From assembly GCA_017163975.1 (NCBI GenBank), contig JAFFSR010000363.1:1268001-1332000 (forward strand): DNA of 64,000 nt, in the 5' to 3' direction. The translations under genes and the position numbers were made by a program. Below are positions 1 through 64,000 of the stretch, one piece after another. The stretch comes from Anastatus disparis. Lineage: Eukaryota; Arthropoda; Insecta; Hymenoptera; Eupelmidae. The notes beneath the pieces are model-generated. The model saw only the letters and a program-made list of their open reading frames with translations, did not search any database and was not told the origin of the DNA. Numbering within the stretch: the stretch's first letter is position 1; every line of letters begins with the position of its first letter.

Positions 1-1162
1 CCAACATCAAGATAGAAAACGATCCAAAAAGAGGCCAAGGAAATTTGTAGTGTGTACCATCATAAGATGAAATTTATTGAAACTTCTTTTGGAGGGTAAG
101 GATTCAAAATTAATATTATTTGTAATTTTTGTGATGAATAAGCAACTGTAAACTCTAACAAGAGAGAAAGTGCTATGGACAATACATATAAAGTTAACAG
201 ATATAATGTTCTTGCTGTTCGTGTACTTGGCCATGGACTTGCAAGTTCGTCTAGTTTTTGTAGTTTAATAGATTCATCAAAGCCAGTTGCCCAGTCAGAA
301 TTCAGTGCTATAAGTTGTTAAATAACAAAAGTATACGAACAAGTGGCAAAAGGTTCTACATCTAAAGCTAATAAAAAATAACTTGAATCGACTTCCCCAA
401 ATAGTGCTGATCTTGATATAACTTTCTTAAGATGCTGGAGAAATTGAACATCGAACTTGGAATTGTGTCTGTCAAGTGGGTCAGGACTTTGAATGATAGA
501 AGATAATTCAATGTAGAGTGATCGAGTTAGTCTCATTCCAAAGAAGCACATACTCTGAAAAGAAAAGTACGAATAGGTGTGATGGATTTCTATACACCGG
601 GCGCATATTAAATTCAAGTAAGAGTATAATTCTAATTATTATTACATATCTAGATATCAATTCTATTTATCAATTTCAATATTAATCAAAATATAAATTT
701 TAAATCTAGATTTTATTTCTTAATTTTGCATTTGTATTATAAAATATAAAATGATTACTCCATATTAAATATTATTTCTTAGTTTCCAGCTGATTCAAGG
801 TTTAGTACGAGTGATTCTAACAACCATCAGAGTAACAAGTAATTATGTATTTGTTGATTCTTACAACAAATACATAGTTTCATTGGTGAATAAGGGTGAG
901 TACTGACAAAATATCTCATAATATGAAAGATTATTTTTATTAATTTTTTTAATAACATATCTTTTTGCATTTCAGCTTTATCCAGTCGATAACAAGGTTC
1001 TCTTGTCTGGTATCTTTTTTTTATATTGTTAACTAATATAAATAAGAAATACTAGGAAAAAATTATTTAATGAAAGATAAATATAGCATTGATAATTTTA
1101 AGATATAATAATTGAAAACTTTAAAGCGGTTTTTCTCAAATATTGAATTTTTTAAATTTTAG
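1..1162. other. AT-rich stretch, no recognised gene
   Basis: Two short minus-strand open frames (around 7-234 and 318-617) occur here, but neither shows a family motif I recognise and neither has convincing gene structure. The rest is A/T-rich DNA with no repeat or RNA gene that I can support. Confidence 0.4.
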
Positions 1163-1478
1163 GTACTACCCCGTAAGATTTGAGCTGAACCGCGGGATGG
1201 ATTTGACTTTTCCAAACTGATTTAACTTCAGTATTAGCATCATTTTCGCGTGAATGGAGGGTTTTGAAATCAAATGACAAAAAGTTGTTAAAAAATCCAA
1301 AAATAAGGTAAAAAAATAGAAATTTATTTAATAAATTAATATTTTTGTTGAAAAGTAAAAACTTTTTGGGTTTCAGGAATTTCCTTATTCACGCGAGAAT
1401 GATGCTAATACTGAAGTTAAATCAGTTTGGAAAAGTCAGATTCATCCAGTGGTTCAGCTCAAATCTTACGGTGGAGCC
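1163..1478. mobile_element. Palindromic MITE-like inverted repeat
   Basis: The arms at about 1,171-1,265 and 1,385-1,471 are near-perfect reverse complements; the outer arm contains CCGTAAGATTTGAGCTGAAC. An AT-rich loop of about 120 bp separates them. There is no coding capacity. It looks like a non-autonomous foldback or MITE copy. No convincing target duplication was seen, so the superfamily is unassigned. Confidence 0.7.
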
Positions 1479-1726
1479 ATTATAAGAACAAGAATTCATC
1501 GAATGATTATGGGACTACATCTAAAGCAAAATGAGCTCATAAAAGCTTAAAATAAAGGTATTTTAGTCTACTTTCAAATATTATTTCCATTCACAAAGAA
1601 TTTGAATTAACTCTAATTAATACATATCTTTTTTACTAGCAGGGGGAAAAGGTGTTTTGTGCCCTTAATTCTTTTTTTTCATTATTATTAAAATTAAGGT
1701 TAAGTTAGTTTCAGTTATTAACCTTT

Positions 1727-1864
1727 AGGCGGCCGGGGTGGCCCCTTTCGGGGTCATCTGATGTTGGCCATTGTTGGCCACTTATCACTAGATATTTTTG
1801 AAAGTTTAGTATAGAAATTTTTTACAAAGTATGACTTTCAACAATCTAAAAATCCCGGCCGCCT
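1727..1864. mobile_element. Small inverted-repeat element with GC-rich ends
   Basis: The segment begins AGGCGGCCGGG and ends CCCGGCCGCCT, an 11-bp inverted terminus that stands out against the AT-rich surroundings. The interior has TTGGCCATTGTTGGCC and no ORF. About 138 bp, consistent with a very short MITE. Family unknown. Confidence 0.5.
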
Positions 1865-1979
1865 GGAGGTTAAGTTTGAAATTTGGCTTTCGCGAATCAC
1901 CGAGAATCACCGAGAATCAACCCCTGTAAAAGTCCGATAGCCACGGCATCAACGAGTTTATCCGTGGACAAGAAGCCAA

Positions 1980-3816
1980 ACGTTACAAAATATCTAAAAC
2001 GAGAAAAGATATAAACTATAAAAATTTACCTAGAAAAGAATGGATGACTGTTTCCATTATGAAATCATGTAAAAAAAAGAAAAACTTTATAAAGAACTTT
2101 AAAAAAATCCAAACAATAAGGAATTAAAGTTAAAATATAAGAATTATATTAAAGTATTTGATAAGATAATAAAAGATGCCAAAATAAATTATGACAAATT
2201 CAGTATTCAACAAAATTATAACAACACTAGAAAATTATGGTCAATAATAAATTCTAAAATTGGCAGGAAGAAGAAGGGAAATATTATGATAAGCGAATTG
2301 ATAAATATTAGTAATAATGAAGTAATTACTGAAAGGAAAGAGATCGCTAATGTCATTATCGCTAATACATGAATGCTCATTACTGTACAGTAGGTGAGAA
2401 AATGAGTTAAAAATCAAAATTGCAAATAATTAATCAACTAAATTACCTCTAATGAATTTAAAATCGATTTTTTTACAACCAACAAATAATTATGGAGTGC
2501 AAAAAATAATTGAACGACTAAAAGATAGAAATGGAGGCATAGGTCATTGCATTGATGATGCTTTGGCAAGCATTTTTAATAATTGTATAGATGAATCAGT
2601 GTGGCCAGATGCACTTAAAGCTGTTGAGCTGGTTCCAATTTATAAATCTGGACAAAAGCAAGATATATGCAATTGAAGACCTATATCTTTAATATCAAAT
2701 AAAGCAAAAATTTTTGAAACAATCATTTTCAACAGAATTTATGATTTCATATTTAAAAATAATTTATTGAGTACAAAACAATTAGGATTTATCAAAAATG
2801 TTGGAACTAAAGATGCTTTGAGTTTCATTACAAATTAATGAAAAATTATTTGAATAATAGAATGCAAAAAGTGAGATTGGAACAATTTGAAAGTAATTCT
2901 GAAATTATAGATACAGGAGTTCCACAAGGAACAATTCTAGGATCTCTCCTTTTTATAATATATGCTAACGATCTTTTAACCGACATGCCAAATGATACCA
3001 TAATGTCGTATGCTGATGATACAGCATTAATAGCTGCTGGCAATACTTGGAAAGAAGTTGAATATAATATGAACAAATATCTTGAGGAAATGTTGGAATG
3101 GTTGGCACTAAACAAACTAACTCTAAATGTTAATAAAACAGTATACATTAACTTCGGAAATTATTGTGATAGCGTGCCAACAAATTTTGTATTAAAAATA
3201 AATAACAATAGACTAAACAGAGTAAATAGTTGTAAATACTCGTGTAAATACCTTGGTATTGTTTGATTACAATATGAAATGGAATAAACATATAAATCAT
3301 ATAATAAAGAAAACAAGATACTTAATTTTCATCTTTTATAAAATAGCAGGTTATTTAGCAACAAAAATTTCAATTGTGATATATTATGCTCTTTTTCATA
3401 GCATTGTAAGCTACTGCATACGTGCATGGGGAGGAGCCTAGAAAAATAATTTGGATTTATTTAAAAAAATACAGAATAGATTATCAAAATAAGTTTTAAA
3501 AAATAATTTTGTTTATAGAAAACCCATGACCTTACATCAACTGTTCTGTCTTGAAAGTCTCAAGTATTACTAGAATGATCTCAGAAATATCTATATTAAC
3601 TCAGTAAAACTAGGCATAAAATTATATCACTGCCAAGGGTACGTAGGGCTGTAAGTGACAAGAGTAACTTCATAAAAGCAATAAAAATTTCTAATCAACT
3701 GCCAAATAATTTAAAAAGTTTAGAAATAACTAAAAAATCCTCTAATGATAAATTAAAAGAGTAAATATTCGAAAATATATTGTTATAATTTAATTTAATT
3801 TAATTTAATTTAATTC
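1980..3816 (+). pseudogene. Decayed non-LTR retrotransposon (LINE) ORF2, reverse transcriptase
   Basis: Broken pieces of one LINE ORF2 lie in order on the plus strand. A lysine-rich linker before the RT lies at about 2,040-2,330. RT fingers/palm, with an interrupted RPISL motif, lie at 2,452-2,835. The palm with GVPQGTILG and the catalytic YADD (codons 3,009-3,020) lies at 2,838-3,266. A shifted continuation runs 3,253-3,441. About 60 codons between the RPISL block and the YLNNR block, including the first catalytic aspartate region, appear deleted. The copy ends in an (AATTT)n tail at about 3,786-3,816, as LINE 3' ends often do. No endonuclease is present, so it is 5' truncated. Clade is uncertain; it is dead from several stops and shifts. 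Confidence 0.85.
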
Positions 3817-4612
3817 AACTGAATATTAAATATTATGTACAGAGAATGAATAAAAATATTTTATTTAATTTTATTGATGGCAGTTTACTGCTGTCAACAT
3901 ACATATATCTATCACTAGGGTGCAGGAAGCTAAATAGAAGAGAATGAAACAAACAAATTAGTGTATGATAGGTATTGTATGTATGAGTGAGTGATGAGTG
4001 ATGTGTGGCTGGAAGATTTTTTGTGTGCTGGTACACACGATAATCTAACCGGCATTATTATTTTTATTAGATTATGTTTTTTTTTTTTGTAAACCAGACC
4101 TGCGAACGGGAAATATTATTTTTCTCTGCAGGATTTGCGGCGTTTCTGTTCATTCATTGTGTTTAATAATTGTACTTGAGATTGCTCGTAAATGTTCTTA
4201 CATAACTCTGGATTTAAATAAATAAATATGTATTGTAAAAAGATTGCGTGAACATTTGGTTTTCGATTTGTAATGAGCTTGTACGGTTTTTGTGATGACT
4301 TCGTACTTAGTTTATTTCGTTATTTGACATTTTTCTTCTGAATCTTAAATCTCGTACATATTTTATCGAGATTCAGTACTGATTCAGCACTTATTATAAG
4401 AAGAATATGCACAGATTTTGTTTTGTTTTAGTACAAATTTTGTACTAATTCCTTATTGAAATACTATAATTATTCTGTCTGAAGCCCTGATTTTAACATT
4501 TGCACAGAATCTATGCAGTTTAAGTATTTATCAACTATGTATTATTAAAAGATTGCGTGTACATTTAGTTTTCAGTTTGTATTAAGTCCGCATGGTTTTT
4601 GTGCTTAATCTC
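3817..4612. other. Non-coding AT-rich spacer with an imperfect direct repeat
   Basis: No gene seen. Blocks at about 4,236-4,300 and 4,548-4,612 are diverged direct copies (both contain AAAGATTGCGTG and ATGGTTTTTGTG or a close variant) about 310 bp apart. Otherwise low-complexity A/T sequence. Confidence 0.4.
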
Positions 4613-4717
4613 TACACTGAAAAAAAAGCCGATGTCATACGCTGCGAAGTCGATTGTTGTGAATGATTCGGACAACATTCGCAGCTATTAATAACGGAAA
4701 ATCGCAATATAAGAGCT

Positions 4718-4849
4718 ATGGCTCTCCGTAGTCTACGGCACAGAAAGCTGAATCCGAACACAGCGATTTATTGCGCGGTTGCTCGCTTTGAATGTCGATC
4801 TCAAGCATTGCGACAACGCTTTGAACACGCTTGCTTGATTAATAAATAA
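4718..4849 (+). CDS. Small GC-richer ORF in the transposon, unrecognised
   Basis: A 43-codon frame from ATG at 4,718 to TAA at 4,847. It is Arg/Ala-rich (it starts MALRSLRHRK) and lies in a ~200-bp patch clearly richer in G and C than its surroundings, which suggests former coding sequence in the transposon. I do not recognise the protein. It could be a transposase exon remnant or chance. Confidence 0.25.
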   Translation: MALRSLRHRKLNPNTAIYCAVARFECRSQALRQRFEHACLINK

Positions 4850-4892
4850 CATTGAAAAAATGATAATTTTTACTTCCTTTTATATTTTTTTT

Positions 4893-5826
4893 AATGTTCA
4901 TGTAATTATGTGAATTCATAATTTTGAACTATTTTTAAAAATTTATAATTTATAAGTACAGCTATTAATGCTTTAATATCTTTGATTATTTTTTTTTATT
5001 TTCAGTTTTATTAGGACATATTTAAAGTTGAATAGTTAAAAAACCATACGAGTAAAATAAATCAATAACAAATAAATCTATTAACAAATCTAAAAATAAA
5101 ATAAATAAAAAATTCAGAAAGAAAATAACTTTTTTTAACAAACAATTTATGTGATTATGGATAATAAAATTTATGAAGTTATTACTAAACATTAGATTAC
5201 CTTAATTATATTGTTCTAAATTTCATACGCAAGTTGTATTCACTTGCCGTAAAAGGGAAAATATTTACAGATGCTTTTTATGCTATTTTAAATTCTTAAT
5301 CAATTCAGGTACATAATAAATAATTAATAAATATTTCCAAGTAAAAAATACTCGAAACCTGGTAGAACTAAGATTTATTGGTAATGTCGTCACTAAATAT
5401 AAATAAAATAAATATAATAAAATTAAGTTTAAATTATATTTAATGAAAGAACCTTCGAAAATTTGCTTTTTTCCATACCATTTATGAAAAAATCTTTCAT
5501 ATCATTTTTCGAAAATATTTGATACTATTGATGAAATTTTCAAGGTACCGTGCAATATAGCTTTTAAAAAAATGTATTTTGTTTCATAGTTTCAAAAAAG
5601 AATAATTTATTCGCAAACAGTTGTGTATTTTTTAATGTAATAGAATAGTCACTGTTTAAAAATTGTTTGAATAAAGTGATATTTAAAGTTTAAACTTTTA
5701 AAGATGTACCAATATATCTTTGAAATTTATTTAAAATTATTTTCGTTCATATATTATTTTATTCCATTTCATGAAATTTTTATAAAATAATACTCTTAGT
5801 TATAATATTAAATCCATAGAACTTGT

Positions 5827-5879
<53 letters not shown>

Positions 5880-6934
5880 CGAAAAATTTTACATTAATTT
5901 ACACGGCTAAATAATAAAAATCAATAAGTCTGAGAATATGTTTCATTAGGTTTGAAAAATAAGAATAAAAAATTTTGTTGTTAAAAATTCCAAGTAATGG
6001 AATATTTTTATTTACTCAAATTTTTTTGTTAAATTAATGTTTTAATAAATTTTCTATTAAAAAGTATCAAACTATTATGAAAACTAAATAGAACAATTTT
6101 TGTTGAAAATAACATGTACAATATAATTGAATTTTTTTAAATGACAATATGTAGACTTTTTAACTTACCTGTTAGATGAAAAATCACTATTGAATATACA
6201 CAAAAACTGCCTAAGTTGATTTGGTATTTAATGAATTGACTTAATATTTTTTTATAAAGAACGAATAAATTTCAGCGATAACGAAGAAAATTTCTAAAAA
6301 CACCTGAATTTGCGGAAAAGTATTTAAAACAGTCATTTTTAATCAATCATAAGATTTTCTTTCTTCAAACGCACTTTGTTTTGAAGAAAACGTACAAGAA
6401 CATTTTTATCAGATATCATGTGTAAATATGTAGTGACGATATTACCAATAAATCTTAGTTCTACCAGGTTTCGAGTATTTTTTACTTGGAAATATTTATT
6501 AATTATCCATTATGTACCTAAATTAATTAAGAATTTAAAATAGCATAAAAATCACCTGTAAATATTTTCCCTTTTGCGGCGAGTGAATACAACTTGCGTA
6601 TGAAATTTAGAACAATATAATTAAGGTAATCTAATGTTTAGTAATAACTTCATAAATTTTATTATCCATAATCACATAAACTGTTTGTTAAAAAAAGTTA
6701 TTTTCTTTCTGAATTTTTTATTTATTTTATTTTTAGATTTGTTAATAGATTTATTTGTTATTGATTTATTTTACTCGTATGGTTTTTTAACTATTTAACT
6801 TTAAATATGTCCTAATAAATCTAAAAATAAAAAAAGTAATCAAAGATATTAAAGCATTAATAGCTGTACTTATAAATTATAAATTTTTAAAAATAGTTCA
6901 AAATTATGAATTCATATAATTACATGAACATTTA
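4893..6934. repeat. Large inverted repeat, ~507-bp arms with ~1-kb spacer
   Basis: Arms at about 4,893-5,399 and 6,428-6,934 are reverse complements with very few differences. Shared segments include ACTCGAAACCTGGTAGAACT at the inner end and AATTCATAATTTTGAACTAT near the outer end. The spacer holds an (AT)n microsatellite and no gene. High arm identity suggests recent origin or arm-to-arm gene conversion. Confidence 0.85.
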
Positions 6935-7331
6935 AACATGAACGGATTAAATATTAGAATATCTTTTTTAAATTATTTTTGATTAGAAAATAATGTTTTA
7001 CGAAGAATGATGGATAAATTTTCATATTGAATTTTGCCCCTACTCATTATTCAGTTTTATCTTATAACTGAATTTTTTTTAAAGCGTTCTTCGTAGTAAT
7101 TGAAGAAATATGTAGAATCATGTTTGTGTTAAATAAATTATTTTTGATTTAAAAATAATCTTTTACAAAAATATTAAAGTATCTAATTCGAGCTAGACGA
7201 AAGTTATCATTTACTACTATTACTACTTCTCCACTTTTTTTTATTATCATCAAAAATTTTATGTTTGTAGGACTACACTTAAAATATGAATTACAACTTA
7301 ACAGTGTTATTTAAATTTAAAAACTGTTGTA

Positions 7332-7514
7332 ATGGCTGACTATCCTCCAAATGAGATTGTTGATATGATAATGATTTTAATGGAATGTCGTAATAACTAT
7401 CGTGTTGCAGCAAGACTTTACGCTAAACGCTTTCTTAATGTTCTAAAAAATCTTAATGTTCAAATTAGAATTAATGTGATGAAATTATTAATTAGAAGAC
7501 GAAATTTTGTTTGA
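7332..7514 (+). CDS. DUF4817-like helix-turn-helix fragment
   Basis: A 60-aa frame whose first ~35 residues (MADYPPNEIVDMI, then ECRNNYRVAARLYAKRF) match the pattern of the insect DUF4817 domain: E-x-V-D-M, a central E-C/A-x-x-N, then A-A-R-L-Y-x-x-R-F. That domain is a helix-turn-helix found at the N terminus of transposon-derived insect proteins. The domain's usual continuation is lost after about residue 40, where the frame becomes Arg/Ile/Asn-rich and stops. It lies inside the TA-flanked element and is probably a remnant of its DNA-binding protein. Family recognition is from memory of the domain pattern. Confidence 0.65.
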   Translation: MADYPPNEIVDMIMILMECRNNYRVAARLYAKRFLNVLKNLNVQIRINVMKLLIRRRNFV

Positions 7515-7839
7515 ATTACTTAAATATTGTATAAAAACAATGAATTAATTTTATTAAATCAATATTTATGATATTAAATGGATTTGATTTTAAGTGCGGA
7601 AAATAAAATACATAATTAAATTAAATAAATATACTTTTGATGCGATGAATTTTTTTTTAAACAATCATTAAATTTTATTAAATTAATTTTTGCGTTGTTT
7701 GATGAGTTACATTTTTATTTAAGATTATAAAAGACTTAATTAATTCAATAAAATATATTATTGTCCACCTGCACCTAAGGGATTTCATTGATTCAATTAA
7801 GCCTTACTTAATCCAACTAAATTTTTTTCTCAGTGTACC

Positions 7840-8040
7840 AATACTCGGTATTGGTGTCATCTTCCTCATGATGGCTACAAGACCCGTAATGTCTGTATCC
7901 GTAGTCTCTGACTGCCTTGTTTCTGCTCTGTGTTCTCTGATTGGCTTCAGAGACGAGGCTTTGTTGGTACCTTCTACTATAACCGTGTCATCGTTTTGCC
8001 GAGGCGATAAATTGGGCCCAGGACTGCCATTTGTCTTTTT
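7840..8040. other. Possible coding remnant beside the minisatellite, unrecognised
   Basis: A patch of balanced base composition just before the GGGCCC array. The minus strand is open across 7,804-8,139 with a Ser/Thr/Glu-rich, Arg-containing stretch. It has no recognised motif and its start codon falls in the array. It may be the tail of a transposon gene; no function is assigned. Confidence 0.2.
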
Positions 8041-8044
8041 CATT

Positions 8045-9050
8045 TCGATAAATATGTTTATTTTTGGGCCCAATATTTTTTTGGGCCTAATATTTTTTTG
8101 GTCTTTATATATTTTGTGCTTTATATTTATTGGGCCCAATATTTTTTCGATTTTTATATATTATTGGGCTCTATATTTTTTTAGGCCTAATATTTTTTGG
8201 GCCAAATATTTTTTCGAAATTAATATTTTCTTGGGTTTTATAATTTTTTTCGCTACCATATTTTAATTAGCTCTATTGTTCTGGGCCTTATATTTTTCAG
8301 GCCCTACATATTTTTTTGTCCTATTCTCTTTAGGCCTCATATTTTTTTTGGGCCCAATATTTTTTTGGTCTCTATGTTTTTTTGGGCTTAATATTTTTTC
8401 GATTCTTATGTATTCTTGGGTTCTATATTTTTTTGGGCCTAATATTTATTCAATTCTTATACATTCCTGTGCTCTATATTTTTGGGCCTAATATTTTTCT
8501 TAATTTATATTTTATTGGGTTCTATGATTTTTTTGGGCCCTATATTTTATTCAGCTCTATATTTCTCTAGGCCTTATATTTTCTTGGACCTATTTTTTTA
8601 GTCCTTTTTTCTTTGGGCCTCTATTTTTTCGGGACATTTATTTTTCTAGGCCTTATTTTTTTAAAACTTTTTTCTTGGGTTTATATTTATTTCAATCTCA
8701 TATTTTTTTGGGCGCAATATTTTTTTCATTATTGTATTTTTCGGTCTCTATATTCATTTGGGCCCAATATTTATCTGATTCTTTTAATTTTTTGGGCCCG
8801 ATATTTTTTCGATTCTTATATTCACTTAGGCTCTATAGCTTTTTGATTCTTATATTTTCTTGGGCTCTATATTTTTTTAGGCGCAATATTTTTTTTATTA
8901 TTATATTTCCTTGGTCTCTATATTTTTTGGGCCCAATATTTGTCTGATTCTTTTATTTTTTCGATCCCATTATCTTTTTGATTCTTATTTTACTTAAGCT
9001 CTATATTTTTTTGATTCTTATATTTACTTCGGCTCTATATTTTGGGCTCT
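8045..9050 (+). repeat. Degenerate GGGCCC/AATATTTTTT minisatellite
   Basis: About 1 kb of variants of the motif TTTTTTGGGCCCAATATTTT, repeated every 15-60 bp with changing spacers such as CTCTATA, GATTCTTATA or TAGGCC. The plus strand is extremely T-rich, with GGCC islands. Hydrophobic reading frames through it (8,276-8,947) are by-products of the repeat and not genes. It abuts the Helitron remnant on its right. Confidence 0.75.
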
Positions 9051-10905
9051 AAATTCTGCCATAATAAACTAAATTTAACTGAATTTTTAATAATGTTCAT
9101 ACGGCTTCCATATCGTACAAGTGGTAATGTTTGCCCGAAATCTCCTGGTACAATTACAGTTTTACCACCGAAGGATTGGTTCACATTGCATAAAATCTTG
9201 ATAAGACAATCAACTGCTTCGAAAGCCAATTTAGAAGTCGTGCATATTTCATCCTAAATAATTATTTGTGTTCCCTTTGTTTGCTTTCTGCAGAATTAGG
9301 CTTAACATTACAAGTTGTACAATCTGTTATATTTAAGAGGACGTTGTATCTCTCTATCCTTTTCTAATAGAAAATGCAGGTTTTTGGAAAAGCTAGTTGT
9401 TATTACTAGAAATCAATAGTTGTCCGCCACTTGTACAGTAAAAAAAAATATTTTTTTTAATGAGAACAAATTACTTCTCTAGTCTAACTTATGATTCTGT
9501 AAGTTTATCAAATTTTTTTAAAAAAAAAAAGCATTGAATTAATTCTTCCTCATGAGAAAAAATATTTCTTTTTACTGTACAAGTTGCGGATAACTTTTAG
9601 TATCTATCAGTGATTGTTAGTTTTTCTAGAAACCTACATTTTTCAATTAGAAAAGGATGGAAAGATCCAGCGTCCTCTTAACGGTAGTTTAAATGTTGTA
9701 TGCACAGTTTTTCCATTGACTAATGAATTCGCTGCTATAGCTGTCCAAGCTACACATAAATAATGTATAGTATGATATTTAAAATTAACTATTTAAACGT
9801 TAAATAAATAACTTTTTCCACTTCCACCTGGTCCATCTATAAAAATATATTTTTCTTTACTTTGGTTGTTCAAACTTTTTATAGTGGAGTTGAATATTTG
9901 TCTTTGTTTATCATTTAAAGAATTTATTTCCATTTATAATTCATTAAGAATATTATTATTATGATTTAAAATTGTTTCATTATTATCTTCTTCTATAAAT
10001 GTGCTTATGTTAGATAAATTGAAATCGTTTAAAGAAAATCCATTGACTTTTAAATCATTTTTAATATCATTCGATGCAAGATTTTCACCTATATTTTTTC
10101 GTATTTAGGATGGTATAATTTACCTTTATAATTTTCATATAAATCTTGTGCATTTATAGGATTATGAAAAACGCAAATAAAGCAAATAATTCACAAAGAA
10201 CATAAGGGAATTCTGTTGAAGATGCTTTTTCCAAACATCTATCCCATTCTTCATCTTGATTAATCAATTGTTTTGCCTAAGCTGCCTCATAAGACGAATT
10301 GTACATCACATCATCAACAGTATGCAAAACTTCAAAAGATGTGGCTTCTTCAACATGTAATAGTAATAACCTAATGAAATAACGTTCTCTATCTTTTGGA
10401 CTTACTAAGTACATTCTACTAAGTATTGGTTTTCTTTTTTTTCCTCTTTTATTCCACTTTTTCAGTTTTTCATCAAATATATAGAAATTTGAATTTTTTG
10501 ACATTTCCCTAATTTATCCTCTTTTTTATTACTAAATTTTTTAATTCTTCTACTTTTTGATAAAATACTTTTCTTATAATATCTGGTCTATCTATTGCAT
10601 TTCCATAAATTTCCAAGTTTTCAGTTATTTCTTTCCAATGTGGGTTACAGATCATAGTTACCACGATAGTTTACTAGTGTCATTGAGTCAATGAAATTTT
10701 GTTCTAAAAATCGTGGACTTCCTGTAAAGTTTGACGGTAATATTACCATTTTTCCAATTTTTGAAGAATCTAATTTTTTTTTGTTATGTAAATACTCTTT
10801 TTTTTCAAACGTATCAACAATGAACTGTTGAGATAATTTTTCCAAATCAAAGAATGGATTAAATTCATTTCTAACACTAAATCTATAATTATGAAATTTC
10901 ATACA
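9035..10905 (-). pseudogene. Decayed Helitron Rep/helicase gene
   Basis: Pieces of one Helitron protein lie in order on the minus strand. A Helitron-like N domain is at 10,902-10,645 (NPFFDLEKLSQQFIVDTFEK, then ILPSNFTGSPRF). A central helicase-linker piece is at 10,504-10,277, with RYFIRLLLLHVEEATSFE. A PIF1-type Walker A, GPGGSGKS, is near 9,811-9,834. Helicase motif III-like VPGDFGQTLPLV is at 9,229-9,035. These motifs are typical of Helitron RepHel proteins, which initiate rolling-circle transposition. The gene is interrupted by a MITE (9,333-9,681) and by multiple stops and shifts, so it cannot work. Confidence 0.85.
9333..9681. mobile_element. TTAA-bounded MITE inside the Helitron gene
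   Basis: It begins TTAAGAGGACG and ends CGTCCTCTTAA. The arms remain complementary for most of the length, including CCGCCACTTGTACAGTAAAA against TTTTACTGTACAAGTTGCGG. No ORF. It splits the Helitron helicase between Walker A and the GDFGQ motif. TTAA edges suggest piggyBac-type mobilisation, by inference only. Confidence 0.75.
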
Positions 10906-11322
10906 TGATCAAAAATTCATTTTAAAGTTCATGTAAAATAGAATAAAATAAGCCTGCAAAAAGAAATTTTTGAAGTAGCGAACAATGAGTAATTTAAATT
11001 ACCATGTAATACATATAAGAACCAATAGAAAACTTTAAAATTCAGGTCTGTAAAAAATCATGCTAACTCTGCTCTTCATTTACAACAAAAAATATTCTTA
11101 TGAATTTTTCTCTGAAACATCAGGATTTTCAGGAAAAAAATGATTAAGTAGGGACGTTTCCAAAAATTTTGGAAAATTTCCAAATTTCAAGAATCTATTT
11201 CTTCTGATCCTTCTAATCTAAATCCTTGAAAATTTTATTACATATTTTGGGTAACAAAAAGAATATATTCTTGGAGTTTCAGAGATTTTTATTTTTCTGC
11301 TCTTCCAGTTGGTGTGAAATGT

Positions 11323-11384
<62 letters not shown>

Positions 11385-12049
11385 ATCATTTAAAAAAGTT
11401 TGTTGTAAAAAGAACTAAAATGAAAATTCTTTTGAGTTATTTCTAATAATTGTATTCTCCAATTTATTTACAGTTATTTACGGATATTTGCAGTATCTAC
11501 ATTTAAAAAATGTATAAATGATAAAAAACAATTATTATTTATCTCCAGCCTAATGCCTTTTTATTGTTATTCACAGTTTTTAATATTTTCTTATAATTAT
11601 TTGTTTATTTACAGTATTATTCTACTTTTAAAAAATAATTTTCATACAAGGTGATAAAATATTTTACCATAAGATAATATATATATATGTTGCATATCAC
11701 AAGAAAATTCCAACATCAAAACTAATTCTCTAATGTAAAAAATAAAAAATTAAATTAATAGAATTTTGAAATTTTGATATGGGAATACTTTTTATAAATA
11801 ACTTTTAAATAACTTTGAATGATGGTAAATTTTTTGAATAACTTGTGTAATTGAATGCTAATTAAATTTAGTTTAAACATGAAGATAATTATTCAAGTTG
11901 AAAATATATTTAATAAAATAATATAACTATTTATAAGTTATCACCTAAGAGGTGGTTGGAACTATTTGCCGCTTGGTGGCGCTGCAGTTGAGAGAGAAAT
12001 TTAAAATATTTTTTATACACGAATCTACAATTTACTAAGACAATAATAT
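10906..12049. other. AT-rich spacer with a long (AT)n microsatellite
   Basis: No gene is seen. A pure TA-dinucleotide run lies at about 11,325-11,382 and a short one near 11,680. The right part (11,940-12,050), with AAGAGGTGGTTGGAAC, resembles the left end of the MITE at 45,707, suggesting an old relative of that family. Confidence 0.45.
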
Positions 12050-12365
12050 ACTTCTAACGTTGTCAATAACTCTTGCCATATATATGTAGAATAATTATTG
12101 ATGCTAATCTTGTTTGAAAAGTCTAAAATATTTTTATAAAGCGAAAAATGCTGCGCGTAATAGAGCCAATGTAAACTTGTGTATTTTTCTTTAGTGCAGC
12201 AGAGAAAGCAATACTAAAGAATGATGAATACACATGCTCACGCCGGCTTTATCTCGCACTGCATTTTCCACTTTACACCAATATTTTAGACTTTTCAAAC
12301 AATATTAGCATCAATAATTATTCTACATATATATGGCTAGAGTTATTGACAACATTAGAGGTTTT
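12050..12365. mobile_element. Palindromic MITE-like repeat next to the Polinton
   Basis: Arms at about 12,050-12,138 and 12,268-12,365 are near-perfect reverse complements; both contain TGATGCTAATNTTGTTTGAAAAG or its complement. The loop holds GC-richer sequence. It ends about 90 bp left of the outer Polinton target duplication. The interior resembles the TTTTTCGCTTTA core of the element at 45,707-46,143. Confidence 0.65.
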
Positions 12366-12447
12366 TATAAGATATCATGTAAATTTTATAAGTATATATT
12401 ATTCAAGGAAACAGAAAATAGATAGTACACTTGCGCCGATAAATATT

Positions 12448-12453
12448 GACTAT
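12448..12453 (+). repeat. Left target-site duplication of outer Polinton (GACTAT)
   Basis: GACTAT sits directly before the terminal AGTAGTATAGG. The same six bases directly follow the right terminus at 51,082-51,087. A perfect non-simple 6-bp match at the predicted cleavage distance supports a single insertion event of the whole 38.6-kb unit. Confidence 0.85.
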
Positions 12454-12573
12454 AGTAGTATAGGTACCACTATGAAGCGTCACAACGAACCCCCACTCCT
12501 GATCCTCCTCAAAGGTGAATGACCTCCGAGCGACATCAGGAGCGGGATAACCCACTATGACACCGTAATATAC

Positions 12574-12637
<64 letters not shown>

Positions 12638-12694
12638 ATGATATCATGTGCGGAAGGGTCGGAGGAGTTTGTTATGACACTTCATAGTGGTACC
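12454..12694. repeat. Left terminal inverted repeat (hairpin) of outer Polinton
   Basis: It starts AGTAGTATAGGTACCACTAT. The first ~45 bases are complementary to the last ~40 of this segment (ending CACTTCATAGTGGTACC), so the terminus itself can fold back. An (AT)n expansion at about 12,577-12,633 has widened the loop. The outer ~130 bp match, inverted, the right terminus at 50,953-51,081 with moderate divergence. Confidence 0.8.
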
Positions 12695-12706
12695 CAGATT
12701 TTAAAA

Positions 12707-12712
12707 CACACA
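12707..12712 (+). repeat. Left target-site duplication of inner Polinton (CACACA)
   Basis: CACACA immediately precedes the inner terminus AGTAGTTATAGG; the partner is at 31,152-31,157. The low complexity of the motif makes this weaker than the GACTAT pair. Confidence 0.6.
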
Positions 12713-12840
12713 AGTAGTTATAGGGGTACCATGGACCGTCAAAACAAACCCCCACTCCACCACCCCAAAGGTTACTGACCGGTGAGTCAATGACCTCTGA
12801 GAAGGTGAAGTAGGGGCTTGTTAGGCATGGTACCCGAACA
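12713..12840. repeat. Left terminal hairpin repeat of inner Polinton
   Basis: About 128 bp starting AGTAGTTATAGGGGTACC. It matches the reverse complement of 31,020-31,151 along its length, including the asymmetric centre (ACTGACC... TCAATGACCTCTGAG). It is also self-complementary: GGGGTACCATGGACC at the outer side pairs with the inner GCATGGTACCC. Directly inside lie two short direct repeats of GAGGGTCACT / AAGGGTCACTGACCCC (12,845-12,925). Confidence 0.8.
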
Positions 12841-13228
12841 ACTGGAGGGTCACTTATCCCCACCTAGAAATTTAGAGTGAGGATAAACTGAAGGGTCACT
12901 GACCCCTAAATTTAGAGTGGGGATGAAAAATATTTTAATCGATATTTAAAAATTTTAAATATTTTAATATGTAACATGATACTTTTTGATTATTAAAATT
13001 TATATTGAATCATAAAATATTAATTTAAAAGATTTCAATTTGCAACTAAATACTTTTAAATACTAAAATAATAAAAATTTATATTGAATCGTGAAATATA
13101 ATATAATATATATACATATAATTTGTAATATTACTGTGTGTATGAAGGTTGAGGAATTGGTAATGAACGAGGTAAATGAAATACCCACGTTTTATAGTTT
13201 AACAACATTTATTATTAATAATAAAACA
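12841..13228. other. Sub-terminal spacer of inner Polinton
   Basis: No gene. It has duplicated 'AGGGTCACT...TTTAGAGTGRGGAT' motifs at about 12,846-12,925, then AT-rich sequence with an ATATAATATATATAC run near 13,100. Confidence 0.4.
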
Positions 13229-14043
13229 TTACAACGTAGAATTCATACAATTAACTAGTGTGTACATATGATAAATAATAAATTCGTGTATAATTATAAA
13301 CAAATCTTCTTTTCCTAAAACAAGATTATTCTTTTTTAATAATTCGATGAGATCATTTACAAAATTATCATTAAAACTAGACATTGTGTTTTTTATATCG
13401 CTAGAAGTAAAGTATACATATTGAGGTTCCTGACTTTTTTCTAATACATTTTTCATATTTGCAACCATTTCTCGTAATATATAATCCACAAATTTTGCAA
13501 CAGTATTTAAATATCTAATTCTATAATCTATACATTTTGATAAATCTTTTAAACGTTCAAACGTGACACGTTTAAATACTAGTGACCGATTAAATCGACC
13601 ATATTTTTCGGCGGTCCACCACACTCCTCTCCTTCTGGTTGTGCGTTATTAGGTACCAATTCAAAAGCTCTCTCGTGAAAACTAATCATAAAACGGATAG
13701 TGTATCCTGGAATAGATAGCCGCTGATCCAGCATAGATTCCTCATTATAGCAAGTGAAAAAATCTTCAATTTTATCAAATTCCTCCTTCAACGCCTCCCA
13801 ACAGTCTAGTGACAGAGGTAGACCTTGAAAATTGGCTCCACAGAAGCGTACCACGGGTGCAAACTCCTTTTGCCTTCGCCGCCTATATTCTCCAGGCCTA
13901 CCTGGATAATTTTTCCAAAAGAGCTGTTCAGCCCGTAGACCATTGGCAGAACCTGCTGCCAATAATTTTTCTTGCTATTTCGTTTTATTAAATATGCCAA
14001 GTCATTACCAAATGTCTGCTCCAGGCTTCTCTTTTGACCAGCC
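13229..14043 (-). pseudogene. Terminal Polinton protein of unknown function, element 1 (frameshifted)
   Basis: It is read from ATG at 14,041-14,043 (MAGQKRSLEQTFGND) through three overlapping frames: to about 13,890, then 13,962-13,579, then 13,624-13,229. The same three-part protein occurs in element 2 at 49,897-50,610; shared features are YGLN(S/K)SF, a FQG motif and VTFE(R/Y)L followed by a helical C-terminal half. Two frame changes, near 13,893 and 13,600, break it. It is the last gene on the capsid side and has its own TATA promoter. Function unknown; it is conserved in Polintons in this position. Confidence 0.7.
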
Positions 14044-14125
14044 ATCTTGGTTAGGTTTTCTTGCTTGTTACTGCTGTCACCGTCGATCACACACAACTGT
14101 GGCTAGACCAAGTGGATACCACTTC

Positions 14126-14132
14126 TTTTATA
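14126..14132 (-). promoter_or_regulatory. TATA box of terminal gene, element 1
   Basis: On the minus strand TATAAAAG lies upstream of the ATG at 14,043, with an arthropod-like initiator (CCACAGTTG) about 32-34 bases downstream. This supports separate transcription of the terminal gene. The homologous gene of element 2 has a similar TATA/initiator pair. Confidence 0.6.
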
Positions 14133-14200
14133 CTGTAAAAATTGGTGGGGATGTCGTAAAAAGGTGGCGTGCAACCAATCAGAGACAGTCAAGTATCAAA

Positions 14201-14644
14201 TTATGCATAGCAAGTTTTTTCTATGAAATTCTTTACTATAGCATCATTTTTTTGCAAATTCTGCGAGAAATTTTCCAAGAATTTCTTGAAATCCAATCCG
14301 GTAGACATATAATACAGAAACATGATACAATAATGACCACAAACATTGGAATATTCGTTTTGTAAGCGTTTATTATTCCATCTAAATTTTTTACAATTTT
14401 GCTGAATACGTCGTAAATGTTGTTGAATTTGTGGTGGCTTACCAAGACTATCAAAGTACACACCTGTGCCATACTTATCAACGTATATGGCAACCCAGTG
14501 CGCACCACGCTGGTTATAATTTTGCGTATTAAGCACAAGCGCACAAGGTTTCACCCACATCAGAGGAATTCGATCCGCTGGATAAACGCCTACTGCGTGA
14601 AACTTGATCCTCATCAGATATCGCACAATCTCTTTTGAATTCAT
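14201..14644 (-). CDS. Adenain-type cysteine protease, element 1
   Basis: A C48/adenovirus-type maturation protease of about 147 aa, starting at MNSKE (14,644). A longer frame to 14,674 is possible, but the homologue in element 2 starts at the same Met. Motifs in order are VGVYPADRIP near the N terminus, then HW (catalytic His) in AHWVAIYVD, FDSLG (catalytic Asp region), and Q/C in NVCGHYC near residue 112. Polinton proteases are thought to process capsid proteins after assembly. All catalytic residues are present and the frame is open. The upstream RNase H-like ORF overlaps its start by 116 nt in another frame. Confidence 0.85.
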   Translation of the reverse strand: MNSKEIVRYLMRIKFHAVGVYPADRIPLMWVKPCALVLNTQNYNQRGAHWVAIYVDKYGTGVYFDSLGKPPQIQQHLRRIQQNCKKFRWNNKRLQNEYSNVCGHYCIMFLYYMSTGLDFKKFLENFSQNLQKNDAIVKNFIEKTCYA

Positions 14645-15173
14645 TGCGGAGAATTTCGAAAAATTCTTCCACAATCAGCGATTTCACGCTGGAGTTAAGT
14701 TTCAGTAGCCACTGTTTCAGATTAGCAGCGTTATTTAGAGCACACACGTAATTTGAATACGATGATTTTATGTAATGATGCATACACTGTACACTGCTGA
14801 ATTTCAAATTTCTAAAAGCTGGACAATCTTGTTTTTCTAAATTTTCAATCTTACAGGTGGTGAGCTTGGAAAGTAGTTCAAGCTTTTCTTGACCTCGCAC
14901 GAAAATTACACGACAATGCTTGCAAATATTTTCCAAATTTTTGTATAATATTTTTATCGATATATCACCTTCGTACCACTCCAGACCATGATGATTCAGT
15001 GTCACCCAATTGTTCTGTCTCGAAGCATTTTTAGGTAAGCGTCTTAAATTACAAGGAGGCGCCACAATCCAATGAGCGATAAAGTTTTTATGAATAGCAA
15101 GTACAGCCACCTCCTTTGGAATCAAACGGTTTTTGTTGTCCTTTAAAAACTGCACATCAATCACCACGTCCAT
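14529..15173 (-). CDS. Polinton-conserved RNase H-like protein of unknown role, element 1
   Basis: The likely start is MDVVIDVQFL (ATG 15,171-15,173); the frame is open further upstream to 15,230. The N-terminal pattern (D-x-x-x-D-x-Q, then KD, then PKEVAVLAI, then HWIVAPP) recalls an RNase H/exonuclease-type beta-alpha fold. Next come an HHGLEWYEGD block and a C-terminal Cys/His part with CALNN. The same protein is in element 2 at 48,335-48,900. I infer only a possible nuclease fold; function is not known to me. The C-terminal ~40 codons overlap the protease and may reflect a frameshift: residues after about position 190 are Ser-rich and lack a match in element 2. Confidence 0.6.
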   Translation of the reverse strand: MDVVIDVQFLKDNKNRLIPKEVAVLAIHKNFIAHWIVAPPCNLRRLPKNASRQNNWVTLNHHGLEWYEGDISIKILYKNLENICKHCRVIFVRGQEKLELLSKLTTCKIENLEKQDCPAFRNLKFSSVQCMHHYIKSSYSNYVCALNNAANLKQWLLKLNSSVKSLIVEEFFEILRNEFKRDCAISDEDQVSRSRRLSSGSNSSDVGETLCACA

Positions 15174-15265
15174 ACTGTTTGCAATTAAAGTTGCTCGCCG
15201 ACTGAGATGATAAAGATGGCTTTGCTCCACTTAAATAGCGAGAACTATATCCCCACCACTACTAC

Positions 15266-16567
15266 TTAACCGCTATAATCCACGACAACCTGTCTCGACA
15301 AGTCAATTTCGAGCAAATTGTCGTATTCAGCATAAATTATACAATTTACAGTGCCCTCTAGCGGGTCGTTGAATCTAACATCAATTCGTACATTACCATT
15401 TTTTATCAAATTCCAATGACTACCATCACTCGCCGATAAATCAGGTGTCAAATCAAAAGCGAATAGGCAGTAACCGTTTGGATAGTCTTTACGGGTAATC
15501 GAGTTGCCTGAATTTATAAAGTGAATACCAGTGCCGGAAAAAAGTGTATGATAAACATCAACGTACATTTTGCTATTTTTGAAATCTGGCTGTAAGGGTT
15601 TCGATGGCACTTGCATTCCATCAACGTACAGACATAAAAAATTTATATTAAAATTCTTGAAATTAAACGGGTTAAGACTTTTATCTCTGTTGTAAGCTTT
15701 ATTCTCAACAAAACCGAGTATAATTCTTTTTGGTAGTTGACCTAATATGACATTGTCGATTGTTTCCCCATGCACACCATTATGTAGTGTAACAGCCTTA
15801 ACTTCTACACGTGTCAGTAGGTATTTTGCAGTAGTCTGCGACAATAGTTTTTCGTGTGCTAGCACGAGTGAAGGATTTAATCTTACTCGACGCACAAAAA
15901 GCGTAGCCTCTGTAATATTTACTGTGAAAGCACCAGCGGGATCCATGAGACAGAAACCATCACGAGAACGCACGAGCCTTACTCTAACTTCAACACCACC
16001 CAGTAATAATTTGTCTTGATTAAAAACATCACAATGTAAATGGCCGAGTAAATCAATCTTTCTGTTAACCATAAGCGCTTTACGCTGGCTGAGACCTGTA
16101 TTACCACCTGTGATATCGTCCATTTTTCCTGCTGTATCATCGTACCACAATCCACTAGTTAAATGAGACTTTTTAGCTGTTGGGCCATAATTTAGTAATG
16201 TTTCAATGTAAGCTCTGTATGCATAAGCATTGTTTGGTGGTGAAACAGGTTTCTGATTGAATAGCACGTCGACTTGATTGAACAACGAATGCAAAAGATT
16301 ATTTATTGGTCCAACGTTCGGATCTTTAGGTGGCTCAGCACTAGTGCATGTTACACTGACACTCACACTTAACATTGTGTGAGCCAAGTCTAGATACTCA
16401 GTGTTGCCAGGGATGGTAAATTCAATTGGTGATTGGTCGTTAAGTGAAGATATCGGTTTGTATTGAACCCAGTAAGAGCCTTCAATTGCAGTCTGTGTCG
16501 AAGGTAATTCAAAAAGTGATAATTCCGACTTGATTGACTGACAAGATTCTGTATGCAACAGCGCCAT
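15266..16567 (-). CDS. Major capsid protein (double jelly-roll), element 1
   Basis: An intact 433-aa frame starting MALLHTESCQ and ending VVVDYSG. It has the look of the Polinton double-jelly-roll major capsid: an N-terminal SxWVQYKPIS-type block (here YWVQYKPISS), PIEFTIPG, LDLAHTML, an NNLLHSLFNQVDVLFNQK helix/strand, AYRAYIETLLNYG, and C-terminal YPNGYCLFAFDLTPD and CIIYAEYDN. In virion-forming relatives this protein builds pseudo-hexameric capsomers. Length is normal. The start codon follows the Gly-rich protein stop by 9 nt, suggesting a shared transcript. No inactivating change was seen. Confidence 0.9.
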   Translation of the reverse strand: MALLHTESCQSIKSELSLFELPSTQTAIEGSYWVQYKPISSLNDQSPIEFTIPGNTEYLDLAHTMLSVSVSVTCTSAEPPKDPNVGPINNLLHSLFNQVDVLFNQKPVSPPNNAYAYRAYIETLLNYGPTAKKSHLTSGLWYDDTAGKMDDITGGNTGLSQRKALMVNRKIDLLGHLHCDVFNQDKLLLGGVEVRVRLVRSRDGFCLMDPAGAFTVNITEATLFVRRVRLNPSLVLAHEKLLSQTTAKYLLTRVEVKAVTLHNGVHGETIDNVILGQLPKRIILGFVENKAYNRDKSLNPFNFKNFNINFLCLYVDGMQVPSKPLQPDFKNSKMYVDVYHTLFSGTGIHFINSGNSITRKDYPNGYCLFAFDLTPDLSASDGSHWNLIKNGNVRIDVRFNDPLEGTVNCIIYAEYDNLLEIDLSRQVVVDYSG

Positions 16568-16576
16568 CTTGAAATT

Positions 16577-17098
16577 TTAATTTTCAAAAATATCTCTAGC
16601 TACACGTGCTTTCTTATTCTGCTTCTTCTTCTTTTTCGCAACTTTATCACTTTTCGAGCGTTTAGCCGCTGAGGTGTTTGTAGTGCCAGGTGCACTCGAC
16701 GACTGAGTTGATGATGTCTCGTTCTTCTTTTTATATTCTGATTCTTCCCCCTCTTTCGCACTTGACTCACCTAAGAGCAATTTGTCCAGAACAACGTCAG
16801 CTTTTCTTTTGAGATTTTTACCACTCTCGCGAATGCGCTGTTTGGTCGCCTCTTTGACTGGTCTGCCACCTAGAGTGACATCATCTAAGATATTTTTACC
16901 CGCTCGGATAGCCTCCTTACCGACCACTATTGCACCTTGTTTGATCTTCGGTATAGCTGCTCGGAAGAGGCCTTTCAAAAACCTACCTACTCCTGCACCC
17001 GACTGGTGATAACCAAAACAAGGTTTACCAACTGTAACACACTTACCCCCACCACCACCAATCATTTGGTTATTGAAAAAATCTTCAAACACAGGCAT
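16577..17098 (-). CDS. Gly-rich basic Polinton protein (PX-type, pVI-like features), element 1
   Basis: A 173-aa intact frame. The N terminus has NNQMIGGGGG, matching the adenain cleavage consensus [MIL]-x-G-G/x. It is followed by an amphipathic block (GVGRFLKGLFRAAIPKIKQG), a conserved KEAIRAGKNILDDV segment and RIRESGKNLKRKA. The C-terminal third is Ser/Thr/Glu then strongly basic (KKKKKQNKKARVARDIFE). The homologue at 46,360 shares all blocks. A capsid-internal, membrane-active or DNA-binding role analogous to adenovirus cement proteins is inference. It lies between the minor and major capsid genes. Confidence 0.75.
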   Translation of the reverse strand: MPVFEDFFNNQMIGGGGGKCVTVGKPCFGYHQSGAGVGRFLKGLFRAAIPKIKQGAIVVGKEAIRAGKNILDDVTLGGRPVKEATKQRIRESGKNLKRKADVVLDKLLLGESSAKEGEESEYKKKNETSSTQSSSAPGTTNTSAAKRSKSDKVAKKKKKQNKKARVARDIFEN

Positions 17099-17111
17099 TT
17101 TATCGGATGCG

Positions 17112-17930
17112 CTAAAAGTGAAGCATTACAGTCAGCGTACCGTAGTCGAATGGAATAGGAAATCCGTGTTCGTCTCTTATATCTATTTCTATCGACTGAA
17201 ACGCTGAAGACAGCAGTGGTAGGTACATGGGTGGTGAAAAGTTTTTAATTTCAACACCTCCGTAAACGTAGTCACGCAAATGAAGCAAGACTATACGTAG
17301 TAAGCTCGTGCGCATGTCACCTGTTACATAAGGCTGGCAAATGTTGCTGTAAACCATGAGCACGGTTGGTAACCCGTTCACAAGATTTGCTGGTCGATTA
17401 CCGGCAATGTAGTGCTCTTTATTACCTTAGCAAGAGAAAATTGGTACATTTTCCAAACCTAAAATTCTAAGTAATTTTTCCGATAGGGTAAACGTGTGCA
17501 TATAAGTTGTACAATCTTCACCACATCGACATATAATCTGTACATAGCCACCAGCGCGGATTTAAAAATATAAATGATTTTTCACATTCTCGAGACTATT
17601 TATTTCTTCTAAGAGACTTTCAATGTTGCGGTAAACACCAGGTTTAACGCGGGCAAACACCTCGGCCTTCTGTTAAGTCTCCTCCTCTGTTTCTCGCAAA
17701 ACATTCGCCACGTCACGTTTGGATGTCTTAACAGAAATCACCCCCTCACGCTCTACCACTGATATATGCTGAAATGTGAGTGGTATTTGAATTTCCGTGA
17801 GTCCTACACACCAGTCGCCATGAGGATAAAAATTTTGTGATAATTGTGTTGTAAAATGTGTCGCCACATTATGTGGAAAGACAAACTTGCTGCTGTTGCT
17901 CGGTAAAACCATGTAAAATTCATCGTTCAT
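17112..17930 (-). pseudogene. Minor capsid (penton-like) protein, element 1, three in-frame stops
   Basis: One continuous frame starts MNDEFYMVLPSNSS at 17,930 (ATGA overlap with the integrase stop) and ends near 17,112 with FPIPFDYGTLTVMLHF. It is interrupted by TAA at 17,673-17,675, 17,562-17,564 and 17,427-17,429, with no frameshift. Shared blocks with element 2 are LPSNSS, the (D/Y)W(C/S)V(G/A)L..IQIP strand, RAGGYVQI, GLPT.LMVYS and GGV.IKNFSP. This is the Polinton single-jelly-roll minor capsid. At least one stop replaces a Gln codon of the homologue. The frame is otherwise well kept, so inactivation looks recent. Confidence 0.8.
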
Positions 17931-19036
17931 TGTAAATTTTTTAAATCTTTAGCTTCTATCCAAGAATTGAATTTTTCTGGGTACCCCCTCCAACTGACCA
18001 AATATTGTTTTTTCGACCCCCTACCTTTGCTCTTCAAAACCTCATCAACCTCAAACGCTTCGCTATCTAAATCTTTGCGCACTCTGCTCAACTGTTCTTC
18101 GTAAAAATATCCGTCAATTTTTTCTCCATCAAGATCAGTCAAAATATAGACGGGTGGTTGTTGTCTTGTGTCGACTCTTATAATTTTAAACAGCTCCAGA
18201 GTCCAGCCACCCTCGTATGCTTTCCTGAAGGCTGTCTTGGCACGACTGACACGAACCAGATTGCCAACGCTGTATTTAGCTACTCGAAACGGCTGTTTTT
18301 CGCTGTAACGCAACGTCAAATTTTGACGTACCACGTGAGCATTATATAAGTTGACTTTGGAAGGGGGCATTTTTATGGCACTGTGCCACGACTCGTTGTA
18401 ACACGTCACAATTTTTTGCAAAACGTCTATATAACGTCTTGTGCGCGAGTGAGTAAAGTATCGCCAGATACGACCTTTGAGAGTTCGAATAAAACGTTCG
18501 GCAATGGCTGCCTTTATATCAGGGTCTCTGACGACTCGATAGGTAATATGTTTCTTTTTTAACACCTCTTGCACCTCTCGACCGATGAACTCTTTACCTT
18601 TATCAGTCTGTAGATAAATAGGATGTCTATCATTACATCGTGATAAAATTTTATCCAATGCTACAGCGACGCTTCGACTGGTTTTGTCGAGAAGAGGCTC
18701 TACCCAGGCAAACTTTGAAAGTGCATCAATGACAATCAGAAAATAGCTGTATCCATCATTGTAGGTTTTAAGTGATCTAAAATCTGCCAAGTCAGCTTCC
18801 CACACTTCAAAGGGGCTAAAAACGTTGTAATGTCGACGAGGAAAACGATGTCTCACAAGTTTGTGTAAGGTATGTGCATCCTGACTTCCCAACCATTTGG
18901 CAATGGTATTGTTATGAAATTTTTTGGGTTTCGCGTGTTTCAGTAGATGAGCACCAGCGTACGCTGATGGCGCAGAAAGATTATAGTAATAATGCTCAAG
19001 ATCGTCCGGCTTTTTCGCCTCCTTCTTCTTTTTCAT
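17927..19036 (-). CDS. Polinton retroviral-type integrase with chromodomain, element 1
   Basis: An intact 369-aa frame. A conserved Polinton N-terminal YYN..AP.AYAG motif comes first. The RVE/DDE core follows, with catalytic Asp in WEADLADF, Asp in LQTDKGKEF and Glu in AAIAERFIRTLKG. Then comes an SH3-like region (RVSRAKTAF...EGGWTLELFKI). The C-terminal chromodomain has FEVDEVLKSK..., YLVSWRGYP and FNSWIEA, with aromatic residues intact. The enzyme inserts the linear element and makes the 6-bp target duplication; the chromodomain probably directs it to modified histones. It overlaps the PLA2 ORF upstream by 41 nt and the minor capsid start by 4 nt. Confidence 0.92.
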   Translation of the reverse strand: MKKKKEAKKPDDLEHYYYNLSAPSAYAGAHLLKHAKPKKFHNNTIAKWLGSQDAHTLHKLVRHRFPRRHYNVFSPFEVWEADLADFRSLKTYNDGYSYFLIVIDALSKFAWVEPLLDKTSRSVAVALDKILSRCNDRHPIYLQTDKGKEFIGREVQEVLKKKHITYRVVRDPDIKAAIAERFIRTLKGRIWRYFTHSRTRRYIDVLQKIVTCYNESWHSAIKMPPSKVNLYNAHVVRQNLTLRYSEKQPFRVAKYSVGNLVRVSRAKTAFRKAYEGGWTLELFKIIRVDTRQQPPVYILTDLDGEKIDGYFYEEQLSRVRKDLDSEAFEVDEVLKSKGRGSKKQYLVSWRGYPEKFNSWIEAKDLKNLQ

Positions 19037-19505
19037 TGCTCCTCCTCCTCCCCCTCTTACAAACTAGCTTTTTCTCTCTCTTTTGCTGTCTTTTAAATGT
19101 ATTTTTAATGCGTTTCAAAAATTTATCAAACGCAATTTTGCTGACCATGCACAAAACAGTAATACTAGCTGCAGTCTTTTCATTACCATCCGCAGTCTCC
19201 GAGAGCATGCGTGAAAATGCTCGTTCAGCCAGCAGTCTGTCGGCTTTTATATGATTCGTTATTTTTTTATTTGAATATGAAATATCGTGCTCTAGACAGG
19301 CATTGTCAAGAGAATTTTTTCCTCTCTGACCACGTCTGAGACGCTCTTCGAGATGCGTGCCAGGGCCGAGAAACTGGTAGCCTGATAGATGCATTTCAAA
19401 GGGTACAACCGAAATCAATCGGTCTATAATAGTACCAGTTTTCTCCCCCTCCTCCTCCTCCTTCCCCTCCATCACTTCCTTCCATGCTTTCACATACGGT
19501 CCCAT
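18996..19505 (-). CDS. Parvovirus-type phospholipase A2 protein, element 1
   Basis: A 169-aa intact frame. Residues ~45-80 hold a PLA2 core: calcium-loop FLGPGTHLEERL followed by NSLDNACLEHDISYS, whose HD is the catalytic dyad. The nearest known type is the compact PLA2 of parvovirus capsid proteins, which breaches endosomal membranes during entry. Here it is a free-standing protein with an acidic N terminus and a long Lys/Arg-rich tail (KRQQKREKKL...). It overlaps both neighbours (16 nt upstream, 41 nt downstream), so is probably expressed from one late transcript. Element 2 has a shorter homologue. Confidence 0.85.
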   Translation of the reverse strand: MGPYVKAWKEVMEGKEEEEGEKTGTIIDRLISVVPFEMHLSGYQFLGPGTHLEERLRRGQRGKNSLDNACLEHDISYSNKKITNHIKADRLLAERAFSRMLSETADGNEKTAASITVLCMVSKIAFDKFLKRIKNTFKRQQKREKKLVCKRGRRRSNEKEEGGEKAGRS

Positions 19506-20320
19506 TTTAGCTGTTCGAGGCGACTCTTTTTTACAGGGGTTAATGGTGTAGCTGCCAACTCGCTACCAACTTTTTTACGCTTTTTAGCACTCTCGACTTC
19601 TTTCTCTTTTACGCTCGTTAGACCAGTAGCTGTTGAAGAATAATAACCTTCGTTTTCTGACGACGATGACAGCGGTGAATCAGGGCTATGAGATGCAATC
19701 TTACGCCACAGTTGATCGTTACCAATGAATTTTCGAGGTATGCTAACTTGTCGCAAGACGCGTGCAAACTGTTTGTACCCGCGCGGTGGTGGTCTTTTTC
19801 TACTTCTCATAGCTTCGTTCATTAAACCGACAATATTAGCACCCTCGACAACAGTGCCATCTAGCTTGATTATACCACGACTATCCCATTCAATATTACC
19901 AGCTTGCCGTAAATATCTAATGAGATGTCTAGCATTACTTTGAAATTTCTGCGATACCGACTGGACAAGCTGTTCGTCGTCGATTTCGTCATTATTGTCT
20001 GTACCCATCGTCGTTTTCGTTTCTAATAATGTTGTCTCGTTCGGACGTATTATACTCCTATTTTCATCCTTCTCCTCCCCTCTTAGATGCAAGTAACGCT
20101 GCAAGATTTGTTGATATTGCAGAGATTTTTGACGCTCATCACCCGTAGAATGTAAAATTTTACTCATTTCTTTATCAAGGCGTGTCGTGGCTGTACCAGG
20201 TGTCTGAACACTGGATGGTGGTGTTGTATGATTGGTAGTTGGTACGTCGTGCTGCTGCTGCAGCCGCTGTTGCTCCAAGCACTCTTGCGGTACTAAAATC
20301 ATTTTTCTTGCGTACTCCAT
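19490..20320 (-). CDS. Polinton-conserved protein with QTPGT...LDKEMS block, element 1
   Basis: A 276-aa intact frame from MEYARKMILVPQE. Gln-rich near the N terminus, then VQTPGTATTRLDKEMSKILH, QYQQILQRYLHLR, an acidic middle, a C-terminal block with NARHLIRYLRQAGNIEWD, and a Ser-rich then Lys/Arg-rich tail. The same protein is fused to the upstream one in element 2. It is typical of insect Polintons between ATPase and integrase. No enzymatic motif is seen; a structural or packaging role is a guess from context. Its start overlaps the preceding ORF by 22 nt in another frame. Confidence 0.7.
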   Translation of the reverse strand: MEYARKMILVPQECLEQQRLQQQHDVPTTNHTTPPSSVQTPGTATTRLDKEMSKILHSTGDERQKSLQYQQILQRYLHLRGEEKDENRSIIRPNETTLLETKTTMGTDNNDEIDDEQLVQSVSQKFQSNARHLIRYLRQAGNIEWDSRGIIKLDGTVVEGANIVGLMNEAMRSRKRPPPRGYKQFARVLRQVSIPRKFIGNDQLWRKIASHSPDSPLSSSSENEGYYSSTATGLTSVKEKEVESAKKRKKVGSELAATPLTPVKKSRLEQLKWDRM

Positions 20321-20643
20321 GCCGATAAAACAGGTTGTACAATGAGCCGTATTAAATATGCTGATTTTACCACCAATTTCCTTTTTACCTCCAAAATACC
20401 CGGTTTAGCGAGTTTTCGCAACAGTGGTGCGACTTTTCGCAATTGTTTCTTATAATATTTGCTGAGTGGAATATTTCCACGTAAAATGTTTAAAGCACAC
20501 TCGCAAATGTACCTTATAAGTTTGGAATTTGCTTCGCGTAATATGGCCTTGAGTTGAGAAAGTTCGATTTTACACAAAACATGTAGCTGAGTCCAGTACT
20601 TTTCTGGAATTGGTCTGCTACGACTACGTCTCACCGGCTCCAT
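20299..20643 (-). CDS. Small basic Polinton protein with CECALN motif, element 1
   Basis: A 114-aa frame starting at the TAATG that ends the ATPase. It is highly basic, with a conserved LIRYICECALNILRGNIPLS block, then LRKVAPLLRKLA and a hydrophobic C-terminal segment. The homologue in element 2 (from 39,279) has the same block and a clearer C-terminal hydrophobic stretch (ILLAPLIGTVLSSLI), so this may be a membrane-associated or core protein. Common in insect Polintons; function unknown. Confidence 0.7.
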   Translation of the reverse strand: MEPVRRSRSRPIPEKYWTQLHVLCKIELSQLKAILREANSKLIRYICECALNILRGNIPLSKYYKKQLRKVAPLLRKLAKPGILEVKRKLVVKSAYLIRLIVQPVLSAWSTQEK

Positions 20644-21320
20644 TACAATCGCACGACTGGTACATTATTCGAGCGAGCACCAGCTTTTATGGGTTTGCAA
20701 CGAGGCACATAAACGTACTGATGTTTGTCGAACGGGAATATACAAGTACGAAATCTCACGTTTTCAGGCGTACCCTGTTTCAGATCTATGAACAAATAGC
20801 CGTGTGGTTGTACTGTGGCATCGAGATATGCCTCTTGCAAAAATCGAGGCTCCTCGGGAAGGACTTGGCGCGCCAGATGATTTATTTGCGCTCGATCGCG
20901 CAGATTTTTAAATACCACGATGTAGTTAGAGTTTAAAGAAATTTCTCGCTGACCTTGATGAAAGAGATTTTGCGAGATAAAGATGACGCTCAAGTTATTG
21001 TGATGACTGCCTTTGGTAAAGAGATTTACTACAGCTTTGTTGGACGATTCTCTCATCAGATCGTCGAGAATCAAGAGTTTTGCTCGTGGATCATTGGCAT
21101 AGTCTTCGCTCTTTGGTAAACCCTCGTGAAATTCGATACCCTCGGCCAACTCCTTGTAAATTGGCTGCCACTCGGTATAGTACAAGAGTATACGCTCGAA
21201 TTTTGTATCACTCATGCGATCAATGTGATGCAAAAAATTCTTCATGAATACTGTTTTACCACACGAGCTGGGTCCACAAATCATCAAAGTCCACGGATGC
21301 ACCCACCTGCAAACATCCAT
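20643..21320 (-). CDS. Genome-packaging ATPase (FtsK/HerA, A32-like), element 1
   Basis: An intact 225-aa frame from MDVCRWVHPW. Walker A is CGPSSCGKT at residues ~16-24, Walker B is KLLILDDLM near residue 88, and a sensor-type SVIFISQN follows. These are diagnostic of the Polinton/NCLDV packaging ATPase, which would pump DNA into capsids. Its start faces the divergent PPP1R15-like gene across a 466-bp intergenic region. The stop overlaps the next ATG (TAATG). No disabling change. Confidence 0.92.
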   Translation of the reverse strand: MDVCRWVHPWTLMICGPSSCGKTVFMKNFLHHIDRMSDTKFERILLYYTEWQPIYKELAEGIEFHEGLPKSEDYANDPRAKLLILDDLMRESSNKAVVNLFTKGSHHNNLSVIFISQNLFHQGQREISLNSNYIVVFKNLRDRAQINHLARQVLPEEPRFLQEAYLDATVQPHGYLFIDLKQGTPENVRFRTCIFPFDKHQYVYVPRCKPIKAGARSNNVPVVRL

Positions 21321-21399
21321 GTTACCGTCGCTGCTGCTAAACTTCTATTACTAACATTATCGAATTCTCGAACCACTCTACATATACGATCATTAAGAG

Positions 21400-21600
21400 T
21401 GATGAGCAAGAGTGGGGGGCGGCGGCGGCGGCGGCGCGCATGTGCTGGCGCTAGCCAATCGTTTAGCTGATTAGCCATATAGCTGGCTGACGCCAGTATT
21501 ATTCCGCTCTTTAGCTATATGGCTGAAAGAGCCAAATAAGTATTAATCACCTACTTATAATTAATACCCCCACCCCCACCACTACCACCACCACCATTTA
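21400..21600. promoter_or_regulatory. Divergent intergenic control region, element 1
   Basis: Between the ATPase (minus) and the PPP1R15-like gene (plus) lie a GGCGGC run (21,418-21,438), inverted copies of AGCCATATAGCT (about 21,473-21,484) and AGCTATATGGCT (about 21,514-21,525), and a C/A-rich tract (21,568-21,597). Element 2 has a similar GC-rich patch with AGCCAATCG upstream of its PPP1R15-like gene. It is plausibly a bidirectional promoter or operator; function is not shown. Confidence 0.4.
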
Positions 21601-21603
21601 TAG

Positions 21604-21636
21604 TATAAAATTAAAAGCGTTGGTAAACGGTCAGTG
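21604..21636 (+). promoter_or_regulatory. TATA box and TCAGT initiator of PPP1R15-like gene
   Basis: TATAAAA at 21,604-21,610 and TCAGTG at 21,631-21,636. The initiator A lies 29 bases from the first T of the TATA box, the canonical arthropod spacing. Downstream an intron with GT at 21,694 and AG at 21,754-21,755 would sit in the 5' untranslated leader before the ATG at 21,787. Confidence 0.65.
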
Positions 21637-21786
21637 CTGGTTAGTCTTGAAAAAGTGCTGCTATCGTGAGCAATAACCAAGAAATATAAAAAGGTAATAA
21701 ATTTTTATCAAAGAATTAATCAGATTTAAATTTTTGATTCTCAACAATTTTACAGAAAAGAGAGTCTACAAAAAGTACAGTGAACG

Positions 21787-22002
21787 ATGAATCAAACAAA
21801 ACAAGTGCATTTCAAAGAGAGTAAGCCGAAAATTCATGTGATACGCGTGTGGGACTATGCGAGTCGTGCAGCGCGATGTGGAGAGTGGGAGCAAGCGGCT
21901 TGTGATAGAGAAAGATTCAGAATGAGGGTGGAAAGGATGCGGATTATTCTGGAACCTGTGCTTTTGAAAAAAATTGATGACTACTCAATTAATAGAAAAT
22001 AA
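21787..22002 (+). CDS. PPP1R15/GADD34-like PP1-regulatory protein, element 1
   Basis: A 71-aa intact frame, opposite in strand to the other core genes. Residues 5-9 (KQVHF) fit the PP1-docking K-x-V-x-F motif. Residues ~17-50 carry the PPP1R15 core pattern: VIRVW, then an Ala/Arg-rich turn, GEWEQAACDRERFRMRVERM. In cells this core joins PP1 and actin to dephosphorylate eIF2alpha, and several large DNA viruses carry similar short proteins to keep translation going. The homologue in element 2 keeps both motifs. Recognition is by motif pattern only. It has its own TATA/initiator and a leader intron, is divergent from the ATPase and convergent with the polymerase. Confidence 0.75.
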   Translation: MNQTKQVHFKESKPKIHVIRVWDYASRAARCGEWEQAACDRERFRMRVERMRIILEPVLLKKIDDYSINRK

Positions 22003-22134
22003 ATTTATTTTTTCGTTTTACATTTTTATAAAATATAAAAATTTATTTCAAAATAGTTTGTGTTTTAATTCTCTCTCTTTTTATCCTGTATCATATATTC
22101 GCTTTAGTGATAATATATTTACAATAATTTATTT

Positions 22135-25100
22135 TTAATTAGACTTATAACCGTATGGATAGCTAATCTCGTTATTCACAAATCGTCTCTTTGAGTACAC
22201 GGGCTCGCATATTTTACATTCAGGTCGTGTTATAACATCGTGAAACCGTGTGCGTCTAATAGCGTCATAGTTTGCAAAAAGTGGCGGTATTTTACCAGTA
22301 ATAAGATCTCGTATAGAATTAAAGTTTATTTTCTGATTCACCGACGAATTAAGTCTTATACCCTTGATTTTGCAAACACATCCTTCAACGCCATCTGGTG
22401 TCAAATATTTATAGGCGTAAAATTTGGGTCCTCCAGAGACGAATGATGTGATGCTTGTGCCAAGATCATAACAGGCCAATTCGTCGGTCAAGTCACCCAA
22501 GAACGGCCCTGTTTTCGCATCGTACTCACCCTCGCGACTTACATACACAATAGAGTCTGTATCGTAATACAATACACGTTCACCCAGCGGTTGCAATTCT
22601 TCGTAAAGTTTTAAACGCGCCAAGGCTGTGGTATAAGCGGCTACGATAACGTTACACAATGGTGATGGCTCAACAACCGATTCTTTGTTGTGCCAACTTA
22701 TATAAATTGTCGTCTCATTGATCGGTAAAATTCAGTCGACCTCGGTCTCGACACTGCAGAGTAACTCAAACAATCTTTGTGGATCATCTATCACTTCAGT
22801 CTTTGGCATATTCTCTCGTTGACCAAATTTACCCCACAATGAATTTAAACAGAGTTTTGCTACAGATCTCAGATCAGCGTTATATTTTATTCGAGTTTTG
22901 TCTAATTTAATGCCCTCTTGTTGCACAAATTCCTCAATATATCGAGCAATCGCGTTTTCATCACCGTCAGCACATTCCGAACGGTAACCTGACGCATAAG
23001 TTTTCTCAGCGAAAAATTTATCGATATAAGTTGGAAATAGACCACCCAGACCCGTGGCCTTGTTGTACTGAGTAATTTTATAAGACCATATTTCAAATAT
23101 TTTTCTGATGATATAACCCATCTGAACAGCTTTTTTCAACTCGTCACCAACCCACGTGCCGATAAAAACTCGATCATCAGGATTTTCATGGTCACAATCT
23201 GCGGTATACATTGATTCGGCACACGTTCGACACAGCGGAAACAAAAGCTTATTATGCATTTTAACGGGTAGTACAGCATGATATATATTTTGCGGTGGCA
23301 ATACTTCGCATTTAATAAGACCTTCAACGTGACTTATATTATTTGTTTGACCCACCAGAGAGCGACACTCATCTTCATCCACGTAAAGAGTAGGATGACC
23401 AACGGGATATCGACCGTATTTACAGATATATGGATATAATGAACACACGTCTACGTATTTTATTTTCTCACCCTTTTTTGCATCGTAAATTTTGACTATA
23501 TTACCCGTACGACCACCAAAAAATGCTTTTCGAGGATTCAACGGTTCATGCCAATTTCGTGTTTTATTATCGATATACGTCTTCATAATTTCGTTCTGTG
23601 AGTACTCATGATCAAAATCACATTCCCACTTTTCTATTAGTTGATAGCCGTGGCTTCTTATCTTTTCGGATATTCGCGCGGTTCTCTCAAAACGTTTGTC
23701 CATATTTTCACCGTTTACGTGGCGTGAGTCACGGTTCACTGTGTAACACCATACACAGCCATGCCAATAACACCCGTGGAATTGTAAAACAATTTTCGTA
23801 CCGTTTTCAAGTTCGCAGTATCCATCCACTAGAGGGCCCTCGGGAAGTCTCTTTTCTCGAGCTCGGACAGTATACCGAATTTGATGATTCAGCACATTTT
23901 CCATCCAACACAGCCACCGCATCGTCTTCATAGACTGCTTGTTTGCTTGTCTATAACCACCCTGAGGTATGATTCCTATAGTGTCTTTTTGTAAAAAATT
24001 TTTTCTATATACACGCAAACAAGATGATGCAATGGTGGCGCACTCTACGAATGGATCTGTATTACCACATTCTATGAAGGTTTTGCGAAAGGCCAAGCAT
24101 GCTAATCGTAAAATTTTTACATCTTGTCTACAGTATTTTATAATCTCATTTTTAAAATTAAATATATAATTTTCATTTTTTTTTTCATTATACCACTGTA
24201 TAAATTCTCGTCGCTCATCGACCTTCATCGAATTTGGTGAAAAAGACCACACAGGTGGCATTTCTCCAACGTAATTTTGATTCTCTGGTGTGTTAAACAA
24301 ATGAGGAAACGTACCTTTCTCGATATTAGCAAGACCGTAAGCTTTTGGTAGTGCAGCTAAACTCATGTGTAAGTAATTTAAGCTGTCTATGAATTTAACG
24401 GTTGAAATTTCCATTATGATTATTTTTGACCCGTTTAAAATTACATGTGGCTCATCTCTAAGATCTGTACGTTCTGTCAAATGCTTGAGAATAAATTGCG
24501 CATCAAAACCCTGTGCATTGTGGGCTATACAAATAATTTGCTTGAAACTTTTTCTTGTTGCTAAGGCCAAATCAACTAGCTGTTTTACAGGGTCGATTTC
24601 AAACACGTATTCGCGTATACCACATATTTCGCAAGAATCTGTTATATTTTCATCATCCAAACAATAATTACATACTTGTTGTACAACACACAAGTTTGGT
24701 ACATGCAAACTTATTTTTTCACCATCAGCACCCGAGATAATTTCCGATTGTTGAGTCTCAAAATCATAAAATAAATAAAGTATATTCTTTTTATTGGTTG
24801 CAAATCCTTTTTTGCTGATAAAGGGTAGCATGTAACAAAGGTGTTCTATCGGTATTTTACGATTACATATTTTACAAAATATCGTATTACAATTATGTGG
24901 ATCTTTATCGCACATTCGAACTGTTTTACTGCACAAACGACAAATTTTTATGCTCTCGCATACCGACCGAAAATTATCGAAAGATTTTGAGATTTTATGA
25001 TTTTCCAGACATTACCGTAAAAATCTCTAGTGCATTGAATACATCTTATTTTTTCCTGATTTATATCGCAAGGGGGACTCTGAAAACATTTACAGCATTT

Positions 25101-26063
25101 TTGTAGACATTCATGATTTTTTTGATGACTAAACTTTTTATTACAAGGTATGCAGTAGCCACGGCTGCCAGCTGCTGCGAGTAAATTTAAAATTGGCTGG
25201 TAATGATTAGAATTTTCGTAATACATTATATTTAAGGTATCTCTAACTACATTACCAACATCGTGTACAAAACGTGCACCATCGTAAAGTGGTTTATAGC
25301 CTCGAGCAAAGTTTTGAAAAGAATAAACAACTATTGCAGCGCCGAAAAGCGCATAATATTCTTGAAATAATTTTATTTCTTCGATACCACAGCCTGTTTC
25401 GGGTATCGTAACTCTCGCAGCTTTGACAAGTTTCAACGCTTGCACTTTCTGATATTGTGCTGTGTGGTGTCTTATTCTATTCTACCTGTCATGGTGAATA
25501 CCACTGCGCATCTGACCACGTATAGCATATACATGAGCAGCGACTAGCGAGCGTGGAAGGCAAAGATTGTCGGTATTTTGAATATTTAGAATAGATTTCT
25601 TGAAAACTGATTCGCTAGTGAGTGATACCCGACCGCGTCCCTCTGATTTAGAAACAATGCTGACTTTTACGTTTAAAACATCATCGATTTCAAAATTGTC
25701 ATTACTCTGTGCTACAGAAGCTTATAACTCGAGTAGATCTGTCGGTGAAAAATCACGAACCAATCTAAAAGAAATCCATAAAGAACCGTGAACAAATCGG
25801 TCAGAGTTTATAGTTGTACCGATATAATCTGAAGGTCGCGCATTTTCACACACACGACGATATAAATCATTTATTGCTGCCTCAAACCACGTATACACAT
25901 TCGCATTAGGTGGTGGGGGCAATATTGACACTCTTAATTGTTTACCTTGTAACTTAAATTGTCGGTAATATCGTGATGATTCTTCATGAATCGTAATGTG
26001 GTTCTGAGTAGTAGTAGTACCATCTCCCTGTTGAAGATATTTGTCTACAATATGATATACCAA
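22135..26063 (-). pseudogene. Protein-primed DNA polymerase B (pPolB), element 1, broken
   Basis: A family B polymerase of the protein-primed type, about 1,300 codons. Order: an N-terminal domain with FVHGSLWISFR and DNLCLPRSLV; a Cys-rich zinc-binding region (IPCNKKF, CCKCFQSPPC); the exonuclease with YDFETQ and HNAQGFDAQF; motif A DVCSLYP; motif B LNSLWGKFGQ; motif C YYDTDS (about 22,549-22,566). Breaks: TAA at 25,722-25,724, TAG at 25,482-25,484, a frameshift near 25,010, and TGA at 22,732-22,734. All catalytic aspartates remain. The first exon probably begins after an acceptor at 26,028. It would have replicated the linear element. Confidence 0.88.
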
Positions 26064-26098
26064 AATTACGTGAAAATGTATGATTTATAAATTTACGC

Positions 26099-26611
26099 TT
26101 AAGGAGATGTAAAACGGACACCACCCCTGCGTTCATGAATTTGACTTATTTTTTCATTATATTGCAAAACTTGAGGAAAAGAAATGCTTTAGCTTGTAGT
26201 ATTTACCATAAAGATCATTCAGTTAAATTTTCAAATAAATTCATTCATTAGTTTTAAAAATTTTAGTGTTCCAATATTTATATATGGTCAATGTCCCAAT
26301 CGCTACTCACGAACCTATTACTAGCTACTCATTGTTAAAAATTTTTTGGTATCTAAATAACATTGAGCGGTTAGTAATAGGTTCGTGAGTAGCGATTGGG
26401 ATATTGACCATATTAAAATTTTTAAATTATGTACAAGAAATTTAAAATTCTGAGAAATTAATAAATGAATTTATTTTAAAATTTAATTGAATAATCTTTA
26501 TGGTACATATTACAAACTAAAGCATTTATTTTCTTAAAAATATGCAATAAAATAAAAAAGATAGTAAATATTTATGAGTATAGGTGTAGTGTCCATTTTA
26601 CATCTCCTTAA
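26099..26611. mobile_element. TTAA-bounded palindromic MITE in element 1
   Basis: It begins TTAAGGAGATGTAAAACGGA and ends with the complement (TCCATTTTACATCTCCTTAA). The arms pair over nearly the full length. The centre holds a second, almost perfect inverted pair with CCCAATCGCTACTCACGAAC at about 26,293-26,345 and 26,363-26,412, likely a nested foldback. It lies between the spliced upstream gene and the polymerase exon. A related copy is at 53,319-53,701. Confidence 0.85.
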
Positions 26612-26722
26612 ATCAACCTGTATTCTCTCTGTACCTGGTGATTCAGATGAAATCATCGTATTAAGTGTATTCTGCTCGTTATTATTGATCGCCATTGATG
26701 ACTGTCTCTCATCATCACCCCA

Positions 26723-27517
26723 TCAAGAGCAACCAGGCATTGGTTCAAAAGGTGGTGGCGCTGCTGTATTATTAGTTACCCCCTCCACCGCAAAGTTTGG
26801 GGTAGTTTCAGAGACATTTATGACTTCTCTTACCTCTTCGGGAGGTGGTAGTAGCACAAGATCTCTCGAATCAGATACATCTTCTTCTTCGGTCAGAAGC
26901 CTTATCAACAGTTCATCCCCACTACTGTCCTCCATCATATTTTGCAGGTCTGTAAAATTTATGTAAAATCTGTTTAGTTGCACTATTTTTAACAAAAAAG
27001 TCTTATCCCGCGAAATTCTGTGATCATAAACAAAAAGTTTATTGGTTATTGATTATTGATCCGAAACTAATATTTTCTTGCAAATCATGTTTTCAGATTT
27101 ATTATTTTATTCACAACAAAAAAGTATTTTATAGCGAAATTCTACGATCGTAAAGAAAAAAGATACAAGCTTTTAAACGGTAAAAGAAATTATGAATAGC
27201 TTACCTTTAATAACACGGTGATGTAACATGAGAAGTCTGACTTGTGACGCATCTTGCATCCCTCTGCTTTTAATACAACGACCAGCAATGTTAAGTATTT
27301 CATTATCGTTAAAAATACCTCGCTTAAACATATAAGCTAAGGTACGTAGTCCGCAAAGTCCTAAGATAAATTTAATTTTTTTTAATAATTCATTATTGGC
27401 GCAAATATTTAGACTTTTGCGCCATGAATTATTGCAAAATAATTTTATTTGCGGCTCTCGAACTAATGCTATATTAACAATATTTATCAAGACTTTAAGT
27501 AAATTTTTTCTAACCAT
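26723..27517 (-). CDS. Spliced small gene upstream of polymerase, element 1
   Basis: Exon 1 runs 27,517-27,205 (104 codons plus one base). It starts MVRKNLLKVL and is basic and helical with conserved LKKIKFILGLCGLRTLAYM. The donor GTAAGC is on the minus strand at 27,204. Exon 2 begins at 26,949 after TTTTACAG, joins in phase, and encodes an acidic Ser/Pro-rich piece ending at TGA 26,723. The homologue in element 2 (33,240) has its first donor at the same place and phase. It may be a separate early gene or the 5' end of the polymerase transcript; the stop at 26,723 could be decay. Function unknown. Confidence 0.6.
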
Positions 27518-27588
27518 CTTACTTCGTGTTGATCTTCTTCTCTGGAACGTTGAACTTTAACTGTTAATCAGACCTGTTAATCTTCGCG

Positions 27589-27597
27589 TATTTATAG
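27589..27597 (-). promoter_or_regulatory. TATA box upstream of the spliced gene, element 1
   Basis: The minus strand reads CTATAAATA about 70 bases before the ATG at 27,517. Possible start sites (GGTCTGATT or TTAACAGTT) lie 25-35 bases downstream. The equivalent position in element 2 has TATAAAA at 33,178. Confidence 0.5.
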
Positions 27598-28337
27598 TAC
27601 GATTTAGAAGTAGGAATGAGGGGTGACGAAGGGGTAGTATGTGCGCAACATTTAATATTTCAAGAATCATCTTAATTTAATATTTAAATCCGCCAACACG
27701 TGTAAAATAATGTCAGTTTGGCGCGAATCGTGGACCGGTGTGCATGTAAGTATAAATCAGAATGCATATAATTCACCATCATTTCGCTTACGAGTAGGCG
27801 GGAATTTTTTCATGTAACGTGATCACACTTGGGCGTGTTCTATATCGTCCACCTAGCTAGTGTGTGTCTTAAGTAAAGAGGCGTTAATTGCTCAACCTAC
27901 ATCATTCGTACTGAAACAATTTGTATATATTTACATATATTCTGCATATAATTAATACTTATTTGCATATATGTATATATTTACATATATTTAGTATAAG
28001 TAGAATAACTACATAACATTTTATTTAAATTATAATAATATATATATAGTTATTGTAAAAGATATGAATGTTATGCTCTTCTACTTTCTACTATCCTGAT
28101 ACTTTTTATTATTTTTTCGTAATAATCTCTTGTTTTTTACATAAAAATTGAATTTCAATACATTTATCATTTGCATATGGGTAACGCATTGTATGTTATT
28201 TGTGCATAAACATTGTGTAAGTAATACACTTACTCATTACCATGTATACTTTTATGACATTGTAGACCATATTCAGTTAAATATCCTGAGGTCGTATTAA
28301 ATTTCTATTGTTATGGTATATATATATATATATATAA

Positions 28338-28458
<121 letters not shown>

Positions 28459-28481
28459 AGCGCACATTTATTTATGACTTC

Positions 28482-28613
<132 letters not shown>

Positions 28614-28833
28614 GGAACTCTACTGTCTATCTAACTTAATGTTAAGTTAATGTTATACTTTCTTTTGCCTTCTGCTCTCCTGATACTTTTTTTGATATCA
28701 TTTTAATATTATTAATTCCCGATAATTATTGATTTTTATAAATTTAAATTTATTTTAAATGCAACAAGTTTATTACATGTAATGTTTTAAATCTTGATCA
28801 TTCTTATTTGCATATGATTATGCAAATTAAGAT

Positions 28834-28867
<34 letters not shown>

Positions 28868-29562
28868 TATATATATAGAGGAACTTGACTGTCTATCTAA
28901 TGTTAAGTTAATATTATACTTTCTTTTGCCTTCTATTCTCCTAATACTTTTTTATCATTTTAATATCGTTAATTCCCGATAATTATTGGTTTCTATAAAT
29001 TTAAATTTATTTTGAATACAAAACTTTACTGTCTATCTAATGCTATACTTTTTATCATTTTAATATCGTTAATAGCCGATAGTTGATAGATTTTTTTAAA
29101 TTAAATTCAATTAAACGCAATAGCTTTATTACGTGTAATGTTTTAAATTTTATCACTATTTTCAAGTGAATATACGAATTAAATTCATTCCAAAGTCTTG
29201 TGAGTTTATTCTTGTAAACCACAGATAAAGATTTTGTAATTTTACAAAATCAGCGACCTTGGGTCTTTTTTATTAAATTCTCTCCTCACACTACGTTAGG
29301 GTTATTTTAGACATATCATCACTGTACACCCGAGTTAGTGATAGAATAAAAACTTTTTCTATAGATTGGGGTATCATGTGTTTTCTCTAATATCAATTTT
29401 GCGTCTTAAATTTGTAATATAATTCTTAATTTTAACTTTACTGTAGAATATGATTCTTAAAACTGCAGTTCGAATCTTTTCTACGAGGAAAAAAGTGTCA
29501 AATTATTAATTTTACTGTGCGAACTTGAAAATATTTTTAAGCATTCGGGGTGGGAATTATAC

Positions 29563-29597
29563 TTTTTATGATCGTGGACTTGGAGCCGCGATCAGTC
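29563..29597 (+). promoter_or_regulatory. TATA-like and TCAGTC initiator before the 29.6-kb gene
   Basis: TTTTTATG at about 29,563-29,570 and TCAGTC at 29,592-29,597. The initiator A is about 30 bases from the TATA-like element and 42 bases upstream of the ATG at 29,636. Confidence 0.45.
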
Positions 29598-29635
29598 CTC
29601 GATAAGTCGACAATCTGTAATAATCAAAAAGAAAA

Positions 29636-30520
29636 ATGTTCAATCAACCACCATCACCGATCGTCATCGACGACGACGACGAAGTTCAAGTACTGGACGT
29701 CGATGTCCAGGTACTTGAGAACTCGGTGAATATAGCACCACTCGTAAATTTCATTAATTACGATGTAGCTAATGTTTTTGTGCCCAATTACTGGGTGATA
29801 TTGGACAACCCAGTGAACGAAGTGGTGAACGATGTGATAGTGCAAAATGAGGTAGAAGAAGGTGGAGCAGTGATGCAGCAAAATGAGGTAGAAGAAGACA
29901 GAGAAGTGATGCTGCAAAATGAGATTGAAGAAGGCAGAGAAGTGTTGGCACAAAATGAGATAGCAGAAGGCAGAGAAGAAATGGAAAATAATAATCTAAA
30001 AGAAGAAGGCAACAACGACTCAGGATACGAGTCCAATGAAGATGAAGTTGATCCTGATTATGCTCCACAGGCGATGGAGGTAGAAGAAGAAGATGAGGAG
30101 GATGAAGAAGATGAGGAGGATGAAGAAGTAGATGAGGCCGAACTGGTACAACGCTACCATAGGTGTCGAGCAGATAAGGCTCGTCAACACCATGTGCTTG
30201 GTGTGGTACGCCTCTATTGGCGTGCACGCATTGCAAAATTACGTTTAGAGAGAAAGCGTAGTTTACGACGTCTACAACGGGATTTAAGGAGAGTAAGAGA
30301 CCAACGACAAGAATTGGAAAGGATAATACCTCGACCTCATCGTCGCGCGGATCCCACATTAGAACGCCCACGTAGAGGTCATGACGTGTGCTGGGGCTGT
30401 GCGAAGCCCTTTTATAGACAGAGTGTCCGTCTGTGGCAAAGGTGTGATTCGTGCGGGTTGTGGCTTTGCCCGGATTGTGCGCTGGATCCGGTGCACTGCC
30501 AAAATGATATTATAATTTAA
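29636..30520 (+). CDS. Unrecognised acidic protein with C-terminal Cys-rich finger, element 1
   Basis: An intact 294-aa frame transcribed outward, toward the polymerase-end terminus. Residues 1-75 are acidic/hydrophobic. Then come four imperfect 13-residue repeats of the type QNEVEEGREVM, and a Glu/Asp run. Residues ~170-235 are a strongly basic, Arg-rich helical segment likely to be a coiled coil (RLERKRSLRRLQRDLRRVRD). The C terminus has C-x2-C-x14-C-x2-C-x4-C-x2-C-x6-C with conserved-looking Trp, a probable zinc-binding treble-clef or RING-like module. I do not recognise the family. Position suggests an early accessory or regulatory gene of the element. A host-derived gene is the alternative. 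Confidence 0.65.
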   Translation: MFNQPPSPIVIDDDDEVQVLDVDVQVLENSVNIAPLVNFINYDVANVFVPNYWVILDNPVNEVVNDVIVQNEVEEGGAVMQQNEVEEDREVMLQNEIEEGREVLAQNEIAEGREEMENNNLKEEGNNDSGYESNEDEVDPDYAPQAMEVEEEDEEDEEDEEDEEVDEAELVQRYHRCRADKARQHHVLGVVRLYWRARIAKLRLERKRSLRRLQRDLRRVRDQRQELERIIPRPHRRADPTLERPRRGHDVCWGCAKPFYRQSVRLWQRCDSCGLWLCPDCALDPVHCQNDIII

Positions 30521-31019
30521 GTGTGAGTTTTAGTTTTATAAATTTATGAATTTTAGTGCTTATACATAAAATGTAAAAATATTATTTTTAATTTTGTGTG
30601 TAAAATTTATGAGTCTTAATGTGCATGTGAGAGTGTGTGTGTATGTGTGTGCGTATGTCGACGTAAATAAATAAATAAAGATATACTATTAATCTTAGTG
30701 TTAGTGAAAAAAACAAAAAATTTCGAATATATAAAAATAATAAACAATAAATAAACTTTTATAGACTGTAAGTGAACTAGTGTTTATATATATATATATA
30801 TATATATGTTAATATATAATATATATTTAATTATAATATTAATTTTATATAAATTGTATATGCGTGGTAGTGTGTGTATGTGTGTGAAGTAATAAAATAT
30901 TCCTTATTTGAAAATTTTTATTGTGTGTGTGTGTGTGTGTGTGTGAAATAAAAATAAATAAAATTCTAAATATTGTGTATTTATTTATTAATATATTTAT
31001 TTATTTATTTATTTAAACT
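30521..31019. other. AT-rich sub-terminal spacer of inner Polinton
   Basis: No gene. Short (AT)n near 30,786-30,806, (GT)n near 30,922-30,943 and ATTT repeats near 30,980-31,014. A polyadenylation-type AATAAA occurs several times after the 29.6-kb gene (for example near 30,668). Confidence 0.5.
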
Positions 31020-31151
31020 CAGGGGTATCATGAACCGTCATAACAAGCCCCTACTTCGCCTTCTCAGAGATTATTGACCTAGTGGTCAGTAATCTTTGAA
31101 GTGGTAGAGTGGGGGTTTGTTGTGACGGTCCATGGTGCCCCTATAACTACT
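31020..31151. repeat. Right terminal hairpin repeat of inner Polinton
   Basis: Inverted match of 12,713-12,840. This copy is an almost complete hairpin: CAGGGGTATCATGAACCGTC at the inner side pairs with the outer GACGGTCCATGGTGCCCC, and pairing continues through AAGCCCCTAC/GTGGGGGTTTG to TGACC at the centre with only a few loop bases. Confidence 0.8.
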
Positions 31152-31157
31152 CACACA
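31152..31157 (+). repeat. Right target-site duplication of inner Polinton (CACACA)
   Basis: CACACA directly follows the inner terminus ending CTATAACTACT, within a short (CA)n run that continues to the right. Confidence 0.6.
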
Positions 31158-31367
31158 CACACGCACATATTTTAAAAATTTATGTATTAAAAAAAAAGGT
31201 ACTTACCATTTTTTTATCAGCATCAACAGTTTTTCTTTAACACCTTGCACTTCCATGAGTTTTTAAAACACAGTTTTTCACTTTTTTAAAACATTTTATT
31301 TTTTATTTTTTAACCACTGTTTATTTTTGAGTTTTACAGTTTTTCACTTTACACAAATACACAAAAT

Positions 31368-31709
31368 TTAATATTCGAACCGTCGACGGCGGAGTCGCAC
31401 GGCCTCTTCATACCAACAGCAAAACATCCTCGTCCAGTGTGTTGCTGTCGAGAATATTTCTTGATACACCGGGTCCGAGGTAACGTCAATGTTTAGCGCG
31501 ACGTTAATAAATGGTCGTGGAAGCCACCTCAGTGAGCTTGGCTCACGGCTTCGCCGCCGACAAAAATCGTCCAACACCACCGGGTGTTTATAGGAATAAA
31601 AACGCCAGTGGTCGTCCCATAATAGGAGGACCACCAGCGTATTATCGCCGAAACCGGAGAAATTAAAATTGCTGAATTGCGGGTACATCCGCATCCGTCG
31701 GATCATCAC
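31368..31709 (-). CDS. Unrecognised outward gene at the polymerase end of outer Polinton
   Basis: A 113-aa intact frame (MMIRRMRMYPQFSNF...), rich in Arg, Trp and aromatic residues and ending RRRRFEY. It lies in a patch of near-even base composition (31,370-31,800) amid AT-rich DNA. It is transcribed toward the terminus, mirroring the 29.6-kb gene of element 1, but no similarity to that protein is visible. A splice-donor-like GTAAGT follows downstream on the minus strand at about 31,205. No domain recognised. An intact frame in an otherwise decayed element is unusual and could mean selection or short age-insensitive length. Confidence 0.45.
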   Translation of the reverse strand: MMIRRMRMYPQFSNFNFSGFGDNTLVVLLLWDDHWRFYSYKHPVVLDDFCRRRSREPSSLRWLPRPFINVALNIDVTSDPVYQEIFSTATHWTRMFCCWYEEAVRLRRRRFEY

Positions 31710-31894
31710 AAAATGCGCGCATCTGATCGGTTTCGGCGGTACAGTTGCCAGCTCTAGCGCGAGGAGAGGATTAGGTACCCTCGCGAGGCTCTTTATCGTC
31801 CAGCAACATCTTGGACACTAAAATCATTGTCTTGATCTTAGTGTCATCCTCCTATCTTAATCATACACCGATGATCTAATAACATCAAAATTTG

Positions 31895-31923
31895 ACGTGT
31901 GAAAGAAAGTTTCTTTCACACGT
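31895..31923. promoter_or_regulatory. Perfect 14-bp inverted repeat
   Basis: ACGTGTGAAAGAAA at 31,895-31,908, one base, then its exact complement at 31,910-31,923. It sits upstream of the 31.7-kb minus gene and could be a binding palindrome or hairpin. No function is known. Confidence 0.4.
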
Positions 31924-32154
31924 GCAGTTTTATGTTAAAAATCAGAACAAAAATACACAGCTGCAATAGGCCGTCATGATTCTATAAAACATGTATATCA
32001 GCACTTTTAAACCAATATTGTTACAATGCAGCTGTGGTTAGTCTATGGGAAATTAAAATAATACATTTAAAATTCTCGTAAAAACTGCAGAGTTAAAATC
32101 TGCATGTGGATAAAAGATAAGTCTGCATTTTGGTATCATCTTCAAGAATAGGAA

Positions 32155-32995
32155 TATGTATCAAAAATCACCTTGATATCTTTATTAGAGCAATAGATAA
32201 TCGATCATGTATCGATTCTTGATCTACTGAGCCTAGAAAGCTGATTTTTTTGAACATATAATAATCTGAACATCAGAAATCAAATGGTATCATAAGAAAT
32301 CATTTATATTAAAAATTAATCGATTTTAAAAATTGTAATTACGGTATTAGTCATCATACACTGTACTAAAAGCATACGAACATCCTTATCTTATCTGATG
32401 ATTCATACACAAATTACAAATTTTAAAATTCACGAATTTCGGAAAATTAAAAAATTTTATGGCGCTATTCGATTTTTTGCTGTTCAAATAACATATCTAC
32501 CAAAAACCACCTTGATATCTTTATTAGATCAATAGATAATCGATCATGTATCAATTCTTGATCCATTGAACCTAGAAAGCTGATTTTTTGAACATATACT
32601 AATCTGAACATAATCAATCAAATAGCATCATAAGAAATCATTTATATTAAAAATTGATTGATTTTAAAAATTATAATTACGGTATTAGTCATCATACACA
32701 GTGCTAAAAGCATACGAACATCCCTATCTTATCTAATGATTCACACAAATTAAAAATTTTAAAATTCACGAAATTTGGAAAAATAAAAAATTTTATGACG
32801 CCATTCGATTTTTTGCTATTCAAATAACATATGTACCAAAAACCACCTTGATAGTTTTATTAGAGCAATAAATAATTGATCATGTATCGATTCTTGATCT
32901 ATTGATACTAGAAAGCTAATTTTTAGAATTTATACTAATTTTAATATAAGAAATGCAATTGCATCATTAAAATTGTAATTACAGGTTTGTTATAT
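32155..32995 (+). repeat. ~337-bp tandem repeat, about 2.5 copies, outer Polinton
   Basis: Unit starts (TACCAAAAACCACCTTGATA or close variants) at about 32,159, 32,498 and 32,833. Each full unit also holds GATAATCGATCATGTATC and TAGTCATCATACAC. The third copy is partial and diverged. Non-coding; located between the outward gene and the spliced gene, the same place where element 1 has its tandem units. Confidence 0.8.
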
Positions 32996-33177
32996 TACCC
33001 GCATCATTTACTTTTAAAGATTTTATTTTTTATTTCAATACTGCTTAATTAGAAAATGATTCAAAAGAAAGTACCACGTGTAGCTTGCAATTTTCAGAAT
33101 TCTTACTATTTCTTACTAAATTGTATTGTCTCTTTATTTGCGCCACAGCTGCTCCTCATTTCTTTTATTCTGACAGC

Positions 33178-33210
33178 TATAAAATGCGCTCGAAACAGTG
33201 CTTGCTTCAT
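33178..33210 (+). promoter_or_regulatory. TATA box and TCATA initiator of the spliced gene, outer Polinton
   Basis: TATAAAA at 33,178-33,184 and TCATAGT at 33,207-33,213, with the initiator A 31 bases downstream; the ATG is at 33,240. Confidence 0.55.
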
Positions 33211-33239
33211 AGTTGTACTTGAAGGCTTGATAGATAATC

Positions 33240-33965
33240 ATGGAAAACGTATCTAGATTTCACGCTTTTAGTGTGCTCAATTGTGTGCTACGTTTCGCTA
33301 TTGCACACAAACCGATGATACGCACAATTTGTCAAAATATACAGCGTGGCAATTTAAGAAATTTACCGACAGAAGCGTTATTAAGTAGATTACGTTTTAT
33401 TTTATTACATTGTACCGTACGAACAATAAATTATTTACAACGACGAGGATTATTTTCCAATAGATTTATACTTGATATGGTGGACAGTGTCATACGACAA
33501 AGAAATCTTTCAGATCCAGATTCGAACGAGGTGCTGCGACAAAATGGTAATTAATTAATTTAAATGCTTTAATCTATATCTACACATAATTAATAGATTA
33601 ATCATTTTAGCGCTACGACGGATGGAAGACGATATTAAAGGTGACGAGGTCATCGCTGGTTGTGAATACGTGTTTGGTGAGTGAGAGAGATTTTTAAAAG
33701 GTAGAAGTTTTCTACAGAAGAATATTTTTTAACTTTTTATTATTTATTTTTCAAGTATTTCTAGAACCTACAAGTGCAAGTGTTGTGGAAGAAGAAGATG
33801 ATGATAACCCCGTCATTTCATCATCATCATCAAGAAGAGTGTCATCCAGAAGGTTATCATCATCATCATCATCATCATCATCGTCATCATCTTCATCTTC
33901 ATCGTCATCGCCATCATCATCTACTGATAACTCTTTATCGTCTTCCAATGATGTTGAAATGGAGT
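33240..33965 (+). CDS. Spliced small gene upstream of polymerase, outer Polinton
   Basis: Exon 1 is 33,240-33,546 (starts MENVSRFHAF; block LLSRLRFILLHCTVRTINYL matches element 1). Exon 2 is 33,611-33,676 after TTTTAG, with donor GTGAGT. Exon 3 begins near 33,755 or 33,764, in frame, encoding an acidic start and a long Ser-rich tract with Arg pairs, to a GTAAGT donor at 33,966. All junctions are phase 1. The first intron is placed as in element 1. The last junction to the polymerase exon (acceptor at 34,063) is out of phase, so either it is a separate product or the link has decayed. Function unknown. Confidence 0.6.
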
Positions 33966-34063
33966 GTAAGTATAATCGATATATATTATTACTTCTATGT
34001 TTTTAGTAATACATATAGATATATATTAAGAATAAAAGAAAAAATATAGTTGATCTGTTATAG

Positions 34064-37000
34064 AGCGGTGAAGGTATCGAGCGAGAAGTGGAGGAGCCAC
34101 AAGAAAAACCAATATTCTTAATTGAAAACCAAACTTCCCGATTTTACCAAAAATTTATTGCAGAAGATGTAGAGATTTTGGGAAGAATATCATCACCGCC
34201 AGCGGAAGCAAACATTTTTGAGTGGTTAAAAGGATCTTTAGATGATCTGCGTAATCAATTAGTGAATGGACGTAGTCCTTCCGATTTTATAGGTGTAACG
34301 ATACTATCTGATCATTTTGTTCATGGACCATTATGGCTATTTTTCAGACCTATTGGAAATTTTACTACTCAAGATTTGTGGGAAATGATATCTAGTATCG
34401 CACAGAGTTCTCAAGACTTTGACATAGATGAAAACTTTGTGATCAAGTGTGTTATAGTGCTGGACATTAGGGGAAACGGACGTGTTCGATTAAGTGATGA
34501 TCATGTGTACAAAAAATCAATTTCAACTATACGCGACGACGATAATCTTTGCTTTCCGAGATCATTAGTTACGGCACTCGGCTATGCTGTAAGAGGACAA
34601 ATTCGCTCTGGTACACTACACGATTACTGAAATAGTATTAGACAGCACAATAGTAGAGAGCAAAAAAGAGCAACTCTTGATCTCATTGATCAAGCACAGG
34701 TTACTATACCATCAACAGGGTGTGGTTTACGAGAAATTCATCAGTTTAAAATTTTTCTGACTACAAAAAGCACAGCTATTGTGATTTACTCTTTTCGGAA
34801 TTTCGGGCGTGGGGATATACCTCTTTATGATGGTACAAAAGTTGTAATTGATACATACCAAAACGTATCTTATACACTACGTATAATGTATTATGAAAAC
34901 CAAGGACATTATCAACCTATTCTAAACTCGACTTGTGCAGCCGGTAGTATAGGGTATTGCATACCATGTAATAAAAGTTACAAGTTCGCTATGGATCATA
35001 GATGTTCTAATAGATGTTTTAAGTGCATGCAATCACCAGTTTGTGACAACAGTACGGATATAAAAAAGTGCTTTAATTGCTTTAGAGAGTTTTTTGGTAA
35101 TACATGTTTCGAGAACCATTTGAAATCAGGATCGTTTAAAAGAAACGTAAGTGTTTGTAAAGCGGTGAAAATTTGTCAAATTTGTTGTAAAACTATCCGT
35201 GTAAAAAACCGCGGTGAAAAACATGAATGCGAAGTTGTATTTTGTGACATTTGTAAGAAACTGCTACCGATAAACCACTTTTGCTATATTCAGCCTGTAG
35301 AGCAAGGTAAGGAAAGATCTAAAATATTATATTTATTTTATGATTTTGAAACACAGCAAACTTTTTCTGTGTTAGGTGATGAAAATAAAAAAATACATGT
35401 ACCTAAGCTGTGTGTTGTACAACAAGTTTGTAGTTTTTGTCTAGAGGATACTAATATATCAAATATGTGTGAAGAGTGCGGTATTCGTGAATTTGTATTT
35501 CAAAAACATCCAGTAAAACAATTTGTTGGGTTAGCTCTATCACGACGTGAAAAGTTTAAGAAAGTTATTTGTATAACACAATTCGCAAGGGTTTGATTGT
35601 CAATTTGTATTCAAGTATATCGTAGAAAACCATTGTTCACGGGAGAAATCATCGGTGATTTTAAACGGTTCCAAAATAATTCTGATGCGAATTTCAAGCG
35701 TTAAATTTATCGATAGTCTAAATTATTTTCATATGCCACTATGTGATTTACCGAAAGCTTACGGGTTGTCAGATATAGAAAAAGGAACTTTTCCACATTT
35801 ATTTAACACAGAAGAAAACCAATTATATATCGGTCCTTTACCGAGCCTAGATATATACGGTGTCAATGGTATGAACAGTAAAGAAAGAGAAAAATTTATA
35901 GAATGGTATATTCGACAGGCAGATACAGGATACATATTTAATTTCCAAAAAGAAATCGTAAAATATTATAAACAAGATGTTAAAATACTGAGAGAGGCCT
36001 GTATCGAATTTCGAAAAAATTTCATGAAGTTTAATGTAGACCCATTCGAAGAACTCACAACCATAGCTTCATCGTATATGCGTGTTTACAGAAAAAAGTT
36101 TAAAAAAAAAAATCAAATAGGTGTTATGCCTGTGAGAGGGTACAGAATGGCTGATAATCAATCCATTAAAGCTATACAATGGCTTTATTTAATAGAACAA
36201 AAGGTTCTACAGTGTCGAATCGAGCATGCAGGGCATGGACGCGAGAGAAGACTTATTGAAGGTATTCTTGTTGATAAATACGCTCTACCACGGACAGATG
36301 AGGATCATAATGGTACAGTTCTTCAATTTTACGGGTGCTACTGTCATGGATGTCCACGATGTTACAGAATAAATAGAAATAAAACATTATCATCAGGCGA
36401 ATCGCTTGACGACAGATATGAAAGAACATGTGCTATATCTTCAAAAATTAAAACTGCAATTATACACTCATTAAAATGTGGGGTTGCGAATTTAAGCGGG
36501 AAATTTCACGTAACCAGGAATTGAGAGAATATATAGATGCGAATATCGATATTGTTTATCGTAAACCGCTGGACCTCCGTGATGCATTTTTCGGTGGTAG
36601 AACTGGTAACACGGTAAAATTATACGAGTGTGAGGGTGATGAAAAAATTAAATACGTTGATGTATGTTCAGTATATCCATACATTTGTAAACGAGGTAAA
36701 TATCCTGTGGGTCATCCAACGTTATATGTGGGTAATGAAACTCAAACTCTCATAGGGGTTAACAACGACATCAGTAACGTTGAAGGTCTTATCATGTGTA
36801 ATGTACTCCCGCCCAGAAATTTGTATCACCCTGTTTTACCAGTTAAAATGCATGGAAAATTAATTTTTCCTCTTTGCCGTACGTGCTGTGAACAAATGAT
36901 TCAAATGGATTGTATGCACGATAATACGATAAATCGGGTATTACACGGAACATGGGTGTCGGAAGAGCTTAAAAAAGCTGTAGAAATAGGATACGTGATT

Positions 37001-37972
37001 CAAAACGTTTACGAAATATGGCAATATGAGGTGGTACAATATAATCCTGTCACGCGAACAGGTGGTATTTTTACCGAGTACATCGATGAATTCTTTAAGC
37101 AAAAAACCGAGGCTTCTGGTTACCCGTCAGAGTGTATTACCGAAGATCATAAGGACCGATATATAGAGAACTTTGAACGTGAAGAGGGTATTCGTCTAAG
37201 TAAAACTGATATAAATTTTAATGCGGATTTGAGATCGGTTGCTAGACTATGTTTAAACTCGTTATGGAGGAAGCTCGCGCAACGAGATAATGTGGCTAAA
37301 ACAGAGGTTGTTACAGAGCCAGCAAGATTGACAGAACTACTTACCAATGCTGAAGTGGTTGTAAACAGTATCATCCCAGTCAACGATCAGGTATTGTACG
37401 TGAACTGGCAGTATCAGGATAAAGCTCTCTTACAGTCACGCACGACAAGTGTTGTAATTGCAGCTTTTACAACAGCACAAGCCCGGCTTAAACTTTTTGA
37501 TTATTTGAACAAACTAGGATCTCGTGCACTGTACTACAACACAGACTCCGTTTTCTATGTCAGTAAGAACGACGAACACGATTTGCCGATCGGTACACTG
37601 CTTGGTGAACTTAATGATGAATTAGCGGAGAAAGGTGTTGGTACATACATATCATCTTTTGCCTCTGGTAGGCCGAAATTTTACGCGTACAAGTGTAAAC
37701 TTCCAGATGGTTCTGAACAAACAGTATGTAAAATTAAAGGTATAAGACTAAATCATTCAAATAGTCAAAAAATTAATTATGAAAGTATACGCGAGTTGAT
37801 ATCGGGTGACATGGACGAAATTATTATATCTTTACCGGCAGTAAGAAGGACAGATTTTCACGAAGTATTATCACTTACAGAGACGAAAACTTGTAAAACC
37901 GTATATGGTAAAAGAAGATTTTTCGGGTTGAAAAGAGCTACCCGTACGGATACAGACACAGTTAACGACTGA
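34064..37972 (+). pseudogene. Protein-primed DNA polymerase B, outer Polinton, broken and catalytically altered
   Basis: Same architecture as element 1: an N domain with FVHGPLWLFFR and DNLCFPRSLV, Cys-rich region, exonuclease YDFETQ, motif A DVCSVYP, motif B region and motif C. Breaks: TGA at 34,628-34,630, a frameshift near 35,580 and another near 36,460. In addition motif C reads YYNTDS (37,532-37,549), with the first catalytic Asp replaced by Asn. Motif B reads LNSLWRKLAQ, losing the conserved Gly and Phe-Gly. Both argue it was already inactive or was decaying without constraint. Coding ends at TGA 37,972. Confidence 0.88.
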
Positions 37973-38039
37973 ACTCTACATCGTCTGAGCAGGTATACAA
38001 TGATAACAACGCATGCGCAAAACAATTTCCAATCCAAAA

Positions 38040-38330
38040 CGCTCGTGAGACCGTGAGTGGTAGGGGGGAGAGAGGTAATATTGCAGTGGTGGGGGGGGCG
38101 AGCTCGTCTCTAACGCGCTCACGGTTGTGGGAGCCAATCGCGCATGCACTAAAAAGCTAGCTGTTCTGTAGCGCTCGCAAGTAGCGTGTGTTAATATTAC
38201 GACAGTGGGAGGACGAGCTCTTCTTCAACGCTCTCGCGGATACGCGAGCGACCGCGCGGGGGCCTCACCACGATTACAAGATTGTTGTAGACTCCAGAAA
38301 AACTTTAGCTTTGTCAGCAGGCAGCTCTGG
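38040..38330. promoter_or_regulatory. GC-rich leader region of PPP1R15-like gene, outer Polinton
   Basis: G-runs (about 38,062-38,100), repeated ACGCGCTC/ACGCTCTC-type motifs and GAGCCAATCGCGCATGC resemble the element 1 control region (GCTAGCCAATCG). No clear TATA box. It lies upstream of the same gene in both elements although the gene's orientation relative to the polymerase differs. Confidence 0.4.
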
Positions 38331-38334
38331 TAAT

Positions 38335-38499
38335 ATGGAGAAAAAAAGTGTGAGATTTGATCCCAACTCACCAAGTATTCGTATATTACACGTGTGGAAT
38401 TACGCCAGTCGTTCTGCACAGCGTGATGAGTGGGAACAAGCGGCACGAGATCGGGTACAGTTTAGATGGAGGATCGAGAGAATTGGTAAAATTATTTAA
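38335..38499 (+). CDS. PPP1R15/GADD34-like PP1-regulatory protein, outer Polinton
   Basis: A 54-aa frame from ATG 38,335 (MEKKSVRFDP), chosen because the PP1-docking K-x-V-x-F motif (KSVRF, residues 4-8) then lies at the N terminus as in element 1. The core reads LHVWNYASRSAQ, DEWEQAARDRVQFRWRIERI. The frame is also open further upstream to 38,188. It is shorter at the C terminus than the 71-aa homologue. It is one of the few open frames in this decayed element, and is transcribed in the same direction as the polymerase, unlike element 1. Confidence 0.7.
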   Translation: MEKKSVRFDPNSPSIRILHVWNYASRSAQRDEWEQAARDRVQFRWRIERIGKII

Positions 38500-38625
38500 G
38501 CTGTGTTGGTGAAAAAGTACATGGATTTTACAAAGTCATAAACTATAACTACCAGTGTTTTTTGTTGGAACGTTTAGTGTGCTAACAGTTTCAGAGAAGA
38601 ATAGTAGTTGTTATAGCAGTAAGTC

Positions 38626-39279
38626 ATGGATATTAGATGAAAAGACTCGTGGACATCTATGCTTTGCGGACCTAACGGTTGTGGCAAAACAGTGTTTGTA
38701 GAAAAATTTTTAAAATACATCGATCGTATGAGTGACACACGTTTCGATCGCGTGATCGTTTACTATGCTGAATGGCAGGCAGGTTACAAAAAGCTTGGGA
38801 GACATATAGAATTTAGACATATAGACTCACGCCCTAAGTTATTAATATTGGATGATCTGATGCGTGAATCATCCTCAAGTAACGCCATTGTCAACTTATT
38901 CACGAAGGGGAGTCATCACAATAACCTAAGCGTCATATTTATTACACAAAATATATTTCATCAAGGAAAAGGCCAACGAGACATTTCGCTCAACGCGCAA
39001 TACATAATCGTGTTTAGAAATTTAGGCGATCGTACATAAATACAACATCTTTCGCGCCAGCTCTGTCCTGAAGATCCACGATTCTTACAAGAGGCGTACT
39101 GGGACGCCACCTCGCAGCCATTTGGATACCTTTTTCTAGATTTAAAACAAAATACTCCAGATAATTGTCGTTTTCGTGCTTGCATCTTCCCCGATGACGA
39201 ATATCAGTACGTTTACGTACCTCGAAAGCCGTTTAAAGGCGTTGATTCGAGTAATCACCTTCCAGTCGTATCTTTGTGA
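38626..39279 (+). pseudogene. Packaging ATPase, outer Polinton, two nonsense codons
   Basis: Read from ATG 38,626, one frame without shifts. Walker A is CGPNGCGKT, Walker B is KLLILDDLM and the sensor is SVIFITQN. TGA at 38,638-38,640 (fifth codon) falls at a Trp of the homologue and TAA at 39,037-39,039 at a Gln. The frame ends at TGA 39,277-39,279, overlapping the next ATG. About 217 codons, a little shorter than element 1 because of a gap after the GRHIEF block. Confidence 0.85.
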
Positions 39280-42200
39280 TGAAGCGGAAAACTAGAGGTC
39301 CTATCGGGCAAAAGCATACAGATATTTTAAGAGCGCTTTACCACTTCAACAGGGAACAACGCGCTGCCGTGCTCCGTAAGGATGATCCCAAATTGGTCAG
39401 ATACATTTGTGAGTGTGCTCTCAACGTGCTGTGCGGTAACGTTTCTCTCAACAGAACGCACAAAACTCGATTACGTAAACACGCAGGCATTCTTAGACCA
39501 TTGTCAAGTCCTCAAAAGAATCTAGCTACGAAAAAGAAAATTATCGTACAGCACGGCGGATTCTCGCCAATATTGTTGGCACCGCTCATCGGTACAGTAT
39601 TGTCAAGTCTTATATCAAAATTTAAAAAAATGGAACACACCAAAAAAATGATTTTGTTACCACAAGAGAGTGTGGAACGCTTACAACAAAAACTTTTCAC
39701 CAACACTGGATTAAAGTCGGTGCAAACACCAAGAACTGCTGTAAGCAGGCTGGATGCAGAGATGAGTGATATCTTGAATTCTACGGACGATATGAGCGAG
39801 CAGAATAAATGGCAACAATATTCTCAAGCATTACAACGTTATCTACATTTTAAAGATATTAGTAACAAGAAGACAGAAACTACAAAAAAAAACGATGATA
39901 TGCAAGATGCTGATATTGTCAACGATGATAATAATGATGATGCTGAGGCAGAGTCAAAACAAGTCCTCAAAGAATTAGAAGATTGTATAGATGCACGAAT
40001 TGTGGAAAGTGTACGTTTAAAATACCGGTCCAATGCAACGGGTCTTTTACAACATTTACGTGGCACCGGCATCGTCACTTGGGATGGTAATGGTGCAACA
40101 TGTATAGATGGCATTCCTATCCGTGGCGTAAATATTATCGACTTGGTTAACGATGCTATGAGAAAAAGACAACACGTGAATCCGGCAGGTGCTCGTCAGT
40201 TTGCTTTGGCACTTTGACGTGTCGTGACGCCTCGGCTTTTTATCGGGAATAATCGTGTGTTACAGATAATCGATGCCCACACAACATGAAATATTGCAGT
40301 GAAAATTTCACTGAAATATTGTGCTGAAATATTGTCACAAGATTGCAGCAATCTTGTCTTAACATTGCTAAGAGGTTTCATGAAACATTTCAGTGTGATA
40401 TTGCTGCAAACTTGCTACAAGGTTACAGAAAATAATTCAAGCAATATTGCAAGGAACCTTTCATGAAAGGTTGCAGCGAAGTTTCTGCAAGATTTTAGAA
40501 ACAATTCATGAAATATTGCAAGAAAACTTTCATGACATGTTTCAGCGAGGTTTCCAGCAAGATTTAGAAAACATTTCATAGAATATTGCAAGAAACCTTT
40601 CATGAAAGGTTGCAGCAAGGTTTCTGAAAGATTTTAGGAATATTTCATGAAATATTGCAAGAAACTTTTTATAAAAGGTTGCATAGAGGTTCCCAGCAAA
40701 ATTTAGAAAACATTTCATAAAATATTGCAAGAAACCTTTCATCAAAGGTTGCAGCAAGGTTTCTGCAAGATTTTAGATATATTTCATGAAATTTCGCAAG
40801 AAACCTTTCATGAAAGATTGCAGCGAGGTTCCTGTAAGATTTTAAAAATATTTCATGGAATGTTACAAGAAAACTTTCACGAAAGGTTGCAGCGAGGTTT
40901 TCAGCACGATTTAGAAATTATTTCATGGAATATTGCAAGCAACCTTTCATGAAAGGTTGCAGCGAGGTTTCTACAAGATTTTAGAAATATTTCATGAAAT
41001 ATTGCTAGAAACCTTTCATGAAAGGTTGCAGCGAGGATTCTGTAAGATTTTAGAAACATTTCATGAAATATTGCAAGAAAACTTTCACGAAAGGTTGCAG
41101 CGAGGTTTCTGCAAGATTTTAGAAACATTTCATGAAATATTGGACGAAAACTTTCACGACATGTTTCAGCGAGGTTTTCAGCAAAATTTAGAAAACATTT
41201 CATGGAATATTGCAAGGAGCCTTTCATGGAAGGTTGCAGCAAGTTTTCTGCAAGATTTTGGAAATATTCCATGAAATATTGCAAGAAACCTTTCATGAAA
41301 GGTTGCAGCGCGGTTTCTGTAAGACTTTAAAAACATTTCATGAAATATTGCAAGAAACCTTTCACGAAAGGTTTCAGCGAGTTTTCCAGCAAGATTTGGG
41401 GAAATTTTCATGGAATATTGCAAGAAACCTTTCATGAAAGATTGCAGCGAGGTTCCTGCAAGATTTTAGAAACATTTTATGAAATATTGCAAGAAACCTT
41501 TCATGAAAGGTTTTAGTGAGGTTCCTAGCAAGATTTGGGGAACATTTTACGAAATATCGCAAGAGACCTTTAATGAAAGGTTGCAGCAAGCTTCGTGCAA
41601 GATTTTAGAAACATTTTACGAAATATTGCAAGATACCTTTTATGAAGGTTTCCAGCAAAATTTGATGAATATTTTATGAAATATTACCAGGTATCTTTTG
41701 TTAAAAGTTGCAGTAAGATTTCTGCAAGTTTTTTGACAAGACTTCTAAGATATCACAAAAAATATTGCTATGTACATTTCGCCAATGGTTATTACCATAT
41801 TTTTGGCAATCTTTATAAAATATTCCAGAAAAGCGTTTCATAAAAAATATCAGCAAAGTTTCATGAATAATTTCAAAATGAAATTGCAGCAAACCTTTCA
41901 TAAACAGTTTCAGCAATCATTTCGCAAGTTTTTCAAAAGATTCTAAGAGCAGTCCAGATTCGCTGAACTTGCCTTATATTGGGTTTCCTGTTATTTACTC
42001 AAGTATTTATTACTGTAGTTGTATTGTAAACGGGAAGTTGAGCGCAATCAGTATGCTATTATTATAAATATTTATGCGTAGGGTAAAAAAATCTATCGAA
42101 TTGTTATTGAAAAAAGTAAAGAACGCATAAATATTAGAAACAAAACCTTTTATTTCAATATTCTCTACTTTTCTCAAAAACGATGCTGAGGAATTTTTTC

Positions 42201-43196
42201 TTCTTGTGCACAAATATTGATAATAATACTATTGCGCTCAACTAGTAATTTATAGATAGAACGATTGATACTTAAGCAAATAAGAAAAACTTTATCACAC
42301 AAGGATAAAAAATCCTGCCTACTAGTAAATATTACTGCAGCAAGCTTTTGGCAAGATTTAAGAAATATTTTACAAAATATTGCAGGAAACCATACGGAAA
42401 GGTATGAGCGTTGTTCGCGGCAAAATTTGGGAAAAATTTCATGAAATATTACGAGAAACCTTTCATGGAAGATTGCTGCATGGTTTCTTGAAATGTTTCT
42501 GCGAGGTTTTCATAAAAGGTTGCTGCGAGGTTTTTAGAAATATTTCAACCGGGTTCTAGCGCGGACATATAAATGTTGCTGCATTATCTCATAAAAGGTT
42601 GCCACGAGGTTTTCTGCAAGGTTACAGCGAGATTTTCTGAAAAATTGCTGTGTGGTTGCTTGAAATGTTTTTGCTATTTTTCCCGCAAGATTCCTGTGAG
42701 GTTTCTTGAAATGTTTCTGCTACATTTCCTGAAAGATTGCTGCGAGGTTTCCTGCAAGGTTGCGGCGAGGTGTTCTAAAAGATTGCTGCAAGGTTTCTTG
42801 AAATGTTTCTGCCACATTTCCTGAAATATTGCTGTGAGGTTTTCATGAAAGGTTGCTGCGAGGTTTTTTGAAAGATTGCTGCGAGGTTTTTAGAAATATT
42901 TCAACCGGGTTCTAGCGCGGACATATAAATGTTGCTGCAATCTTTCATGAAAGGTTGCTGCGAAGTTTCAAAACTTTCATGAAACCTTGCAGCAACTTTG
43001 CAGCAATCTTTCATGCTGTGTGGGTGAGGCTTCTCCTTTCACTTCTCCAGAGTCTAGTAGTTGCAAATCAAAATCCGGTGGTAGTAACAAACTCAGCGAG
43101 GAAGAACAAGGGTGTAGAAAGAGAAAGAGAAGAAAGAAAGTCGCCAGATCACCGAAATCAGGGGAAACATGGAGTCGTCTGGGCACGAAATTCTGA
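39279..43196 (+). pseudogene. Fused CECALN/LDxEMS structural protein, split by a 2.75-kb insertion, outer Polinton
   Basis: From ATG 39,279 one frame covers both proteins that are separate in element 1: the basic CECALN block with hydrophobic ILLAPLIGTVLSSLI, then directly MEHTKKMILLPQES and the QTPRTAVSRLDAEMSDIL block. A TGA at 40,215-40,217 is followed by homologous sequence up to about 40,275, where a tandem-repeat transposon interrupts. The Ser-rich and Lys/Arg-rich C terminus resumes at about 43,025 and ends at 43,196, overlapping the PLA2 gene. The fusion may be ancestral or result from loss of a stop. Confidence 0.75.
40276..43024 (+). mobile_element. 2.75-kb inverted-repeat element made of ~70-bp tandem repeats
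   Basis: The ends read CCCACACAACATGAAATATT and, inverted, CCCACACAGCATGAAAGATT. The interior is mostly tandem ~70-bp units with CCTTTCATGAAAGGTTGCAG and ATTTCATGAAATATTGCA, both short palindromes. A more diverged central part (41,700-42,330) has no repeats. No target duplication was recognised and there is no transposase. It lies inside a Polinton gene, so it is a younger insertion. The protein frames on both strands here are repeat artefacts. Confidence 0.75.
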
Positions 43197-43564
43197 TATT
43201 AGAGAAAGACGATGAAGGGAAAAAGTCTGTTCTAGATTCTATAATTGATTTAATGCCCTTTGAGATGCACGTACCAGGATACAAATTTTGTGGACCTGGA
43301 ACAAAACTGGCTGATCGTCTTAAACGTGGTGACGTTGGAATTAACCCGCTTGATGAAGCGTGTCGTGAACATGACATAGCCTATGCCAATAAGAAGTCGA
43401 CAGATCGTCGTCGAGCTGACCAAATACTAGCAGAGAAAGCTTTTCCTTGGATGCTTGGTAGTGAAACCCTATCCGATGAACGTACAGTTGCAATGATGAC
43501 TGCTTGTTGTATGGTTAGTAAAATTACTTTTGAAAATTTTTTTCGCGTATTAAGAAGGCTATAA
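43169..43564 (+). CDS. Parvovirus-type phospholipase A2 protein, outer Polinton
   Basis: A 131-aa open frame (MESSGHEILILEKDD). The PLA2 core has FCGPGTKLADRL (calcium loop) and PLDEACREHDIAYANKK with the catalytic HD and a following Tyr, then RADQILAEKAF. Catalytic residues are intact, but the long basic tail of the element 1 protein is missing here; a Lys-rich stretch after the stop suggests it was lost by a frame change. It overlaps the end of the preceding gene. Confidence 0.82.
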   Translation: MESSGHEILILEKDDEGKKSVLDSIIDLMPFEMHVPGYKFCGPGTKLADRLKRGDVGINPLDEACREHDIAYANKKSTDRRRADQILAEKAFPWMLGSETLSDERTVAMMTACCMVSKITFENFFRVLRRL

Positions 43565-43643
43565 AATGCAGGGATAAGAAAATAAAGAAGACAAAAGCGT
43601 GTATGATTCCGACGAAGAAGCAAGCAAAAGGAAAAAAACAAGA

Positions 43644-44724
43644 ATGATGCAGAAACAATCAAGTAAGCTTTATTTTGGTCCACCAAGACCAGAAGCATAT
43701 GCGGGGGCTAATAAAATTATAACCTCTGTACGAAAGAAATACCTAGCTCGAAAAGTAATCGACTGGCTTTAGAGTCAGGATGTTTACAATCTGCACAGGC
43801 CTGTACGACACAGGTTTCCTAGACGTCATTACAATGTTCGAAATCGTGATGACGTCTGGGAGGCAGATTTGATGGATATGAGAGCGGTCAAAACTTATAA
43901 CGATAATTACACTTATATCCTCGTTGTCATCGACGTTTTGAGTAAATACGCATGGGCTTTACCACTCATGGATAAAACTTCAAAAAGTGTTGCCAAAGCA
44001 TTTGAAAACATTTTGAAAAACAGTGCGATAACCTGTGATTTTTCAAACGGACAAGGGGAAAGAATTTCTAGGAAAGGAACTGCAAGAAGTGTTGAAGAAA
44101 AATAAAATTTCATTTAGAATAGTGCGAAGTCCTGATATTAAAGCAGCTGTAGCCGAAAGGTTTATAAGAACTATAAAGAAACGGATGTGGCGATATTTTA
44201 CGCATAAAAACACTCGTCGATACGTTGATATTCTAGAAAAAATATTAGAGTCTTACAATCATAGCAAACACTCATCCATCAAGATGGAACCAGCATCTGT
44301 TACGATTTACAACGCCCACAAAGCTCGAAAAAATTCAGAATCTTGATATGGTTGCTCCAAGTACCGAAAACCTAAATACACCATCGGTGACCTAGTACGG
44401 GTCAGTCGAGCAAGAAACGTGTTTGCGAAAGGATACGAGGGTGGATGGACATTGGAACTGTTTAAAATTACTTGTATCTCAGTAGCACGTCAGCTACCGG
44501 TATACTTTCTAAAAGATTTAGCTGATGAGGATATTGAAGGGTGTTTCTACGAGCACGAGTTGAGTATAGTGAAAAAGGATTTAAATAACGCAAGTTTCGA
44601 AGTTGAAAAAATTTTAAAAAGTACTGGAAGTGGCCGGAATAAAAAACATTTTGTTAAATGGGAAGGTTACTCCGATAAATTTAATTCCTGAGTTGCAGCC
44701 AGCCGAATCGAAAAAACATCATGA
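43644..44724 (+). pseudogene. Polinton integrase with chromodomain, outer Polinton, broken
   Basis: Homologous to 17,927-19,036 throughout. The DDE residues are still visible (VWEADLMDM, QTDKGKEF, AAVAERFIRTIK), as is the chromodomain (FEVEKILKS, HFVKWEGYS). Breaks: TAG at 43,770-43,772, a frameshift near 44,030, TGA at 44,344-44,346 and TGA at 44,689-44,691, the last at a Trp of the chromodomain aromatic motif. The final stop overlaps the minor capsid ATG at 44,721, as in element 1. Confidence 0.88.
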
Positions 44725-45433
44725 AGGATCAATTTTACATTATACTACCTAGTAATAGTAGTATACATTATTTCCCTGACAATACTACAACACGGTTCGT
44801 TACTCATCTACCACAACAAATACGACTGCAAGGATATTGGAGTGTTGCACTTTCGAAGATCCAAATTCCTATGACATTTTAACATATTCCACCAAACGAG
44901 GACGAAAGATTTGTCTACGTAAAAAATATACCACCATCGTCGCTGGGGACTAATAAAATTGCACCGGTCGTTTCATCCATTAATTTTATACGTCCAGGTG
45001 TTTACAAACATTTAGAAAGTCTCGTGGAGGAGATGAACAATCTGAGCTGTGTAAAAGACCATCTACGTTTCCAGATAGAGCGTGGTGGATACGTATCAAT
45101 CAGACGCGTTTGTTTAACAGAGGAATGTACGCCAATTGATCACGTTTTAGAGTTGTCAAGGAATTTGAGAAAAATTCTCGGGTTTGAAACTGAAAAAAAT
45201 GAAGCTATCAAGGTCGATAAAGAAGAACACACTATAGCTAATTACCCTGCTAATCTTTCTAATGGGTTACCAACAACTCTAATGGTGTACAGTGACATCT
45301 GTGAACCTTATGTAATCGGAGATGTGCAAGGTAAATTGTTAAGAGCGGTTTCCTTAAATACTGAGAATTGCAAATATGGTGGTGTAAAAATAAAAAACTT
45401 TTCACCATCTATGTACACTTGGCGGAAAGGATA

Positions 45434-46253
45434 TTTTTCCGAATGTGTACCTCAAATGGCAGCGCCGCATATTTTACCACAGACATAAGAAAACTTCGAA
45501 TTATGCATTGAGTTTCGCATCATGATTATTTTGTTTTCTCTTATAGGTTATTCATGCAAAATTCAAATGATAACAATTTAAATTTTATTGCTCATATAAT
45601 TTAAATTCACAATATTAAATTCTATATGATTATTGAACTAAGAAATAAAAATTTTATTTAATAAAATAATAATTCGAATCATGAAAAAAGAAAGTAATAT
45701 TGTTTGTTAAGAGGCGGTCGGAACCAAATCGGTGACTTGCGGTATATATCAAGTCAGCATTTTTCGCTTTACGATAATATTTTGTATATTTTTATGGCTT
45801 AAACTATTTCAAATTATTCTTTATATACATGACTAGAGGAAATGACTATATTTTTACCATATGAATAAGTAAATAAATTATTATAAGCATTTATTACAAA
45901 TATCAAACTGACTTGACATATACCGCATGCAAAAAACTGTCGTGTCGATTGTTAGGTGGCATTTTTCGCTTTATAACAATATTTTGTATATTTTTGTGAC
46001 TTTAACTATTTTAAATTATTCTTTATATACATGACTAGAGGAAATGACTATATTTTTACCATATTAATAAATGAATAAATTATTATAGGCATTTATTACA
46101 AGCACCGAACTAAGTCACCGATTTGGTTCCGACCTCCTCTTAACTAAAATTATGTCATTAAATAATGAGTAACGATGATGCGAAATTCGCTCTATAATTT
46201 GGAATTTTCTTATGCCTGTGGTAAAATATGCGATTTTGCCATTTGAGGTTAAC
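45434..46253. mobile_element. Palindromic MITE in the minor capsid gene, with a second MITE nested inside
   Basis: Outer arms at about 45,434-45,540 and 46,147-46,253 are inverted copies (ACCTCAAATGGC, TTTTACCACAGRCATAAGAA). Between them sits a second inverted-repeat element at 45,707-46,143 bounded by TTAA. Confidence 0.8.
45707..46143. mobile_element. TTAA-bounded MITE nested in another MITE
   Basis: It begins TTAAGAGGCGGTCGGAACCA and ends TGGTTCCGACCTCCTCTTAA. Its interior also contains a ~150-bp direct repeat (TTTTTCGCTTTA...ATGACTAGAGGAAATGACT, copies near 45,759 and 45,961). Confidence 0.8.
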
Positions 46254-46359
46254 ATTCGGAAATAGATATAAGAGATCAACAAGGTCAGCCAATACCATTT
46301 GATTTTGGCACCTTGAAAGTGACGTTGCACTTTCATCGTATTAATTAATAAGAAAAAAG

Positions 46360-46903
46360 ATGAATTGTTACGAGGCATACTTTGACATGCAGATCGGTGG
46401 TGGTGGTAAAAATGGTAAGGGTATCGGACGTATTTACGTTGGAGCCCCCTACCAAAGAGGGCATGGTGGTGTAGGAAGTTTTCTAGCTGGGTTGTTTCGT
46501 CGTGTACTACCGCTACTCACCCATGATGCTAAAGCTGTGGGAGAGGAGGCATTGCGTACCGGTGTGAACGTTTTATCTGACGTTGCAACACAGAATACTC
46601 CAATCAAAGAATCTCTACGAAATCGTATAAAAGAGTCTGGCACAAATCTTAAAAGAAAGGCTGAAGAGAAACTGAATAAATTGATGGAAGGATCTGGATA
46701 TAAGAAACAGCGTTATCTGTCTGCTTTGCAGTTGGATGACGGCCATGTCAGTGTTAAGAGTACTCGAAGAAAGATTAAACGGCGCAGCACAAAAAATAAA
46801 AGGAATTAAGTCGTAATGAAGAAAATAAATAGAACCAGAAAAAAAAAGAAAAATTCTCGAAAAAGTAAACAAGTACGAACGACAAGAGATATTTTCGATT
46901 AAA
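46360..46903 (+). pseudogene. Gly-rich basic PX-type protein, outer Polinton, C-terminal frameshift
   Basis: From ATG 46,360: DMQIGGGGKNGKG at the N terminus (a possible adenain site), VGSFLAGLFRRVLPLL, GEEALRTGVNVLSDV, RIKESGTNLKRKAEEKL. The frame ends at 46,809. The conserved basic end (TTRDIFD) is found in another frame at about 46,816-46,903, directly before the major capsid ATG, so one shift near 46,805 separates them. Otherwise collinear with element 1. Confidence 0.75.
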
Positions 46904-46904
46904 A

Positions 46905-48229
46905 ATGGCGTTTTTACACACGCAGTCCTGTGAGTGCATGAAATCGGAATTGCTTCTATTCGACATTCCTCCGACACAGACTACTATCGAGAGCTCTAAT
47001 TGGGTTCAGTATAAGCCTATCTCCTCGTTGACTGATAACGCACCTATAGAATTTGTAATATCTGGAAATGGTGAAGATTATTTAGATTTAGCACATACTA
47101 TGCTTAGCTTGCGCGTTAGCTTATACACCACTGTCGATGAGTATCCTGGAAATGTGACTGCAGAACTACTCAATAAAGTGGCACCGGTGAATAATTTTAT
47201 GCACTCACTATTCAGCCAATTAGATGTACTATTTAACCAGAAACCTGTGACAGCTCCAAATAATGCCTACGCGTACAGAGCATACATCGAGACACTGCTC
47301 AACTATGGCCCTGCTGCTAAAAATTCTCATTTATCAACCGTTTTGTGATGTGACGATACAGCTGGGAAAATGAACGATGTGGGTAGTGACAACCAAGGAC
47401 TTGTAAAGCGGCGTGAATATTTGGGCGCAAAAAAAACTGTAGATCTTGTCGGGCATTTACATGCCGATGTGTTTAATCAAGAAAAGTTGTTACTAAACGG
47501 CGTTGAAGTAAGAGTTCGTCTAGTGCGCTCTCGAGATGGTTTTTGTCTCATGGATTCTTCAGGATACTTTGCCGTACATATAGAAGAAGCTTATTTTTTA
47601 GTTAGACAAGTAAAAATTAACCCAAGTGTGCTATTAGCACACGCAAAAGCACTTCCTAAAGCTACAGCTAAATACCCTCTCACAAGAGTTGAAGTCAAAG
47701 CTGTAACAATGCATAGCGGTATACGTGGTGAAACTCTGGATAATATTATTTTAGGGCAGTTACCTAAAAGAATAATCATAGGGTTTGTTCAAAACAAGGC
47801 GTTTAACGGAGACCGAATGCTCAATCCGTTCAATTTCGATCATTTTAACATCAATTTTCTATATTTGTTTGTTGATGGTGTTCAAATACCTTCAAAACCA
47901 TTACAACCTGATTTCAAAGTAAAAAGTTATACGCTGATGCATATCATACTTTATTCAGCGGTACAGGTGTTTATTTTCTCAATGAGGGAAATAAAATTAC
48001 TCCTGAGTCGTATCCAAACGGTTTCTGTCTGTTTGCATTTGATATATCACCCAATTTATTGGCAAATGAATGTACTCATTGGAATTTAATAAAACATGAA
48101 AGTGTTAGACTCGATGTCAGATCTAGCGAAACTCTGACAGACACCGTCAATTGTATAATTTATGCAGAATACGATAACATTTTAGAGATTGACGCATCGC
48201 GACAAACAATTGTAGATTTCAATGGGTAA
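46905..48229 (+). pseudogene. Major capsid protein, outer Polinton, one stop and one frameshift
   Basis: Starts MAFLHTQSCE at 46,905; the blocks NWVQYKPISS, LDLAHTML, AYRAYIETLLNYG and PKRIIIGFVQNKAF match element 1. TGA at 47,346-47,348 falls at a Trp of the homologue. A frameshift near 47,930 moves the C terminus, whose YAEYDN block ends at TAA 48,227-48,229. Length without breaks would be normal for the family. Confidence 0.88.
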
Positions 48230-48334
48230 AGCTATCAATAAATGGCGCTTACAAATTTTATCGGATGAAAAGACATCACCGTTACTCCTCAGTATAGCTT
48301 TAATCGTTACATTGGTCGGACAAAAAGTTAAATC

Positions 48335-48900
48335 ATGGATGTAGTCGTGGATATTCAGTGCTTAAAAGATAGCAATAACAGAGTTGTTCCAAAAGAAGTC
48401 GCCATCGTAGCTTTGAACGATGATTTTAGCGGTCATTGGATTATCGCATCGAAAAATCGTATAAACGCTTTTAGCAGAGGCATAAGAAGAGAAAATAATT
48501 GGCTTGCAGAACATCATCATGGTCTTGACTATTTTGACGGTGATGTCACGGAGAAAGCTCTCTACCAAAACGTTGCGCGATCTTACTCGGAAAGTTAGAA
48601 AAATTTACGTGAGAGGTAAAAAAAAGTGGTCAATTTCATACGGTATTACAGCGCGAGAAATTATAAATTTATAATCAAATAAAGATTGCCCGACATTTAA
48701 TCGGCTACCCTGGTTAAATAAGTATTGTCTCAATCACGCTGTAAAGACACCTCATCTAAAATATACGTGCGCTTTAAACAATGCGTACCGTTTAAAAAAA
48801 TGGTTATCTTTACGAGATTTAGAGCGTGATTCTGAATTTGTGCTTCAACCACTGACACTTCTTTGCGATGAACAGCCTGGAGATAATGGAAATTTTGAAG
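48335..48900 (+). pseudogene. RNase H-like Polinton protein, outer Polinton, broken
   Basis: Starts MDVVVDIQCLKD at 48,335 with PKEVAIVAL, HWIIAS and HHGLDYFDGD as in element 1. The frame is lost after 48,590. Homologous sequence with CALNNAYRLKKW is recovered in another frame at about 48,690-48,900, overlapping the protease start. The middle is scrambled by at least two shifts. Confidence 0.65.
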
Positions 48901-49383
48901 GTTATACCGTCTCACTCTGTAGGAGTGTACCCAGCAGATCAAATTCCGAAGGTGTGGACGAAACCGACGGCAAGTGTAGTGAACACTGATGGCCATACAA
49001 AACCCGGAACGCTTTGGGTGTGTATGTATGTTAACCGTAGTGGTACAGCTTGGTATTTTGATAGTTATGGAATGCCGCCTTTGATACCAGATTATATTAA
49101 CCGTCTACGTCGTAATTGTAATAGATTGCGTTGGAATACGGTAAAATTACAGAGTGAAACATCTGATGTGTGCGGCCAATTTTGTATCATGTTTTTGGAT
49201 TACATGACATCTGGATTGGGTTTCGAGAAATTTCTTAAAAATTTTTCTACTGATTTAGTAAAAAACGATGCTGTAGCCAGAAATTATGTACCGTTCAAAC
49301 ATGCTGACGACAACTTTTCTGGAAATGGTTGTTGTATGATAAGATGTTTTCAAAAGTGTTGTGGTAAGCTGTCATTAGTGTAA
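48868..49383 (+). CDS. Adenain-type protease, outer Polinton, catalytic His replaced
   Basis: Starts MNSLEIMEIL at 48,868; the frame is open for 171 codons. VGVYPADQIP, WYFDSYG (Asp region) and SDVCGQFC (catalytic Cys) are present. The position of the catalytic His, HW in element 1, reads LW (GTLWVCMYV), so proteolytic activity is not expected. The C terminus runs into an Asp/Phe/Cys-rich tail that is repeated downstream. Confidence 0.75.
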   Translation: MNSLEIMEILKVIPSHSVGVYPADQIPKVWTKPTASVVNTDGHTKPGTLWVCMYVNRSGTAWYFDSYGMPPLIPDYINRLRRNCNRLRWNTVKLQSETSDVCGQFCIMFLDYMTSGLGFEKFLKNFSTDLVKNDAVARNYVPFKHADDNFSGNGCCMIRCFQKCCGKLSLV

Positions 49384-49770
49384 CCTGATACTTTCTTGTC
49401 ACAAAGTCATGTTCGTTACCAAGAATATAGTGAGATCAGTATTGGTGGAATTTAATAATTCTATTGTTGGTTTCTTAGAAAACAAAACTGCAGCTGCAAG
49501 CCACGTGTCGATCAGACACGTTGACGATAACTTTTCTAGGAATGATTGTTACTTTCTTCTCGTGAAGTAACGCTCGCCAAAGAAATAATGAGGTCAGAGT
49601 TCGAGGAATTCAATAATAATTTTTTTGCTGATTCGGTAGAAAATAATACTGCAGCTGCAAGACACGTGTTCATTAATAATGCTGACGATAACTTTTCTGG
49701 GGATCATTGTTACTTTCTTGCCGTAAAAGCACGTTCGTTACAAAGAAGTAGCGAGAGTGTATTTCCTTAG
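49255..49770 (+). repeat. Three tandem copies of the protease C-terminal coding tail
   Basis: Segments with GCTGACGAYAACTTTTCT or a close variant occur near 49,301, 49,521 and 49,680. The second and third are preceded by ACTGCAGCTGCAAG and followed by GTTACTTTCTT. The first lies in the protease frame; the others are diverged duplicates carrying fragments such as ADDNFSGDHCYF. Unequal exchange or serial duplication is likely. Confidence 0.65.
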
Positions 49771-49811
49771 TCATTACCTTATCCCCTCCACTGTCTCTTG
49801 TGTTAAGCCTT

Positions 49812-49848
49812 TATATAACGAGATAATATTCATCAAGATGACAGTCAT
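49812..49848 (+). promoter_or_regulatory. TATA box and initiator of terminal gene, outer Polinton
   Basis: TATATAA at 49,812-49,818 and ACAGTC with its A 31 bases downstream (49,843), followed closely by TCAGTCGG. The ATG is at 49,897. It parallels the promoter at 14,126 in element 1. Confidence 0.6.
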
Positions 49849-49896
49849 TCAGTCGGCGTTCGTATCGTAGAAAGCTATTAGGAAAAAAGGAAAAAA

Positions 49897-50610
49897 ATGG
49901 CACATCAGAAGAAGAACTTTACACAGCCCATCTTTAATTCTTTCTACGGTTTGAACAAGTCATTTAAGGAAAAAATTTTAGTTGGTCTTGAATATAATCA
50001 ACTACGAGATGGCGAATTTTATCCAATGGTACGTTTACTCTCACACGATTTTCAAGGAATAGCTTTCACTACAGCTACGTGGAACGAGTTTAAGCTTACA
50101 ATTGGTGATACTGAAAAATATTTTGATAGTAATGCTGATGATTTGATGGAGCAAAAAGTGTACGAGGATTCTGAGGTATACTCAAAGCCATACTGATAGA
50201 GCCATTGAAATTTAAGAAAATTTCACCCCTACTTCTTGTCTGGTCAAAAGGTATCGACAAAGCATTGTTATGAAAAAGGTGACTTTCGAGTATTTACAAG
50301 GCGTTGCATCCTGCGTAGATGATAGGATTAAATATTTAACCACGCTTGTTAAAGGTGTTAGTGTGTGTGCAGGAGAGATTGTTGATCTTGAAGAAAAATT
50401 GTGCAGTGTTCGATATGGATCTCAAATAGATGAGCTGTACTCGAGTGTGATGATGATATAATTGCCTCGTTAATTACAAGTGTGGAAAATAAAATAAAAG
50501 AACCTGAAAATTGTATTTTTAAAACCGAAATTATTCGTGTATTTCACGAAATCACAGCGCTTCATGTTGATTCGATTGTAGCCGCGTTAAAATATCTTGT
50601 AGTTGTAAAA
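49897..50610 (+). pseudogene. Terminal Polinton protein of unknown function, outer Polinton, broken
   Basis: Starts MAHQKKNFTQ at 49,897 with FYGLNKSFKEKI and SHDFQGIAF. The frame stops at 50,196. VTFEYLQGVASCVDDRIKYL is picked up at 50,270-50,461, and the last helical part (EIIRVFHEI) lies in a further frame, ending near 50,610. Collinear with 13,229-14,043. Confidence 0.7.
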
Positions 50611-50952
50611 TAATTATAAGCGTATATTCACTATATTTATAAAATAATATTATACAATTATACTTATAAAATAAGTTTTGTTCACTATACATATACTATA
50701 ATTGTATCCATTATATATTTTATAAAACAATAAACAAAAAAATATAAAGTATACTCACCATCTTCTTCTTTCTTGACCAATATTGCACCTTATCCTAATA
50801 AAGTCGTTTTTTTTTAAATTTGCAAAATATTTTATTGTTCAATTAAATTAACTCTAATTTTTTCTTGATTAATTTGAATAGTTTAATAAAATTTTATTAA
50901 TAAATTTTTTTATAAATAAAAGAAAACGTTTGTCATCTCTAGATTAAATAAT
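50611..50952. other. AT-rich sub-terminal spacer of outer Polinton
   Basis: No gene. A minus-strand splice-donor-like or palindromic feature was sought and not found. Confidence 0.4.
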
Positions 50953-51081
50953 ATGTATATATATCCACGTGACGTCATAATGACTCACTCAGCTCCTGAT
51001 ACCAATCAGAGGTCATTTACCTCCGGGGAGGGTGGGGAGTAGGGGTTTGTTGTGACGCTCCATAGTGGTACCTATACTACT
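50953..51081. repeat. Right terminal inverted repeat of outer Polinton
   Basis: Ends GGTACCTATACTACT; the reverse complement matches 12,454 onward (AGTAGTATAGGTACCACTAT, then GCGTCACAACRAACCCC). The self-complementary half is more eroded here, but GAGGTCATTTACCTCCGG still forms the tip of a hairpin. Confidence 0.78.
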
Positions 51082-51087
51082 GACTAT
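51082..51087 (+). repeat. Right target-site duplication of outer Polinton (GACTAT)
   Basis: GACTAT follows the last base of the inverted terminus (CCTATACTACT). It is the partner of 12,448-12,453. Confidence 0.85.
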
Positions 51088-51115
51088 ATTCCCTTTGTAT
51101 TTTGAAATTTTGAAT

Positions 51116-52728
51116 AAAGAGATGCATTATCATATAATATATATCACGAAGATTATTCAGTTAAATTTTTAAATAAATCCATTCATTAATTATTGAGGAG
51201 TTTGGGTTCCAATATTATTTACTAATATTTTTCTATTTGGAATCAGAAATCTAAATATCTATATTCAGGTCCCCTATGAACATCTGAATGAAGGTATTCG
51301 TATTATGCAGAGGGCGGTGTTGGGATGGGCTGTCGATGCTTATCTCACATTAAATGCAAGCAAAACTAAGGCGATCGTTTTTGTCAGTAGTCGTTTCATT
51401 AATGACTTTTATGCTGGTGAGCCAAGAACGATTGAGCTTGAGGGAGGTGTCGGCATATCTTTCTCTGATACAGTTACGAGCCTTGGTGTTGTGCTTGACG
51501 CTAAGTTGTCTTGGGAGACGTATATTAATATGGTGACTAAAAAATTTAATAGGATAATGTATAGTCTACGGTTCTTTCGTCGGTACACCACTGAGTTCCT
51601 GCGTAAACAACTCGTAGCCGCCTTGCTGTTTCCGCACCTCGACTACTGCTCAGTAGCTCTGCTTAATGCTTCGCAGGGGTTGAGAAGACAATTACAAAGA
51701 CTTCAAAATTCATGCATGAGATATGTATTAGGCGTAGAAATGGGCGATCATATCTCTCCTCATAGAGCTGCGCTTGGTTGGCTGCGTACTGATTCAAAGA
51801 GACAGTATTTTATCGCTGTACTTATGTACAAAATCGTCCGCATGAATACTCCCGAGTATCTAGTGAGTCTCTTCACTAGATATGTACCTAGGGTAGCCAC
51901 TAGGGGAGAGATTAAGGACTTCGCGATGCCCTTCATGCGTACTGAGACTGGAAGAAACTCCTTTCAAGTTCAAGGTGCGCATTTTTGGAACTCCCTGCCT
52001 GCTATATAAAAATCTTCCATCCCTTGGTAGGTTTAAGTCGGCTTTGAGGACGTACTTACTCGACCTCAAGTAAAATTAATTTAAAGTATTTTAATTTTCA
52101 TGTTAATTTATTTTGTTTTGTTCTATATATAGATTTAAGGTGTAAATGTATTCATTAGCGTGAATGATGGATGAATGTATGCGGAAAGAATGAGTGGTTC
52201 TGTTATTATTAGAAGTCATGACATCTTCGGTATTAAGTTTTTATTCTTTAAATGTTATTAATATTTTATTTTTTAATTATTTACTAATACTTTGTTATTG
52301 TATTGTCCGATTTTATTTTTATAGTATTGTCCAATTTTATTTTTATTGGTGTCTTGACAGAGATTCCTCTTTTAAATTATGTATTTTAATTCTATGACCG
52401 ATAGATATTTGAGACTGTTTTTTATTGTAATTCATGTTTTCTGCGTGTATTGAGAATAGTCTGTGATATCACTTTTACATGGTGACTTACTGATACAGTA
52501 TTGTATATTAATTTTAATGATTGACTGTGATATCTCATCTTATTATGTGCAATACTTTATATAAAATTATTACTTATTATTTCATGTATAACACGCCTTT
52601 TTGAACTCTTTTTACAAAATATATCAATATCCATCTATCTATCTATCTTGAAAACTAATGATTAGAAAAATTTGAAAATGTAAATAAATAATCATCGTGG
52701 TACATGCTACAAGTTAATACACTGCCGC
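51116..52728. mobile_element. MITE remnant split by a LINE
   Basis: The left part (51,140-51,230, ATTCAGTTAAATTTTTAAAT and ATTCATTAATT) and right part (52,655-52,725, GTGGTACATGCTACAAG) match opposite arms of the MITEs at 26,099 and 53,319. The LINE fragment lies between them. Confidence 0.65.
51245..52651 (+). pseudogene. 5'-truncated LINE reverse transcriptase C-terminal part
   Basis: A 234-aa open frame (51,305-52,009) begins just after where the YADD box would be: WAVDAYLTLNASKTKAIVF, SLGVVLDAKLSWETYIN, then the LINE thumb and the LLFPHLDYCSVALLNAS and HFWNSLP blocks. The C-terminal GRFKSALRTYLLDL lies in another frame (52,020-52,070). The 3' end is an (ATCT)n run at about 52,630-52,650. 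It differs in sequence and tail from the LINE at 2-3.8 kb, so is another family. Confidence 0.85.
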
Positions 52729-52729
52729 C

Positions 52730-53318
52730 GAGATACTTTTGCCCCCCTTCGTCTAAAATCTACTTATCTAAAAAGTTTTATACCTCTGGAAAAAAATGGT
52801 CGTAACCTAAGAATTCCAACGGGATTCGAAAGATTGTTGAAAATTCTTTTAAAAACTATTAGTTTGATATAAAAAAACCATTTTTTTCGTATCTCTTATC
52901 CTTGTTTGAAAAGAAATTTTTTTTAACTTTGTTTTGACTTTGTAAAATAGTGTTCAATTTTAGTAGAAATCGTTACATTAATACAAAACCAAATAGGTTT
53001 TGAAGCTTATATTGCGACGATGAAAATGCAATGTCGAACGTCTAGATTCGACCTTTTAAACCAGAGTTATAAGATTTTATATTCAAAAATACGGTTTTTT
53101 TCGATGTATGAATATCTCTGAATTTAAGAGGAATAGAAAAATTTGTCAGAGAGAAAAAATGTTCCTTTTTGGTCAAATAATAATAATATATAATAAAAAA
53201 TTGATTTCGAAAAAAAATTTTTTTTGCCTTTTTTACCCACGTTGTTCAATATTTTAAAGATATCAAAATTTCATTACATTCCAACATAATGAAATAATTG
53301 TACTTTTAATGATCATAT
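52730..53318. other. Spacer with no recognised feature
   Basis: AT-rich with scattered poly-A/T runs; no gene, RNA or repeat was recognised. Confidence 0.4.
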
Positions 53319-53701
53319 TTAAGGGGATGTAAAACGGACACTACATCTGTACTCATGAATTTGGCCAATCTTTTCATTGTATTGCAAAACTTGATTAAAA
53401 GAAATGCTTTAGTTTGCAGTATTTACCATGAAGATTATTTAGTTAAATTTTCGAATAAATTCATTCATTAATTTTTCAGAATTCTGGGTTCCAATATTAT
53501 ACATTAAAATTTTTAGATTTTGTACAAGAAATCTAAAATTCTGAGAAACTAATGAATGAATTTATTTCAAAATTTAACAGAATAATCTTCATGGTACATA
53601 CGACAAGCTAAAGCATTTATTTTCTTAAAATTTTGTAATAAAATATAAAGATAGTAAATATTTATGAGTACAGATGAAGTATCCATTTTACATCTCCTTA
53701 A
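53319..53701. mobile_element. TTAA-bounded palindromic MITE
   Basis: Begins TTAAGGGGATGTAAAACGGA and ends TCCATTTTACATCTCCTTAA. Arms pair around a centre near 53,505. Same family as 26,099-26,611 but without the nested central palindrome. Confidence 0.85.
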
Positions 53702-54689
53702 TACAAATCTTAGAGTGATATTACAAAATATTATTTTTTTCCGCATTTATAATGAGTGTTTCGCAAATAATAAGTAAATTTTATATTGAAATATTTACTT
53801 TTTAAGGGGAAATTTTACTTCTATCTAGACAGTTTATAAATATAAATTCATAATTATAGACATAATCAGAAAAATTTATTCATGTTTCATATATTTTCCT
53901 ATCTTTATAATTGAGTATTAAAAAAAATTTAATATCAAATAAATAATTTTTTTAAATTGTATTTCATAAAATCTATGTTTAAACGATATTAGAATAAATA
54001 TTTTTATATCACGTAATGATAATTTTTCAAATAAGGTAATTTGATGTATTTTAAAAATTAATTTTTCTCTTATTAAAAATATTATTGCTTTAATAAAACG
54101 AATTTTAACATATTTATTTGTTAACAATTTTAATATAAATGACAATTCATTTAAATACAAACACGTGTACAAATGAAAATGTAATTAAGGTTAAATGTGT
54201 GTTATTTATGAAAAATTGTTAACAAGTAACTTTTTAAATAATATATTTTGATGAAAACTAATTTAAATACTTTATTCTCTGAATGATAACTGAATGAAAT
54301 TTTAATTTAATAAATTTAGTTATACAATTATAAATATATAATATTTATATAAATGTTCATCAAATAGAATTATTATTTTTTTAATATTAAAAAATAATTA
54401 TTACAATAGATTGTAGTTAAATAAAAATGTTTATTTTAATAATTATGGCATTGAAATTTATTTTGATGAAAATGTTATTTGATTGACATTTACATTATTA
54501 TTTTAACTCTATTTGAAAAGTTACTTGTCATCAATGAAAAAATATTTAATTTGTTAAATTAATAGTTTATTAATATCAAGAATTTTCTAAAAATTATAAT
54601 ATTTATGATATGCAAACCTTACTTGTGATACATACACTTTGTAATATTAATATCTCATTAAAATTTTTTATTAGATGCAAAAAGGATTG
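53702..54689. other. AT-rich spacer with no recognised feature
   Basis: Very A/T-rich; the open frame at 53,918-54,172 (minus) is Ile/Leu/Lys-rich low complexity and is not considered a gene. Confidence 0.4.
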
Positions 54690-54796
54690 TTAAGAAGGGG
54701 CCGAACTATCTGTCTTTGTCTAATAGCGTTTTTCATCATTTATGTAAACACTATCCGGTATAACAAGAAAAAAATAGCAGCCCCCGCTAGATATTA

Positions 54797-54971
54797 GTAT
54801 AATTATTAAATTTTGTAATAGCAACCAATTTTTTTACCGCATAATTTTTGACTAATTTGAGACCTACTAGCAATCTAGAATATAACCTATCTTTTTTTGG
54901 TAGGTCTCTAATTATTTAAAAACTAGGCAGTGAAAAATTTTAGTTGTTATTACAAAATTTACTTATTATAC
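54797..54971. mobile_element. Palindromic TA-duplicating MITE in the left terminal repeat
   Basis: This ~175-bp inverted repeat (GTATAATTATTAAATTTTG ... CAAAATTTACTTATTATAC) interrupts the left terminal repeat only. The right repeat reads straight across the site with a single TA, while the left has TA on both sides, giving a clean empty-site comparison. Confidence 0.8.
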
Positions 54972-55254
54972 TACCCTATTGAAAAAAATCATGTGATTAA
55001 ATTACATGATTAAATCATGTAACGAAATCATGTAACGAAATCATGTGATGAAATCATGTGATAAAGTTAGTGATGTATTGGTACAATTAATCATGTAATT
55101 TTTTAAAAAACATGTAATTTTTTAAATATCATGTAATAAACTAAATATAAGGAATAATACATCTATCAACTAGATGAATCTGTAATTATAAACTCTGTAT
55201 GTTTTTATGAAAGAATGAAGATATGTGCATTTATATACTTTACTCCAGCTGATA

Positions 55255-58200
55255 GTTCTCTACTCCCGCTGATATTCATACCTCTAAAAATAAACGGGAG
55301 AAAAGTACTTTTCGCCCGCACATTCTATTTCTCTTAAATAAAGCAGAAGAAGCGTAGTTTTTTTTCGAAATGCAGAGGGCGTAAAGTTCTTTACTCCCTC
55401 TGATATAAATACCTCTAAAAAGAAGCGGGAGAAAAATACTTTTTGCCCGCACATTCTATTTCTCTTAAATGGAGCAGAAGAAGCGTAGTATTTTTTTGAA
55501 ATTCAGAGGGCGTAAAGTTCTTTACTCCCGCTGATATTAATACCTCTAGAAATAAGCGGGAGCAATGTACTTTTCTCCCGCACATTCTATTTCTCTTAAA
55601 TGAAGCTAGAGAAGTGTATTTTTTTTCGAAATTCAGAGGGCGTAAAGTTCTTTACTCTCGCTGATATTAATACCTCTAAAAATAAGCGGAAGAAAAGTAC
55701 TTTTCTCCCGCACATTCTATTTTTCTTAAATGAAGCAATAGAAGTGTATTTGTCTTTCGAAGTTCAGAGAGCGTAAAGTTCTTTACTCCCACTGATATTA
55801 ATACCTCTAAAAATAAGCGGGAGAAAAGTACTTTTCTTCAGCACATTCTATTTCTCTTAAATAAAGCAGAAAAAGCGTAGTTTTTTTACCGAATTCAGAG
55901 GGCGTAAAGTACTTTTCTCCCGCTTATTTTTAGAGGTATTAATATCAGCGGGAGTGAAGAACTTTACGCCCTCTGAATTTCGAAAAAAAACTACGCTTCT
56001 TCTGCTTCATTTAAGAGAAATAGAATGTGCGGGAGAAAAGTACATTTCTCCCGCTTATTTTTAGAGGTATTAATATCAGTGGGAGTAAAGAACTTTACGC
56101 CCTCTGAACTTCGAAAAAAAAATACGCTTCTCCTGCTTTATTTAAAAGAAATAGAATGTGCGGGAGAAAAATACTTTTCTCCCGCTTATTTTTAGAGGTA
56201 TTAATATCAGCGAGAGTAAAGAACTTTACGCCCTCTAAATTTCGAAAAAAAAAATACGCTTCTTCTGCTTCATTTAAGAGAAATAGAATGTGCGGGCGAA
56301 AAGTACTTTTCTCCCGCTTATTTTTAGAGGTACCAATATCAGCGGGAGTAAAGATTTTTACGCCCTCTGAATTTCGAAAAAAAATACACTTCTTCTGCTT
56401 CATTTAAGAGAAATAGAATGTGCGGGAGAAAAGTACATTTCTTCCGCTTATTTTTAGAAGTATTAATATCAGTGGGAGTAAAGAACTTAACGCCCTCTGA
56501 ACTTCGAAAAAAAATACGCTTCTCCTGCTTTATTTAAGAGAAATAGAATGTGCGGGAGAAAAGTACTTTTCTCCCGCTTATTTTTAGAGGTATTAATATC
56601 AGCGAGAGTAAAGAACTTTACGCCCTCTGAATTTCGAAAAAAAACTACGCTTCTTCTGCTTCATTTAAGAGAAATAGAATGTGCGGGAGAAAAGTACATT
56701 TCTCCCGCTTATTTTTAGAGGTATTAATATCAGTGGGAGTAAAGAACTTTACGCCCTCTGAACTTCGAAAAAAAAATACGCTTCTCCTGCTTTATTTAAA
56801 AGAAATAGAATGTGCGGGGAGAAAATACTTTTCTCCCGCTTATTTTTAGAGGTATTAATATCAGCGAGAGTAAAGAACTTTACGCCCTCTAAATTTCGAA
56901 AAAAAAAATACGCTTCTTCTGCTTCATTTAAGAGAAATAGAATGTGCGGGCGAAAAGTACTTTTCTCCCGCTTATTTTTAGAGGTACCAATATCAGCGGG
57001 AGTAAAGATTTTTACGCCCTCTGAATTTCGAAAAAAAATACACTTCTTCTGCTTCATTTAAGAGAAATAGAATGTGCGGGAGAAAAGTACATTTCTTCCG
57101 CTTATTTTTAGAAGTATTAATATCAGTGGGAGTAAAGAACTTAACGCCCTCTGAACTTCGAAAAAAAATACGCTTCTCCTGCTTTATTTAAGAGAAATAG
57201 AATGTGCGGGAGAAAAGTACTTTTCTCCCGCTTATTTTTAGAGGTATTAATATCAGCGGGAGTAAAGATTTTTACGCCCCTGAATTTCGAAAAAAACTAC
57301 ACTTCTTCTGCTTCATTTAAGAGAAATAGAATGTGCGGGAGAAAAGTACATTTCTCCCGCTTATTTTTAGAGGTATTAATATCAGTGGGAGTAAAGAACT
57401 TTACGCCCTCTGAACTTCGAAAAAAAAAATACGCTTCTCCTGCTTTATTTAAGAGAAATAGAATGTGCGGGAGAAAAGTACTTTTCTCCCGCTTATTTTT
57501 AGAGGTATTAATATCAGCGAGAGTAAAGAACTTTACGCCCTCTAAATTTCGAAAAAAAAATACGCTTCTTCTGCTTCATTTAAGAGAAATAGAATGTGCG
57601 GGAGAAAAGTACATTTCTCCCGCTAATGTTTAGAGGTATCAATATCAGCGGAAGGAAAGAACTTTACGCTCTCTGAATTTCGAAAAAAAATACGCTGTAT
57701 CTGCTTCATTTAAGAGAATAGAATGTGCGGAAGAAAAGTACATTTCTTCCGCTTATTTTTAGAAGTATTAATATCAGTGGGAGTAAAGAACTTAACGCCC
57801 TCTGAATTTCGAAAAAAATACGCTTCTCCTGCTTTATTTAAGAGAAATAGAATGTGCGGGAGAAAAGTACTTTTCTCCCGCTTATTTTTAGAGGTATTAA
57901 TATCAGCGGGAGTAAAGAACTTTACGCCCTCTGAATTTCGAAAAAAAACTACGCTTCTTCCGCTTCATTGAAGAGATAGAATGTGCGGAAGAAAAGTACT
58001 TTTCTCCCGCTTTTTTTCAGAGGTATTAATATCAGCGTGAGTAAAGATTTTTACGCCTTCTGAATTTCGAAAAAAAAATACACTTCTTCTGCTTCATTTA
58101 AGAGAAATAGAATGTGCGGGCGAAAAGTACTTTCCTCCCGCTTATTTTTAGAAGTATCAATATCAGTGGGAGGAAAGAACTTTACGCTCTCTGAATTTCG

Positions 58201-61200
58201 AAAAAAAAATACGCTTCTCCTGCTTTATTTAAGAGAAATAGAATGTGCGGGAGAAAAGTACTTTTCTCACGCTTATTTTTAGAGGTATTAATATCAGCGA
58301 GAGTAAAGAACTTTACGCCCTCTAAATTTCGAAAAAAATACGCTTCTTCTGCTTCATTTAAGAGAAATAGAATGTGCGGGAGAAAAGTACATTTCTCCCG
58401 CTTATTTTTAGAGGTATTAATATCAGTGGGAGTAAAGAACTTTACGCCCTCTGAACTTCGAAAAAAAAATACGCTTCTCCTGCTTTATTTAAAAGAAATA
58501 GAATGTGCGGGAGAAAAATACTTTTCTCCCGCTTATTTTTAGAGGTATTAATATCAGCGAGAGTAAAGAACTTTACGCCCTCTAAATTTCGAAAAAAAAA
58601 ATACGCTTCTTCTGCTTCATTTAAGAGAAATAGAATGTGCGGGCGAAAAGTACTTTTCTCCCGCTTATTTTTAGAGGTACCAATATCAGCGGGAGTAAAG
58701 ATTTTTACGCCCTCTGAATTTCGAAAAAAAAATACACTTCTTCTGCTTCATTTAAGAGAAATAGAATGTGCGGGAGAAAAGTACATTTCTTCCGCTTATT
58801 TTTAGAAGTATTAATATCAGTGGGAGTAAAGAACTTAACGCCCTCTGAACTTCGAAAAAAAAATACGCTTCTCCTGCTTTATTTAAGAGAAATAGAATGT
58901 GCGGGAGAAAAGTACTTTTCTCCCGCTTATTTTTAGAGGTATTAATATCAGCGAGAGTAAAGAACTTTACGCCCTCTGAATTTCGAAAAAAAACTACGCT
59001 TCTTCTGCTTCATTTAAGAGAAATAGAATGTGCGGGAGAAAAGTACATTTCTCCCGCTTATTTTTAGAGGTATTAATATCAGTGGGAGTAAAGAACTTTA
59101 CGCCCTCTGAACTTCGAAAAAAAAATACGCTTCTCCTGCTTTATTTAAAAGAAATAGAATGTGCGGGAGAAAAATACTTTTCTCCCGCTTATTTTTAGAG
59201 GTATTAATATCAGCGAGAGTAAAGAACTTTACGCCCTCTAAATTTCGAAAAAAAAATACGCTTCTTCTGCTTCATTTAAGAGAAATAGAATGTGCGGGAG
59301 AAAAGTACATTTCTCCCGCTAATGTTTAGAGGTATCAATATCAGCGGAAGGAAAGAACTTTACGCTCTCTGAATTTCGAAAAAAAAATACGCTGTATCTG
59401 CTTCATTTAAGAGAAATAGAATGTGCGGAAGAAAAGTACATTTCTTCCGCTTATTTTTAGAAGTATTAATATCAGTGGGAGTAAAGAACTTAACGCCCTC
59501 TGAATTTCGAAAAAAAATACGCTTCTCCTGCTTTATTTAAGAGAAATAGAATGTGCGGGAGAAAAGTACTTTTCTCCCGCTTATGTTTAGAGGTATTAAT
59601 ATCAGCGGGAGTAAAGAACTTTACGCCCTCTGAATTTCGAAAAAAAACTACGCTTCTTCCGCTTCATTGAAGAGATAGAATGTGCGGAAGAAAAGTACTT
59701 TTCTCCCGCTTTTTTTCAGAGGTATTAATATCAGCGTGAGTAAAGATTTTTACGCCTTCTGAATTTCGAAAAAAAAATACACTTCTTCTGCTTCATTTAA
59801 GAGAAATAGAATGTGCGGGCGAAAAGTACTTTCCTCCCGCTTATTTTTAGAAGTATCAATATCAGTGGGAGGAAAGAACTTTACGCTCTCTGAATTTCGA
59901 AAAAAAAATACGCTTCTCCTGCTTTATTTAAGAGAAATAGAATGTGCGGGAGAAAAGTACTTTTCTCACGCTTATTTTTAGAGGTATTAATATCAGCGAG
60001 AGTAAAGAACTTTACGCCCTCTAAATTTCGAAAAAAATACGCTTCTTCTGCTTCATTTAAGAGAAATAGAATGTGCGGGAGAAAAGTACATTTCTCCCGC
60101 TTATGTTTAGAGGTATCAATATCAGCGGGAGAAAAGAACTTTACGCTCTCTGAATTTCGAAAAAAAAATACGCTTTATCTGCTTCATTTAAGAGAAATAG
60201 AATGTGCGGGAGAAAAGTACATTTCTCCCGCTTATTTTTAGAGGTATTAATATCAGTGGGAGTAAAGAACTTTACGCCCTCTGAACTTCGAAAAAAAAAT
60301 ACGCTTCTCCTGCTTTATTTAAAAGAAATAGAATGTGCGGGAGAAAAATACTTTTCTCCCGCTTATTTTTAGAGGTATTAATATCAGCGAGAGTAAAGAA
60401 CTTTACGCCCTCTAAATTTCGAAAAAAAAAATACGCTTCTTCTGCTTCATTTAAGAGAAATAGAATGTGCGGGTGAAAAGTACTTTTCTCCCGCTTATTT
60501 TTAGAGGTACCAATATCAGCGGGAGTAAAGATTTTTACGCCCTCTGAATTTCGAAAAAAAATACGCTTTATCTGCTTCATTTAAGAGAAATAGAAAGTGC
60601 GGGAGAAAAGAACGTTTCATCCGCTTATTTTTAGAGGTATTAATATTAGTGGGAGTAAAGAACTTTACGCCCTCTGAATTTGGAAAAAAAAATACGCTTT
60701 TTCTGCTTTATTTAAGAGAAATAGAATGTGCGGGAGAAAAGTACATTTCTCCCGCTTATTTTTAGAGGTATTAATATCAGCGGGAGTAAAGAACTTTATT
60801 CCCTCCAAATTTTGAAAAAAAAATACACTTCTGCTTCATTTAAGAGAAATAGAATGTGCGGGAGAAAAGTACATTTCTCCCGCTTATGTTTAGAGGTATT
60901 AATATCAGCGAGAGTAAAGAACTTTACGCCCTCTGAATTTCGAAAAAAAACTACGCTTCTTCTGCTTCATTTAAGAGATAGAATGTGCGGAAGAAAAGTA
61001 CTTTTCTCCCGCTTATTTTTAGAGGTCTTAATATCAGCGGGAGTAAAGATTTTTACGCCCTCTGCATTTCGAAAAAAAACTACACTTCTTCTGCTTCATT
61101 TAAGAGATAGAATGTGCGGAAGAAAAGTACTTTTCTCCCGCTTTTTTTCAGAGGTATTAATATCAGCGGGAGTAAAGATTTTTACGCCCTCTGAATTTCG

Positions 61201-63150
61201 AAAAAAAAATACACTTCTTCTGCTTCATCTAAAAGAAATAAAATGTGCGGGCGAAAAGTACTTTTCTACTGCTTATTTTTAGAGGTTTCAATATCAGCGG
61301 GAGGAAAGAACTTTACGCTCTCTGAATTTCGAAAAGAAAATACGCTTTATCTGCTTCATTTAAAAGAAATAGAATGTACGGGAGAAAAGTACATTTTTCC
61401 CGCTTTTTTTTAGAGGTATTAATATCAGTGGGAGTAAAGAATTTTACGCCCTCTGAACTTCGAAAAAAAAATACGCTTCTTCTGCTTCATTCAAGAGAAA
61501 TAGAATGTGCGGGAGAAAAGTACTTTTCTCCCGCTTATTTTTAGAGGTATTAATATCAGCGGGAGTAAAGAACTTTATTCCCTCTGAATTTTGAAAAAAA
61601 AATACACTTCTTCTGCTTCATTTAAGAGAAATAGAATGTGCGGGAGAAAAGTACATTTCTCCCGCTTATTTTTAGAGGTATCAATATTAGCGGGAGGAAA
61701 GCACTTTACGCTCTCTGAATTTCGAAAAAAAAATACGCTTTATCTGCTTCATTTAAGAGAAATAGAATGTGCGGGAGAAAAGTACATTTCTCCCGCTTAT
61801 TTTTAGAGGTATTAATATCAGCGGGAGTAAAGAACTTTATTCCCTCCGAATTTTGAAAAAAAAATACACTTCTTCTGCTTCATTTAAGAGAAATAGAATG
61901 TGCGGGAGAAAAGTACATTTCTCCCGCTTATGTTTAGAGGTATTAATATCAGCGAGAGTAAAGAACTTTATGCCCCCTGAATTTCGAAAAAAAACTACGC
62001 TTCTTCTGCTTCATTTAAGAGATAGAATGTGCGGAAGAAAAGTACTTTTCTCCCGCTTATTTTTAGAGGTCTTAATATCAGCGGGAGTAAAGATTTTTAC
62101 GCCCTCTGCATTTCGAAAAAAAAGTACACTTCTTCTGCTTCATTTAAGAGATAGAATGTGCGGAAGAAAAGTACTTTTCTCCCGCTTTTTTTCAGAGGTA
62201 TTAATATCAGCGGGAGTAAAGATTTTTACGCCCTCTGAATTTCGAAAAAAAAATACACTTCTTCTGCTTTGTCTAAAAGAAATAAAATGTGCGGGCGAAA
62301 AGTACATTTCTCCCGCTTATGTTTAGAGGTATTAATATCAGCGAGAGTAAAGAACTTTACGCCCTCTAAATTTCGAAAAAAAAATACGCTTTTTCTGCTT
62401 CATTTAAGAGAAATAGAATGTGCGGGAGAAAAGTACTTTTCGCCCGCTTATTTTTAGAGGTATTAATATCAGCGGGAGTAAAGAACTTTATTCCCTCTGA
62501 ATTTTGAAAAAAAAATACACTTCTTCTGCTTCATTTAAGAGAAATAGAATGTGCGGGAGAAAAGTACATTTCTCCCGCTTATGTTTAGAGGTATTAATAT
62601 CAGCGAGAGTAAAGAACTTTACGCCCTCTAAATTTCGAAAAAAAATACGCTTTTTCTGCTTCATTTAAGAGAAATAGAATGTGCGGGAGAAAAGTACTTT
62701 TCGCCCGCTTATTTTTAGAGGTATTAATATCAGCGGGAGTAAAGAACTTCATTCCCTCTGAATTTCGAAAAAAAAATACACTTCTTCTGCTTCATTTAAG
62801 AGAAATAGAATGTGCGGGAGAAAAGTACATTTCTCCCGCTTATGTTTAGAGGTATTAATATCAGCGAGAGTAAAGAACTTTACGCCCTCTAAATTTCGAA
62901 AAAAACTACGCTTTTTCTGCTTCATTTAAGAGAAATAGAATGTGCGGGAGAAAAGTACTTTTCTCCCGCTTATTTTTAGAGGTATTAATATCAGCGGGAG
63001 TAAAGAACTTTATTCCCTCTGAATTTCGAAAAAAATACACTTCTTCTGCTTCATTTAAGAGAAATAGAATGTGCGGGCGAAAAGTACTTTTCTCCCGCTT
63101 ATGTTTAGAGGTATTAATATCAGTGGGAGTAAAGAACTATCAGCGGGAGT
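55255..63150. repeat. ~130-bp palindrome-containing satellite array, about 60 units
   Basis: Each unit holds a perfect palindrome with arms GCGGGAGAAAAGT, then TTTTTAGAGGTATTAATATC, AGTAAAGAACTTTACGCCCT, TTCGAAAAAAAATACGCTTC and CATTTAAGAGAAATAGAATG. Units to the left of about 55,905 run in the opposite direction to those on the right. Higher-order duplication is visible: blocks repeat at offsets of about 654 bp (56,095 and 56,749), 1,699 bp (58,243 and 59,942) and 1,041 bp (60,728 and 61,769). The many 60-185 aa frames with MCGRKVLFSRLFLEVLIS are artefacts of the repeat. Confidence 0.92.
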
Positions 63151-63508
63151 AAAGTATATAAATGCACATATGTTCATTCTTTCATAAAAACATATAGAGT
63201 TTATAATTACAGATTCATCTAGTTGAAACATGTATTATTTCTTATATTTAGTTTCATTACATGATTTTTAAAAAATTACATGATTAATTGTACCAATACA
63301 TTACTAACTTCATCACATGATTTCATCACATGATTTAGTTACATGATTTCGTTACATGATTTAATCATGTAATTTAATCACATGATTTTTTTCAATAGGG
63401 TAATATCTATCGGGGACTGCTATTTTTTTTCTTGTTATACCGGATAGTGTTTACATAAATGATGAAAAACGCTATTAGACAAAGACAAATAGTTCGGCCC
63501 CTTCTTAA

Positions 63509-64000
63509 GTAATTTCAAATAGTTATTTTATTATTCTAAAATATTCAAATTGAAAATTAACAAAAAATGTGTATTTTAATCTTATGGTTTTTTCATTTAA
63601 ATTTCGTATTTCATATATATAAAATACATTTGTGAAGATATTTTTATTAGAAGTAACCACAAAATTTTTTTAAGCGTGTTTCACGTAAAAATTAATTTCA
63701 TAATTCGAATTCATGGTCATATAATAAGGTCTGGAAATTATAGTTGTTACTTAGATCCCAGTTCTCAGTTTATTTATATCAAATATCGTACTATCTTTAT
63801 TTCTCTTATGAAAATAGAGAAAGAAATAGTCACTTGTTGGAATAAATTATACGCTTTTTTACTTTAAGCACATGTGTACATATATTTTTATATTATGTTT
63901 CATTAAATTATTTTCAATTTTATTTAGTACTAAAAATTAAATTAAATTAATTCATTCTCATTTACTTAAAATAAATCATTTATACATAATAATATAATAA
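63509..64000. other. AT-rich flank, no recognised feature
   Basis: A 63-aa open frame at 63,676-63,867 has no recognised motif. Nothing else is supported. Confidence 0.35.

Follow-up and report, generated by a model that had tools for sequence, protein, structure and literature searches.

A short PPP1R15-like protein predicted from Polinton elements of the hymenopteran Anastatus disparis

The closest described systems to the locus studied here are the cellular PPP1R15 proteins, their viral counterparts and the Polinton/Maverick elements. ASFV DP71L and HSV gamma-34.5 counter translational shut-off, and whether Polintons are transposons or integrating viruses is a long-standing question. With regard to human PPP1R15A, dephosphorylation of phosphorylated eIF2-alpha is abolished by V556E, W582A and F592A and weakened by R578A; W582 matters for dephosphorylation with the kinetics of PP1 and actin binding unaffected, and F592 lies within the actin-contacting part (PMC5429092, in the part of the text available). 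W582 is termed invariant in the available part of PMC8500838, and viral GADD34-like proteins are discussed, citing gamma-34.5, in that of PMC10743859. On the side of the elements, the terms GADD34, PPP1R15 and eIF2 are absent from the available parts of PMC11071296, PMC8363768 and PMC11071308. No published report of a PPP1R15/GADD34-type gene in Polintons/Mavericks was found in a literature search that left most subscription journals outside, in agreement with the initial annotation, which was made from the DNA letters and knew of no such description for Polintons.

We analysed a window of 64,000 nucleotides (Anastatus disparis assembly GCA_017163975.1, contig JAFFSR010000363.1, positions 1,268,001 to 1,332,000 of the forward strand), which contains an inner Polinton and a diverged outer one. 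The mini-PPP1R15 ORF of the inner Polinton, assigned to family F1, is open over exactly 21787-22002 on the forward strand with 71 codons (71 aa). Its N-terminal region contains KQVHF as the RVxF motif, followed by the PPP1R15 core VWDYASRAARCGEWEQAACDRERFRMR, and it lies between the A32-type ATPase and the DNA polymerase B (PolB) of this element, antisense to both neighbours. The initial annotation had described a short intact ORF with K-x-V-x-F and the PPP1R15 core, placed between the polymerase and the ATPase of a Polinton, and both the frame with its motifs and its place in the inner element are as described. Moreover, the residues that human PPP1R15A requires for activity (V556, R578, W582 and F592) are all present. 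The predicted product thus belongs to the PPP1R15 (GADD34/CReP) family and represents a free-standing form, reduced to the core and borne by a Polinton.

The inner element shows the Polinton hallmark of a viral-type PolB (PF03175) and a retroviral-type integrase (PF00665) with chromodomain. PolB is split into two frames in this copy (22135-24936, reverse strand; PF03175 at 2.6e-41 for 22735-24936), and its part at 22135-22659 forms a single frame with PolB in other copies. All the following genes of the inner element are also on the reverse strand: the integrase (17927-19036; Pfam rve and Chromo, both above cut-off), an A32-type ATPase of 225 aa (20643-21320; Pox_A32 at 8.3e-6, above cut-off), a phospholipase A2 (PLA2)-like ORF (18996-19505; PF08398), an adenain-like protease (14201-14674), which is 53% identical to the outer frame 48856-49380, whose ORF matches Pfam Peptidase_C5, and an open capsid-like ORF of 433 aa (15266-16567). 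The last one, which we take to be the major capsid protein, gave no Pfam match and has 2363 database relatives. Among 120 listed relatives, nine carry an organism name, all of Hymenoptera, and these comprise eight F54H12.2-like proteins and one 'Uncharacterized protein'. The relatives named 'uncharacterized protein F54H12.2-like' are apparently element genes that were entered as host genes. The outer element, in which the gene order runs in the opposite direction, has PolB in two overlapping frames (35655-37972, forward strand; PF03175 in 35655-36521 and 36476-37969), pieces of the integrase, a fragment of the A32-type ATPase (38659-39039, forward strand; Pox_A32 at 6.3e-5, just above cut-off) and a capsid-like protein in three frame pieces (46869-48226, forward strand; 63-66% identical to the 433-aa ORF of the inner element). 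The ATPase, the adenain-like protease and the capsid-like ORF are all found in the window Polintons.

Several other features of the inner element were recorded. Polintons typically end in terminal inverted repeats next to a 6-bp target site duplication. Inverted repeats of 111 nt (12713-12823 and 31041-31151, 88% complementary) flank the inner element and may represent its termini, or else a palindromic repeat of another kind. An acidic ORF of 294 aa at 29636-30520 (forward strand) has a C-terminal cluster of CxxC pairs, which looks RING/zinc-finger-like by eye, with no Pfam match, and is a possible second accessory gene of this Polinton. The 233-aa ORF at 14529-15230 (reverse strand) belongs to a family without a name and is perhaps exonuclease-like; the outer element contains a related ORF, as do the diverged F2 and F3 elements described below.

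The relation of the mini-gene to PPP1R15 was evident in searches of the PDB. The window ORF alone gave PPP1R15A (4.4e-6), ASFV DP71L (2.8e-5) and again PPP1R15A (7.4e-5) as the best three phmmer matches. A profile (A1) was made from an alignment of nine family members of this genome, the probable host exon included. Its top six PDB matches, from 4.8e-15 to 6.1e-5, are all PPP1R15A, ASFV DP71L or PPP1R15B (best values 4.8e-15, 4.5e-9 and 7.3e-6, respectively), and the first match beyond them is at 0.21. The initial annotation had proposed a profile comparison with PPP1R15, and the alignment of family members thus matches PPP1R15 structures. The Pfam model PF10488 gave no report for the window ORF alone at E up to 1 or up to 10, reported 5/9 of the A1 members at E <= 0.001, and listed all seven members scanned singly at E 0.032 to 8.8e-6, none of them reaching its curated 26.1-bit cut-off. 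The best value among the A1 members (8.8e-6) belongs to the probable host exon, which scores 26.0 bits, and in a six-frame search of the genome with PF10488, 2/75 matches were above the cut-off. The unrelated Pfam model NIPSNAP was slightly ahead of PF10488 for F4 (E 0.006) and F5 (E 0.003); several mini-PPP1R15 proteins, including L024 (F4) and L052 (F5), match it weakly (E 0.003-0.05), which we took as chance. A database search with the window ORF as a single sequence returned no candidates, and that with the A1 profile returned 52 proteins of 41 to 113 aa, among them a Nasonia vitripennis protein annotated 'protein phosphatase 1 regulatory subunit 15A-like' (P0023) and a partial CDS from Cotesia congregata (P0037).

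Residues were numbered by taking KVRF as 555-558, as given in the available part of PMC10743859, together with the phmmer and A1 profile alignments. For the counts, L001, L021 and L053 were dropped as duplicates and the host row was kept apart. Among 69 mobile copies, many of which are near-identical and whose loci were obtained via matches or neighbours, the W582 equivalent and D588 are each kept in 69/69 and F592 in 68/69. The RVxF PP1-docking motif is present, with V556 in 63/65 and F558 in 65/65 of the copies that have a residue there, and W570 is likewise kept in 65/65. R578 (62/66), G580 (63/67) and R595 (64/69) are kept in most copies and R589 in 52/69, F2 having H at this position. R591 is kept in just 44/69, F4 having Q, and the phi-phi histidine H565 in just 35/65.

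The same two motifs had also been claimed for the copy in the outer element at 38335-38499 (forward strand), which belongs to family F4. Both are recognisable there (38335-38496), but this copy is damaged: it reads ...RIGKII and then stops after 54 aa, where the other F4 copies examined continue to the 68-aa end (11/11), and the positions of R578 and G580 are occupied by Q and D, respectively. The mini-gene of the outer element is on the same strand as PolB and ATPase, unlike the antisense arrangement in the inner element.

Many further copies of the mini-gene exist in the 939 Mb genome searched. A 32-base F1 core pattern with up to three mismatches was found at 378 places genome-wide, and its reversed control at none. 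The matches that were scored are the best 150 of 1144 first-look candidates for the inner ORF, of 1028 for the outer ORF and of 1104 for an F2 member; these three lists overlap in part, and the first-look candidates are not all necessarily real. We distinguished six sequence families, which differ in position and orientation, with Polinton-related neighbours in five of them. By eye, ATPase and PolB frames were present on either side at all of the first eight F1 loci, and the 12 F4 loci had a PolB frame in 12/12 and an ATPase frame in 11/12. PolB and/or ATPase relatives also adjoin the mini-gene at 19/20 further loci, which were selected for carrying it. The exception is L052 (C17:1471800-1477000), a member of F5, the family closest to F1, where no recognised Polinton gene was seen in the 5 kb around; it could be an element with unrecognised neighbours or a displaced gene. 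Viewed from the ATPase, comparison of coordinate lists (150 inner-ORF rows and 43 rows picked from the outer, F2 and other searches) placed a mini-gene within 3.5 kb of 83 of the best 150 ATPase matches, mostly at two distances that reflect the strand. When 20 of the other 67 ATPase copies were sampled, the mini-gene or a recognisable part of it was found in 15 and was absent from the stretch in 5, and among the first 100 of the 378 core places the core stood beside 3 of the remaining 47 ATPase copies (C113 twice and C252). The initial annotation had regarded absence of the ORF from all related Polintons as counter-evidence, and these counts show that the ORF recurs in them.

The mini-gene is also present in diverged element lineages. 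The surroundings of the F2 loci (L009, L010, L012, L014, L016 and L018) and the F3 loci (L011, L013, L017, L019 and L020) are unlike those of F1, and the neighbours, where seen, are an exonuclease-like ORF, the nature of which is a guess, a capsid-like ORF or a PLA2-like ORF. They are related to genes of the window Polintons, as judged from the F2 exonuclease-like (2.5e-16), F3 exonuclease-like (1.5e-12) and F2 PLA2-like (2.9e-27) ORFs, the link through the capsid-like ORF being weak (6.8e-5; hhalign probability 69%). In the short stretches covered around F2 and F3, neither a PolB nor an integrase was recognised. In F6 (L054 and L055), an integrase-like frame with 28-35% identity adjoins the mini-gene. 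Since the neighbours of F2, F3 and F6 are related to Polinton genes, the mini-gene occupies several positions in diverged Polinton-related lineages.

To evaluate selection, Nei-Gojobori counts with a transition weight of 2 were made between actual copies. Purifying selection between families is clear: dN/dS of F1 against F1b, F5, F2 and F4 is 0.14-0.33. The window F1 copy differs from the F1b copy L034 by 18 synonymous changes in 47.0 sites and 14 nonsynonymous changes in 166.0 sites (ratio 0.17, Fisher p 4e-6), and its ratio is 0.16 against F5, 0.15 against F2, 0.23 and 0.31 against two F4 copies, and 0.29 against F3, where dS is near-saturated (p 0.005). Some pairs are higher (F1b-F4 up to 0.40, F5-F3 0.55, F2-F3 0.49) and some are beyond estimate. 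Within families, synonymous and nonsynonymous changes number 0/4, 1/11 and 1/7 in F1 pairs, 1/6 in F4 and 6/1 in F1b. Thus, the dN/dS comparison proposed in the initial annotation gave purifying selection between families but no constraint within young F1 and F4 pairs. Such a pattern is expected if the element lineage is under constraint and its copies decay once integrated.

These data bear on where the mini-gene came from. It might be suspected that a short frame antisense to both of its neighbours, as the F1 ORF is, resembles PPP1R15 by chance in noncoding DNA. The E-values in the PDB, the purifying selection, and the occurrence of the same protein on the sense strand in F4 and next to other genes in F2, F3 and F6 leave this a negligible probability, and we rejected it. 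A recent, one-off capture of the host exon by one element, followed by amplification, has in its favour the structure of the element ORFs, which run on across K|V and, apart from a start codon and a few residues, coincide almost exactly with the final exon of the probable host gene. This gene (L015/L053; C254:2966079-2969198), probably the animal's own PPP1R15, has an acidic open frame of 270 codons that ends in ...HPTK and is followed by gt; 0.4 kb beyond it, after ag, the frame VRFDLTPTIHPMIQWNYAYRAARRGPWEEMARDRERF... begins, so that a phase-0 intron is predicted from the sequence exactly at K|VRF of the PP1-docking motif. The other matches listed are at most 63% identical to its last exon. 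The main evidence against recent capture is the dS between the host exon and the element forms, which is 1.1-2.0 or beyond estimate and makes any capture old. In the full tree of 60 rows, 11 host-type and 41 short rows stand apart and 8 rows are in neither group (bootstrap 62 and 66 for the two groups; SH-aLRT 89), the label 'host-type' being based on the C-terminal ending, which is itself part of the tree signal. The same tree leaves some room for capture, as the test did not reject a forced grouping of the host row with F4 (p-AU 0.076) and rejected that with F1/F5 weakly (0.036). On the other hand, a tree of 22 rows, hand-picked after the larger tree had been seen and omitting 38/60 rows including the 8 in neither group, splits 14 short from 8 host-type rows at 100/100 and rejects both forced groupings (p-AU 0.001 and 0.0003). 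We regard recent capture as very unlikely; the tree separation and the dS values favour an old gene common to the elements over a recent capture from this host.

As to function, we consider it likely that the mini-protein is a free-standing PP1-targeting subunit, a core-only PPP1R15 that would dephosphorylate eIF2-alpha for the benefit of the element. The K-x-V-x-F segment would bind cellular PP1 at its RVxF groove, the W...R..G.W....D...F core would recruit G-actin and position eIF2-alpha, and the holoenzyme would strip the inhibitory phosphate, so that initiation could run on during synthesis of the element's proteins. The sequences show homology, conserved functional residues, presence of the gene in several Polinton-related lineages and purifying selection between these; that the mini-protein is expressed, binds PP1 and actin, acts on eIF2-alpha and helps the element is what we infer. 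Phosphorylation of eIF2-alpha is targeted by some insect DNA viruses, as by baculoviruses with their PK2, which makes the pathway a plausible target. Some of the same data could be read as a PPP1R15-derived PP1 adaptor with a target other than eIF2-alpha, either an element protein or another host protein. The substrate is predicted from homology and motifs, the core is changed in F4 (R591 to Q) and F2 (R589 to H), and very short proteins can switch targets. However, W582, which matters for dephosphorylation, and F592, in the actin-contacting part, are among the most strictly kept residues, and we think that such a change of target is unlikely. A germ-line transposon could also profit from the same biochemistry by having its proteins made in stressed cells, with no virus or infection implied. 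This reading, which is compatible with dephosphorylation of eIF2-alpha and differs in lifestyle alone, has to our mind an appreciable but clearly minor chance. It accords with the hundreds of integrated copies and with the outcome of scanning viral contigs with the ORF profile, with PolB and with ATPase, where none of the 76, 1 and 3 pattern stretches, respectively, was confirmed, although in our opinion this collection is poor in insect viruses. Against it, the inner element keeps virion-type genes (the open capsid-like ORF, the protease relative, the ATPase and the PLA2-like ORF), which do not by themselves show particles or infection.

We lean slightly toward the view that hymenopteran Polintons/adinto-like viruses have long maintained mini-PPP1R15 as a standard effector. 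On this view, the gene has been carried across diverged lineages and relocated between positions, and the elements, like large DNA viruses, manipulate the integrated stress response of the host. The initial annotation had proposed a host-translation antagonist, which would support a viral lifestyle; its interpretation is supported by the family profile and by the recurrence of the ORF, the antagonist role and the viral lifestyle being putative. If true, the effector would indicate that the element passes through a phase where it has to overcome the translational shut-off of the host, and a conserved host-directed effector under purifying selection in several lineages would be difficult to account for if the element did not regularly encounter cells that are shutting off translation. 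Moreover, one genome holds hundreds of copies of a potential stress-response regulator, and any expressed copy could affect the host. A PPP1R15 core of 60-70 aa from a mobile element is also an easily testable protein.

Finally, comparison with the known systems places this gene as follows. It shares with PPP1R15A, PPP1R15B and insect PPP1R15 the RVxF motif and the equivalents of W570, R578, G580, W582, D588 and F592 at the same spacing. Compared with the cellular proteins, the element form is 54-71 aa long in the copies examined and lacks both the long acidic N-terminal part and the intron predicted between K and VRF; many copies lie beside Polinton genes, and the element forms tend to group apart from the host-type exons. 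The mini-protein may therefore escape regulation that is located in the N-terminal part or the predicted intron of the probable host gene. ASFV DP71L is likewise a short viral version of the same core and is matched by the A1 profile as given above, though it is more distant from the window ORF than the other insect forms are. HSV gamma-34.5 is also described as a viral mimic of PPP1R15. In contrast to these two, the carrier here is a Polinton/Maverick and not a nucleocytoplasmic virus or a herpesvirus. Viral PPP1R15 mimics are thus known, and carriage by Polintons is new as far as the literature was searched. The window Polintons have in common with described Polintons/Mavericks and adintoviruses the PolB, the rve integrase with chromodomain, the A32-type ATPase, the adenain-like protease and the capsid-like ORF, and they add to this set an accessory gene of PPP1R15 type.
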